Shown in pieces: positions 1 to 64,000 of a DNA stretch of 64,000 nucleotides. The position numbers were made by a program, and so were the translations under genes. The notes beneath the pieces were generated by a model that saw only the letters and a program-made list of their open reading frames with translations, ran no database searches and had not been told where the DNA came from. Source of the stretch: Siderastrea siderea (Eukaryota; Cnidaria; Anthozoa; Scleractinia; Rhizangiidae); contig OZ034975.1 of the NCBI GenBank assembly GCA_964030785.1, positions 46,154,569 to 46,218,568 of the forward strand, given 5' to 3'. Numbering within the stretch: position 1 is the first letter of the stretch; the number at the start of each line of letters is the position of its first letter.

Positions 1-324
1 CAAGCACCTTGTGGGCTACCATAATACAATAAAATGCTGATGATTGTGTTTGGAAAACAGCAACATCAAGGAATTATTCACTATAAAATTCCAAGGGGAT
101 TTTACTTTTCAAGGACATAGTGCATCAAACTATCGTCTGTCAGCAAATATACTATGACTTTTCACTTAATCAGATCTACATTTTTTCTAAAAGAGCATCG
201 TAAATGTTAACTAATCATGAATTAGAGAACTGCTTCTGCATTTCGATAGAATTAGGTTGAGTTATATATAAGCCATTTTTTTTTCAGCCTTGTTTACAGC
301 ACTCAACCATGGATTATGACTTAC

Positions 325-3300
325 CTGAGAGAGCCAGCAAATTCACACTGTGTGTATTTTGGCTTAGATTTGACTTGATTCAAGTCATCGTGTAGTCCTT
401 CCAAAAGAAAGCGTAGAAATTCCTGGGCATCTTGCTGACTGTAAATAATAAGGAAAAATTCTCAGCAATTCCTTTAACAATGAGAAACTTGCAAATGTTA
501 ATTTCGGTAGGCTCAAATGTTTCTTGAAACCAGTTAGTGGTTACTGAATGACTGAGGAACATCTGAAGATCACACCTCTTTAAAATTATGGGGAGCAGGA
601 CGGGGGGGGGGGGGGGGGGGGAGGGGGGAGAAGAGAGGTCCAAACCTCTGGGCACCTGCCTCCTTTTTTTTGTTGGCTCCTGCCTCCTTGTCCATTTTTG
701 ATTGTAAAATGTATTATGCAATGTTACGCAATTTATCCTTCTTTCTCCCGCTTCCTCCATCCTTGGGGATCCTGCTGCCTTACGCCTCCTGCCCTCTTTT
801 CTCCAGGATTCCTGCCACTGCCCCACCCCCCCCCCCCCTTCCCCATCCCTGTGCCCCCACTAACAGGGATAGTAGGAAAACCAACAGTTTGGGTGGGAAA
901 ACAACATTTAATTTTGTAAATTCTTTATTCTTATTCAAAGTGGAATTGAAAAGCCAAATGGTATGTTTTTTATCCCACATAGATTTGAAGTGCCCAAACA
1001 TTTGTAAGATCTAATTAACCCTTTAACACCTTAACTGTGATGAGTACCTTGATGTTTAAGCAAATTCTCCCAACATGTATCATAAAAAAGATATGAACAG
1101 TAGTGAGGAGAATGTGCATATCGATGTTGGGCTTTAAAAAAGAAGCGGAATTGAAGTGTCCCAGGGTTGACACCCAAGAACTTTTAGCCAAGACAGCAGG
1201 GAAACACTTACTTGTACCCCATGAATCGTGGTGCGTATCTTTGGATCTGAGTCTTGAATGTATGTGGAGAAACAGCATCACTGTTGCCTGGCTTCCACAT
1301 TAGCTTGATCAAATCTGCAAATGCTGTTAAACAATAATTATTATTGATGAGATTTAGAAAGAGAAGTTCCCAGTAACTATTGAAATCACCATGGAGTCAC
1401 AAGTAGGAAAGCATCCACAATACGTTGTTAAATTTTTTTCAAAACGACATGTGTCGTACAAGGTGAATGGGTCCATATTCTTCACTAAATTGTAAAAAGC
1501 CAGAACACATAACTAAGGCCTAAATCTATACATGGGTGCTGAGGAACTATTTAGGGAAACCTAGCTTTACAAAATGTTGATTGTTAGCCTTCTAATGGAC
1601 TAGCATCCCATCCATGCTACAGACACCAAATTAAACTCATGCCGAGTGAGCTACCTGTTACCAATGTGCCACCACATCCAGTAGCTATCTGTGGGGAAGG
1701 AAAGTGCTTGCAGGACAAGGTCAAGAACATATTTTCATTTATAGCAACAAAACTCTTACAGTCAAAATACTCTGCACATTCCGCTTATTATTTAGGAATG
1801 ATTTTCATTAAGCGGGAACGGACTGCAACATTGGAATGAAAATTCCATTTTCAGATTGAAGATTGAAATCTTCCAACGGTAGACTCATTTGAAGTAACAA
1901 AGGTTGATTGTATTGTTACTTGCGTAAGCCAAAAGTTCACACGTGAAATACGAAATGGTTGGCGGCTGTTGGTTTCATTGGGTTGGACATGGCAGGGAAT
2001 TTTTCTCAATTTTCAGGAACATTTCTTGGGCATTTACAGCACGCTTGTTTTTAAGAAATAATCTTCTTCACAGTTTTATAAAAGTAGACTGCTTCTTCCT
2101 GTGAAAAAGTACTTGCGATTGATATTTTGTTGAGCAAACACAAATTGCATCAACAAGCCGCCAACAGTCTGCTACTTGCACGTGAACATTCGCCTGTTGT
2201 CAATAATAAGCCAATCAGCATTCCTCATTTGGAACAAGGCTACCGTTGGAACATTACAACATTCAATTTGAAAGTGGAATTTTGATTCCAATAATGCAAT
2301 CTGTTCCCGATTAATGAAAGTCATTCCCAAATAATAAGCGGAATGCACTGAGTATTTCAAATGTAAAATGTTCTAAAAGGTCTGTCCAGCATACTATTTT
2401 AAGCACCTTGAATAAGCTTCCCTTTCATGTGAGAACTTCTCAACAGTTGTTCAGTTAATGGCAGTGTGTGACTCAAACATTGGAGGATAGAATTCATAAA
2501 GCACTAAAAAGAAATTAAAAAGAAGTTAGACTTGAGTACAAACACAGTAAACCTGTTTCCAGTGGACCAAAAGGTGATTAATGGCAATAATTCAAAATTA
2601 AACATCAACCAACCTTTTTCTTCTATTGCTCAAACCTGTTTTACCTGATAGTAAAACTTATAGTTCTTGTACAAAAAGTCAGAGTACAGAGAAGTATCTC
2701 TTAAATAAATTATCTATATTATCAAATATAAAAATAATCTAATGCTTTTCCTGCTATTAAAGTTATAGTTTTCACTAAGCAAACTGGCTGCAACTTACAA
2801 AATATTGACATTAAAATGACAGCAAAATGATAAGTAAAATATTTAACACAGAAAAAAGCTGATTTTACACCTCTATTTACCCCTTAATTATGGCTGCAAC
2901 GATAGATTTTCCCATGATATGATACATCTCTCGATACAAAGGCCACAATACGATACACGATACGATACATTACTGTGCGTGACAAAACTAGTTACCAACA
3001 ACTTACACTACTTATAATTAATTTATTTCCATAATAATAAATTTAACACAGTAACAACGCAGTATCAAATCGCCATACAAGGGCTAAAATGTAGAGCTTG
3101 GGTAAGGAATATTAAAGACAGTGATTTTCCAAATTTGTTGATGTAGCATATTTTGTTGTATTGTAATATCACAATATCTTATTTAAATATTGATATTTGT
3201 AATGTTGGAAAAAAATATAGTGGTTCACCAACGCATTGGTGTATCGTTGCAGCCCTACCCTTAATTTGGAACCTTTTGGAAACTTTTGATCACAACAATA

Positions 3301-6300
3301 ATTTTGCTCCCACTTTACCTTAACAGATACTGAATCTGAATTTGTGATACAGTTTTCAGTAAAATTATTTTCAATTTCAATTTCACTGTCAACACATGCC
3401 AACTAGGTGTATACTTATAGCTATAACTTAATATGCTTACCGTATTTCCTAAATTACGTAGACCTACTAGGCCATCAGAACTTCCCCTTCCAGTTGGCTA
3501 GAAAAGAAAACAGAGCAATCATTAATCATCAGCATTTAACCAGTAAAAAGAGAGGCCAGACATAACAATTCTTGCTTGAATGCAAAACATTCAGCTTACC
3601 ACTAAATGTCTTTTAAAAAAGTGTGTGAATACCCTTTGTCTTCCAACACAGGTTGGAACATTTTTGTGCGAGTGGAAATTTTGTTTAGCCAGTAAAACCC
3701 ACAAAAGACAGAAGTAAATTCCCAAAATTAAAAGAAATTCAGCCTCTAAAGCTGCTGTAGTTTGTAGATCCTTTCTTGGTTCATCAATTATGATGGCTTC
3801 AGAATCTATACTCATCAAAACTCCTTGAATTACAGAAGAATTCTAAAAAAGACCATAATGATGTGCTGCTGTCTTGATTTAGTAGTTGGTATATGGGAAA
3901 ATCACATTTATCATTAACTACAACTGCAATAATGATTACTAAAAATTAAAATATGCAAAATATATAAATTTAAATATCCAATAAATTAACTGGTTACTAC
4001 ATTGGCAGAATTCCATCAAAACTTTAGATGTATTCATTAAAAAACGTGACTTCAAAAATTTTAAAAATAATAGCTATTTATCATTTATTTTCCTGGTGGC
4101 CAATGTTTTCTGCGTTTTACTGAATTTAATAATTCTGTGCTTATATTTAAAAGAATACAATTTTTGAAAGAATTCCCCTAAAAGTATGAATTCAATTCAA
4201 AGAGAAACCACCATGATGTAAAAATGAATAATTGATTATTAAAATAGTTTTGTTTGTACAACAAATGGTTGGAATTAACCGGTAATTTGTAAAGACAATT
4301 TTCTGTTAACTGACATCATCACCTTCAAATCCACATTTCAGTTAGGAATATTCTGTAGACAAGGGGAAATGTTTTTCTTGTGTGTGTGTGAGAAAAAATT
4401 TGCATCAATAAATGTTTAAAATTAGAAATTAGCTATTGGCTGCTAGTCAAGAATAACAACACCAACATTTACCCAATAAATTGCATTCACCTGTTTAATG
4501 TATTATTAGAAGTAATAGAATGAAATTACAAAAATAAAATTTCTGAAATTATGGGAGAGCTGAAGGCATAGAGGGTCTATGTCAAAATTTGGTCAGTTTT
4601 TTGCCTTTCTCCAATTTGCCACAATTCATTCACAAAACATTACACTGAAAGTATTTGCAAATCCAAATTTTACAATCTTCTGGGAACAGGGTATGGCACC
4701 ACCCCGGGGGTTACTTCCTGATGATTTGGGTGGGGGTGTGCGGTGCGCTTCTGGAAACCCTTACCCTATTTCAGACCAAAATACATGTATGTGATTTTCC
4801 CTACTCTATTTCAGACCTGACCCAAAATTTGATACCTTATTTCAGACCAGACCCTAACCCTATTTCGTTTGCATAAACATTTGAGGAGGGCTTCAAATTC
4901 CCAGCGTTAATCAAACCTCAGTTCTTTGGAAAAGAAAATTAATAAAAAGATAGCTTCTTGTAAGAACCATACCAGATCCCATATCACAGTTCACAAACCT
5001 TACCCTACATTGTATTTCAGACCAAAATGGTCAAAATCTAGCCCTATTCTAGACCAAAAAGGCTAAAAAACCATACCCTTTGGCGCCTCACGTACCTATA
5101 TAGTTTATTTAAGGGAGTACTCCCCCCCTCCAGGGGGTACCACATTGCAATTACTTTAACATTCTCAAAGTTATATTTTGTTTACTGTGCCTTTAAACAA
5201 TATGTGAACTCTGAACTTCAAAAGTCAACAAATTGCATTGTTTGCTCCTACCAATCATAATAACATTAACATCCAACAGACTGTGAAAAAAGTTAGATTG
5301 AAATCTACTACCAATCAGAGAGCATAAGCTTGAAGTCTTGAGCCTGTTGAACTAAACCCCTCGTTTTGGGATTGTGTGGTTCCAGAAAATATTCATACCC
5401 ACTCCATGGATGGCCATTGAAAATTCTGAGGGGGTTGGGGTCTAAAAGGAAAGTATGAAGCTAAACTGGAATTTCTGGATGGGTGGGGGGGGGGGGGGGG
5501 GCATTTAGAGAAAAAACCATCCACAGGGGAGGTATGGGTCTTTTCTGGAACCACACATTTTCACTACCATGACCTGATGGTAGCAAAAAACAGGACCACT
5601 GTTTTAATCTTTAACTCCAGAGCTCTCATTTTGAGCATTGAAAGGTGCAGTTAAAAAACCATTAATAAATCACTAATGGCATCTCATGTAACTTGAACTC
5701 TACGTCAATAAATTGACTGTTCCAGTTACACCAATGCTACTTTTGTAATAACAGCACTTGAAATAAATAGAAGAAAATAGTAAAGTTTACAAGATTACAC
5801 AATCTTGGCTTACAAAACATTCATAAGCATATTCACTTACTGATGGAGATGAATTTGATGAGCTCAAAGATGATCTTCTCAAACACTTGAGATCATCTCC
5901 AGGTAAAGCAGTTATGGTCTCTTTGCGTACTTTGTCCATATCAATGATAACACGACAACTGCTTTTGCTGGTATATAAACTGTTCGATAAATCCTTTGCA
6001 GACGAAGTATGCCCGGGCTTGGTAAGTGACTTCTTATCTTCTCTTGGATCTTTGTAGTCTAAGTGCGTTGTTGATCGATACATACTACTACTACTGCTAT
6101 TGTACGTGTGTTTGGCGTTTAAATGATCATGTTCAAAACTCCTCTGCTTGTACGAAAGCCCTGTTTTTTCGCTAACTCCACGTGTAGAGGACGAATCAGT
6201 CCTTGATCTGTTGGAAGGTGACATATCGTTTGTTTCGTCCTTTGTGGAAAGATGCGACAGTGATTTCGATTTTCGGCCACTATTAGCCAAACTTCCATAT

Positions 6301-6680
6301 CTTAAAGTGTTATCCCTTCCACCACTACCATATCCAGAGTCATTTGAGGTTTTTCTACAAGTCGTTGGAGAGTCTAGAGCAGAAGATTTTTGATGACTAA
6401 CGTGATATGAAGTTCGATTTCTTGCAGCAACATATTGAACCATCCCAGATTTATCTACCATAGAACGATTCGGTAGCGGACCGGGACCATTGGGAAGAGG
6501 TCTAAAAGAACGTCCTTGATTTGCTGTTCTTGAATTAGAACTAGATGTAGCAAGTGAACTAGTCCCAAAAGTACGGCTACTAGGATACGAAGGTACTTTC
6601 ATCGGCTTCGCAGCGCCAGTTGAACCGCGCTGCAAACTCGACGAAGATATTCCAGTGCTGCGATGCATAGCCACAGACAT
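325..6680 (-). CDS. USP2/USP21-type ubiquitin-specific protease, 5' part (3' end off the left edge)
   Basis: Cysteine protease predicted to remove ubiquitin from proteins. Five exons were spliced by hand, all with GT-AG ends and agreeing phases: 5841-6680, 3441-3497, 2407-2503, 1212-1323 and 325-438. Exon 1 encodes about 280 Ser/Arg-rich, low-complexity residues, like the long disordered N-terminus of USP2. The catalytic domain then begins with [11 protein letters not shown], the next exon starts with the active-site Cys in [13 protein letters not shown], and the last visible exons carry [20 protein letters not shown], the conserved QQDAQEF box. The His and Asp boxes lie beyond the window. 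The segment between CFMNS and FADLIK is about eight residues shorter than in human USP2, so either the loop is short or a micro-exon was missed. USP2 versus USP21 cannot be decided without the C-terminus. The start is the ATG at 6680, with no upstream exon seen. Introns carry a foldback element and a hAT-like MITE. Confidence 0.85.
602..622. repeat. poly-G run in USP intron
   Basis: Uninterrupted G run in an intron of the USP gene. Similar G runs occur at 5486-5503 and 10337-10358; all are low-complexity and assembly-prone. Confidence 0.9.
1757..2385. mobile_element. foldback (inverted-repeat) element, ~630 bp
   Basis: The left arm (about 1757-1970) and right arm (about 2155-2385) are inverted copies. 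Both contain matching versions of CATTCCGCTTATTATTT, a GGAATGA..TTCATTAA..CGGGAAC block, TTCCAACGGTAG and a GGCGGC end near the centre. Identity is imperfect and there is no coding sequence. It lies wholly in a USP intron. Superfamily is not determined because no clear target-site duplication was seen. Confidence 0.75.
2890..3258. mobile_element. hAT-like MITE with 8-bp target-site duplication
   Basis: The ends read ATGGCTGCAACGATA and, on the other strand, GTAGGGCTGCAACGATA. The element is flanked by the direct repeat CCTTAATT at 2882-2889 and 3259-3266. An 8-bp duplication and a GGCTGCAACGATA-type terminus fit non-autonomous hAT elements. The interior has short CGATA repeats near the left end and no ORF. 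It sits in an intron of the USP gene. Confidence 0.75.
4690..5145. repeat. repeat with CCCTATTTCAGACC subrepeats
   Basis: At least four diverged copies of a CCCTATTTCAGACCAAAA-type unit (near 4762, 4801, 4836 and 5003, with a weaker one near 5043) lie between roughly inverted ends, CACCACCCCGGGGGTTAC on the left and a GTACCCCCTGGAGG complement on the right. It looks like a MITE with internal repeats, inside the first USP intron. Confidence 0.55.
5369..5557. mobile_element. MITE family A, copy 1
   Basis: Ends are inverted (TGTGGTTCCAGAAAA ... TTTTCTGGAACCACACA). The core holds CTAAACTGGAATTTCTGGA and a long G run. The same element recurs at 11116-11292 and 18562-18744. Confidence 0.7.
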
Positions 6681-6802
6681 TTGTATATCATAAAAATAAC
6701 AGATCTTCCCAATTAAAACCTACTATCAGGTCGTTATCGTATAGTACACGATCTTCTTCCAATGATAAATTCTCGTTTGCCGTCGCCACCATTACCGCTT
6801 GA

Positions 6803-6810
6803 TCACGTGA
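6803..6810. promoter_or_regulatory. palindromic E-box TCACGTGA upstream of USP gene
   Basis: A perfect TCACGTGA lies about 123 bp upstream of the USP start codon at 6680. CACGTG is the binding core of bHLH factors such as CLOCK/BMAL1, USF and MITF. Function is inferred from position only. Confidence 0.5.
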
Positions 6811-7209
6811 CTTCAAACTTAGCCTTGGCAGTTCGTTTGTGATGTCATAGCAACCAAACATTCGACAAACCCTGCCTTGCTGGGGTGGGCTGCGGAGCGT
6901 TTGGAAGGGGAAAAAGGGATAAACTAATTTTATGGCATCTTATTTATAAACCTGGGATGGGCGCCACGGGAACCTCATGATTCCATACACTAGCCAAACT
7001 AATTAAACTGAACTTAACTAAAAGAAACTGAATAAATTCCGGGAACTGAAGAAACTTGTATGCAATGAAGGGTCTTTAAAAAACAAAAATAAAAACAAAC
7101 ACGATTTTCGGACATCAATACTGGCCCTTAACTATGTCTTGTTGTCTGATGACAGAAAATTCCAAATAAGGTTGTATGATGATTAGCAAATATGGCCTAT
7201 GCTCGCCAC

Positions 7210-7288
7210 GAGTCTCCCAGTAGCTAAGGGGTTAGAGCGTCCGACCGGTGTACGGGAGGTCAGGGGTTCGATTCCCGTCGGGGACTCA
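7210..7288 (+). repeat. tRNA-like sequence, probably a SINE head
   Basis: Acceptor-like ends GAGTCTC and GGGACTC pair with one G-T. There is an A-box-like TAGCTAAGGGG and a perfect B box GGTTCGATTCC, and a discriminator A follows. The anticodon stem has a mismatch and the base before the presumed GGT anticodon is C rather than T, so a working tRNA is doubtful. A non-tRNA tail follows without a gap, as in tRNA-derived SINEs. Confidence 0.6.
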
Positions 7289-7674
7289 GATTTTATTTTT
7301 GTCCCACGCTCGCGACATGTTGATTATTCCATCTTTTCTTAAGGTTATTATCCTTTCCATGTGATTCTAAAACCGACATGAGTATTGTCACTTGATTTTG
7401 AATCTACCCCAACCTCGTTCAAGAGAGGCAGAGAAGAGAGACCCTGGGAATGAGGTTGTTCTATACCCTGGTTGTGACCAAACATAATTACAACAGCTGC
7501 ATCTGCCATTTTATAGCTCTTACAATACTACAGCATGTGCTTAGTTTGCATGTTACCCCGGCCATGTTACTCATCCTTAGTCACGCAAATGATTTGCGTG
7601 ACAAAACGAGGCGTTATTTTAGAGGTAGACATAAAAAGACTCAAAAATAGTTTTCTGTGCAGTCTCACATCCAA

Positions 7675-7685
7675 GGGAATTTCCC
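7675..7685. promoter_or_regulatory. kappaB site GGGAATTTCCC
   Basis: This is a perfect match to the NF-kappaB consensus GGGRNNYYCC and lies about 275 bp upstream of the start codon of the Bcl-3-like gene. Its reverse complement is the second site at 7790-7800. Confidence 0.7.
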
Positions 7686-7789
7686 AAAATGCACCGTTAA
7701 AGCTAAAAGAAAGCCACTTTCGATCTGCAAGGCAAAAAAGTGACTGTGTACAATTGGCAACACGGGAAGTGACTTGGAAAAGCGAAAGT

Positions 7790-7800
7790 GGGAAATTCCC
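7790..7800. promoter_or_regulatory. kappaB site GGGAAATTCCC
   Basis: Second perfect kappaB palindrome, 115 bp from the first and about 160 bp before the ATG at 7959. It sits just upstream of an inverted CCAAT box (ATTGG near 7823) and a TATA-like element. Confidence 0.7.
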
Positions 7801-7846
7801 TTTCAAAGAACAGCTGGACTCTGATTGGCTGGACACGTACTTGAGC

Positions 7847-7854
7847 TAAATATA
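7847..7854 (+). promoter_or_regulatory. TATA-like box of the Bcl-3-like gene
   Basis: TAAATATA lies about 105 bp before the start codon, after the inverted CCAAT box near 7823. A transcription start near 7880 would follow. This is inferred from spacing and motif only. Confidence 0.45.
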
Positions 7855-7958
7855 CAGCTTACTGCATCCGCAATTGGCTCGAGGGACTTGCAGTTTAAAA
7901 ATTTATCAAGCTTCTACAGACTGCAGTGCTAAGCGTAGCGATATTTCAGTCGTTACAA

Positions 7959-10900
7959 ATGGTGAGCGATACAAGTGTAGACTCAGCAATTGATAAAAGT
8001 TATCAAATGGAGATCACAACAGTTGATTTTGCAACACACGGACTAAACCTCACTTCCGCTTTGAGGACGAACTTCGCAGATACTGTTCAGAGGACGACTA
8101 AAGACGCGATTAAAAGAAAACTGACTGCAAGAGTTTCCCCGATGACACGACAAACAGAAGAGGTTTATGATCCACGGGTGTATCCGCAAGTTTCTTCGGG
8201 GAAAGTATCTCATCGTTCGTATGATGGTAGTGTCAAGTGTGAAGGTAAAAATTCTGCAGCGACAGCATGTTCCTCACGTAATCAGAGTAGTCAGAAAAGA
8301 CTGACAGAGAAGCGTAAATCCCCAGCTACAAATGTTTTTATTCCTTCAAAATCTGTAAATTCGGACTCTTTGTACACGGCACGGGAAGGACCTTCTGCTA
8401 AACGACATCGAACTATATTGCCACGGACAAATTTATCACAAGGTAAGAGAATCAAAATAAAATTGGATATATCTTATTATTTATATAATAACATTTATTT
8501 CTTGTTGCAATTTGATTGGAGAGTTTTGGGGTGAAAAAGCTATGGGAAGCTTTAGATTTTGGGAAAGAAGCGTGATAAAAATTCTTGTTTGAATATTGGC
8601 AAGTGCTTAGTCATATTAAATGCGACATCAGCCAATTTGCATAGTATTTATAATGTTAATAAAAGTAAAATTTCTCCATATTTTACTTTAAGAGGCTTCT
8701 TTCTGCCTCTAGCGGTGTTTTCGAATAATCTTTATTTAGAAATTTCTTTAAACCAGGGGCAGTCCCTTTTTTGTGTGTGATTTTTACTTAATTAACAAAG
8801 TCTTCCTTATCCGGGAAAGTCCCGTTTCGACGGGACACGTACCTTCCCAGCAACGTGTCAAATTACTTTAACTTCCGCCCTTCTCGTCATGTGAGAAACC
8901 TGCTGCTATGAAATAAGCACGTGAAACCGTGACAGTGGATCTTTCTTACAAAAATATTGACAAATGACTAATTTGAGATCAAGATGACCAGCTTTATAGT
9001 TTATGCAACTTCGTTCTAGCGAACCTCATTGGATCTTTGGATAAAGCTGCAGATTAGAGTGCACCTAACCCCTAAATATGTTTTTATCTAAAATAAATCT
9101 TTGCACCTGTTCGAAACGCATTGCGCCTTTTTTTTGCGAAATCCCCCTCAGTCTTGACTTTTTATAGGCTGTAAAAGTTACGAAATCTAGCCATCATCTG
9201 TTACACGACCTAGCTAGTGAGGGGCATGGGTCTATTCCTATTTTAACATCACAAACTGATTTGCATCTCCTTAAGTCTTTGTAAGATACTTTACACCAAG
9301 CAAGCTAGCTGGCCTGGAAGCTCGTATTCAAGTTTGCAACAGGGGACATAATTATGGTTTTTCGCGACTGCGGTGAGCTGTCAACTAGTGGCTGCTCCCT
9401 CAACAACTGTACAATGTGACATTAGACTCCCCACCCCTCTCCCCAGGGGAGTATTCGAGTATGGAGGTGCAAATGAAGTCATATTCAAGGGCTAAAACCC
9501 TACCCCTAAAACTACCAAGCTGTTTGCCTTTTTTGAACAAACAAACCAAAAAAATAAGATGATAACCCCTAAAGTAAGGGGGCTGCAGAGAGATTCAAGT
9601 GTTTTATTTGCACATTGGCTTTCCTACTATCTGAGAGCCTGGAACAGGCTTAGACCTTTCATGCTGTAAGCATGTCCTGCCTGTGTCCAGTGATTGTTCT
9701 TGATTTGAGGGTGGTATGCCTGTGTCCAGTGACCCTCCTTGATTTGAGGGTGGTATACCTGTGTTTGGCCCTATAAATGAAAGTGTTTACCAATTTCTTT
9801 GCTGTTTAGTTCCAGAACCAGAAACTCCTAAAACTCCGATGAGCCCTGAACCAAAACTAATGAGCCTCTTATCAGCTTCGGAATGTCATTTAGCTGCTCT
9901 TCAAGATGAAGATGGAGATACGTAAGTCATGCTGTTTCCTTAGATTAGCTTAAACAATAGGTACAGTAGAGTCTCTTGTTACAGGTACCGTTATAATGCA
10001 GATACCTCCCAGCTCATACAAACTCCACTCCAGTAATATGACACTTCTAATCGATGACATGCAGCTCTCTTTTATTAATCTTAATGTCCCATGAAGTTCT
10101 TTGAAATATGCATCATATTCTAATCTATAGAATATCATCCCTTTAGGTCTTGCTGCACCCACATGTACCCACTCTGAACCCCACCCCCCAAATTTTACCC
10201 TCCCGACCCCCCCTCCCAACTCTTACTTCAGATCAGACATATTACTGGGAATGGAAAATTCTTCCCCTTTTCAACATGTGATACATGTATCTTTCTATGT
10301 TTTGGTAGCCTGCACAAAGTTCTCTCAATATAAGGTCGGGGTGGGGGGGGGGGGGGGGGTGGGGACTACCCACTTCCCATTAATCTGGCTCCTGCCTCTT
10401 TTTTGTTAACTCCCACCTCTAGCCCTTTTTGGTTGCAAAACATCATGCATTGTTGAGTATTTTTTATTTCTCCTACTCCCCGCCACTGTGGGGATCCCAT
10501 TTCTGGCCCTCTTTTCCACCACTTCCTGAACATTTTGCTGCCCACTTTTCTCCTGAGTACCCACCTCCCATACCCACCACTGTATAGATCTGCTTTCCAG
10601 CATATCATGGAGACATCTAAGAGGAGTCCATATTTGCCAAGTAAACAAATATATAATTTTTCTTTCATTGCAGACCACTTCACATAGCCATCGCACATGG
10701 CAATACTCAGCTCATAGAATACCTTGTTAATCTCATGCAATGCTTGACCCTGGATATTTATAACAACCTAAAGCAGACACCTCTACATTTGGCAGTAATA
10801 ACTGAACAAGCTCACACTGTTGGAAAGCTGATTGCTGCTGGTGCAAATGCAAACATGCCAGATCGAAACGGACACACACCAACTCACTTGGCTTGTCAGA

Positions 10901-12375
10901 GGTCAAGAGCAGATTGCTTGGAACAGCTATTAAATAGTTCAACAAATAAAGTTGATCTTGAGTTCAAGAATTTTAATGGCTTTACTCCTCTCCATGAAGC
11001 TGTATTTGCAGGATGCACCAGTGGTGTGAGATGTCTGGTTGCACATGGTGCAAACGTCAATTGCAAGGTAATAATTAAAAACAAATGAATAAATTAATAC
11101 ATTATGGCCTTCAATGTTTGGTTCCAAAAATATCCAAGGAAGGTCAGTGAACACATCTAGGGGAGCGGGTCTCAAAAGCCAAATTTTTTTAAAGGAAAAT
11201 ATGGAGCTAAACTGGAATTTTCAGAGGGAAAGGGGGTTCAAACCCCCCAAAAAAACCCTCCTTGGGCGTTATCGATATTTTCTGGAACCTTTTCAATATA
11301 ACTTATAGATGACATCAAGCAGGCACAAATTAGGTTCCAACATAGTAAGCAGTGCATTACATCTTGTCTGAGGGCCCTTCACCCTCTCACAACCCTCTAC
11401 CCCCACTGTGCCACACCCCTGTCAGGGGGTCAATACTCACTGAATCTTCACAGCTTGCTTCTATAATTACAAACGGCCATTAATTATTCAGGCTTTCATT
11501 TAACTCATGGCCAAAAGGTCTGCACTTGGCTTGCATAAAAAATGAAAATAAATAATAACAACTGGACCTGTTTGATTCCTCACTAGGATGGTAAAAGTGG
11601 TAGGACACCTCTGCATCATGCAGTAGAATCAGAGAATATTGATGTCATACGTGAACTGCTCAACTGCGGTGCTGACCCTAGTGAACCTGCTTTCTCTGGA
11701 AACACTCCACTTCAAATAGCAAGTGGACGTGGCATGCAGAATGTTAGACAACTGCTCGAATCCAACACCAGAGGAACTAGTGGCAGATACAAAGGGGTAA
11801 GAATAAAAATTAAATCATTAAAAATCCCACTTTAGAAAACATTGTTAGAAAACTGCACCACAGGAAAGAACTGCTTAGTTGCTTTAGATGAATGGTCACA
11901 CTTAAGGATTTCATGCATAGACTCAAAAGTTAGAATCACCCTGAACAGCATAATAAACAGCACCACAAGAAAGTACTGCTTAGTAGCTTTCATTTGAATG
12001 GTGACACTTTAGGATTTCATCCACAGACTCAAAAGTTAGAACCACCTTGTACAGCATAATAAACAGCACCATAGGAAAGTACTGCTTAATAGCTTTCATT
12101 TGAATGGTCACACTTTTGGATTTGATCCACATTAAAAGGTTACATACAGCAATTAAATGACTTTTGTTTGTCTTATTGGAGAGAAAAGGGTTAATCAAAG
12201 CCAATCTTACCTAAATGGTAACTTAATTTGAATTTTCTGTTCAAATAGAATTTGAATGAAATTATATAAGTTATTGTTGGTTAAATTTCAGATCCCTCAT
12301 AATCAAGCTTCACAAGTGATGGTGCCCAACTATGATGACAGTAGGCATGTCATATTGAAAACAACCTATGCTTAA
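7959..12375 (+). CDS. Bcl-3/IkB-like ankyrin-repeat protein (427 aa)
   Basis: IkB-family proteins bind Rel/NF-kappaB dimers through ankyrin repeats. Five exons: 7959-8442, 9810-9921, 10674-11067, 11587-11796 and 12292-12375, phases consistent (1284 coding bases). The first ~160 residues are basic and disordered, with NLS-like KRKSP and AKRHR patches, followed by a Pro/Ser segment (PETPKTPMSPEP) and DEDGDTPLHIA. Six ankyrin repeats follow (TPLHIA, TPLHLA, TPTHLA, TPLHEA, TPLHHA, TPLQIA cores), then a 28-codon last exon ending in TTYA. There is no DSGxxS degron, so a nuclear Bcl-3-like regulator is more likely than a cytoplasmic inhibitor; this is inference. ATG 7959 is chosen because nothing upstream is an ATG in frame. 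kappaB sites in the promoter suggest NF-kappaB feedback. The second family member is at 37802-45280; exon 3 here corresponds to three of its exons. Confidence 0.85.
9679..9756. repeat. 39-bp direct repeat, two copies
   Basis: GCCTGTGTCCAGTGA...TTGATTTGAGGGTGGTAT occurs twice in tandem (9679-9717 and 9718-9756), with the start of a third copy after it. It lies in intron 1 of the Bcl-3-like gene. Confidence 0.75.
11116..11292. mobile_element. MITE family A, copy 2
   Basis: Shares TGGTTCCA...TCTGGAACC ends and the GCTAAACTGGAATTTTC core with the copies at 5369 and 18562. It lies in intron 3 of the Bcl-3-like gene. Confidence 0.65.
11853..12150. repeat. ~105-bp tandem repeat, about 2.7 copies
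   Basis: Units begin near 11853, 11956 and 12064 with ACAGCACCACAAGAAAG-type starts and share TTTGAATGGT, GGATTTCATCCA and CTCAAAAGTTAGAA blocks. It is a minisatellite in intron 4 of the Bcl-3-like gene, with no ORF of note. Confidence 0.75.
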
Positions 12376-15300
12376 ATTTCCCAAACTAAGGAAATACAAG
12401 AAAACAGAATAACATTCATAACCCTTCACAAGTTAAGAGTGAAGTAAAACAAAATCTGCTGATATCTATTTTCCTGAATGTCATAACATACGTATACACA
12501 TTTACTTGTGGGTAGATTAATTTTCAGCTTCAGAATTTCACTAAGGGTGGATTTTTTTGCAAAAAACAGATACGGTTGTGGCATTTGCATGTAAAAAGTG
12601 ATAGAAGAATTCAGAAAGGGAAATATGTCAATTACAAGCATATGCTGAAAATAAGTCCAACCCAAATTTGAGTCTAATTTCAAGTACATTGTGTACTTTG
12701 GTAGGATTTAATGAAACAACTAGAACACATACTGCTGACCTACATATCCCATTCATTGCAACAAATTTTAGAAACAACGTAGTGATGCATGTCAACAACT
12801 TGCATAAAAGTTTGGGAAAGGTTCACGATTGTGGTTTTAATTCCACCTTGCATAAAACACGACACCAGTTTTTTTCAACCAATTACCTTCAAAGCAAAGT
12901 AAAACAAAACCAGTGCATTTAGAAATTACTTTCAACACTCGATAATCATAAACCACTTCAAGGATTTACACAAAAGAGATGTTGTGTTTATATACTTAAC
13001 ATATAGTCAAAATATTTTTTTTTTAGTATTTTTAGCTGTTTGTAATTTATGCTGTCTCTGTAACTAGAGACAGAATTGTTGTGTTTATAATGTACCATTG
13101 CTATGCAATGATAAGCGTATTATAAACGTGTTGAAACACATCCATAGTCATGGGCTGGTACATACAAGGTGAGGGTAAACATGTACCCTGCTAGCAGAGG
13201 TTCTTTATCTTGCTGCTTCTTTTTTTTAAAGAAAACAACAATGGTAAAGACAGCCGTAAAAAGACTATGAAAAAGGAGCGGCAAGATGAAAAACCTCTTC
13301 TAGCGGGATAGTAAACATGTTTCTTTTGCTGTCACATTAAACAAAGCTGCAATAAGAGTGCAAGGTTGCAACCAGAGTTAATGTGAACTAGCCGTAAGCC
13401 TGATCCCTGCACAAAGAGCACCTTGCCATAGTGGCTTCTGTCCACTACCCCTGAAACCAATTACATTTCATTGAAGCTGGTTTAGGGGTGGGAGAGTTAA
13501 AAGGCTCCAGGCAAGAATGGCCTAAGTAACTTTACAGGCCAAACAATGCAATTTTTGAGTGCATAATTATAAAAGCAAGATTTTCAGCAAAAAATTATGA
13601 AAAGTCACCAAGGACATATTTTTTTATATTCTTGCCTTGAGCCCTTCAACTGGCTTAAGAGCTAACTTAGTTAAAGAAATTGACGTAAATATTTTAGTCA
13701 TCTTGTAACATTTATGTGATTTCTCTTTACTTTTACCAAAGCCTCAAAGGAATGTCCTATAATGATAATAGTTTACATTTTGTACAGAGAAGGACTTATA
13801 ATAAATAAAATACAACTGAGTTGAACAGGACTGTTTTGTGTTTCTGCCTACTTTATTGTGTGTCTACAATATGCTACATTTGGATTTTGTTATTTGTATT
13901 AAGTCCACAGTTGCTATTCATCAGCATTCACTTTTTTACTCACTTTGATGTAATATATCAAACACGAGAAAGAGTTTCATCAGGATATCCAAACCCCGAG
14001 AAGTTGGAGAAATTCTTGGAGAAATTCAAAGTAAGAATTAAGAATTTCCTTTACTTTGCCCTGATCTCGAAAAAAAAAAAAGTTTTACCTTTACAATTCC
14101 CCGACCATGGCAACCCTACAAAGTTACTGTGACTTGTGACGTTTACTACTGGTAATTTTCTTGGACAACATGATTGACTAACTATCTGAAGATATTACAG
14201 ATATGTGTTATAGTGTGTAAAGGGAAAGCCCAAATACGCTATTCAATAATTGTTTCTTTAAACAACTTAGCAACACTGTTTTCAATTCTTTGCATATACT
14301 ATTTTATTTTACTTAGGACAGCATCATTTTAAACCACAAAAAACCTAGTGACCCCATTTTTTGAAAACTACATTACTTTGGGAACATTCAACAAATCTAT
14401 TTTATAATCTGTTAAATGCAACAATGGTTTATGCAAAAGTACACACCTACCAATATATTTGAAATTATTGACAGGTATAATGACAACATTTGAAAAACTT
14501 ACTTTTAATATCTATAAATTCTCAATAAATACAAGTTATCAGGGTTCTGAGATTGTATAAATTTTACAAATGTTATTTGAGGTACAAGGAACTTCTCCTA
14601 AGTTATAACCATCAATCTACCTTTCCACAAGGCATTGTGTTTTAAAGGCAAATATCATAAACTCTGTGTTCTGGAGCACAGAAGACAGATAAGATTAAAG
14701 AAGTTCCATATCATCACACAACATATCACCAAACACCAACAGCTTTCGAATATTTCAAGGGGTAGAAGAAAATTTATAATAATTTATAATTATCGCTATA
14801 CAGAATACAGGGATTTTCAAGTTGCCTTAAGCCTACTTATCAAAGCAAGGAATAGTTCAAAATCTTTCAAACGATAATGCAGTTCATTTGCATGTGAATT
14901 CACTTTCACATGAAGACCTGTGTACCAAGGTATCTCACTTTGAAAAAAGGTTAAAAAACAGTAAACTAATTAAGGTACTATTAATTTGAACATTTTGAAT
15001 CTTTGAGATCATAATTCATTTTCCAGTTTTCAAGATCCCTCTTTCCTTTTTGACCTCAGGACAACACATTGTTATGCTTGCATTATGGAGTTAAAGCAAT
15101 AATAAATTATTATTATTATTATTATTATTATTGAATGCTAAAAATGACACCTTTTTAGGTAAAACTCAACAGCAAGTTTCTTATTAATTAATGAGTGTCT
15201 TCTCATCATGATCTTGTGATCCATTCCATTTGTACCCTTTTGCCTGCTATTTTGGTGAGTTCTAGCATTAAAAATTTTGTAAACCTGTGTAAAATTTTCA

Positions 15301-15530
15301 AGTTTCCAAAAAACCAACTGAAGATCACCTGCATTCTAATTTCTTGGAAGTTGAATCCTTGAATTCTGATTCCAAGAGTAATCTAGGTGTGCTAAAACTT
15401 TCCAAATAAATTATTTATTACATTCTATTACTTACATAATTAAGGTAGAATGAATTCATCTACAATACTTTATCGTGTGGTGTTACCATACAGCTATAGA
15501 ATTGTTGGTGTTCAGTGATTGTGTGTAAAT
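12376..15530. other. convergent intergenic region with 3' UTRs
   Basis: This lies between the stop of the Bcl-3-like gene and the stop of selenoprotein S, which point at each other. It holds AATAAA-type signals for the plus gene near 13800 and for the minus gene at 15414-15419, a foldback element at 13174-13322 and an (ATT)n run at 15099-15133. No coding exon was seen. The SECIS needed by selenoprotein S should lie in the right part, but no convincing one was found by eye. Confidence 0.6.
13174..13322. mobile_element. short foldback element
   Basis: Left arm (CTGCTAGCAGAGGTTCTTTATCTTGCTGCT) and right arm (a diverged inverted copy around AGCGGCAAGATGAAAAACCTC) pair across a T-rich centre. About 150 bp, non-coding. 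Confidence 0.6.
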
Positions 15531-15583
15531 TTAACCTCATCCGCCTCCCCCAGCACCTGAAATGGCAAAAATCAACAAACAAA

Positions 15584-15615
<32 letters not shown>

Positions 15616-17508
15616 AAAACAATAGTAAACATAACTCAGTTGTAAGCAGACCATCAGAATAATGTTCCTTTCTGTGATCACATAAACTTAACCCTTTAAG
15701 CCCTAAGCCCTGATGAAATTGAAATTTCTCTCTACATGATCACTACTTGTTTGAATATGCAAGTGACAAGAATAAAGGAACTGATCACTGAGGACAGGAT
15801 GTCTTGCTATTTAGACAAATTCTCCTTACTAGTTTCATAAGAAATGTATGGAGATCAGTATTGAGAATATGTATTTTTATACCAGGGCTTAAAGGGTTAA
15901 AGGACCTTGACCAGAGGTTGCATTTTTTACTGCCATCAATTATCAGAGTGGAAGACTTAAAAACAAAGAAGTTTAATTAATTTAACAGATTCAAAGAGCC
16001 ACATCCGTAAAGGTTGATTTCCACTGTCGCGTAAATTTTACGTGCATACGGGCATAAATTTAACTGGCTTTACGTGCGTAAATAAAATTAGAGAGGATGT
16101 ATCAATGGCTTAGTAATAGTTGAAAACTTTCAACTTTTTACGTTAACGTAAGCCGTTCACACATCGGCTCTAATTTTATTTACGCTCTTAAAGCAAGTTA
16201 AATTTACGCCTGTACGTACGTAAAATTTATGCAACAGTGGAAATCAACCTCTAGCGGCAGTCAGAGGATTTGTTCCAGTTTGTTGGTTTCTGCTTTGTGC
16301 GGTCCGTTGGTTTAGGATGATTGACAGCCGTAAAAATTGCCAATGATTGGCAATTTTTATTGTGAGTTGGGTTTTTAAGTTCAGAGTTGTGTGCTTTTCA
16401 ATTCTTTTTGACCCTTAAAGCCCCAATAGTGACAAGCATCTAATTTCTCCTTACAGTTTTACTACTTGATCAAACATACAGGACATGAGAATAAAAGGGA
16501 ATGATCACCAATGATCAAATATCTTGACTTTTTAATTAAATACTCCCAACTAGTAACATAAGAAATATAAGAAGAATAGTGAGGAGAATATGGATGTTAA
16601 TCGGTCAAAGATTAATTTGTTTACCTCTTCTTGGTGGCCTGTAACTGAATCCACCTCCACCTCCAGACAATGGGCTGTAATCTGTAGACATCAATGAATA
16701 ATTTATCAATTAACTGTGATGAAATATTATAATATTGTGAGTTTTCCAACAGTTTCAACGATATGTATGAAGTGCGAGTTTGAAAAAAGGAAAAACCATA
16801 AGGAAAACAACCTCTCTACATATCGACTCTTTGACTGTTCTTTCCAAAAACTCTCATATTTTGAATACCAATTAAGTTACATGAGGTGTGAAAACAAACA
16901 CTTTCAGTTGTCAGTACAAGGTGTGAGAACTAATACTGGTCCAATGAATCTCATTGTTCAAAGTCATACTTGGTGGGACAAGGTTTATCTATGGTTGGTT
17001 GTCAGTTGTTTGCTGATTACCAGTAACAATAATTTTACATTTGTAAGTACTTTTTAGACAGTTTTTAAATTGAGTTTAAATTAACTGTATCTTTTGAGAT
17101 GTCTTCTTATCAAATGAATTATGACCTTATTGGTACAATATTATTACAATAACTATTATATAGCAGTATTGAAATGCTTGGATGCTCAGAACGTTTTAAA
17201 AGTAGCGAACATGTAGGGTACGAATGTAGCCTATAATGCTAGCTAATACATAGAAAATATTTACCTAAATTTGCCTAAACACGATTACTGCTAATCATTC
17301 TATAAATATCATCATTGCAGTAAAAAAAGTGAAAAAAGAAACAACAAAACTACTTTTACAAAACTGACCTACACACAGATTTTGTAAATCAAGTTAATCA
17401 ACTATTGGTTTGTAGAGACATTAGTTTTAAAAAAATATTAATAATATTTATTTGCCAAAACTGATAAATGATAAAACTAAGATTTTATTACTAACTATTA
17501 TTACTATA

Positions 17509-17541
<33 letters not shown>

Positions 17542-20287
17542 GTTGTTGTTGTTGTTAGCATATCCAACTTTTGTTTGCATTATCAAGTTGGTGGTTCAAG
17601 ATTAATTAACATTATCATCATATCAATCACTGCTCATACTAAACAGGTTCAACAACATCTATTAAGTACCAACATTCACTGATCAAGAATTATGCTAAGA
17701 ACCCAGACTGGGTGAACATGAATACTCTACCTGGTTTTTTAAGAGGTTTGTCTGGTTTCTTTGGTTTTGTAGAGCTACTGGCTTCTGCTGACTCATCCTA
17801 AGTTCAAAATAAAATAATTCCCTTACTATTCACTCTGGCATTCACACTAACATTCCATTTTTAATGGGATATTAGTGGTGATGTCAAGTCCGTTTTCATG
17901 GTTATATCGATATTAATGAAATATTGTACAGTGGTGTGAGGAGAAGGGCCCATAAGAGGTTAGCCAAAAACATATGTCACCTATCACTTGGGGGATTTGC
18001 TTGAAAATCATCAGAGTACTTTTCACAAAGGGATAAAATTACCAAAAATAATTTATCGCTTTTTGATATCACATGAAAATTGTATAAAAATTTGCCTGTG
18101 TTAAGTATGGCCCTTTACACATGTACTATTTTATGCTGCAGCATGGACTGTGTATAATAAATATCTGTAGCTGTATATTTACAGGAGATTTGAATCTTTT
18201 TGAGCGATATCCTTTTCCTTGTTGATGTCTTTCCCAATCTTCTACTCTTTCTCTTCTCTTCTGTTCTTCTGCCTGGATTTGTAAAAAAAAAAACAATTAT
18301 TACTAAAAATTGTGTATTTCTGTGAGAAAACTTGAAAAAAACTTTTAGTTTGATCATTCAGTCAACAAATATTGAGGATTGGAATGGCAAATCTGGCATT
18401 TTCCAAGACAGTGTGAAGACTGACACAAGTCTGGTTTGGATGTCTGGGACAAGTAAATTTTAAAGTCACCCAATATTGACTTTTTGCGTGCTACTACTAG
18501 CTCAAATGTAAGTTTGTAAGTAAGGAAAAAATTTAAGATCAAGTGATATTGCGCAGTTCTAGAATACATCCATACCAAACCAATGGATGGTCATTGGAAA
18601 TTTAGAGGGGATAAGGGGTCTCAAAAGCCAAAATTTTTAAAGCAAAGTACAAAGCTCAACTGGAATTTCTGGAAGGGATGGGGGGGGGGGGGGTTCGAAC
18701 CAAAAAAAGGCACTAGTATTGATATTATCTGGAACCACACATTGGTGGTTCTGTTTAGAATTACTGACCAGCATTTTGTCCTCAATAAATTTAGCAGCCC
18801 TTGCATCGTGTTGCTCCTGCCATCTTCGTCTTGTATCTTCCATTCTATCAAGCTCACTTGCAGCTTTTATTGGATCTGAATGTTATGGTGAAAAATACAT
18901 CTGGTCTGGTCACTGAAGACTTTTTACAAAAGGAGCAGTAATAGATATTTACATTCACCATTAATTCCCACACTATAATATAATTTTTAGGCCTATTAGC
19001 TCAGATTTGTGTGCCACACATGAGAAATCATTTGTTGATTGTGTGCCTCATGGACTTGAAACTCCAACACAATGTATATTTCTTTGGACCGAGGTATGTA
19101 CATGAAAGGTGATCTGATAAATAGCCATGAGTAATGATTTCCATGGGGAACATCAAGTTCTGCTAAATCAGAAGTTAGCTCTAAATCATAACAGTGAATT
19201 TGTTTGTAGCTACCCACTGTAAAAAGACAATGAGAGTTGATGTGGACTGCTCTGGACTGCTCCCAACACCCTCCCCACACCTCCCTAAGTAAAAATCACG
19301 TGAAAACTAGACATGATTTGACTAGATGAGGTCACTTACCAAAGTTGGCAATTTCTCTCTGTCGCTCCCATCTGTTGTGCAGGTCTCTCAAGTAGGGCTT
19401 CAGTTTATGCCACAGAAAGACCAAAATAATTATCCCAAGAACAATAAACCAACCATAGCGTTCCAAGAAACCCACTCCTGTTTAAACAATACAACAATGC
19501 TTTAATCTTTCATTAATATTGCTATATAGGTAGCTTACCAAAGACGGTCACAAGTTGACCTTAAAATTGAAACAAATTAGGGAAACAACACTATCAAATT
19601 AAAATGTTTCAGAAAGTGGGAGTTTGATAAAATTAGTGTACATCAGTGTATTTGGTGGCTAGACATCAGTTTAACACAAGAAAGTTTCAAGCCTCCATTG
19701 CAAGCTAAGCTTGTTTAGTTACAGTGTCACAGGTGCTAACTGATTCAGCAGAAAGATATTATTCTTAGATCTAACATCTGATTAAATATGGATAATAATT
19801 TTCATGGTTCATTCTTATTTCTGAAATCAAGCTTTGGAAAATAGAAAACCATACATACCCACTTAAAACATTCGCTAACTGCCTCAGATAAAATATACAT
19901 ATATGGAATAAACTACTGTTGCTTTTAATATTTTCAAACCTCTATATATATATTATAAAACCGGCAGAATACATAACTTAAGCTTAAGCTTGAAGCTTTT
20001 AAAAAACGAACAATTAATAAAAGAAATTGTATTGCGGCACGCTTAGCTAAAGCGCTGATGTCACATGTCTAGACTTAAAAGACACTGTTAAAAAATTTCA
20101 GCTACGAATTTTAAGGAACTTAGCATAGAGTCCCAAAGCGGCTTGAAAACAAAGCAACAGATGAAAAGTTTAAGTCGTGTCTACGGGCTAACTCACCCAA
20201 CAACCAGGAGTCCACAAGAAAAGTTGGCGCCTTATTTTGCAGAGTCTCGCCAGTAGGCTGCTCTTCACGATCGCCACCCGCGTCCAT
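15531..20287 (-). CDS. SELENOS: selenoprotein S (VIMP), with selenocysteine UGA
   Basis: Single-pass ER membrane protein of ER-associated degradation that links p97/VCP to the Derlin complex. Seven exons: 20197-20287, 19340-19477, 18769-18875, 18183-18272, 17731-17797, 16625-16681 and 15531-15556. The total is 576 bases, or 191 residues, close to the human 189. After a short lumenal N-terminus comes one membrane segment (WFIVLGIIILVFLWH), then a charged helix (KLKPYLRDLHNRWERQREI and ARAAKFIEDKML), a p97-binding-type helical region rich in Glu/Arg, and a Gly-rich tail with PLSGGGGGFSYRPPRR. The last exon reads GAGGGG, TGA, Gly, stop: the in-frame TGA at 15537-15539 is at the penultimate position, exactly as in vertebrate SelS, so it is read as selenocysteine. 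MITE family A inserted 25 bp from the exon 3 donor. Confidence 0.93.
15577..15616. repeat. (AAAT)n microsatellite
   Basis: Tetranucleotide run just upstream (minus-strand sense) of the acceptor of the last SELENOS exon, extending its T-rich tract. Length change here could affect splicing of the selenocysteine exon. Confidence 0.8.
16011..16250. mobile_element. foldback MITE, 240 bp
   Basis: Perfect outer ends AGGTTGATTTCCACTGT on both strands, and arms of about 100 bp rich in TACGTGCGTAAAT-type words. It lies in the last SELENOS intron, with no ORF. Confidence 0.85.
17504..17556. repeat. (ATT)n/(GTT)n microsatellite
   Basis: ATT run grading into a GTT run, in a SELENOS intron. Confidence 0.9.
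18562..18744. mobile_element. MITE family A, copy 3
   Basis: Shares GGTCTCAAAAGCCAAA, the CTCAACTGGAATTTCTGGA core, a G run and the TCTGGAACCACACA end with copies 1 and 2. It ends 25 bp from a SELENOS splice donor. Confidence 0.7.
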
Positions 20288-21260
20288 TTTTCTCAGAAAG
20301 TGGAGAGTTTAGTCCACTAAGCAGGCAGCATTGCGAATCAACTAATTTTTCTGCAATTACAGATATTGCCGAGCGATGCAAAACAACCTCTTGACGTGGA
20401 TACTTCCTATTGATTGCGGTAGGTACTTTATGTATGTAAACACATACTGTACCGTTCGCCTCAGGCCCACTCCGACAAAAAGAGGTCGCTTTTTCATTAT
20501 TTTCCATTGTACCTAGCATGCAATTGGCGATCGCTCGCGCTCCCTTACCTTATTTTCAAAAGTAACATTCCTCTAATTTTGTTTTCTCCCTAATGGCCTT
20601 TGACGTAGCAATTGAAATTCGCTTTTTTTCCATGTTAGCTCATGCCGAGGGGTTTATACTGGTCATTACATAAAAAACTTTGGGTGAGATTATGTGGCCC
20701 CTCCACGCTAAATTTGACCAAAATATACAAGGTCCCTATCGTACCCTAAGAGTTTAATCAACCATTTTCCGAACTCTTCCTCGCCAAACTGGAGATAAAC
20801 CTAACAGCATTTCGGCAAAGGCGGCAAAATCAACATGAATGAAATGACCCCCTATTTAACACGTTAACCGCTTCGGCCCTTAGACTATTACTGGTTAAAT
20901 ACTTAACGATCTTTTTCAGCACTACCCTAACATGGAAAGGCACAGAAGAAACACTACTGAACGAGACTCGTAGGTTCAAAAAGTTTACTTAACAAGTCTT
21001 TCTAAGGATTAGCTCTAACCCAGACAAGCGCAACACGGACTATATAGTGGGTTAAAACCATTTACTCACACTCTTTTTAAGGTCTGCTATATCCAAGACA
21101 GGCACACGACAGACTACTAAGACGTGTCAGTCCAAACCATTTACTTTTTACAACACTCTTTTTGAGGACTAGCTCTCACCTGGCAACAACTCGACAGACC
21201 GCTGAAACGCGTGGGTTCAACCCATTTAGTTAACAACATTCTTTCTTATTAGACCACTCT
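20288..21260. other. SELENOS promoter region and start of a tandem repeat
   Basis: The first ~250 bp upstream (minus sense) of SELENOS carry a UPRE at 20392-20399. From about 20880 a degenerate tandem repeat begins. No gene was seen. Confidence 0.5.
20392..20399 (+). promoter_or_regulatory. UPRE-type element TGACGTGG upstream of SELENOS
   Basis: TGACGTGG matches the XBP1/ATF6 unfolded-protein-response element. It lies about 105 bp upstream of the SELENOS ATG, on the strand opposite to transcription. Mammalian SELENOS is induced by ER stress, so the site fits the gene's role. Function is inferred. Confidence 0.55.
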
Positions 21261-21535
21261 TAGCCTGTAAACAGGCTCCTCTCCGCGATGGGGAAACACC
21301 AAAGGAAAAAATCGGCGAGCGAAGAAAACGATCGGCTCGCTTCACTCGCCATTTTTCTCTTTTTTTGCGTTATTTTCCCCACCGCAGTGCCTGTTCCTAG
21401 ACTAGCGCAGCTACAAACTACAGAGATTCGTGTGTTCAAACCACTTACCTGACGACAGTCTTTCTTTCAGCAATATTCTATTAAACCCAGACAAGTACCG
21501 GACAGATAACTGGGGTACAAATTAAACCATGTACA
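20880..21535. repeat. degenerate ~80-bp tandem repeat, about five units
   Basis: Units share TTCAAACCATTTACTT, ACACTCTTTTTNAGGACTAGCTCTNACC and CAGACAAGNNCNACACGACAG-like blocks, starting near 20965, 21045, 21120, 21200 and 21430. The array is interrupted by a foldback element at 21261-21405. Confidence 0.65.
21261..21405. mobile_element. foldback MITE inside the tandem repeat
   Basis: The arms (CCTGTAAACAGGCTCC..GATGGGGAAA and its inverted counterpart TTTTCCCCACCGCAGTGCCTGTTCC) flank a GCGAGCGAAG / CTTCACTCGC inner stem. About 145 bp. Confidence 0.65.
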
Positions 21536-21904
21536 GTGGATCACAGGCGAGGAACTTAGCTTGGGCTTTATTTACGTTATGATGACTGATTGCCATACAA
21601 TGCGGATAACCTAAATGTAATAACTGGTAAGTATGTATGGCACTAATCAGTAGTGATATGCCACTGGAATTGCCCATTTTTTTGCGCAGGAACAACAGAT
21701 GCACTAAAACAACAGATGCATTAAACACTTTCATTAAAAGTTTGCGAAACTTAAACAGCTCAAATGATTCTCATAAATTATTTCCTTATTTGGGTCATGT
21801 GTTTAAAGAATTTAAAGAACGATTTTCAATTTCAATAACCGGTATCTGCGGAAGATTTTATACAATGCCACTGTTATTAGCAATAGAGAACTTAATTCGG
21901 TAAA

Positions 21905-23220
21905 TTGTGATCGTCCGGGCGAGTGTAGTCCTGAGAAGGACTGTTTGAGGTGACATTGACTGACGTTTCGACAACCTGAGCGGAAGTCATCATCAGAGTC
22001 AAGTGAACTGTGAATCGTCAGTAGATGTTAGAAGTCTCTGGTCGTTGTCCTGATTGGTCGACGATCTCGTGATGTTATTGGTCGTCTGTCAGTTAAGCCG
22101 CGATGTTATTGGTTGTGAAGACTGTTAAACGTGATTGGTGCGTTTCGATCCGTCTTTTGTTAGTCAAATGTCCGTTGGTCTATTGTTAGTCAAATAAGTC
22201 GGTTTGTCTATTGTTTGTCTGTCTTGTTATTGTCGGCAATCAGTCGTTTGTAAGGTGTAGGTAGCTGTTGGCAACGGTTCAGTGGTGTTTTTTCTAAGTT
22301 AGTAAACCAGCTTTCCAGAGTGAATCGTTGATAGTAGTCCGTACTGTAGGTAACACATTCAGCAGAGTCCCAGTCGATTCTGTGGTTTGTTTTTAAATGG
22401 TGTTCAGCAATGTGATTGTTGATATCACCATTTCTAGTCGCTCGTTTGTGTTCAGTCAGTCAGACGTTCAGATTTCTGCCGGTCTCACCAATAGAAGTGG
22501 CCTGGCAGTCGCAGCATTTGATTTTATAAACTGCTCCCCGTCTGTCGCTCGGTTCGTCTTTGTCTTTAACGTTCGTCAGTAGCTGTCGTAAAGTAGTGAT
22601 AGGTTTGTGAGCAACGCGGATGTTGTAGGGTTGTAGGATTCGTGCGATAGTTTCAGAAGTCCCTTTGATGTAAGGTATGGTTGCAGTAGTGACAGGTGTC
22701 GCGTTAGTGTCCGTAACGTTTGGTTCGGAGTTTCTGTAAGTGTTGTGTCTAATAAAGTCCCGGTTGTAATTGTTCTTGTTGAAAACGTTGTCTAAGTACT
22801 AGTTTTCGTCCGTTAAGCTGTCAGGTGAGTCACAAACTAGTTGCGCGCGTCTTGTCAGGGTCCGTATAGTCGTAGCTTTGTGAGAAGTTGGGTTGTAAGA
22901 TGATTGGTCGAGTAGTCTGTCGGTATGTGTCGGTTTTCTGTAAATTGTCGTCCGTAGTTCGTTATTGTCGCGGGTAACTAAGCAGTCTAGAAAAGGTATT
23001 TTACCATTTTCCTCGATCTCCTTAGTAAACTGTAGGTCGGCGTTTTGTCCGTTGAGGTGTTCGTGAAAATCGTCGATTTCGTCTTTGTGTACGGCTGTAA
23101 AGGTATCGTCAACGTAACGTAGCCAGAGTGGTAGTGGTAACAATCTTTTATATTTCTCAAACAGAATAGTGTTTTTTTGGATGGTTAGAGAATTATTGGG
23201 ACTCAACAGTTCATACAAAA
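21905..23220 (-). pseudogene. Penelope-like retroelement remnant (RT end, GIY-YIG, hammerhead-like 3' region)
   Basis: Reading on the minus strand, about 23218 to 22208 encodes the end of a Penelope-type reverse transcriptase (RYVDDTF catalytic box, IPFLDCLVTRDN, TIYRKPTHTDRLLDQSSYNP) followed by a GIY-YIG-type endonuclease (VYKIKCCDCQATSIGETGR, then an EHK motif). Two in-frame stops break it: a TAG just after the RT segment (near 22799) and a TGA in the nuclease after GRNLNV. It is also 5'-truncated. The region after the ORF stop carries a hammerhead-like motif at 21949-22010. A second fragment lies at 56215-57075. It abuts the 3' end of the zinc-finger gene. Confidence 0.85.
21949..22010 (-). 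ncRNA. hammerhead-ribozyme-like motif in Penelope-like element
   Basis: The minus strand holds CTGATGA, a short GAC/GTC stem, GAAA, then an ACGT/ATGT stem with a CAGTCA loop and a TC cleavage dinucleotide. This is the order of hammerhead core elements. Penelope-like elements are known to carry hammerhead motifs. Stem I has mismatches, so activity is uncertain. Confidence 0.5.
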
Positions 23221-23277
23221 TAATGATTCTAATTATATTTATTGAACAGAAATAGTAGAAGGTTAATTAAGGAATAG

Positions 23278-26200
23278 TTAATAACTTTGCTTTGCTTTCT
23301 TGGCACGAGAAGCTTCAAACTGTTTACTGGTTCTAAGGCATTCCTCAGCCTCCTCTGCATCATGCTGTGTCAGAATGTGCCTTTTGAGATTTCCGCGTCG
23401 TTTTAAATGCTGTCCACAAAGATCGCATTCAAATGGCTTCTCTGTGTTATGTGTTCGCTTGTGATTCCACAGATTACTAGAATGCTTGAAAACCTTTGGG
23501 CATTTGTTACACTTGTACGGCCACAAATTGGTATGAGTTTTCTTATGTGCTGAAAGAGCACTTGACCATGTGAAAGTCTTACCGCATACTTCACATGTAT
23601 AAACAGTCTTCTTTTCTCCATTTCTAATGCCAACGCGTGATCTCGGACGACCCACTTTGTGCACACTCCACTGATGGACTGAGACTGTATTTAGACAACG
23701 GAACATCTTGCCACAAAGACTGCACTTGCAAGGTTTCTCTCCCGTGTGAATTCGCTCGTGGTCTCGACGCTGGTATCTGCATCTGAATCCGCGCCCACAG
23801 TACTGACAGACATATGGCTTCTTACCAGTGTGAAGTAACTTGTGCTTCTCAAGATGACCTCGTTGGCGGAATGATTTTCCACACTCAGTGCATTTATAGG
23901 GTCTTATGTCGTAATGGATGTTCATATGTGCTTTGTACGCTCTTTTTGAAGTCAAAACTCTTCCACATTCCACACACTCAAGAGATTTCTTTGCTTTATT
24001 TTTCTTGGCTCCTGCAAATACACAGATAGTTATAGACTAAAAAAATTATCAGCAACCCAATCGCCAAGTTCTTTACAGAGTACACCCCCTTCCCCTTTCA
24101 ATCTATCAACCTAGCTTATCTACCTAACCTACCTAGCTTTTCATTCCAAATAATTTCTTACACACAGACCATCCAAACGAGGAGGGGAGGAAGGCATCAA
24201 ATTTTTGGACAAAGATATGCTGCCCAGAGTTTGAAGCCATAACCCTATTTCATGCCAAAATACAGGCCTTGTCAGATTCTTCCCAGTACAGTCAACTCTC
24301 GCCTTGCGGACACCTCGCTATTACAGACACTCTGTTATTACGGACAGAAGCTGTAGTCCCAGCGAAGAAGAACTACTGAAAACAACTCCCGCTATTACGG
24401 ACTTTCTCTATTACGGACACTAAATCTAGGTTCCGATGGTGTCCGTTGTAGCAGGAATTGACTGTATTCATGCACAACTCTAAAATTTTCCTCGTTTTCA
24501 GATGAAAATGGCAAAAATAAATGAAAAATAAATAAATAATGACTAAATGAATCAAAGAAATAAAGAAATGAACAAATAAATGAATAAATGAACAAACGAA
24601 CGAACGAACGAACGAACGAACGAACGAACTATGAAATAGATATTTAATGAGCCATAAACTCACTGACATGTTGATAGGTGAGCCACATCAGCTGCAACTG
24701 GTTTTCACTGTAGGTCCATTATATTCAAATCGTAATGTGAGTTAGGTATGGTGATCTAATATCATTAGAAGTTGGAAATGTCGGTTTTTGAAAGGCAGGA
24801 AAACCAAGAAAACCTGGAGAAACGGCGTCCAAGCAAGACAAAAAGGTCCAGCAACAAACTCAGCAGAGTTTAGGACTCTCATCTGGGGCACACTAATGGC
24901 AGATGAGAGTATCCATTATCATTTAGCCAGACAGATATCTAGACATCCAAAGGGCATCCACCTTTGGAGGAAATACATTGAAATGCTTGTAATCCTTTAG
25001 GCTGCCTGAAGGCAGCCGATTTTTTGAATGACTGGCCACCCTGTTTCCAGTAACTACTGATACCTGATTTTCCTTTACATGGCGTTCCCTGAGATCTTTC
25101 TTTCTTTTGCTCTGAGTTATCTGGTTCCAAAAGACAAGGCAACACAACAACATCCACTTCTTGAACAAGAGGGGAACTTGCTTCTTTACTCACATCAGTA
25201 GTGCTGGTTTTTACCAAGTCGGTACACAGTTCTATAAAAATAAAAACACATCACCTGTTCTATACAACCTTAAATCCTAGCTGAACAACCAAGATCCTGT
25301 CTCAGTTCCAATGATCACATGACGCATGATGACATTTAGACACTGGCCTTGTCTCCTAGACTTTGTCACACTTAGAAAAGGGAACATAGTCCCTGGTGGT
25401 ACCATCTGGCATCCTTACACACATTTAGAGGGTGGAAGGAAGGGAACTTGTACATGGAGGCTCGTTCTGTGAGGCTGCCCTGCTCTTTATTGTAAGAAGT
25501 TGAGAGGCCAAATGACTTTTTCTTAATGCATTAGTTCCTTAAAACCATTCACAAAAAAATCTGGAAATTTCCATTGGACTGTAAATGGTACAGCTATTTT
25601 TGTTTACCCAACTGAAAAATTCCAATATGAACAGAACGTCTCAACAGGTAGTCCAGAATTCCCAATTAGAGTATCCAAGCAGAAAATTGTGTTCCATTTG
25701 CTTTCTTAAAGCAAATGTTAAACAACCTAAGATTACCGGGGGGGGGGGAACTCCCTAGTATTTTGCAGGGTTTATTCTGGAAATAGGCCAATGAGGGCCC
25801 GGTGGGCCCCCTTCTGTAATTTTAGGGGGCCCTTTTTCAAGAAAGGGAGTCCAAGAAAGAAGCGACTGAGAATGCTTAGACTCGGGTAACTGCAGACTCC
25901 CGGATGTTTGTCTCGTAAATTAATGGCTCTCATTGCTTGCAATGGAAGAAAAAAGAATAACTCAAAAGCAACTTAAGAAAGTGTGGAATATGGAGAAGGG
26001 AAAGGCAATCAAAACAGTAAGAATCTATAAATTTCAAATTATAGAGCGGTGATCACATTAGTCTTATCATCAGTGACATTTTCTAACACATTATTTCTGA
26101 AAATTAGTACTTATCTTTGGGCACAATTTTCTGCTCATTATTTGACGTACCAAAGTAAATGTTTTGCAGCATTTTTTTTCGACTTGCGGAAGTCCCGTAA

Positions 26201-27923
26201 AGCCGGGCTCTAGAATAAACCCTGGCATTTTGTTAAGTTTCCCCAGTTGTTCCCGAGTACCCAGTAAGCCTGCTTGCTGCTTGCAGAGACCCGTAGTTCT
26301 CCTGCAATCAACAACTTTAAACATAGGTTAAGAAATCAGTATGTTTGTAGATGGCTAAGCAACTAACTGATGCCGACGTGTTTAGTAATAACTGTACTTA
26401 TCTATTTTTTCAAATTTAAGTGTAGTTAGCCTACTTCATGTAATAGCAACATTTTGTATTTTGATATTTATATATTTTGCACATTAGGTATGAAGATCCC
26501 CTCCAGGGAACCTAATAAAGTTTATTGTATTGGAAGAGAGAAGATGTGGAGTTTAGATTCTAGTCTAAGGAAACAACACAGAGGAAGAGACCAAGACTCA
26601 AACTGAACCACAAACATTCCCACCCAATGAATGATGTGTTAGTCACCTGAACAGCACTTGGTGCTATAGGGGGTTACTAGAAAGGTCAGCCCTGTCAAAA
26701 TGGTTTGTAGTAGTTGGCAGGATAACAGAGGCAGTAGGCAGTAAGAGCTAAGAGTACATTTATTATTAGTCAGCATTAGTGAACTCAAGTGTGAACTAGG
26801 CATAAAATCCATGAATGTAGGAAGCAAAATTGCCAGCTGCTGGCACATTTTGATGGGGCTGAAAGGTGCCAACTTTAACACTTCTACAGTAACAATACCA
26901 TCCTCTAATTACAGCAGTCTTTCTACCTTTTGTTGAGGCAGAGCCATCTTTGCACCCTTGCTCCATTTGTTGATTATGTTCACCTTCATGCTGTATAACA
27001 TCTGACTGTTTAGGCAAAGGTGAGTTGGATTCTACATCTTGAACAACAGCTGAGGTCACTTCATTGGGCAACACATTGGGATCCTGGCTGGATAGCATTG
27101 GATTTGAAGAACTTGATTCAGAAATGGGAACTGTAGTGCAGGATTTTTCCCTCTCAGTTGCTGCGGGAACATCTGACAGATTCCTCTCCTTATCTGTATC
27201 ACTTCCCTGACCCGAACACGTTCCAACTTTCTTTGATAAATTTCCAGCTTCTTCAGCAGGTGAAATAATTTGCATTCCAGAATCTGCAGCACTTTTGCCA
27301 GTTTCATCACTTCTGCTATTAACACTTCTGGCAGATTTCTTTTTCAAAAAGTTTTTAAGAGCCAGTTTTGTGGCATTTGTGATCTGAGTTCCTCTTGCTG
27401 GATTTGCTGTTGTTTCTGCTTGCCTCGTTATTGGGGCATTTGAATTCTTCTCAAGCCCTGCATCATACTGAGCCGACTGAGGCATCTGAGTACATGTAAC
27501 TTTACCTCTTTTGATGCACAGACTTATCGATGGCTGTTGTAGATTAACCAAAGGCTTTAGAGGATAAGAAATAGTTGTCTTTGGCAACAAGGTTGGTAAC
27601 AAATTGGAGTTCGCTGGCTTTGATGTCTTTTTCCTTGTCAAACACGTTTTGAGTTTTTCCACAACATCACTGTTTGAAGTCTCCTGGACTTCAACAGCTG
27701 TATTTTCTGTGGAATTCACACCATTTTTGGACAATGTTTGAGAAGAAACAGCTGGGTTAAGTAACGTGGGTGAAATATGGACAACATGAACAGTTTTGTC
27801 ACTGCTGTCTCTTACGGTTTCTCCATTTTCTATTACTTCTTCACTGGATACTGGATCAGTGAATTCAACAATTATGTTGACGGCATCAGATGGCAAGTCA
27901 GGAGAATTTGTATCTATCTCCAT
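23278..27923 (-). CDS. C2H2 zinc-finger protein, seven fingers (632 aa)
   Basis: Probable nuclear DNA-binding protein; the family member is not recognised. Three exons with consistent phases: 26927-27923, 25064-25231 and 23278-24011 (1899 bases). The first ~330 residues are acidic/Ser-Thr-rich and disordered, without known domains. The last exon encodes seven C2H2 fingers (CVECGRVLTSKRAYKAHMNIH onward, then YKCTECGKSF, YVCQYCGRGF, CKCSLCGKMF, YTCEVCGKTF, YKCNKCPKVF and FECDLCGQHL), partly joined by TGEKP-type linkers, and a short Lys-rich tail. A longer linker with VGRPRSRVG separates fingers 4 and 5; GRPRSR resembles an AT-hook-like patch. The ATG at 27923 has a good context, but the frame stays open upstream to 27966, so a 5' exon may exist. 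The donor at 26926 was chosen because it alone keeps frame with the next exon. Confidence 0.82.
24289..24464. mobile_element. pogo/Tigger-like MITE with TA duplication
   Basis: Ends CAGTCAACTCTCGC and its inverted counterpart (GGAATTGACTG) are flanked by TA on both sides (24287-24288 and 24465-24466). The interior repeats TATTACGGACA words. CAGT-type ends with TA duplication fit pogo/Tigger. It lies in intron 2 of the zinc-finger gene. Confidence 0.75.
24595..24629. repeat. (CGAA)n microsatellite
   Basis: About nine tandem CGAA units, in an intron of the zinc-finger gene. Confidence 0.95.
25232..26926. other. intron 1 of zinc-finger gene
   Basis: No further exon is needed here, because phases of the flanking exons agree. 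A stretch near 26450-26530 ending in CCTAATAAAGTTTATTGTATTG resembles a non-LTR retrotransposon tail. A short G run lies at 25738-25748. Confidence 0.5.
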
Positions 27924-28786
27924 TTGTTGTTTAAACCAGTTCTCTATGGCACTTTCCTTTAGCGAGGCATCTTGATCTTAATACTGCAGACGAAAGCCCA
28001 AATATTCTGCAAGGAAACATAAAAACATATTTTGCTATTGAAATATGCCACACAAGAACTAGAAGTAAAGGGTTTAAGTTGCGTTTTAAGTTTCCCTAGA
28101 TTTTTCGAGGGGGAGGGGGGGGGGGTTGGGGGAGGTTGGTTTGGAGTGATTGCAGAATACCCTGCAACTTCCATAGGACGTGAGGTAAAAAAAAGTAGGC
28201 ACCATTGTTACTCAATGAGATGCTAATGAACTGCAGGGTATTCTGGGTCTTACTTTGGGTGGAAGACACAGAATTTGCAAAACAATTAAGGTATTGTATT
28301 CTTTATTGTACAGTAGTATGGAGCTCCATTTCCGCCAAAATTCGATGTTTATATTTGACATTCGACTTGTTGCATTTTATGCTATATTATACAAGGCGTC
28401 ATTCAACTTTGTTGATTTCTGGTTCAACCTTTCCCATTGCAAATGGTACTTTACGTTTTTGACATTCAACATCACGAATTTGGCATGCTAAATTGACGAT
28501 TTCTCCTCTTTCTTATAAGAATGTCAACCATGGGCATTTAACTTTCGAAGTTTCGTTTTCAACACCCTAGATTACGTCTCGATTTTGATACTACGACGTT
28601 GCGACATCCAACTTCTTGTATTCGGCTTCGTTTGATATCCTTCCGCAATCCAACAAGGGAAAACATCGCGGGCGCAGCTAGCCCCCGCCCCCTCCCCAAG
28701 GTGGAAGTTGGCAACAATCCCTCCAGTAGAGTGGAGTAGCGAGAATTTACCCTACCCCATGACGGTCAAATGTTTGTCGTTTCAAC

Positions 28787-29708
28787 ATGGCGGAAGGAAC
28801 GAAGTAAACGCTGTTCTAAACCATTTTGTGTAATTTCTGCAATGACTACAGAATGAAGTAAGTAACCATTTGTTTTTCTTATATATTGTGCTTACCTGCA
28901 TCGCCATATTTATAGATAAAGTAATTTTTTTATGATTGAATACGTCTTTGACCTTGTTGCGTTCGATGTTTACTAATACCGTGTTATTTACTCTTATCCG
29001 TCTCTTGTCATCCTCGTTCCTTTTGGATTTTTGGTATCTATTTCGTATTTTTTTGAAGCAAAGCATTATTCTTAGGTTTTAAGGCAATAGTATGTTGCAA
29101 GTTTAAAAAAGACTCAAAATGTTACGTTGCTATTCTTGTATGTAACGGGAGACTATGTAAAATTCCCAGGCCAAAACATCCGAATTAAGAAATTTTCCTT
29201 TCCTTAATAATATGTAAATATCATTAATGAGCTTAACAGGTTACTGGTGGGCTCCTGGTATTATTGAATAAATTATATGTGTGCTTCAGTCAACAGATGT
29301 CAGCTGACATACCCTATTTGTGTGATGCTATAACAGATATCATAAGGGATCTTGACAGATTTGAAGCGACGGGGGTTCCATCAAATGACCTTCAGCCTTT
29401 AATCAGTAAACTTGATTTTGTGCAAAGAATAGCTGTTACCCTGGATGTGGATGAAGTGGTTACAGAGTATGTTGGGTCTGCCTACAGGAAGTTAGTCGAG
29501 AGTGAACAAAGTAATCAATTGCAAGCTGGATACCAAGCTCCATTGAACTGTAGTGGAGGACGAGGAAGACCGTCTTTTGAAATAAGTGAGGAGCAGCTAC
29601 AATTTTTGCTTGAACAAGGTTTTCAAGTAAAGGACATAAGTAGCATTCTTGGGGTTAGTTGCAGGACTGTCGCGAGGAGGATGTCAAGCTTTGGCTTGAG
29701 TGTATCAG
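28787..29708 (+). CDS. left arm: 5' exons of a transposase/integrase-type HTH protein
   Basis: Exon 1 (28787-28803, ATG GCG GAA GGA ACG AA) joins exon 2 (29290-29708) in frame, giving MAEGTNQQMSADIPYL and about 145 residues up to the donor at 29709. Near the end are GGRGRPSFEISEEQLQFLLE and a helix-turn-helix-like stretch (FQVKDISSILGVSCRTVARR, then FGLSVS). This N-terminal layout (GRP-x-F/Y-x-I-x-x-E-Q-L plus HTH) is what I recall from animal proteins that continue into an integrase-core domain; no such domain follows here. Only the 5' part of the gene is present, so a full product is unlikely. Confidence 0.6.
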
Positions 29709-30572
29709 GTACTAAACTGTACATGTGCAAGTGTACAACATTGACAATTCATGTAAAATGTTATTGTCACACTGTCAGCCCAGTCAAAATGTTTGTTAGT
29801 AGTTGGCAAGATGCCTGGAGTAGTAGGCAGCAGGAGTCAAAGCCTTTTCACCAATGACTGCTGTGCCTTGCATACAAGGGAGATCCGCAGACATGCTCCC
29901 TGAAAAATGTTGAAAATATTTGCTTCAAATAACTCTAGTGCATTTTGGAGGGATAAAATCAGCTTCTATTTTATAGCTTTTAAATAACACTTATGAAGAG
30001 CATTTTTTCAAATCCCAGTTGTTTTCCACTAGAAGGTTTAGGCAAGTACCATTACTTGCTAACAATGTAAATTTAAAAAAATGTATATATAAAATTATAA
30101 ACGATCATCGCTTAGTGCGTGAAACTCGAGTTACAATTACTTTCTATCTTTAAATTTGTATTTAACTCTGCATATTCATGCATAGAGCACTCCTAGGATA
30201 AGTGAAACAATCTCTTCATTGTTTATTCGTTTATAATTTTATATATACATTTTTAATAAAAATTAATTTAAAAAAAATAGAATAAATAAAAAAATAAATA
30301 AATAAAATAAAATAGAAGCTGATTTTATCCCCCCAAAATGCACTAGACTTATTTGAAGCAAATATTTTCAACATTTTTCGGGGAGCATGTCTGCGGATCT
30401 CCCTTGTACGCAAGGCACAGCAGTCATTGGTGAAAAGGCTTTGACTCCTGCTGCCTACTACTCCAGGCATCTTGCCAACTACTTACAAACATTTTGACTG
30501 GGCTGACAGTGTGACAATAACATTTTACATGAATTGTCAATGTTGTACACTTGCACATGTACAGTTTAGTAC

Positions 30573-32420
30573 CTGTTACACTCAAGCCAAAGCTTGACAT
30601 CCTCCTCTCGACAGTCCTGCAACTAACCCCAAGAATGCTACTTATGTCCTTTACTTGAAAACCTTGTTCAAGCAAAAATTGTAGCTGCTCCTCACTTATT
30701 TCAAAAGACGGTCTTCCTCGTCCTCCACTACAGTTCAATGGAGCTTGGTATCCAGCTTGCAATTGATTACTTTGTTCACTCTCGACTAACTTCCTGTAGG
30801 CAGACCCAACATACTCTGTAACCACTTCATCCACATCCAGGGTAACAGCTATTCTTTGCACAAAATCAAGTTTACTGATTAAAGGCTGAAGGTCATTTGA
30901 TGGACCCCCGTCGCTTCAAATCTGTCAAGATCCCTTATGATATCTGTTATAGCATCACACAAATAGGGTATGTCAGCTGACATCTGTTGACTGAAGCACA
31001 CATATAATTTATTCAATAATACCAGGAGCCCACCAGTAACCTGTTAAGCTCATTAATGATATTTACATATTATTAAGGAAAGGAAAATTTCTTAATTCGG
31101 ATGTTTTGGCCTGGGAATTTTACATAGTCTCTCGTTACATACAAGAATAGCAACGTAACATTTTGAGTCTTTTTTAAACTTGCAACATACTATTGCCTTA
31201 AGACCTAAGAATAATGCTTTGCTTCAAAAAAATACGAAATAGATACCAAAAATCCAAAAGGAACGAGGATGACAAGAGACGGATAAGAGTAATGCATCAG
31301 TCAATTCCAGCTGCGCCCATCCCCCCCCCGGGCAACTGCGGGGCATTTGCGTGCCTTGTCAGTCCCGGGGGTGGGGCATTAGCAAATTTGGCACGGCCCG
31401 GGGGTCGGGCATTTGCCTACCCCCGGGCTTTTGACACACACGTGGTTTCCGACTCGAAATCCAAACATGAAGGATTTTATCGCAAAGGACCAGCAGTTCG
31501 TCGCAGATTGGATCGTCTGTTAAGGACTGGACAAACTTGTAGAGGTTTTCTCGATTTTATGCATTTCTTCATTGCTTATCAAGGCACAACTATCACTTAA
31601 TATAGCGAGATCGGGAACGATCAACGTGAATCGACGTACGCATTCTTCTTAAGGATTTAAATAAAATTTAGCCGCGATGATTCTTAAATTCTAAACATGT
31701 GTATAGGGATCGTCGTTTTATACTTTTGCATATTATTAAAATATTACAACAGATGACGTTACAACAGACTTTTATAATGTCAAGATTTTTGTTTACTAGC
31801 GAACTGTTTAAAACAAAACATTAAAGTAACAATCAACTATCAGGTAGTATTGTTGTCTGTGAAGTATTAAAATATCATCATTTGGCATTTATACTAACTT
31901 TATAAACATCGGATAGTGCCGTTACAAACAATAGAAGACGGAGAGGTAGGCCTACAGAAATGAAAAATCACACATAAAAATGCTGAAAGTGGTATTATTG
32001 TGCAGTGAATGAAAACTGCTGCAGTGTTGATTGGGGACGTACGATCCCGGGGGCCGGGCATTTGCCCTCTTCCTTCGTCCACACCGCAGGGCATTTGGCA
32101 GCTAAAGTGTCCCCACCCCCGGGAATTTGCCATCCGAGAGAAAAAAAATGCTAATGCTCGGGGGTTAGCCCGGGAGGGGGGGGGGGGCATGGGCGCAGCT
32201 GGAATTGACTGATGCATAAATAACACGGTATTAGTAAACATCGAACGCAACAAGGTCAAAGACGTATTCAATCATAAAAAAATTAATTTATCTATAAATA
32301 TGTCAATGCAGGTAAGCACAATATATAAGAAAAACAAATGGTTACTTACTTCATTCTGTAGTCATTGCAGAAATTACACAAAATGGTTTAGAACAGCGTT
32401 TACTTCGTTCCTTCCGCCAT
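30573..32420 (-). pseudogene. right arm: inverted, frameshifted copy of the HTH protein exons
   Basis: Mirror of the left-arm gene: exon 1 at 32404-32420, exon 2 at 30573-30990, same splice sites. One T is missing relative to the left copy at about 30905 (GGGGGTCCATC against GGGGGTTCCATC), which shifts the frame. A few substitutions occur elsewhere (for example VERRM against VARRM). Its intron 1 holds the 924-bp Harbinger-like insertion. Confidence 0.8.
31293..32216. mobile_element. Harbinger-like non-autonomous element with TAA duplication
   Basis: Ends TGCATCAGTCAATTCCAGCT on both strands are near-perfect for about 28 bp. It is flanked by TAA at 31290-31292 and 32217-32219; the left arm of the palindrome shows the empty site GAGTAAATAAC. 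A 3-bp TAA duplication fits PIF/Harbinger. Inner ends repeat GGGCATTTGC and CCCGGG words in inverted arrangement; there is no transposase ORF. Confidence 0.85.
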
Positions 32421-33044
32421 GTTGAAACGACAAACATTTGACCGTCATGGGGTAGGGTAAATTCTCGCTACTCCACTCTACTGGAGGGATTGTTGCCAAC
32501 TTCCACCTTGGGGAGGGGGCGGGGGCTAGCTGCGCCCGCGATGTTATCCCTTGTTGGATTGCGGAAGGATGTCAAACGAAGCCGAATAGAAGAAGTTGGA
32601 TGTCGCAACGTCGTAGTATCAAAATCGAGACGTAATCTAAGGTGTTGAAAACGAAACTTCGAAAGTTAAATGCCCATGGTTGACATTCTTATAAGAAAGA
32701 GGAGAAATCGTCAATTTAGCATGCCAAATTCGTAATGTTGAATGTCAAAAACGTAAAGTACCATTTGCAATGGGAAAGGTTGAGCCAGAAATCAACAAAG
32801 TTGAATGACGCCTTGTATAATATAGCATAAAATACAACAAGTCGAATGTCAAATATAAACATCGAATTTTGGCGGAAATGGAGCTCCATACCAGTAGGGT
32901 ATTCTTTTGCCCTGTTCATGTTTCGAGTTTTTGTGTTTATTGTTTTGCAAATTCTGTGTCTTCAGCTGCCTGATTTCTGCAATCCTACCGTTGGTCTATC
33001 TCGCTCTGAAAACCTCGCAATTTTTCCTTTGTTTCTTAAGCATT

Positions 33045-34690
33045 GTTTTCCTGCATTCTACTGTCAAATAAATCAATTTATATTCAAATAAATCCATCAA
33101 ATCAACATTTCTTTGGAGGTAGGTTAAGGTAGGTTAAAAGCTTGCAGGTTTCTAAACCGTTTTCAATAAAGTTCTGTTTCTAAAGCGGCAACTTCTCCAT
33201 ATGAAGGACTTTCTGAACTTTTAAGTAACGTAGTTATCTGATATTCTTACCAATTATTTTGATTCCAAACGTGACATATCTCAAGACATTCGCAGGCGCC
33301 ATCGGTGCCATTTTGAATCTAAATTTGACAGGGAACTGGGCCTAGAACAAAAATAAGTAGGGAGGGGTGGCAGATACTAGAAGTGTTGACAAGCGATTAT
33401 TTTTGCACACAGTGTGTTTGGCCAAAAAGCTTCGAATTAGGAGAAATCTGTAGCCTCTGGCCAGACTAAAGTATCCTCAAACCAAGTTAATGTCGATAAA
33501 GGTTCATTTTCGTGAGTGACGCAAAAATTTGTTGTGTGACTTTGGAGTAACAATGTTGGACAGTTGTCGTTTCTGAACAGTTTATATTGACATTAGTTTG
33601 TTCCTTGTTAGAATGGTTATGAATAAATGAAGGCTGCATACAGGTTAATATTTATTTTTCTTATTTACATTTTCACTGGCGTGCAGATAATTTCTGTCCA
33701 GTCGTAAATTTGGTCTTATTTTGTAACTTCAAACACCGTGGTAATGACAATGCCATGCTAAAATATTAAAATTCAAAACTTGTTTATGAACAAAGTAGAT
33801 ATCCATGTGTCTCTGGTGTAGTGAAGATTCTAACGTTGCTGTCTGAGAGGAAAATCGGTGCGGCTGGGACATAACGTTTAAAGGTTGATTTTGGTTGATT
33901 GGTGATCGCAGTCAAGGCCAAAACTGCAAATAATGGTATTTTGTTCATCTGATAAATATTTAAAGATATGGTAAAGAAGACATGTTTTTAAAAAAGAAAT
34001 GTTGTTTGTTGCAAGACAGGCGTGAAAACGCGCCACGGCAAACGCACCCACGTTGGGCGGTTATTCAATATCAAAAACAAAGCTTGGGGAAGCCCCTTTT
34101 CATGGCTTTCTGATTGGGCAAGACGATCATATAAGATTTGCATGACCACATCCTCGGTTCAATTTCTCTGTTGTTTATCAGAAGTGAACAACCCAAAAGT
34201 GCTGAAATTTTTGTTTACTCTAAGGGAAAGCCGAAAACGTTACCAAGGGCATACACGTAAAGAGCAAGGGACAACTTTGGATCAGCTAGAACAAAATCTT
34301 GACGTAAACAAGCTTCCACAGAGTCATCCTCGGAACCGACAGCCGATTGTCGACGAAAGAGACCTTCGGAATCCTTTTCGCCATCGGATAATGTTCGTGC
34401 TGAACGCCGAACCTCTGAAAATCAAAAGAAAAGTGCTACAGAACACAATGTAAATGCCAGAACAGGTCGTAGAGGCAGCAAGTTCACTAGCATCGTCATC
34501 TTAGAATATCAGAGAGTCACTTGAGCCACAATCACGCGAAGCTGTCACAATAGCAGTTACCAGCGGACAATTAGGTCCCTGTGTTTTGCCCAGGACGAGG
34601 ACGAAGATACGTTAGGGCTAAAAGATATCTTTTTAAGAAACTGAATGTTTTTGTCGTCTTTTCTTTCTTCTTGACGCTTTATGAGTGAAT
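33045..34690 (+). pseudogene. broken duplicate of the IkB gene 2 promoter and first exons
   Basis: This aligns with 36598-38455, which holds the promoter and exons 1-2 of the IkB gene below. Shared blocks include TATATTGACATTAGTTTGTTCC, GGGGAAGCCCC, ATTTGCATGAC and the GTGCTACAGAACAC coding stretch. About 215 bp around the exon-1/intron-1 region are missing, the coding stretch has frameshifts and stops (AACACAATGTAAATG; CATCATCTTAGAATATC) and a deletion before CAGGACGAGGACGAAGAT. No ankyrin exon follows it. It is a relic of a tandem duplication. Confidence 0.8.
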
Positions 34691-34955
34691 GACAGTTGTA
34701 CCAAATATTTTATTAGTGCGGGTCAAAACTCTCCAAGAAAATTGAAAGTTTTGAAAGCACCTTCTACGCATAAAAGTTCTGATATCCGCATCGGCAATTT
34801 CTCTTCAAAATAGTTGCGTAGTGTAATTCTAAAAGCAAAGCAGTTTAAGGATAGGGGATAAATTTTCACAAGGTAACAAAGTTTCTTTTCTGCTAGTCAC
34901 TAGATCTGTGGCTCATCGCTCTTAAGTCTGTAAGAAAAAACAATCAACTTCATCA

Positions 34956-35188
34956 ATGCACCCCGAGGAATCGACTCCTTGTGACAGAGCAAACTGTGGC
35001 CGGCAAACGCTCGCAGCAGTGGGAAATCCACCAAACAGGACAGCTAGCGCTTCGCAACATCAGTTGTCAGAAGGATTGGCTGACTGGTTCGTTGCAAAGC
35101 ACACGACAGATGAAGCTTTGTTTCGCCATTTGCTTTCTAAACACGGTTTCACGACGTCAGCTACAAGGTTATCGACTAAATACAGGTA
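34956..35188 (+). CDS. possible orphan exon, hypothetical
   Basis: A 77-codon ORF with an ATG start and a donor-like TACAG/GTAGGG at its end. The second half (LADWFVAKHTTDEALFRHLL, then SKHGF) looks helical and protein-like. No partner exon was found: joining to the IkB exon at 37934 would be out of phase. Family not recognised; it could be a transposon fragment. Confidence 0.25.
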
Positions 35189-35656
35189 GGGAGCTACCTG
35201 ATTTAAAGAATTCATGTGTGTCCTGCGGAATTTAATGCTTCTCTCGAAATGACTCATAAAGCTCTTGACAGCTGTCTCGATCTGTGGCTGCTTCCTCTAA
35301 GACAAACTGTTTGTTAGTGGATGCAGCCAGGAAGGGGAAGGAAAACTTAGAAGGAAAACTGAGTTTTCCATTTTCTTGGTACTTAAACGTCAACACTGTT
35401 TTACCCGCCATAGCGCGCTTATAACCACTGGGATCTGCAAATAAACACTACGCGCATCTTAAGTGTTGTTCATTAACTTGAAGCAATTAAAATGTGCACC
35501 CTAAGTTAAATTACCTTTTCTTTGAATTTGCAGATTTGTATGTGCATATTGTGACGTGATTCCTCCGCTACAATAAACCATGCAGTGCAAAGGGATACCC
35601 TGAGACATCTCGTACCATTTTCGCTCTTCTCAACCTCCTCGCCCTTTCTGACTGAG

Positions 35657-35735
35657 GTCTCCGAGCGAGCGAATCTCCGAGAGAATCTCCGAGTTGGATC
35701 TCCGAGCCAGATCTCCAAGCATGGTCTCCGAGCGG
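35657..35735. repeat. GATCTCCGAG minisatellite
   Basis: Five or six 13-16-bp units of NATCTCCGAGNN type, directly next to the hAT-like element at 35736. Confidence 0.75.
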
Positions 35736-36082
35736 TAGGGTTGTCCACATTATGCTGGCATAATTGTGAGCATAATAGTGAGGCAAAAGAATCGAGCATT
35801 ATTCTGGAATAATAGTGCAAAGTTTCTTCGACTCTTTGTGTTTTATCAAAACTTTGCCAAAACCATAGGACACCGGCCCAGATACCACATTTTAAGACCA
35901 GGCCTGGCTTCCAGCAGTTGCAGTAGGAAAATCCCCAAAAAAGAACAGTAGAACTTTTTTTTTTTTATTTTAAATATAATGGAGCATAATAGTGATGCTA
36001 TGTGAGCATAATAGTGACATTTGTTGGGCATAAATAATTAGCATAACAATGTGAAACATTGAGCATAATGTGGACAATCATA
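35736..36082. mobile_element. hAT-like MITE with 8-bp duplication
   Basis: Ends TAGGGTTGTCCACATTATGC and TATGATTGTCCACATTATGC are inverted. The flanking duplication is CCGAGCGG at 35728-35735 and 36083-36090. AGCATAATAGTGA words are repeated near both ends, as subterminal repeats in hAT elements. 347 bp, non-coding. Confidence 0.8.
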
Positions 36083-37581
36083 CCGAGCGGGGTCTCAGAT
36101 TTGGGTGACGAATGGCGTCTTTGAGCTTGGTACTCAAGCTGGTTCTGCCAGAGTACTTTAGGGTTTTTGGAGCATTGAAGACCACCATGCCATTTCTGGC
36201 GACACTTGAACCTTAGACTAAGAAAACAAAGCATCACCGCATCCTTGCCGTATCCCTGCGCTGATGATAGAGTATTTCAGGGGGAGAAAGACCGATGAAG
36301 AGAGATTTATGAAGAGAGATTAATTCCATTATTAAAGTCCCCCCCCCCTCAAAAAAAAAAAAAAGAAATACAACAGCTCTTTTAATTTATCTTCACTAAG
36401 TAAGCAAAAACACCGAAACGTTTTTACCTATAGTGACAGGTATTTTCTTAGGCTTTGCTCAACATGACTAACAACAAAACATGACTAGCTCATTTTTCTA
36501 TGCTAGAGAGAGAGAGAGAGAGATTTATACGAGCTGAATAAAAAAATAAATAAATAAATACCTGACACTGTGCAAAGTTGTTCTTAAATAAGTATTGTTT
36601 CCTGCATTCTATTGCCTCAACATTTCTTTGGTTTAGGTTATCAACAACAATACTTAGGTAGGTTATAGCTTGCAGGTTTCTAAACTGCTATCAGAAACGT
36701 TCTGTTCCCAAACTGGCAAGTTCTCTATATGAAGGACTTTCTGAGCTTTCAGGTAACGAAGTTACCTACACTTGTTCAGTACAAAATTTTGAATCTAGAG
36801 TTGACAGGGAACTGGGCCTAGAACGAAAATAGGTAGGGAGGGGTGGCTGATGCTAGATGTGCTGCCGAGCGATTACTTTCGCATACAGCATTTTTGGCCA
36901 AAAAGCTTTGAATTAGGATAAATCTATAGCCCTTGGCTAGACTAAAGTATCCTCAAACCAAGTTGAGGTCGACAAAAGTTCAGTTTCGTGAGTGACGCAA
37001 GAATCCGTTGTGTGACTTTGGAGTAACAATATTGGACAGTTGTCTTTTTTGAACAGTTTATATTGACATTAGTTTGTTCCTAAAGTAGTCAGAATGGTTA
37101 TGAATAAATGAAGGCTGCATACCTGCTAACTGATTTAATTTTCTTATTTACGTTTTCTCTCACGTTTTAAGTCCGCATAAATTTTGTCTTATTTCGTAAC
37201 TTCAAACACCGTGGTAATGACAATGCCATGCTAAAATATTAAAATTCAAACCTAGTTTATGAACAAAGTAGATATCCATATGCCTTTGGCGTAGTGAAGT
37301 TTCCAGCTTTGCTGTCTGAGGAGGAAATCGGCGCGGCTGGGAAATACGACTGGCAAAGATTTTTTGGTATTTATAGGTTGATTTTGGTTGATTGGTGATC
37401 GCAGTCAAGGCTAAAACTGTCAATAATGGTATTTTGTTCACCTGATTTTATTTAAAGATATGGTAAAGAAGACTGTCTTAAAGAAATGTGGTTTGTTGCT
37501 AGACAGGCGTGAAAACGCGCCCCGGGAAACGCACTCACGTTATTGGCGGTTGTTATTCAATATCAATTGAAAGTAAAGCTT

Positions 37582-37592
37582 GGGGAAGCCCC
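37582..37592. promoter_or_regulatory. kappaB-like site in IkB gene 2 promoter
   Basis: GGGGAAGCCCC contains a match to GGGRNNYYCC. It is kept in the duplicated promoter at 34086-34096, as are an inverted CCAAT box and an octamer ATTTGCAT just downstream. It lies about 210 bp before the ATG at 37802. Confidence 0.4.
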
Positions 37593-37801
37593 TTTTCACG
37601 GCGTTCTGATTGGGCAAGACGATCATAAGATTTGCATGACTTTTTCCTCGTTTCAATTTCTTTGTTGTTCATCAGGAGGTAAAAACATGTCTTTCCAGTT
37701 CAGCAACAAGACCATACAGCTTACGATATGAAAGATTGTCGGTTGAAACCTGAAATGCAGGAAGAAGGGATCTACAGATATTACTTAATGTTACAAGCTT
37801 C

Positions 37802-40800
37802 ATGGATAGTGGCGGTAAGTGTTGTTTAGTTTCTGATGCAACGACACACTTCTTAGAGTTTGAATTTAAAATGAAATCGTTTTATTTATAAGAAAGCCAA
37901 CCAAAAAAGTGCTGAAATTTTGGTTACTCTAAGGGAAAAGCCGAAAACGTCGCCAAAGGCACACACCTAAAGAGCAAGGGACAATTTTGGATCAGCTAGA
38001 GCAAAATCCTGACGTAAACAAGGTTCCACCAAATTATCCTTGCGTGACAACCTTGGAATCGACAGCCGATCGTTCACGAAAGACACCCTCGGAGTCCTCT
38101 TCGCCGTCGGATAATCTTCGTGCTGAACGCGGAAGCCCTGAAAATCAAAAGAAAAGTGCTACAGAACACGATGAAGTAGAGGTACAGATTATAGAAGCAA
38201 CAAGTTCTCTGGCGTCGTCATCGGGTTATATATCAGGAGAGTCACTTGAGCCACAATCACGCGAAGCTGTCACAATAGCAGTTACTGGCGGACAAATAGG
38301 TCCCTGTGTGCGGACGGTAGCGGAAACTACACCAATGCCCGACTTATTTGCCCAGGACGAGGACGGAGATACGTAAGGACTGAAGTATATTTTAAAGAGA
38401 CTGAATCTTTTTGTGGTCTCTTCTTTCTGCTTGACGCTTCTAGAGTGAATGCCAGTTGTACCAAAATTTAATTCATGCGGCTCAAATTGAAAGTTTTTGA
38501 AAACATCTTCTAGGCATAAGTTTCCAAATTTCCTCTTTAGCTTAGAATTCACATTGATCCCGTGAAGACCCCAAGTTTAGTTTTTCACTGACGCTGAAAG
38601 AAATCGGTTTCTACTATTATTTTGTTAATTAGGCCAGCTTCAGCATAAATCAGCAAACGTCTTTATACAATAGCCCTTTTCACAGTTACCTTTCTCATTT
38701 GCATTACAAAGTTTTTTAACGTGGATGTGAGGCAATTTCGGGCAATTTTGTAGTTTCTGCCCGAAATTGCCTCACATCCACGTTCAAAAACATTGTAATG
38801 CAAATGAGAAGAGGTAACTGTGAAAAGGGCTATTCTTTAGAAGACCTTATCCATACAATGAAAACGTGGACAAAAGAATTGCTTACATCAGCTGTTACAT
38901 CATGAAATAATTTTGGCTGTGAGCGTATAACTGAGATGCGCTCACAGAAGCTTTAAGGCTGTAAGTTACGATCCTTGTTTTCAAGCGAGACTACACGGAA
39001 TACGATAATCGACGATTTTTGATATCAGATTCACAGTTTTCGAAAAAGCTTTCGTTCAGCAAGTCCTAATTTCGTGCAAAGGGGCTTAAGTATTATTTAA
39101 CTTGCCAGGCAATTTCTAAAAGGAATCGTACGCGTTTGCATGCATTCAAACCCTGACGTTCTAACTTGTAAAAATACATACGAAACTTTGTTTTGGAATT
39201 CTTTGGTTTTTCTTTCGGTTCACCACACGTGGTTTTGGATTGCAACTTTAAATCTTTAGTTTAGTTGTAATCCTACTCAAAGTTTAAAATCATGACGAAC
39301 GCGGGGTTTAAACAAGAAGTCGCCCGCTTCAACGAGTTTCATCAACTTTATTTCCGTATAGGCAAACGTTAACATTTACGGTAACAATTCGGCAACATCT
39401 TCATAAATGGACTCGTTGTAACACTAAACCAAACATTACGGACAAGGTTCTTGTACGTGTGTGTGTGTCATCTTTTAACGGCAACTCATATTTTAAAATA
39501 GAAAACATCACCGGATGTGTGCGGCTGTGACAACTGATAAGTTGCTCGAATTTAATTATTTTTGGTGAATTAAAAAAAGAACGACAATAGATCTGTGTTA
39601 GTGGTTTCCAATATTTTTTTCTTTGTCGTTGTGTAAAGCCTGTCAGGATTATCTTTTACTTTTCGCGAGATGTTATTTCTGTTAAAGGTGTGCGTGGGTG
39701 GCGTTGACAGATTCTGGAGAAATTTCATGTTTTGTTAAATTCCCGTTCAAGACCTGGGGGGGCCCGTTTCTCGAAACTCCCGATAACTTTCCGGGCCCGA
39801 AAACTATTTTAGGTGCACAATATTCTCCAATAGCTATACAATTTTTATTGATTTTGAAAGCTAAATTTTACTCTTTATAGTTTCGTGAAGCATATCGCTA
39901 AGTTTGCGCCAATAATTACCATTAGCTGATAAATAAATGAGCTCAGTCGAAAAAATACTTACCGGGCCCGGAAAGTTATCGGGAGTTTCGAGAAACGGGC
40001 CCCAGACATGTTGAGGGCACCTAACTTAATTCAATGATATCAATTCAAATGCGGAACAAGCAACTAAGCGGCCAACACTAAAGTCTTCCTGTTAACCTTG
40101 AACTTGAAATCCACACATCAAGCGGACATCAGAACATTTATAATAAAACACGTTTACCTTTGTTTCAATGGACGCAAGACCAAACTTTTACCAAAAGAAG
40201 ATAGAACTCTGTTTCTTTTCTTAAGCGCGACTCATACCGCAAACGTCTCTTATTCCTTCCTGCCTCGGCCCTATTTCGAGGCAGGAAGGTAGTGCGGGAC
40301 CGTCTTTGTGTGGGGTCCTTTCTCTTCTCAACCACACTTGTTGAAAAAAATGAGTGAAATTACTATTGAGTCTCGTGGAATTTCGTTACTTTGCTGAAGC
40401 TTTTGTTTTCAAAGTTTCTCTCAATTTGCCGACAGTTTTGTATTTTGCAAAAAACTTTGCACACACTTTCGTTACAGCCCTTCAAGTTTACATCCAGGCC
40501 TCTGCGATCGAAACTACAGAGGATACCTTGATAGAATTATCAATTATTGACCCAAGTGGCGAGTGGAGGTGAATATCTACCACTATTCACCGACACTGAG
40601 GTGAATAATTGTTTTAGTGTATACCAAACCAGTGGGTAGCCAGCACCAAATAGTCCCTTTTTTTCTGAGAAATGAAGGAAAACTCGTGGGCAAAACCCAG
40701 AAAAATACCAGGAGGTGAATAATAGATACTATCCCGAGTTTGGTGATATATACTAAAACGCGATATTCTCTTGTCCTCTAGATTTCTTCATATCGCCGTT

Positions 40801-43800
40801 GTCCAGGGAGACCAACCGCTGACTGATTTTTTCATCCAGAGAATGAAGTCTAGAGGAATTGATATTTACAACAAACTCAGACAGGTAAAGTATGCTTAAT
40901 CAGGTAACTCGATGCAAGGACCACTTGGACAAACAGTAGCGAGGTGAAGCTGGATCTTGGTGTAGATCAGGATCAGCAATGTTGAATAAAACAAAAAAAC
41001 CAATTGCAAGGCTGATCGGACAGCTAAGAAGGGTAATAATTGTATTGCCCAATATTTCGGTGAGACAAAACTCACCTTCATCAGGGGCTGTAAAAGCTAA
41101 GTAAAAATCGAATGAAACGGTCACAAGTTTTAAAATGATTAAAATGAAAAGATATGCTTACTAGTGCCTAGACAAGAAAAAGCAAGTCAGTTAAAAGCTT
41201 CCCTTGTAACTGACTTTGAAGGACAAAGTCGCGCAGTGCATATTAATTATACTCATCTTACATGGGGCAAGACAGGCTAAAACTTAGGCTTTCTTTTCCG
41301 AATTCTTACAATTTAAGACCGCATTAATTATTTTCTAGAGTGCAGGCAGTCCCTTCTTCTACTCAGATAGTGTCGAGCGAGAATAAGGTGCGACGCGCGC
41401 GAAAGTCGAAAGAGAGCCTACCTTCTAGCTGTTCACTCGCGTGTCACTCGCGTGTCTACGGGGCCGCCTACTTTCGTGCGCGTTCTCGTGTTCTTCTCGC
41501 TCAACTCTCCCTGCTCTCCTTAGACTAATTACTGTCCAATGGTACGTCATTTTATATACTATGTTCTTTCCAGACCCCACTCCATCTTGCCGTACTAACA
41601 CATCAAATATACATGGTGCGAAAGCTGTTAGAAGGCGGAGCAGATGTCAATCTGATGGACAGGCACGGACAGACACCTCTTCATTTGGCCTGTCAAGACG
41701 GTGACGTCAACTGCGTACAGGCTATCTGTGACGTCACACAGCTAAGTCGCGCCAAGATGAGGTTGGAATTAAAAAATTCTCAAGGTGAGGACTGAATGAC
41801 TAAATCAAAGAACTTTGACCGTGCGTAGAGCAGCCGGTAACTCGGGCAAGTACCCCCAAAAAGTGAGCCTGGTATCTTTGGATACGCTAGTGACCGAATT
41901 CCAAATTAAGGGACCGCGATCCATTGTATTTCTTTTTTATATTAATGTGAAGCATTATCTAAATGCCCTGCCGCTCTCTTACCGTATGCTACTGGCTTGG
42001 GTGCTCTAGATGTATGTTCACTTCTTGGTACTTTGTTCGGCTGTTCCTTGCACAACTGAAACGTGAAATGACCAAATTACTGGTTTCAGCTTTTGAAGAA
42101 CGTAAAGCTGTATAGTGCCTCGGTTGACAGAATTGATTTTTTGGTAGGTTTGTCTGCTCTCCATGCAGCAACTTTGAACGGCAGTAAACACCTGATTGCA
42201 ACGATCCTTGATATGGGTGCTGACATTGATGATCAGGTCAGTCTGTGCTTGTTTTATCTCTTATTGACCGTCAATAGACGCTTTGCTTAAGTGTTGGATT
42301 TCTTTATTTTCTAGCGTAACAGAATCGCTTAAATGAGGGTGGTAAAGGGTTTTTTCGTGATCCGTGAAAGGCCCTTTTTATTTCCTTTGAATTGTGAAAT
42401 GGTAAATTTTTTCCTCGTGAAACGTGATTTGGTTACAGAGCCGTGAACCGCGAATCACCGTTTTTTCACGAGAATTGCCAAATGACTGTTTATTTTTATC
42501 CTGAAATGTGACTGTAAACCATGATTCTCTTTTTCATGCAAAAAATTCTCTAGTAAGTGTTTTAAAAAACAAGACTACGTGTGGTAAAGAGACTACAAGA
42601 CTAAACCAAAACTACGTGTGGACCAGTGCCGATCGTGCTGGACGCCAGGTCACTCTACTCATTCCACCTTTTCTCTTGGTTTTCTTGGGGATCATTGCGG
42701 AAGGGTGTCTGGACGGTCACAAGGTTTTGCCTCAGATCATAGTTTTGTTTAGTTTATATAAAGTACACGCTAACAAGAAAGCCTTGGTGCAGAAAGTCCT
42801 GTTGTCGTGCAAAGTGCACAAAAAAACCTGTAAACATTTAAGAAAGACGTCTTGGATTTTGGTGGAAAACAGCGTGTGGCGGAACAGAAGAGTGTCGGAA
42901 ACCCCATTTTTTTGAGAATTTTTTTGGGGGGGAGGGCACAGATTTAAATCTGTGGCCCCCCAAAATAAATATGCCACGCGTATGGAGTTGATCAAATGTC
43001 ACACATATGCTACACCTTAGTCATGCTTTGCAAAAAACGAGCTTGTTTCAATCCCAGACATAAATCCGCAAATTAGTTTTACAGCTTACGTTATACATAA
43101 AATACTTCTAGTGGCTAGGTTGTGTATAAATACAAGCCGTTGTAATTGTTGTAAAATTCGCTGAGGAAGTTCCCCTACAGCGTAGGAGAATATTTAAAGA
43201 AGTTTTACAATTTAAGTTCGCAAAGTGCTGCTCACAAGTTAGGCTTTTAAAAAAGTTGCCTTGAGTGGACGGTCGGTGAGGACAACAAACAAAGCTGTAC
43301 TTTGGATGTAATTCATCAAAAAGTAAGGAATTTTTTTAATCGTGAAATGGCCATTTTATTTCCCGTGAAACGTGAAATGGCCATTTTATTTTTCGTGAAA
43401 CGTGATCTAGACACCCCCCTTTACCACCCTCTTAAATCAGTGAAGACTTCGCAGTCAGGAGTGAAAACATCGGGGGAGCAAAGAAACAGAATACTGTGCT
43501 AGTGTCTAAGGCAATAAAGTCAAAATAGGGGAATTGATGATACTCTGTAAAACGCCAGCGCGGACTTAAGGTTTGGTGCTAATAAGACAGGCAACTGACA
43601 AAGAGAAAACTCCAATGTTAAAAAAAAAATACTTAAACGAGAATTAAAGTCGATTACTGATTAACTGAGTAGTACCAGGAGCCCATTACTGGTAGTACCC
43701 ATTTCTAAAAGGACCAAAACAGCATTTTTAAAAATCCTTAAATTTCTCTAATAGCTTCGCAAGTTTCTACGAATCACGTATAACTAGTTGAACAAAAAAA

Positions 43801-45280
43801 AGTTTAAACATTTCTTCTCTTCACAACACAGGATTCCAACAGCGGTCGTACAGCATTACACCACGCAGTGGAAGCTGGGAAGTATCACGTGGTGGAATAT
43901 TTGATATCACGTGGTGCTGACGTTAACAAAGTGACGTTTGCCGGTAACACGCCACTTCACACAGCAAGCGGTCGGGAAATGGACGAGATGGTCAAACTGT
44001 TATTAAAACACGGCGCTAACGTGAATATTGCTAACCTAGAAGGGGATATCCCCAAAGTGGTGCGAACCAGTGAACAGGTGAATACAGTTCTCTGGCATTG
44101 GGGTTTGTATTATCAGTGTTACACTTCAGTGGAACCATCAGTCGGTGAATAACCTGCCTGGTTAGCTCATTTGGTAGGTAGGCACCATTCTGGTCCGAAG
44201 TGGTCCGAATTTTGGATTTGAACCACGAGCGGCCGGTTATCTTTTATTTGCAGTAATAATCGAGCAAGAAGGAAAAAAAAACCGCAGAAAGCTGGAGAGT
44301 CGACAGTGCCAAAGTCGCCCGTGTCGCCTCTATTCCTGAGATAAAACAGGCCCGGGAGTGCTTATAGTTTACTAGGGTTCTGCGTCGTTGTAATACCAAC
44401 AACGTAACTATGCTTTAACACCTGGAATTGTTAGATACTGGCTTGGCTGGAATGACTACGAGTAAATGGTGGTCCAACATCCATTATAATATGGACGAAA
44501 GAGAACAACAGTAGTGACTGTAAGGTCAGACAAACAAACAAACTCGTGGTTCCTGGTGTCTAACTGAACCCACTGTTTCTCTCACGTGTCACGACGTTTA
44601 ACGATATTCAAGAAAACTAAACCGTGCATTTTTTCCGTTCGGCCTAAACAACGTGATATAGTATTAGCAATATGGCCGACTCAACGCGGTCTTAAAAGAG
44701 AGGGATGCAGTGAAAACAAGACTCCTGATTACAGCCCATTCTCGTCACCAGAGCCGCTTGGCCCTCTTAGCTGCCGGCGACTGGGTACGAGGACCAAGAG
44801 CCACTTGGTCCTCGTGTCCAGTCGCCAGCAGTTCAGAGGGCCAAGCGGGTCTGGGGACGAGAATGATTACAGCCGAGAGTAGGCTTCAGGAAGTGGAAGA
44901 TACGCGAGGATTGGAACGGGCGACGGTATAAACGCACCATTGCGGGCCACACCTAATTATCCTCTTGAGGAAAGTGTCTGGTTATTGGAGATCTGAAGTG
45001 TAGTTTGCTTGTATGTCTAGGGGCACAAAGTTGTAACTACAGTCGTAAATCGCGCAGATGGACACCCTGGGGACTACAATTAAGTGTCAACTTGGAAGAG
45101 GTGTTTTCCTATGGGTGGTCAAAATTTCCTAGCATAGCTCTCTGCTTGTGAGACGCTCGGGGACTGGGGAAAGGAGAGGTGTGGTTAGCGGAAGTTCTTA
45201 CTCCGTTTTATTCTTTACGTTTCTAGGCGAAGAGGCAGTTCCGGTCGAAGGAAACGGACAGTAAAAGAAGAAAACGATGA
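37802..45280 (+). CDS. IkB-like ankyrin-repeat protein with candidate DSGxxS degron
   Basis: Likely cytoplasmic inhibitor of NF-kappaB. Exons: 37802-37814, 37934-38372, 40782-40884, 41574-41784, 42148-42236 and 43832-44077 (367 codons, phases consistent). Exon 1 (ATG GAT AGT GGC G) was placed because it is followed by a strong donor and is the only start found that keeps frame. The spliced N-terminus is MDSGGKSRKRRQ, which contains DSGxxS, the IKK-phosphorylated degron pattern, then a basic patch. A Ser/Glu-rich segment (SSGYISGESLEP) and DEDGDT precede six ankyrin repeats (FLHIA, TPLHLA twice, SALHAA, TALHHA and TPLHTA cores). The C-terminus is uncertain: a splice to 44254 gives an immediate stop, while 45227-45280 is an in-frame exon with a good acceptor adding a 17-residue basic tail (AKRQFRSKETDSKRRKR). 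The upstream copy at 33045 is a broken duplicate. Confidence 0.8.
38669..38834. mobile_element. near-perfect foldback MITE, 166 bp
   Basis: Arms of about 77 bp starting AATAGCCCTTTTCACAGTTAC on both strands pair almost fully across a ~12-nt loop. In intron 2 of the IkB gene. Confidence 0.9.
39740..40005. mobile_element. foldback MITE with GGGCCCGTTTCTCGAAACTCC ends
   Basis: Inverted arms of about 45 bp (GGCCCGTTTCTCGAAACTCC..TTTCCGGGCCCG) flank ~170 bp of AT-rich DNA. A diverged relative with GCGTTTCTCGAAAGCC ends lies at 47765-48003. It is in intron 2 of the IkB gene. Confidence 0.85.
40890..41124 (-). mobile_element. Penelope-type terminal fragment with hammerhead-like core
   Basis: A non-coding fragment in IkB intron 3 whose minus strand carries CTGATGA followed by a GGTGAG/CTCACC stem with a TTTTGT loop and GAAA (about 41050-41085). 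See the separate ncRNA entry. Assignment to Penelope-type repeats rests on that motif. Confidence 0.45.
41047..41090 (-). ncRNA. hammerhead-ribozyme-like core
   Basis: The minus strand reads GCCC, CTGATGA, A, GGTGAG, loop TTTTGT, CTCACC, GAAA, TATTGGGC. The six-base-pair stem II is perfect and GCCC/GGGC could close the structure. A-U at the 15.1/16.1 position is not evident, so it may be a degenerate or atypical form. Confidence 0.5.
42335..43431. mobile_element. 1.1-kb non-autonomous DNA element, TTAAAT duplication
   Basis: Ends GAGGGTGGTAAAGGG are perfect inverted repeats. Flanking direct repeats TTAAAT lie at 42329-42334 and 43432-43437. The inner ends carry many CGTGAAACGTGAT and CGTGAAATGGCCATTTTATTT words. 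No transposase ORF. It is in IkB intron 5. The superfamily is unclear; a TTAA-type target would suggest piggyBac. Confidence 0.75.
44156..44235 (+). repeat. tRNA-like (SINE-type) remnant
   Basis: GGTTAGCTCATTTGGTAG resembles a pol III A box and GGATTTGAACC a B box, about the usual distance apart, but arms do not fold cleanly. It lies between IkB exon 6 and the 44254 acceptor. Confidence 0.4.
44737..44865. mobile_element. foldback MITE, 129 bp
   Basis: Arms starting CATTCTCGTC(A/C)CCAGA and GCTTGGCCCTCT pair along about 60 bp on each side of AGAGCCAC. Non-coding. Confidence 0.85.
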
Positions 45281-45893
45281 CAATTAATCAGACGAAAGCT
45301 CATCGATAATTTACAGTCTTTCCGCATAAAAGACGGCAGAATGTTACACAAGCATGCAAGACTGAATTAATGACTGTGTGGTTTATAACAGCTGGGGCTA
45401 CAATAGCTTATTTTGGCTGGATTAAAAAAAAGGAAAGAGTGTGGGTTAATACGGAAAAAGACGAAATCGACTTATTTGAACTTAAAACACTACAACCTCT
45501 GACCTCCATAAATGCAACGTTGGCACTGTTACAACAGAGCAAAGAAAAGCAAATGATGACCTTTCTTCCATACGTACTGATCATAGCATATGTTCCGCAT
45601 TGACTTCAGCAAAGTAGTTTAGGTGAATAGAAATCAAGAAATTATTTCATCCCAAGGCTATTGCAAACAAAATCTAATTACCCATTCCGTGAATAAAATC
45701 TGGCTACAAAAGCGAGCAAAACCACGGGAAATCCTTCCATTTCGGGAGATGGAAGAAAACCCGGGCCGCCTCCGAGTTAGAAATTTGCCACCTGAACGGA
45801 GGCAGCTGTTTACGCGGGCAATTATTTTTAATATTTCAACCGTATTGATATAAGACATAAAAAAGCTTTCACTTAGTCTGTCAATATTAAACA
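45281..45893. other. convergent intergenic region
   Basis: Lies between the last IkB exon and the GPCR stop. A GC-rich inverted pair sits near 45745-45810 (CCGGGCCGCCTCCGAGTTAG and GGAGGCAGCTG). No gene seen. Confidence 0.4.
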
Positions 45894-46826
45894 TCAAGCA
45901 TGATTAAAAATTACACTCACTGAACTTCGTCGGTTGAGTTTTGTGCACATAAAGAAACTACGAAACGTGTTCCGGAAAGCCTTATTTCGCACCGAGTACA
46001 AAATAGGATTTATCACAGACGAAAAGCAAGCAAGAGTCGTTGTTCCCAGGTATAATCGAGTTTCTCCCCAAAATGCTGGAGCAAAGAGATGAATGACAGC
46101 ATCGACCAAGCTTGGAAGCCAACAAAGTGCAAACGACCCTATCACCAAGGCAACTGTCATAGCAGCTTTGTTTTCTTTCCGGAAACGGGGCTGATTTGTG
46201 CAAGCTTCTTGAATCCTTATCAATCTTTTTTGTCTTCTAGCTTCTTTGAAAATACGAAAATAAAAATAACTGATAAATATCAAGGGTATCCCGAAGATCC
46301 CAATAAAGAGGAGAAAATGTCCTTGCGCTCTTACGGTGCATTTGCTTTTCAATGTGGCGATAGCTGCTAGGCAAGACGAAACCCAGATTATTCCGATGGC
46401 TTGTCCACATCTTGTTGGTGTTATCCTGCTCGGATATTGAAGTGGCAAAGTCACGCCGACAAAACGATCGTAACTTAGCGCCAAAAGGTTCAACGATGAA
46501 GAAAATAAAGTCAGTACTAGGATACAAGTAAAGAGATTATGAACATCGGTGAAAATAAGTCTTGCCTTGTGAAAAAGTTTTACGCACCAGACCGGTACAC
46601 CCAAACTTCCAAGCAGTAAATCCGCAACCGCCAGTGAAATCACCCAGTAATTGGTGACCGAACGCAAAGAGGAGTTTCTGTAAATTGCCCAAATGACCAG
46701 GATGTTTAGAAACACTGCTGCGACTCCAGAAAGGATTGACAACGTTATAGCTGGAATCAGCGCGGACGAGGAAATAACGTAAAAATTCTGGAAGCATTCG
46801 TCATTGGGCAGACTCGAATTTTCCAT
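45894..46826 (-). CDS. rhodopsin-like (class A) GPCR, intronless, 310 aa
   Basis: Seven-transmembrane receptor of the plasma membrane; ligand unknown. The chosen start gives MENSSLPNDECF, with an N-glycosylation site (NSS), and a hydrophobic TM1 (IPAITLSILSGVAAVFLNIL) with the family Asn. TM2 has LAVADLLLG. TM3 ends in YDRF in place of DRY. TM6 has CWLP and TM7 has NPILY (NPxxY), followed by an amphipathic helix 8 (RNKAFRNTFRSFF) and a Cys that could be palmitoylated. An in-frame ATG at 46916 would add 30 residues without a signal peptide; it is less likely. The single-exon form is common for expanded cnidarian class A receptors. No close subfamily can be named. Confidence 0.88.
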   Translation of the reverse strand: MENSSLPNDECFQNFYVISSSALIPAITLSILSGVAAVFLNILVIWAIYRNSSLRSVTNYWVISLAVADLLLGSLGVPVWCVKLFHKARLIFTDVHNLFTCILVLTLFSSSLNLLALSYDRFVGVTLPLQYPSRITPTRCGQAIGIIWVSSCLAAIATLKSKCTVRAQGHFLLFIGIFGIPLIFISYFYFRIFKEARRQKRLIRIQEACTNQPRFRKENKAAMTVALVIGSFALCWLPSLVDAVIHLFAPAFWGETRLYLGTTTLACFSSVINPILYSVRNKAFRNTFRSFFMCTKLNRRSSVSVIFNHA

Positions 46827-46916
46827 TGGAGTGACCTCCCTTGTGAAATCCACGAACTTTAAAACTGAAATGATCTTTGTAGATAACGTCTTTGTTATTA
46901 CCATCAAAAGACTCAC

Positions 46917-48855
46917 CTTTGCAGCAGGAAATTACTTGCGATTGCTACTCAAACGTAATCTTGGAAACATTCGCCTTAGGAAAAACACAAGACCTTGATT
47001 CGTATTCTGGTGTGGCTTACTTTGTTTCGCTTTTTCTCTCGACATCAGCTTTAATCTCCCGCTGTTAAAACATTAACAAGGGCCTCAGAAGTCTATTTTT
47101 GTTATTTTGTTTGCTAAGCTGTCTGGGTTTCACACAAAATTAAACTTTTTTTTTCACGCTCATTACAACTCAAGTTTTGAAGTTTCCGGAAGCCATTTCA
47201 TGTCAGTATAATTGACACCTGCTTAAGTTCGATGAACTTCAATTTAAAATTAATGGACTAAAACAGCTGCGAAAACAAATGGACATTTTAATTTCAACAA
47301 ATAATTTTTATCCCCAGGAAAATAAATGGACATTGCAATTTCAAGAACTAATTTTTATCCCCAGGAAATGCTGACAATTATGTTCAATTTGTCAAAAAGT
47401 TATTTCAATAATTTAAGTTATTTTTTTGCTTTACAAAACAAAAAAGATCTAACTTTCTAATTAAATTTTTGATCTGATTTTGGGAAGTAACCGGCTTTTC
47501 CGTCTATGTGCAATACAAAAGGAAGGTAAAAAACAATTAATATTTCACTGATATGAGTGTCCAAGACGACAAAGGAGACAACAAACTTCAAGCTTAATTT
47601 TGCAAAATAACAAACACAACCCGCACCTTGGAATAGTACCACCCAACAGTTTTCACTCGAATGGTCTGCGGATTTTATCCACAGAGCTCTACGCGATGTT
47701 TGATTTTGAGAGCGAAAAGATCGATTACACTTGTAAATAGATGATCGGAGAGCCTGGACAGGCGTGCGTTTCTCGAAAGCCCCGCCGGAAACTTTTTGGC
47801 CCGATTTCGAGTATGATAACCAGTCATATTGTATCTTGTAAACAAAAAAGTTTCTAAGCGTGAAACTTTGCTAGAAGTTGAACATTTCTTATTTTAAAGA
47901 CATGTTAAAATAACAGCCTTGTAGAAAGAGTGGATCATGTTGTTACAGATGGCTTTTCTGCCGCAAACGTTTTTAAGGCTTTCAAGAAACGCGCGCACCG
48001 GGGGCGGATAATGACATCGCCGGAGGGAGAATTAGAAAAGGAGTAGAAACAGGAAAAAACGAAATAAAAACTTGTAAACGCTAGGCAAAAAATCATTAAG
48101 ACTTAGTTTTGCAGACCCTCATTTATGCGTTTGCCAACAATCGTAAACCCAGTTAGCTGTCCTTAATTCTCGAGGATGGAACAGATGCCCATTGGTAATT
48201 TAATAAAAAAGAGGCCTCTTTGAAGAAGTATTAGTTCGTTCTAGAAAAACGCCAGTTATAATTGAGTTTGTTGGTCTCGTAAAAGAATTTATCCTGTGAC
48301 ATAGACCTGTGTACCTATCACCAAGCACCCTTTTCATTCCTCTCGGTAAAACCATTCCTGCTGCACTCACTTAATGTTGTGACACAATGGGTAGACACTT
48401 TGAGACTTCTTATACCACGTGAAAAACATTGGATGTTGTGGCGATTCCGGCAGCTGGCATTCGTGGCGTTGTGGTACGAAAGTCGTCGAGAAAGCGGTTG
48501 AGCAGTGTTCGACACTTGCTCCATCCTTTTATTTAACTCCCAAAGTGCAACAAAAAGTGTTTTCAGAAGAACGCGCATGCAGAACTCTTGTTTTATTTAT
48601 TAAATGGGAAAGATATTTTATAGCCCAATTTTTCCCTCGCGACACAAGCGCAAGCTTAAGATTCCCTTATTTCAAAATTCTTCGGATACACTTCGGAAGT
48701 AATCAACTGAGGTTCGGCAACCTTAGGGTTAGCTTTTATAACTTGAATTCAGGCATTTTCGGAAATCTTCACGAATCTTTGGAAGTCTTCATATAAGAAC
48801 GTGTTAACTTTGGGTGCAGTTTGCTTGCGCTAATAGTAGCGTCGCTTCTGCCTGT
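46917..48855. other. intergenic, no gene seen
   Basis: AT-rich DNA with a near-duplicated ~45-bp block at 47285-47370 (GGACATT..AATTTCAA and TTTTTATCCCCAGGAAA, twice) and a foldback element at 47765-48003. ORFs here are short and lack coding character. Confidence 0.5.
47765..48003. mobile_element. diverged foldback MITE
   Basis: GTGCGTTTCTCGAAAGCC on the left pairs with CGCGCGTTTCTTGAAAGCC on the right (reverse strand). It is related to the element at 39740-40005. Confidence 0.5.
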
Positions 48856-49050
48856 TCACCAGTCTTCCCCGCATGATCCAGTATGTATACACTGAGCTAT
48901 CTTTTCCGCCTGATCTACTCCCGTAAGGTAACCGCCGTGAACATAGCCGTTGCACATCTCCTGCGTCGCCTCCCCTGCGAAAAACACGCGCCCAACCGGT
49001 TTTCGAAGGCTGACGTAATCAAGCTCACATCTCGTTAAAGCGACCAGTGC
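48856..49050 (-). pseudogene. lone C-terminal exon of a flavin amine oxidase
   Basis: The minus strand reads RKPVGRVFFAGEATQEMCNG, YVHGGYLTGVDQAEKIAQ and then CIHTGSCGEDW with a stop at 48856. GRVFFAGEAT and GYVHGGYLTG are the FAD-binding C-terminal signature of monoamine/polyamine/L-amino-acid oxidases. No upstream exons with the N-terminal dinucleotide fold were found up to 50230. It is either an orphan copied exon or the remnant of a lost gene; it is intact where visible. Confidence 0.6.
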
Positions 49051-49689
49051 AGGGCGCGACCTAGTCGCGAAAATTGAGTCGGAAAGAGAGACTACAGACT
49101 ATCCCACAGCGGTTGAATTTTGCTTTGCTTTCACAACGCAAAATTGACAAAATCCTCATTGTCTGTTTCTTGGAGATCTGTCAAGGCTCCTGATGACTTG
49201 TCAGCGCTCGAAAGATTATCAGAACCCAGTTTTACAGTGGACTTTCTGATTTTCGTTCCATAATTCCACAATTCGCACAAATTCTGTTAGAAAGCGACTC
49301 AGTTTCTTCACACTGAAAGCTCAGTTCATTCAGTTAGTCGGCAAGTATACATGTTACGTCCCTCCGCGAGTTTTAAAAGGAAAAAACGACTGTTTTGCAG
49401 TCTACGCGCGCATTGGTCAACTGTTGGCGATTATAGTACAACGCTATTTTGGCGTTCTCCCATTGGTCAAAATAGATCACGTGACGCGGTAGTGTCTTTC
49501 TTCATCGGGCGCCTATCAGCGCATAGTGTCCGTTTTTGTTTAAATAGTGAATGCCGATAAAGCCAATCAGATTTGGTTATTGTCATTAACTACGGTTTCC
49601 GTTAATGTCTGCTGCTGTGTCAGTCAATGAATTTTTTTTGAATATTAATATATGAAATAATCATATATTTGAACTGCGGATAAAGATAG

Positions 49690-49965
49690 AATTGTATGGA
49701 GATCACTGCAGTGAAGGTGTTTCAACTTAAGCAGTTGAAAAGAAGAAACCTGAAAAAATTCAGGCTTGAACGGGAATTGAACCCATGACCTCTGCGATAC
49801 TGTAAGACCCTGAAGAAGAAAGGCTGTGCCTTTTGAAATATTGGTAAATATACAGTTTCCCTACCGTTGAATCAGCATTGCTTTTTTATCGTACTTGGTT
49901 CTTCCTTTCAACTGCTTAAGTTGAAACACCTTCACTGCGATGATCTCCATATAATTCTGAATTTT
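49690..49965. mobile_element. inverted-repeat element enclosing a tRNA-derived SINE fragment
   Basis: Arms of about 55 bp (ATGGAGATCA(C/T)..GCAGTGAAGG, TGTTTCAACTTAAGCAGTTG) at 49690-49747 and 49905-49965 are inverted. Between them the minus strand holds TCGCAGAGGTCATGGGTTCAATTCCCG, a B-box-like tRNA 3' half followed by a TTTTTTCAGG tail. Confidence 0.7.
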
Positions 49966-50234
49966 TTTTTCTCAAACGTTATGTGTAGTAAATAAAGAGA
50001 GATTACACTGTTACCAACAGATCTGCCTTGCCATCAGTTACCCTCAGAGTCTTACATTGTCACACAATGCATATGTCACACAATGTTACTAAACATTACA
50101 TGACAACGAAAATAACATCTGCAAAGAAGATGAGTCTTCATTTAATCTACACCATTTTTCATTCAAGACCTTGTCTCTGTGCCACATTCCTTAGCTAAAA
50201 CTTCATGGCCACCTTAGCACTTCTTACAATTCAA

Positions 50235-51017
50235 TTACACAGGTGTCCCATTGATGGGAATACCCTTTGTGCCCATTTCTTTCAGTTTTTTTAGTTTAAG
50301 GTTTCTAAGTTCTTCATCTGAGGGTAAGAGGGGAGGAAGCTCATTTCCAATAAATTCCACGATGCCCATCTTGGCTGTATCAGTTTTGCGTGGCGGGATT
50401 TTGTATACTTTTGTGTACCCACTCACTTTGTCTTCATAACGAGGCAAAAGATGTCCAAACACTTTGGGGATCAGCTCTTTTTTCTGGTGGAACAACAGAT
50501 CATAAACAAAAGTGTTAGAATGAAATACAAGACACTTTCTGCGCGCTAAAAACGTTGTGGATCGGCGTGCTGGATGAGCAGTTAAGCAAGCAGACGTTGA
50601 AGTTGCAAGGCTGTTGCTTTGAGCTGTATTTATTACTAGTTGCTCAGCAGGGTGTACTGAGAGCTATAAAATTATGTGCTGCCCTGAAAGGATTCTTTTT
50701 GAGCTTTTTTGGTTTGATATATGGGTATGGAGTTACAGCAATTTGGTCTGAAATTATCTGAGTTAAACTGCTAGTCTGAAATACAGTGTTTTTTGACATT
50801 TACAACAGTATTCACTCACACACCCACACAGCACACTTCATTTAACATACTTCTAAGTGAGTTTTGGTTGATGTCAATCAAAAGACCATTAATTAACTTT
50901 CAATGAAATTCCAAGACAAACTGGGAAGAGCTTTAACAGGGAGCAAGTTGGGACTTTGAAGAAGAGATAGCATTCAGAATAAACAAAAGAGTAAATTGTG
51001 CTTCATGTAATGGTTTT

Positions 51018-51051
<34 letters not shown>

Positions 51052-54000
51052 GTTTAATAACACTCCAAAAATTAATTGGCTCTTCTATGTTACATAAATA
51101 TCTAAATAATTATAATGTATACATTACTATTACTAAATGTAGAAGCTACTAAGATAAATTAATACGTGGAAAAAAACAATTACAGCATCGTATCAATTAC
51201 AACTATTGTTCAGTCAGTCTATTTATAGCATTCGAAACATAGTGTGCTTTAGACAAGCGGCGAAATTCATGATTGTCCTTGCTAGATCTAACTGTGGATG
51301 GCAAAGTGTTAAAAACCCTTGAAGCATGGTATTTAAAGGTGCCGGGGACATGGGACGAATTTAATGTAAATTCTCTGCTTGAGCGGAGCAGCCTAGGGGG
51401 GACATATTGTTCAAGTCGCAAATGTTCTGGCCATAGGTTGTTGGTTACTGCCTGATAAGCAGCATTTGCCAGATGATAATCCTGCCTCTCTTTAATTGGA
51501 AGCCAACCTAATTTTATAATGTCTTGTAAATCAGCAAACTTCTTACAAACAAACCATGCAGCGGCAAGCTGTACACGCTGTAAGCGCTTAACTAAATACT
51601 CATGAGTTGGATAAATTACAATATTGTTGTAGTCAAGTTTTGATAATACAAGAGATTCGGCTAATTGTTTTCTCACATTAAAAGGGGCGATGTTCTTTAG
51701 TTTTTTCAGTACTGATAGTGTAGCATAACAGCTAGATATTTTTGGGTTGATATCATCGTTCCATCTTAGACTCTGATGGAGCTCAGTCCCAAGGAGTTTT
51801 GCTGAGGAGACCCTCTCCAAAGGCTTGGCGTCGACAGTCAGGTTTACTTGATAGTCCTGCAGACCATGCACACGGGCGAGCTGTGGAGTGGAGAGGAGCA
51901 TCACCTTGGTCTTGGTTGGATTCAGCGCTAGATTGCTCTCACTTGACCATCTCGATAAGTGATCGAGCGCTTCCTGTAGGCGTCCCTCACATTCCTTGAT
52001 GTGCGCAGGCTTGTCCGTGGTGTAGAATGTTGTATCGTCCGCGTATTGGTGACATTTAACAGCGTCACCTAGACGCTCTGATAGGTCATTAACGTACAAG
52101 TTAAACAATACTGGCCCGAGCACGCTGCCCTGGGGTACTCCAAACGTCACATCGACCAGGCTAGAGGCTTTATCGTCTACTTGAACAAATTGCCTGCGAC
52201 CCGTCAGATAGCTTACAATCCAAATCAAAAACGACTTTGAGAAGCCGAGGACGTGTAGTTTCTTTAACATGGTTTCAAAAGCAACCGTGTCGAACGCCTT
52301 TGAGAAATCCGCGAGTACCGCCATCGTGACCTCACCGCGCTTCTAATACATCCTCATGGGCTCAGGCCATTCACGGATGAGTGAACATTACATTCATATA
52401 AAATTATGTTTGCTAGGATGTGTGTGGGTGAATACCACCGTTGGGGGGAGGAGACAAGGGCTGGGAACCCTGGGGAAAATGTTTTGGGAAGTGTATAGGA
52501 AAAGAGGGGACAGGTTGAAAGATTCCCAAGGTGGGAAAGAGCAGGAGAAATAAGAAAAAATTATTTTGCAATTTGAATTTTGTAAAGAGGGAGAGCTTAA
52601 CAAAACAGGGGCGGGAATAGGGGTTCAAAGATATGGGAAGTGGGAACTTTGTAACCCACTGTCCAAAGTCCCCAGTGTCCCTCTGCCCCTCCCCTGCAAC
52701 TGTAATTTACCCTTTTTGGGAATTATCATAAAGAAGGAACATGTATCATCAAGTCCATGCCAACTTACTGTAATCCAGCTGTTTATGGTTTCTTCATCAC
52801 CCTGTTTTGCAAGGTCAATCATCTGCAAAGAAAACAAATATGTGAATGGAAGACAAGTGATCATCATACACTTGGTTATGTTTTCAAGTCTGCTTTGTTG
52901 TTTCTTGCATCCCCTCCTTTTCTTACTTTCTTTCCCTTTTAATAATCTGAACAAGATGGGAGGCAGGGTAAGAACTTTTTGTGACTGGAATAACACTGGG
53001 AATCTGGGGTAAGAGGAATAGATAATCTATAATTTAGCTTTTGCCAATTTCCAGAAAAAGTCTGGGCATGTGGTGTAATATTACAGTACATGGGACAAGG
53101 TATGCAATGATTCTACATCATTGTTCTATTATACAAATTTCAGGGTTAATGTAATTTGGACCCCTTCATGATCTAACCTCACTGCTATTTCCCATGTCTA
53201 AGTTTCAATGTGTTCATGTGAGAAGTTGGGCTGGTCCAGTTACTGAGATCCCAGCTTTTCTGACCAGGATATTGGTAACTGGGCTAGAAATATTTACCAT
53301 ATGAACACTCCTGCACAGTTGCTAGGATGAATCTTTTTCAACTACAAATGCTTTACGAGGTCACTGACTAAACTGAATGCAGCCTCTGACAACATGCTCA
53401 GCTTTCTTCAAGAGATGGTAAGCCAGTCGTTCAACTGTTTGCTTGAGTAAAGTCAAATGGCCCATGGAAGCCGAACTCGTTCCCATTGCCTTTGGGTTGA
53501 ACAGTCCACGTTTTGCACCTTTTTCATCTTGGTAACCAGGCAGAAATTTCCCATATGAACAGAAGACAAAACTTGCCCTACTAACCAGGCCAGCCTGGTT
53601 ACCGCACTCATGTGAAGAGGCCCTTAGAAATTCTTTGCCATCTGTATGGGTCATTTGAAACTGGTCATCAAGTAAAACTGCTGATAATAGCTTAAAATAT
53701 TGCATTGCTATGTGCTGTACTGTTACCACAAGCAAAAAATTTTTAATTAACTTCTGACATGTTATTGCCAAATGTTTTGAAGTTTCCATGGCGGCTGGCC
53801 AATTAAAGAGGTGCAGTTTCTCAAGTTCCCTTTAGCACTCGCAACCCCTCCTCTCATCGGCTGTGGCTTTGATTAGTCAGTTGAAATGGTAGCCGTCAAA
53901 AGTTGTCAAAAATATGTCAAAAAGTTGCATTGTAAAATTTACAATGATGAAAACCAACGATGGTCAATAGCAGTCCACGGAAATCGAAGGTTGAAAACCA

Positions 54001-54285
54001 CAAAAGTTTCTCTTACTGATGGGTCATCAATTTGCAATGTTAGGTGATGAACTGGTATCGACTGTTATCGATTATTACCGCGATTATTATCGACTGGCCA
54101 AAATGTGCTAAACTCACCCTTTCCGCCACTCGTGACAAATCATGGCATCTGTTGATTGTTGTCTCTATCCTTTCATATTGCACAAGAGCAGTGATCAGGT
54201 TTTTATACATACGCTTTCTTTTTTCCCTGCTTTTAGGCTTAAACTTGAGCAAATTTTCAAGATTTCGAACTCGTGTGGCAGCCAT
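50235..54285 (-). CDS. MRPL17: mitochondrial ribosomal protein bL17m (156 aa)
   Basis: Component of the mitochondrial large ribosomal subunit near the exit tunnel. Three exons: 54118-54285, 52769-52822 and 50235-50483 (471 bases, phases consistent). The sequence has the L17 core: LITALVQYERIETTINRCHD, VAERMIDLAKQGDEETINSW, then IPKVFGHLLPRYEDKVSGYT, VYKIPPRK and MGIVEFIGNELPPLLP. The bacterial bL17 pattern of LVxHERIxTT, AE.LI.LAK.GD, LF..L..RY.....GYTR and IEF is kept. Start 54285 (CAAG-ATGGCT) gives the family length; an in-frame ATG at 54357 would add 24 residues. Intron 2 holds a same-strand non-LTR fragment. It is divergently paired with the gene at 54375. Confidence 0.9.
51019..52350 (-). 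mobile_element. 5'-truncated non-LTR retrotransposon (RT)
   Basis: The minus-strand ORF 51203-52324 (373 codons) holds reverse-transcriptase boxes: ADFSKAFDTV, FGVPQGSVLGPVLFNLY, YADDTTFYT and LGTELHQSLRWNDDI, then a C-terminal part typical of CR1/L2/Jockey-type elements. It is open to its stop, so the RT part is undamaged, but the N-terminal half and ORF1 are missing. The 3' end is an (ATT)n tail at 51019-51052. It sits in intron 2 of MRPL17, same strand. Confidence 0.9.
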
Positions 54286-54306
54286 CTTGAGAAACACACT
54301 TGTAGG

Positions 54307-54327
54307 AATCCGCTGTGCGAGCGGATT
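54307..54327. promoter_or_regulatory. palindromic element in a bidirectional promoter
   Basis: AATCCGCT, five bases (GTGCG), then AGCGGATT: a perfect 8-bp inverted repeat between the two divergent start codons (54285 and 54375). Its symmetry suits a factor site serving both genes. Function is inferred. Confidence 0.5.
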
Positions 54328-54374
54328 GCGGTAGAAAAAGCTAAGCAGCCAGGCCAAACCAAGCGAAAATCAAG

Positions 54375-57300
54375 ATGGCGGCCGTGTTGTGGAAAATTGC
54401 TAGCGAAGGAACGTTTTTAAAATCTGCTGTACCCTGTCTGAACTTAATCCCTGTTCGTTTTAAAACTCACAGAAAGTTTCCCACGAAGAAAAGGGTAAAT
54501 TCTTTCGTGCAATTACGTACTGATCTGATCAAGAGATTAGTAGTGGCGCTAGTTCAACACGAACGTGTTCAAACTACACACAAAAAAGCACTACAGCTGA
54601 AGAAATACGGTGATCTGGTAAGAATGAACAGTTCTTCATACTTTTTGAATACTTTTTTCTCATAGTTGTCAAAAATTAGCCTTTTTTGTTAGCCCAGTAA
54701 GTGGGTCCTGTAATGCCTCTTTTTAGCGGGGGTGGGGGTTGGGGTGACGGCCCGGGGAGGCGGAGGAGGGGGGCAAAGGGCCTGTGCACAGGAGAACTAA
54801 GTCTTACCCAGAAAGCTCCCACGTTTTGAGCTAAAACTAAAGCTGTTTATCATTTACCCGTTGGGAATTTTTGCCCTCATCATGTATGATTTCTGTTCTC
54901 AAGTTGCAATTTGCGATACATTTGCTTGTAAGTAATTTTTCCCAGGTTAATTTTTCTTGGAATTTGAGCCAGGCCAAATTGTTGTGTGATAACATAAACA
55001 AGCATGTGCTTGTTTGTTCCCTGTTTGAAAAGAGCTGCCTAAACACAGGTCCCCCAAGGAACAGACTTGGGCACTTAACATTTGGCTGGGGATTACAGGC
55101 TTTTAGCCAGACATTGAAAACTGGACATCCAGGAGGCATGTTTAGCCATAAAATTATAAGAGATTATGTCGATTTTACTTGAATTTCTTCAAAAAGTGGG
55201 CATCCACAGGACGCCTGGACACCCCTCTGGCTAAAACCTTTCTGGGGAACCTAGTATTTCACAGCCTTGGGCCTCTAGGAATTTTTTTGGGTAACCATCT
55301 TGCTAAAATACTCTTATCTAGCACACCCTTTAGAAATGCCCTCTTTCTTTCTAGTGTATATGATTGTTATCACAATCTGTCCAATATAACCTTCAAATTT
55401 TCAGATTATCACACTAGCACAGCGACGACGGCCACCTCCAGACCTAGATATGATTGAGAATGGATTTGTTCTCACTGAGAAAGAGGCAGAAGAGAAAAGG
55501 ACTAAAAAGCGCATAATAAACAGAATGAGCAAAAAAGTGATTGTCCCTCCGCAAGTTCCAAATGAAGAACAATACATGGAAAGATGCAGGAAAGTAGCTT
55601 CTGATATGCTACTAGGGGTAAGAAAAAATAATTCATTCTTGTTAAGCCAACAACACACTAGGTGATATTTTATGCTGTTCAAGGTGGAATTAATCACAAA
55701 CAATGTTAGGTGATTTTCACAAGGGTGGGCACTCTAGGCAGTGGTCGCAATTGTTACAGAATTGCCGTTGAATTAAATTGCTGATATCTGACATTTAAAA
55801 CATTGGGGATTTTGGCCGCTTGTTGTTGCAATAAAAATTTCTGAGAAAAGTCGTCATTGCAGTACTGAGCACACCTGGCAATTTTTGCCAATCATTGCCA
55901 CAAGCAAATAAAATTGCTGCTTGTGGTGTTCACTGGTGGCTTATATTTTAATGAGAAGAAAAAAAAAACTGCTCAGTTTAGAGGTTTTTCTTTGCTACAT
56001 AAATATTTAAGAATAAAAATTAGCGATAGTAGTTTCGAATGATGTTTTGATGACTGACTTATTTTTTTCAAAACCTCCATTACATAAATATTTGTCTTGA
56101 TAATAATTATCGAGAGATCAGTTATTACATCCTGTACTGTGAATACAGTAAGAAAGGCTATTTGGTCTCAGTCTGTTTGAGCATTTCCTTGCCAAACCTG
56201 GTTACTCGTGGAGACATTCCTTAGGCTTGTTACCAACTCCTTTGTTACTGTGGGCAATATCGAATGCTATGAACACTAACTCAACACCTGTCACCACTTC
56301 AACCATACCTTACATCAAAGGGACTTTGCACGAATCCTACAACCCTACAACATCTGAGTTGCTCACAAACCTATCACTACTTTACGACAGCTACTGATGA
56401 GCGTTAAAGACAAAGACGAACTGAGCGACAGACAGGGAGCAGTTTATAAGATCAATTGCTGTGACTGCCAGGCCACTTATATTGGTGAGACTGGCAGGAA
56501 TTTGAATGTCTGACTGACTGAACACAAACAAGCAACTAGAAATGGTGATATCAACAATCACATTGCTGAGCACCATTTAAAAAACAAACCACAGAATCGA
56601 CTGGGACTCTGCTGAATGCATTACCTACAGTAAGGACTACTATCAACAAATCACACTGGAAAGCTGGTTTACTAACTTAGAACAAATGCCACTGAACCGT
56701 TGCCAACAGCTACCTGCACCTTACAAACGACTGATTGCCGACAATAGCAAGACAGACAAACAATAGACAAACCGACTTATTTGACTAACAATAGACCAAC
56801 GAACATTTGACTAACAAGGCGGATCAAAACACACCAATCACGTTTAACAGTCTTCTCAGCCAATAACATCACAGCTTAACTGACAGACGACCAATAACAT
56901 CATGAGATCGTCGACCAATCAGGACAACGACCAGAGACTTAACACATCTACTGACGATTCACAGTTCACTTGACTCTGATGATGACTTCCACTAAGGTTG
57001 TCGAAATGTCAGTCAATGTCACCTCAAACAGTCGGTCCAGGACTACACTCACCCAGACGATCACAATTTCCCAAATTATGGGCAATATTGTTGCCGCCTG
57101 TAAATTAATTCCCTCAGACTGTCAACACAGGTTGAAAACAAATTTCAGTTTGGAAGAAATACTCTCTTGGTAGTAGATTTCGTTCTTCTTCAAGAGTTGG
57201 AGATCGACATAAGCTACAGTAGAAATTCTGTCACAACACCAGTCTGTTGTCATGGCAATTAACTTCAGCCTTGTTAATTTGTTACAGGACAAGGAAGCAT

Positions 57301-57548
57301 TGGAGAAACTTTACAGCATTCTGAAGGACAGGTACAAGGACAGATATGGAAATTTTGTTCAAATTACAAAAATTCCCAACCCACCGAGGTCCACATTTCC
57401 TAACATGGCATACGTTGAACTGAGAGACAACTCCCTTCCCCCACTGCCTAAGTTGCCTGTTGTCAAGAATGGCAAGTGGGTTGTTTATGGGACACAACAT
57501 GATGATGAAATTGTGGAAGAAAGTGCTCTGGTTCAAAGCCAAAAATAA
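54375..57548 (+). CDS. divergent bL17m-like paralogue (238 aa)
   Basis: Three exons: 54375-54617, 55405-55617 and 57288-57548 (717 bases, phases consistent). The N-terminus is a basic amphipathic presequence-like stretch (MAAVLWKIASEGTFL..PVRFKTHRKF) fitting mitochondrial import. The L17 core follows as LIKRLVVALVQHERVQTTHK, KALQLKKYGDL and, in the last exon, LEKLYSILKDRYKDRYGNFV, then MAYVELRDNSLPPLPKLP. Between these halves exon 2 inserts about 70 charged residues (IITLAQRRRPPPDLD to ASDMLLG) absent from bL17m. The order of motifs matches the neighbour at 50235-54285, so this looks like an old inverted duplicate that gained an insertion. It is either a specialised ribosomal protein or one with a new function. 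Intron 2 has a Penelope-like fragment. Confidence 0.8.
56215..57075 (+). mobile_element. second Penelope-like remnant with hammerhead-like motif
   Basis: The plus strand encodes the GIY-YIG-containing end (AVYKINCCDCQATYIGETGR, then a TGA and EHKQATRN) and stops at 56764, then carries the same 3' region as the copy at 21905-23220. Several changes mark it as decayed. CTGATGA..GTCGAAA lies at 56968-57024. It is in intron 2 of the bL17m-like paralogue. Confidence 0.8.
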
Positions 57549-60244
57549 CAGATGGGATGTTGTCTATTCAAGATGTTTTGTTTATTTTTTTCCAAATATC
57601 TATAAAAGATACAGAGAAGGTACAAGTGACATTTGTTATCGTCACCTTTCAGTCATACACTTGTATGTACGTGGAATGTGAATATTACAAGGGAAGCTCA
57701 TGAATTAAGGATGCTAAGTCATTAAGGTGATAAGGATTTTGGTTATTAGGAAAGGATGTTTGTCAACTGGCCTTTTTCACAAGGGAATACCATCACATAA
57801 ACACAGTGTCTGTGTGTGCATCTCTGTTTGTTTTTTTTAAAGAGCTGCAGCTCACATATGCAAGGTCTAGCGTGAAATGGGTGTAAATTATTAAATGTAA
57901 ATCATTAATTAACAAGAAAAGCCCCAGGGGCATTAGACCCCGCCGTTGTTCTCCCCCCCCGGGGGGGTGTAAAATATGTTACGGTCACTCAAGATAAAAG
58001 CCCTTCGCTGTGTAGCGAAAGACACAGCGAGTATCTCTTTGGCCGAGCGAAAACCGGAGGTCTGGGGCAAGTGACCACCCCCAAAAAAAACAACGGAAAA
58101 AAAATGGGTATTACTAGACCCCGTCCTGATGGCGGGGTAATTACTGAATTGTTGTTTACTTGAGTAAATAACTTGCAAAGAACCTGGGAAAAATAAAAAA
58201 GCTTCCCTTGTCCACAATTTTACCATGCAATCCATTTAATTAAATAATTTTCCGGAATCCACCAACTTTGATTTCAAATCAGATCCTGAATCAAAGGCAG
58301 TTGTCATAACCGATGCTTATTCTGTCAAAGTATTTTTAAAGTTTTTTTAATGAGTCGAACTTTCTAATGGCACTTAGTTCATGCTATGCTATGAAATCCT
58401 TTACGTGGTATTTTCACGAAACACAACGTAAATTCTAACTGTTGTACGCTGAATAAGTTATTTCACAAACCTTTCTAGTGCTTGTATATACATTCCCAGA
58501 GGCGGATCCAGGAATTTCTGAAAGGGGGGGTTGTACACTATTGTAGTAACCTTTAACGCCAATGTTGTGGAAGGCGAGTTACGGCCCCGTGCCTCTGGCA
58601 CGAGCTCTTAAGGGGTCCGGAGCCATGCCCCTCCCCCCAAAAAATAATGTTTCCGATTTTTCCCTCTATAACCAAAAAACATGCTGCTCAAAGGGGGGGG
58701 TTGCAACCCCCTCAACCCCTCCCCTGGATCTGCCTCTGATTCCATGAAAGTGACTTTAACATTGCACAGCATGAAATTTGACAGCTCTATATTGAATAAG
58801 TTAAATTACACTATACTGAATAAGTCATATAGAAATTGCACATACTTTTCTAGTTCTTAATTTCTTAAGAAGAAATGAAACATCTTTAAAATTAACATCC
58901 AGTTATAACCTTTCGTGAAAGGCTCGTCTCCACAAGTGTGTGTTTGTATTGTTTGGAGTTCTTAGTGGTTGCAAAAAGAAGCGTCGCGAAACTATAATGT
59001 AACTATGTTGCTGTTACGTTCAGGTTTACTCGAGCGCCAAAAACATCGCCTTCACTTTTTCTTCTGGCTTGACTATTCCTGACCGGAAAGAGGGATTGCT
59101 AGTATTCTATTCGAGTTCTAAGACCTGCACTGACTGAAGTAGGAATCATTTTTGCGGAAACATTGGTATTTTCTAATGTGACTATTTATCTAGGAAACGT
59201 TTAGCAAAAATTGCATCTGGAATGCAGAAATTTTTTTTGATACGATTAAACAACACTTTTTAGCTTCCGAGAATTTCCGAAACATGTTTCTAGCTAGGCT
59301 AAACGGAAAAACGTTTGTTTCCTCAATTATCGTTCCGCATCAGTTACATCAGTGCGTCCTACCAAGGTTCAAAGACCTCCTGAAAACCGGGAAACCGCCT
59401 ATATTAAGCAACCACGGCGCGTGCCTTCTACGTTTCGGTAGAAACGACGTAAGCACATCGACATAAAAAGACCAACTGAATTCTCGGTTTACGGATGACA
59501 TGACCACACAACAGTGGATTTTCCTTTCTCTATCTGAAATTGAAAACCTCCAAATTCAGCTGCTGGATAGAGCAGCCACAACAGACAAACTGCACGAATT
59601 TGAAGAATCGCGAAGAAGTTCAAAATAACATGAACTGTTTTTTTGCAAAGACGTTTTCCTTGCCGTTGTGATCGCTTAAGGTCCCTAATGTTACTGAAAC
59701 AAGTATTGCAAGCAGTTCTTATTGCGAAAGCAAAATTTGCTTTTAGAAGTAAAAAAATGTTCCTTTATTTTATTATTATTTTTTTACAGTAATATTTTGC
59801 TTCCGCAACAACTGCTGTCTCGAACTGCCTGCGCGTGAAATATGGAGAAACGTTTAGGGCAACAATTTTTCCGCAACAATGTTTCCTGCGAGCTGTGGAG
59901 GCCTGAAAGGTTTCAAGTTATTTCCAACAAGACAACAGCGTTACATACAACAGGATCACAAAGGGTTTTAGGGCTCCAGGGCTCTGGGAAAAAAGGTGCA
60001 GACAAAAATTAGGGCTCCAGGGTGCCATTTAGCCAGAACGAAAATTTGTACAGACCAGCCTCAGGGCTCTGATCCACGGCAAAGATTTTGGAGTTTGAGG
60101 GCTCTATCACGCCTTCCCTTTTGGACCCCGTTAGAACCTGCGTAAGCTATCGACGAAATATTACGAATGTACAACGTCTGTGCAATGATATGAGTGTGAT
60201 GTGTACAGTAGAGTGCGCAGAGCTCGCCGTGCTTCAGTTCTCAT
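57549..60244. other. intergenic; repeats and a degraded ORF
   Basis: 57940-58140 holds a C/G-rich repeat with inverted CCCCGCC / GGCGGGG parts; 58500-58740 has another G-run repeat with GGATCCAGG and GGATCTGCC near its ends. Around 59284-59626 one frame is open except for one TAA at 59464 and reads SLSEIENLQIQLLDRAATTD near its end. It looks like a decayed protein-coding piece of unknown family. Confidence 0.4.
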
Positions 60245-60425
60245 AGTGCAGCCTCATGCTGCGTATCTCCATTTTCCATCGCATGGTTATCTCTTCCTAG
60301 CTGTGGCGTGTTGCTTTTGTTGCTCATTTCAGTAATTTGACTCTCCGACGGCGTTCGCCCTGAAAGATAAAACAACAAGGATTGCACATCAGTTTTTCCT
60401 TACCTTGCAAGTTGAAGACGGCCAT
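60245..60425 (-). CDS. possible small two-exon gene or lone last exon
   Basis: Exon 60245-60359 has a good acceptor (TTATCTTTCAG) and reads TPSESQITEMSNKSNTPQL to HEAAL-stop, with protein-like composition. A 22-base piece with ATG (60404-60425) joins it in frame across a 44-bp GT-AG gap, giving about 46 residues. Such a short intron is doubtful; it could equally be the last exon of a larger unseen gene. Family not recognised. Confidence 0.3.
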
Positions 60426-62320
60426 GATTTCTCTTAGGAGACCCCCGTCTGACGAAGTTTTGCATTTTTTTTTCCAGTCATACTAGGCAACTTTGGAGTG
60501 AACAGCACGTGACTTTAGGGGTCAAACAATTTTTACGCCATTCAGAATGAGATTTCTCAGTCGATTGATGACTGAAATAGCCGGTAGGCTTCGATAAGCA
60601 CTGTATATCAATAAGTTATCTATACCGTAAACCAAGCCAACGAAACACCACGGGTCTAACGGCAGTCGACTGTTTAAAGGTGACTGTTGATTGCTGTACA
60701 GAAGCGACTTCTGAGGGAAGACTATAAGAATGCCACCCTGATGAAGTAGCAAAACCCCAATATGTGATTGACTGAAAAAAAAATTGAATCGTTTGTGTCA
60801 GTTTGGATTTTTTTCGGTCTTCCCTCGGAAGATGTTTCCCAACGTTGTGACGTCTTCTCAGAATATCATCATCAACAATGTTTACATCAAAAATTTTTTG
60901 AGAGAGCAGAAAACTGTTAGCGGTTAGCTGGTTAGTTTATTTCCTAGCAAATATGTAGCAATTCAGCTTGACCTCAAATCACATGCAAGATTTCTGCTTT
61001 GGGTCTCATAAACGTTTTTGTGTGTGTTGCACATTATGTCAGGGGCTGTTCCCTATGGTTTTAGTAAAAAAAATGTTGCTTGTTTTCAGAATTCAGTCTT
61101 TAAGCCGAGGATGTCTTTTGGGACAACTGTAACCCTATAGGAGACTCTTAATCCTTATCGGAGACCTTGAGGTAACTGAATCCTTATCGGAGACTCGGGA
61201 AGAAAGCTGACTCGTCGGTATCCCCCCTTGCTATCACAACTCGCGCTCCCGTGCCGCGCTCGTCGCGCGACATGAAGACGACTGGGGACGAGTCAGGGAA
61301 GAAAGGACAAACAGAGAAAAGAGACGAGAGGAAAATAACCAATTGCGCACTTAGAATATTGTCATTTTTTCAGGGCATAAGAGCAGGGCATTTCTTAGGA
61401 GTTACTCCTGTTTGAGGAAGTCAGTGGCCCCCCACTGCTGTATTTCTTAAATTTTGTTGTCACTATTTCCAAATTTTAACACAAAAACTCTTGAAGAAAC
61501 TGAGTTCCAAGTAAAGTGACACTAAGTAAGCAAATCATTAGTAACGATTAATAGCAAGTATCAGCCAAATTTATTAGCAGTATTAGGGGGATGTTAGCAT
61601 AACCTAGATTAGATTTGTGTTGAAGGATGTTTACAATAATTTAATGATGCAGAGTGCACTTGTTACTGGGTTAATTAAGCATGCAGTTGACAGTAGACGG
61701 TTAGTTTGTTAAAGGTAATAAAAGGTGAGTTGTTACATCGCATGCAAGATTCTCTCCAGTAAATAACGTCCTTTAGTATGGCCCAATGTTACTGAAAAAC
61801 TGCACCCTGGTTGGTTGTATCAAGCGCTGTCTATTGATCGATGTAGCCTTCAGTTCGCACTTGAGCTAGAGGCCACACAGCTGGAGCTTTACCAGGTATC
61901 TGTAGCATGAAGCAATTAGAACTCGCATTATCCCCCCAACCCTGGATGGGGTGCTATTGCACTCCCTCCCCAGCTGGATGCTATTCCGACAGTCACTTAA
62001 CCTCCAGCCTGCACAACAGGCGTTACTGAGCCGAGCGAGTTACTATTTCTGAACCACGCGAAGAACGAGACGCGAGAGCGGAGTGCGAGACGAGGAGAAA
62101 GAAAAAAAATCCACTCCTCGTCTCACACTCAGCGCTCGGATCACGCTCTTCGCGCGGCTCAGAAATAATGACTTGCTCGGCTCAGTAACGCCTGTTATGC
62201 AGGCTACTTAACCACTGCCTTTGATTCCCGCCACCCCTTCTCACTCAGATTGCCTTCTTAATCTCAAGCACATCTTAACATCACAGTTTCACACTTGGAA
62301 TGGTAATGTCGCAAAATAAG
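60426..62320. other. intergenic / 3' flank of class C GPCR
   Basis: No coding exon seen. It contains a GAGTCTC/GGAGACTC-rich stretch at 61140-61290 and a foldback element at 62010-62210. Confidence 0.5.
62010..62210. mobile_element. foldback MITE, 200 bp
   Basis: Ends GCCTGCACAACAGGCGTTAC and the inverted GTAACGCCTGTTATGCAGGC. Arms of about 90 bp share ACTGAGCCGAGC, TATTTCTGA and GAGACGAGGAG and pair across a T/A-rich loop. It lies just 3' of the GPCR gene. Confidence 0.85.
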
Positions 62321-64000
62321 CTACACCACACTCTCGGAACAACTTGTGTCAAACATCACTGGTTTACAGTAATCCAAAGGTACGTCGAAGCTCGGCGAGC
62401 GATACTCCCTACCTTTTGCGTTTTGTGATTCAGTGTCCTGAGAGCGCCAGCTGTTTAAGGACCTACTTCGAAGGTTCCTTGAGGGCCTGAATACCACGAT
62501 GTAAACTTTAGGTCCGAAAATACATAACAGAAGAGTAGTAGCGTTCAATGTTGTGTTAATACTGAGGGTTACTGTCGCGTAGTCTTTGTTTACTCCGAAC
62601 TGAACGGGAAGAAAAGCGATCCAGATTATACATGTTGTGTACATCGCGAAACCAATGTATCTCGCTTCGTTGAAGTTTGCTGGTGTTTTACGCGTCCTAA
62701 ACGCGTAAAATGTACAAAGAGCTATTAATATAGTGTTGTAGGTTAACGCGTAAACTAGGTCATAACCTTGAATGTTGCATATTAACAATACGTCCTTGTT
62801 TGTTGGGTAAGCAAGGACTGTTACTGGCGGCCATTTTGCTAAGCCAATTCCAGCAAAGACAACATCGATGCTGACAAAAACTGCAAGTATGGCGATTTGT
62901 GACGCCGGATTGATTAGAATCGGCGGTTTTGTAGACCGTTCGCTCTTCTCAAAGATTCTCGCAATCCTATTGGTCCTGATCAGAATTGCCGCATAACACA
63001 AGCAGAATGAGAATCCCAGGCCAAACCGCTGGATAGCGCAAACTACAAGAGAAGGCTCAGCCAATAAGAAGAACGAAAAAATATAACATGACAATAAGCC
63101 GAGCAGGAGTGCGCATGAGAGCTCCCTTCCTGAGGCCTTAACGAGAGGGGTGTCTCTGTTGATGAAGAATGATGTGCCAACAAATATTGTGCACATGATC
63201 CCGAGGCCAGCGAACACCATGACCATAATGACCCAACTTCTGGCGATGAAGCGTCGGGGCAGAGGCTCGCAGCCAGTCATCTCGGGATTGGGCCGTTCAC
63301 CTTGTTTGCAAGCCTTGCAAGCCACTCCATCTGTGGATTAAAGAAAAGCAGTGACTTGAGATGAGTGTAGTCTGGTTATTGACCGCTTAGGAATCAGGTT
63401 AATTTGGGCGTGGTATTCAATTGAAGACGCACAGTGCAAGTTGGCAGATTGCGTCGACTGAGGACTCCGTTTGGTCATAGCTAGGGCCTATTTGTGTTGA
63501 CTTGATTTTGCTTTATCAAGCTCTTTTTTACGTATAAATTTTGATTTCACTGTCGTCTATATTTTGGGGGAGTAAATAAAAGATGTGAATTTATGTTTTG
63601 TTAACATGCAAATAAAATAAGATAAGAGGTATGAACGTCTTGTGTCGATGTAAGAAGTTAATTTGAGTTTTTGCAGCAAGTCGTACATTCATCTTTTCCC
63701 TTTGCGCAAGTAAAACTCAAGCAAAAGTACATAGTTAAAGGAAGCAAGGGTAAAGAAGTGATAGCAAAAGGAAGAAATTGATGCTTGTGGTTGCGTTGAA
63801 CCTGTTTGCACTGCTAAATAAGCAATTCAGTACGCTGTTTCGAAGCTCCTGAAAAAAGATTCATCATAAGAAACCAGTAACTCATCAAGTATTTAGCTAA
63901 ACGGCAAATCACCTTTTACATAGTTATTCTCCTGGCATTGCTTGCAAGTCCAGCAGCACGATCCCTCAAAATCGAACTTTCTGTAATAGCCTGCACGGCA
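62321..64000 (-). CDS. metabotropic-glutamate-receptor-like class C GPCR, C-terminal part
   Basis: Seven-transmembrane plasma-membrane receptor. Two exons are visible: 63913-64000 (continuing off the right edge) and 62321-63330, joined in phase (AAA G / AT GGA). The first encodes part of the Cys-rich domain (CRAGYYRKFDFEGSCCWTCK, CQENNY) and the second its end (GVACKACKQGERPNPEMTGC), then seven membrane segments and a ~60-residue tail. The Cys spacing (CCWxCxxC) and the TM7 ending GPKVYIVVF are class C marks; TM3 has CAIQRFGLGFSFCLCYAAIL, as in mGluRs. The Venus-flytrap ligand domain is outside the window, so the ligand cannot be read. The Ser-rich tail ends in SESVV, a possible class-I-like PDZ ligand (S-V-V). 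Confidence 0.88.

Follow-up and report, generated by a model that had tools for sequence, protein, structure and literature searches.

Window positions 28317-32890 of the 64,000-nucleotide stretch analysed here (hereafter "the window") hold the 5' half of a transposase gene facing an inverted copy of itself, which raises the question of how this arrangement arose and whether it does anything for the coral that carries it. The inverted duplication is genuine, and the mobile palindromic DNA that it represents is present in at least 14 copies. The window locus is very probably an insertion of a multi-copy, non-autonomous foldback transposon derived from an IS3EU-like element, born by inverted duplication, moved in trans, and probably without host function.

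Anatomy of the palindrome

Each arm of the 4,574-bp palindrome comprises a terminus, a promoter region, the HTH exon and part of intron 2 of the transposase gene (Table 1). Self-BLAST and alignment of the arms (28317-29974 against 32890-30307) gave 98.85% identity over 1,657 columns, which confirms the inverted duplication that an earlier note had read from the letters alone, and the left arm measures 1,788 bp, as its estimate of ~1.8 kb implied. The arms differ by 19 substitutions, and the right arm carries in addition the one-base deletion already noticed there (opposite 29376) and a 927-bp insertion, made up of a 924-bp element and a 3-bp TAA duplication. A perfect 28-bp inner inverted repeat (30077-30104 / 30227-30254) leaves a loop of 122 bp between the arms, close to the 128-bp spacer first proposed. 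The limits given at that time (28262 and 32967) have to be moved inward to the element's own ends, 28317 and 32890: the 25-bp inverted repeat outside these is set apart from the arms by unrelated sequence and was not found at the other loci fetched, and it therefore belongs to the target site.

The left copy had also been described as open and correctly spliced. Its HTH frame is indeed open, with a change of Glu128 to Ala that is common only to this arm, L038 and L039 (the arm consensus and the complete gene have Glu). A first exon encoding MAEGT is not established, as its donor GTAAAC (28804) is rivalled by a better-looking GTAAGT at 28858.

Table 1. Positions of the palindrome and its parts in the window.
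Feature	Position	Strand	Remarks
Whole element (probable palindromic non-autonomous DNA transposon)	28317..32890	.	4,574 bp; arms and termini
Left target-site duplication	28311..28316	+	CAGTAG
Right target-site duplication	32892..32897	+	CAGTAG; one extra C at 32891
Left arm	28317..30104	+	1,788 bp; IS3EU-like transposase gene, 5' end up to intron 2
Right arm, inverted	30227..32890	-	carries the 927-bp insertion; divergent A-rich inner part at 30255-30306
Left terminus	28317..28333	+	TATGGAGCTCCATTTCC; fits IS3EU TAYGG..CCRTA
Right-end terminus	32874..32890	-	TATGGAGCTCCATTTCC, same as left terminus
Exon 2, left arm	29290..29708	+	HTH-coding; frame open; donor GT at 29709
Exon 2, right arm	30573..30990	-	with the 1-base deletion
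Loop	30105..30226	.	122 bp; independent interspersed repeat
Inserted element	31293..32216	.	924 bp; terminal inverted repeats; TAA target duplication 31290-31292 / 32217-32219
AATAAA words	30255..30311	+	seven, between left promoter and right arm
Inverted repeat of target site, left half	28262..28286	+	25 bp; outside element
Inverted repeat of target site, right half	32939..32963	-	25 bp; outside element

Recurrence, termini and target-site duplications

A search of the 830.9-Mb host genome for copies of the arm, which the earlier note had proposed, returned at least 43 matches, many of them in facing pairs (40 of 60 candidates scored), and the inverted form was found to recur with fixed ends. 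At least 14 two-ended palindromes were read, the window copy included. All 14 start with TATGGAGCTCCA and 13 end with TGGAGCTCCATA; likewise, a TATGG start and an ATA end were seen at 14/14 loci, and TATGG..CCATA at 13/14. The exception is L038, which misses one base at its right end, and the other 12 of 13 match the window copy. Exact 6-bp target-site duplications abut the element at 10 of the 14 loci, and at 2 more (among them the window copy) the 6-bp duplication is accompanied by one extra C on the right. No abutting duplication was found at the last 2, L038 having a displaced repeat and L039 no convincing one. When 500-bp flanks were compared for the 18 end-bearing regions, only L048 and L054 shared one; since the L054/L055 flank matches the left flank of L048 (99.6%), L054/L055 was not counted as a separate insertion. 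L051/L052, a single interrupted copy with a displaced 8-bp repeat, was also left out of the 14.

TA..TA ends and 6-bp duplications are described as IS3EU traits (PMC10045372), and the TAYGG..CCRTA termini are given in PMC12730594 for one fungal IS3EU set. The palindrome family has the TA..TA termini and, at the frequencies above, the 6-bp duplications, as in the IS3EU/GingerRoot elements of these two sources, and it also resembles them in that a relative of its source gene encodes an IS3/IS481-like DDE protein (see below).

Source gene, loop repeat and origin of the palindromes

The same 5' end is joined, in the C14 gene copy (L049), to a gene with open HTH and integrase exons, the five coding segments of which (exons 2-6) are free of stops. 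Over its positions 1-1776, this gene copy matches the two arms of the canonical palindrome L040 at 97.8% and 98.0% identity; of exons 3-6, only one copy at such identity was found, as compared with 14 or more palindromes. Exon by exon, the C14 gene can be aligned to a relative, P0064, which matches the profiles rva_4, IS481 transposase (E 2e-13) and IS3 (E 9e-9) and carries a D-D-36-E triad, and through which the family is linked to the IS3/IS481-like DDE transposase of IS3EU. The C14 gene copy and its relatives thus support the integrase-type gene that had been suspected. The stretch after exon 2 was considered as an integrase C-terminus and set aside (tblastn E 0.16, a weak match), the C14 gene placing it in intron 2. 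A search by the rule of CCRTA plus duplication, over 9,638 bp from the 5' end of this gene, yielded no 3' terminus with a matching duplication; a CTCCATA at 5,692-5,698 was rejected for having no duplication, and two sister copies (C2 and C14:18.97 Mb) diverge after ..TTATTAA, not CCRTA. Searches of PDB sequences turned up five weak matches to the HTH, the best at E 0.0096, and nothing at E 0.01 for P0064. Two protein scans of viral contigs with the HTH exon retrieved no relative, and a scan of viral contigs with the 16-base terminus pattern gave 7 matching stretches, which we take as chance.

The loop is an independent, hairpin-forming repeat that also occurs alone at 23 or more other places in the genome. 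Both of the free-standing copies that were read are flanked by (TA)n, and in the C14 gene copy a (TA)n tract of intron 2 occupies the position of the arm's inner edge. Among the 16 regions examined, the loop is 98.4-100% identical in 14, and is missing in L050 (truncated there) and in the gene copy. The sequence at the centre, taken together with the gene copy, suggests how the inverted duplication came about: the (TA)n tract of the gene's intron 2 probably harboured a hairpin-forming repeat, at which repair or replication turned back and copied the 5' half in inverse. As both ends of the product are the 5' end of the transposase gene, its termini are identical, so that a transposase supplied in trans could cut and insert the whole palindrome. 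Such mobilisation would leave the 6-bp target duplications, and is consistent with the termini and recurrence observed. Most likely the palindrome is of no use to its host and persists by parasitising the transposase of its family.

The 924-bp insertion lies at one identical site in 8 palindrome copies, and the arms of the window copy, L038 and L039, with one read arm of L051, form separate left-arm and right-arm clades (ultrafast bootstrap 99 each), which together show that a palindrome with unequal arms was mobilised as a whole. Arm comparisons used 29 palindromic arms and the gene copy's arm, the pieces L052, L054, L055 and L056 being left out. Across the 14 loci with two arms, within-locus identity averages 99.32%; when the 28 arms were paired at random 10,000 times, this value was never reached. 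This suggests arm-to-arm conversion, by which the arms of one copy may often be made alike. The best match of 19 of the 28 arms is not the partner arm, however, so such conversion is partial at best.

Alternative readings and similar known elements

Large palindromes are a known assembly hazard, and a head-to-head join of haplotypes or of a fold-back read could in principle mimic this locus. An artefact of this kind is extremely unlikely here, given that the flanks differ between the two sides, that a target-site duplication is present, that one arm alone bears an insertion, and that 13 other two-ended loci show this form with fixed ends. Separate formation of each palindrome at its locus, from single 5'-half insertions, would account for arms being more alike within than between loci and for the finding that no site splits two arm classes across all copies. 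It is nonetheless highly improbable, as a single arm was seen among the fetched loci solely in the gene copy, broken fragments (L054/L055, L056) aside, while the near-identical loop and the one shared insertion both point to a single-event origin. Just as improbable is that the arms encode a short protein, consisting of the HTH alone, which would bind to transposon ends and act as a repressor of transposition. Exon 2 was compared in 28 arms (the second arm of L048 lacks it), insertions relative to the reference not being counted: 18 arms, like the open left frame of the window copy, have no detected lesion, and changed sites are somewhat fewer than in the rest of the arm (6.2 vs. 8.9 per 100 bp, p 0.10). 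On the other hand, intact frames are expected of young copies anyway, 10 of the 28 arms are broken, and 20 non-synonymous to 6 synonymous events do not depart from the 2.88:1 expected without selection (p 0.70). The HTH exons in the palindrome arms change as if unselected.

The preferred reading, a foldback transposon, accords with long near-identical inverted arms, a short centre and mobility as a unit. The Foldback (FB) elements of Drosophila also have long inverted arms and a short centre, with arms built of tandem repeats; unlike these, the window copy gave Tandem Repeats Finder (28000-33100) a single find, the A-rich stretch at 30270-30312. Another likeness is with the two-TIR copies of Galileo (Drosophila, P superfamily), described as non-autonomous and made almost wholly of long inverted arms that recruit adjacent internal sequence, with 98-100% arm identity within a copy and recombination as the proposed cause (PMC3573991). 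In that account, the longest Galileo arms measure about 1.26 kb, and what they recruit comes from outside the segment coding for the transposase, whereas the arms here reach 1.79 kb and contain the promoter region and the HTH exon. With such long-armed derivatives known (PMC3573991), what the earlier note had considered a new foldback type is indeed foldback in its recurrence, fixed ends and duplications, but represents a family that is new, not a new kind of transposon. No palindromic IS3EU form with two 5' ends was found in the literature searched. The family provides an animal case, in a superfamily other than that of Galileo or of Mu killer, of a transposon capturing its own transposase promoter region and HTH exon into its inverted ends, and one for which a birth mechanism can be proposed from intermediates: (TA)n in the gene's intron 2, the free-standing loop repeat, and symmetric and asymmetric palindromes.

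A possible, if unlikely, added function compatible with this origin, in line with the siRNA/piRNA source that the earlier note had envisaged, is that of a mobile Mu killer, palindrome transcripts folding into a long hairpin that would be diced to siRNAs silencing the family's transposase gene. Mu killer, a maize MuDR derivative, has the same anatomy: each of its ends derives from the terminus on the transposase side, and a partial transposase gene is present in inverted duplication (PMC3440606). It is described there as one dominant locus able to silence MuDR, whereas the palindromes here make up a family of many copies, flanked by target-site duplications and found in an animal, and stem from a different superfamily. 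The central 1,298 nt of a canonical copy are predicted to fold with an energy of -1,125 kcal/mol, 587 of the 624 pairs joining one arm to the other, and the single gene copy found would suit such silencing. One might go further and imagine, with similar reserve, a self-spreading silencer: palindromes parasitise the transposase and spread because the gene's 5' end forms both of their ends, their hairpin transcripts shut the parent gene and conversion keeps the hairpin near-perfect, until the genome is left with one gene copy among many palindromes. Mu killer has raised the question of whether a parent family can be extinguished by its palindromic derivatives, and the present family, if it makes hairpin RNAs, would be a ready natural setting in which to test it. 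Against these hairpin roles, any foldback element should have long complementary arms, and the stem of the window copy is interrupted by 927 bp. Its poly(A)-like signals, of which seven AATAAA words are on the + strand and one is on the - strand, could cut transcripts short ahead of hairpin formation, and argue mildly against a hairpin-RNA role for this copy.

Palindrome structure and recurrence in the host genome

The two arms of the palindrome in the window are 98.85% identical over 1,657 aligned columns (19 substitutions), the right arm carrying a 1-base deletion and a 927-bp insertion relative to the left, which bears out the facing inverted arms and one-base right-copy deletion described in an earlier note. 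The limits proposed there (28262..32967) do contain the palindrome, but also include a 25-bp inverted repeat; since unrelated sequence parts this repeat from the arms and none of the other fetched loci was found to have it, it belongs to the target site, and the element itself spans 28317-32890.

Features of the window and a related copy
Feature	Coordinates	Remarks
Palindrome, 4,574 bp	28317-32890	two inverted arms; arm-to-arm alignment
Exon 2	29290-29708	left arm; product gives weak HTH matches, below threshold
924-bp element	31293-32216	right arm; terminal inverted repeats, TAA duplication
Separate copy of 924-bp element	L041 (fetched region):6815-7738	TTA duplication
Direct repeat, several pieces	33127-34727 and 36656-38486	~84-85% identity; close to palindrome, on its right
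Inverted repeat pair	21893-22710 and 56273-57078	91.8% identity
RVT_1 reverse transcriptase open frame	51203-52324	- strand
tRNA-like match	7214-7286	31.9 bits, barely above Rfam threshold

Using the left arm as query against the host genome (830.9 Mb, 402 contigs; 19 regions fetched), we recovered at least 43 matches, many as facing pairs (40 of 60 candidates scored). Both ends are kept at 14 loci, window included, all starting with TATGGAGCTCCA and 13 ending with TGGAGCTCCATA (L038 ends with GGAGCTCATA), so that the genome search suggested earlier did find the inverted form recurring. L040, a canonical copy of 3,698 bp, has a 122-bp loop between 1,788-bp arms that are 99.55% identical. Exact 6-bp direct repeats flank 10 of the 14 loci, while the window copy and L041 have a 6-bp repeat plus one extra C, L038 a displaced repeat and L039 none convincing. 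In L038 and L051/L052, both of the window type, additional bases intervene between the terminus and a displaced target repeat, in contrast to the ten copies with exact duplications. IS3EU DNA transposons are described in PMC10045372 and PMC12730594 as having TA..TA termini and duplications of 6 bp.

As for the 924-bp element, we take its TAA/TTA duplications to suggest a PIF/Harbinger-like type.

Parent gene and origin of the palindrome

The exon 2 protein has 62 database relatives, of which just two, both from the cnidarian Paramuricea clavata, carry an organism name, and a longer whole query with exon 2 retrieved six proteins, including P0064 (468 aa) and two from Porites lobata. Integrase cores (rva_4) occur in proteins found by the longer query, these three among them; P0064 contains a D-D-36-E triad and matches the IS481 (E 2e-13) and IS3 (E 9e-9) transposase models, both below curated cut-offs. 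On contig C14, gene copy L049 shares the palindrome 5′ end and arm (its first 1,776 bp are 97.8% and 98.0% identical to the two L040 arms), followed by four further coding exons; its five coding segments are open, 66-89% identical to P0064, with GT-AG borders (by eye), and the palindrome arm ends within intron 2. The further exons, with the rva_4 cores of the relatives, support the integrase-type gene proposed earlier. Judged by its named relatives, including that of the receptor gene described below, the host is a cnidarian and probably a stony coral.

A DNA search of the host genome (32/32 candidates scored; common words skipped) found no second copy of the L049 exons 3-6 stretch, the next-best matches being two sister copies (81-88%) that are identical over 391 bp and diverge at ..TTATTAA. 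Because of this divergence, and because the 3′ terminus was looked for at the C14 locus and not found, the gene is only a putative intact autonomous element. The wider integrase family is large, with at least 92 matches in a protein search (91 of 990 first-look candidates scored). These relatives, spread over many contigs, each matched along a single stretch, with listed open frames of 231-618 aa, some with stops; groups of nearly equal scores suggest recent amplification.

The L040 centre, used as query, matched palindrome centres and, at no fewer than 23 further places, the loop part alone (40 of 209 candidates scored). The two of these 23 examined, L061 and L062, are free-standing, hairpin-forming repeats bordered left and right by (TA)n. 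The arm of the C14 gene passes directly into a (TA)n tract, and the loop repeat is absent from that locus. We infer that a loop repeat inserted into the intron-2 (TA)n tract of an ancestral gene, where its hairpin gave rise to fold-back synthesis or recombination that copied the 5′ half in inverse. About three bases common to the palindrome junction and the loop repeat end (by eye) lend this origin weak support.

Evolution of the copies

The 924-bp element occupies a common site in eight copies. The left arms of the window copy, L038 and L039 group in one clade and their right arms in another (ultrafast bootstrap 99 for either clade), with the single L051 arm that was read among them; an asymmetric palindrome therefore moved as a unit. 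No position distinguishes the two arm classes across the whole set of copies (98.97, 98.99 and 98.91% identity). Same-locus arms average 99.32% identity, above random pairs (0 of 10,000), and are identical at two loci; the nearest neighbour is the arm's own partner for 9 of 28 arms and another arm for 19. This fits partial arm-to-arm conversion, a likeness to Galileo, for which such conversion is discussed in PMC3573991. Long inverted-arm derivatives are already known (Galileo, Mu killer). We met no palindromic IS3EU form in the openly licensed papers searched, PMC8268682 among them.

Hairpin transcripts and coding potential

A transcript across both arms would form a long hairpin, and the earlier note raised both an siRNA/piRNA source and a foldback transposon. 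Such a hairpin transcript is also proposed for Mu killer (PMC3440606), and tree shrew foldback transposon transcripts are proposed as siRNA precursors. Seven AATAAA words ahead of the right arm in the window copy count mildly against a silencing role, which we consider improbable here. The palindrome is very probably a simple non-autonomous foldback element. The HTH exons of the palindromes, with 20 non-synonymous and 6 synonymous events (2.88:1 expected), 10 of 28 broken and somewhat fewer changed sites in exon 2 than in the rest of the arm (p 0.10), thus give no clear sign of selection on their protein.

A receptor gene in the window has its best named relative (61%) in the coral Stylophora pistillata.
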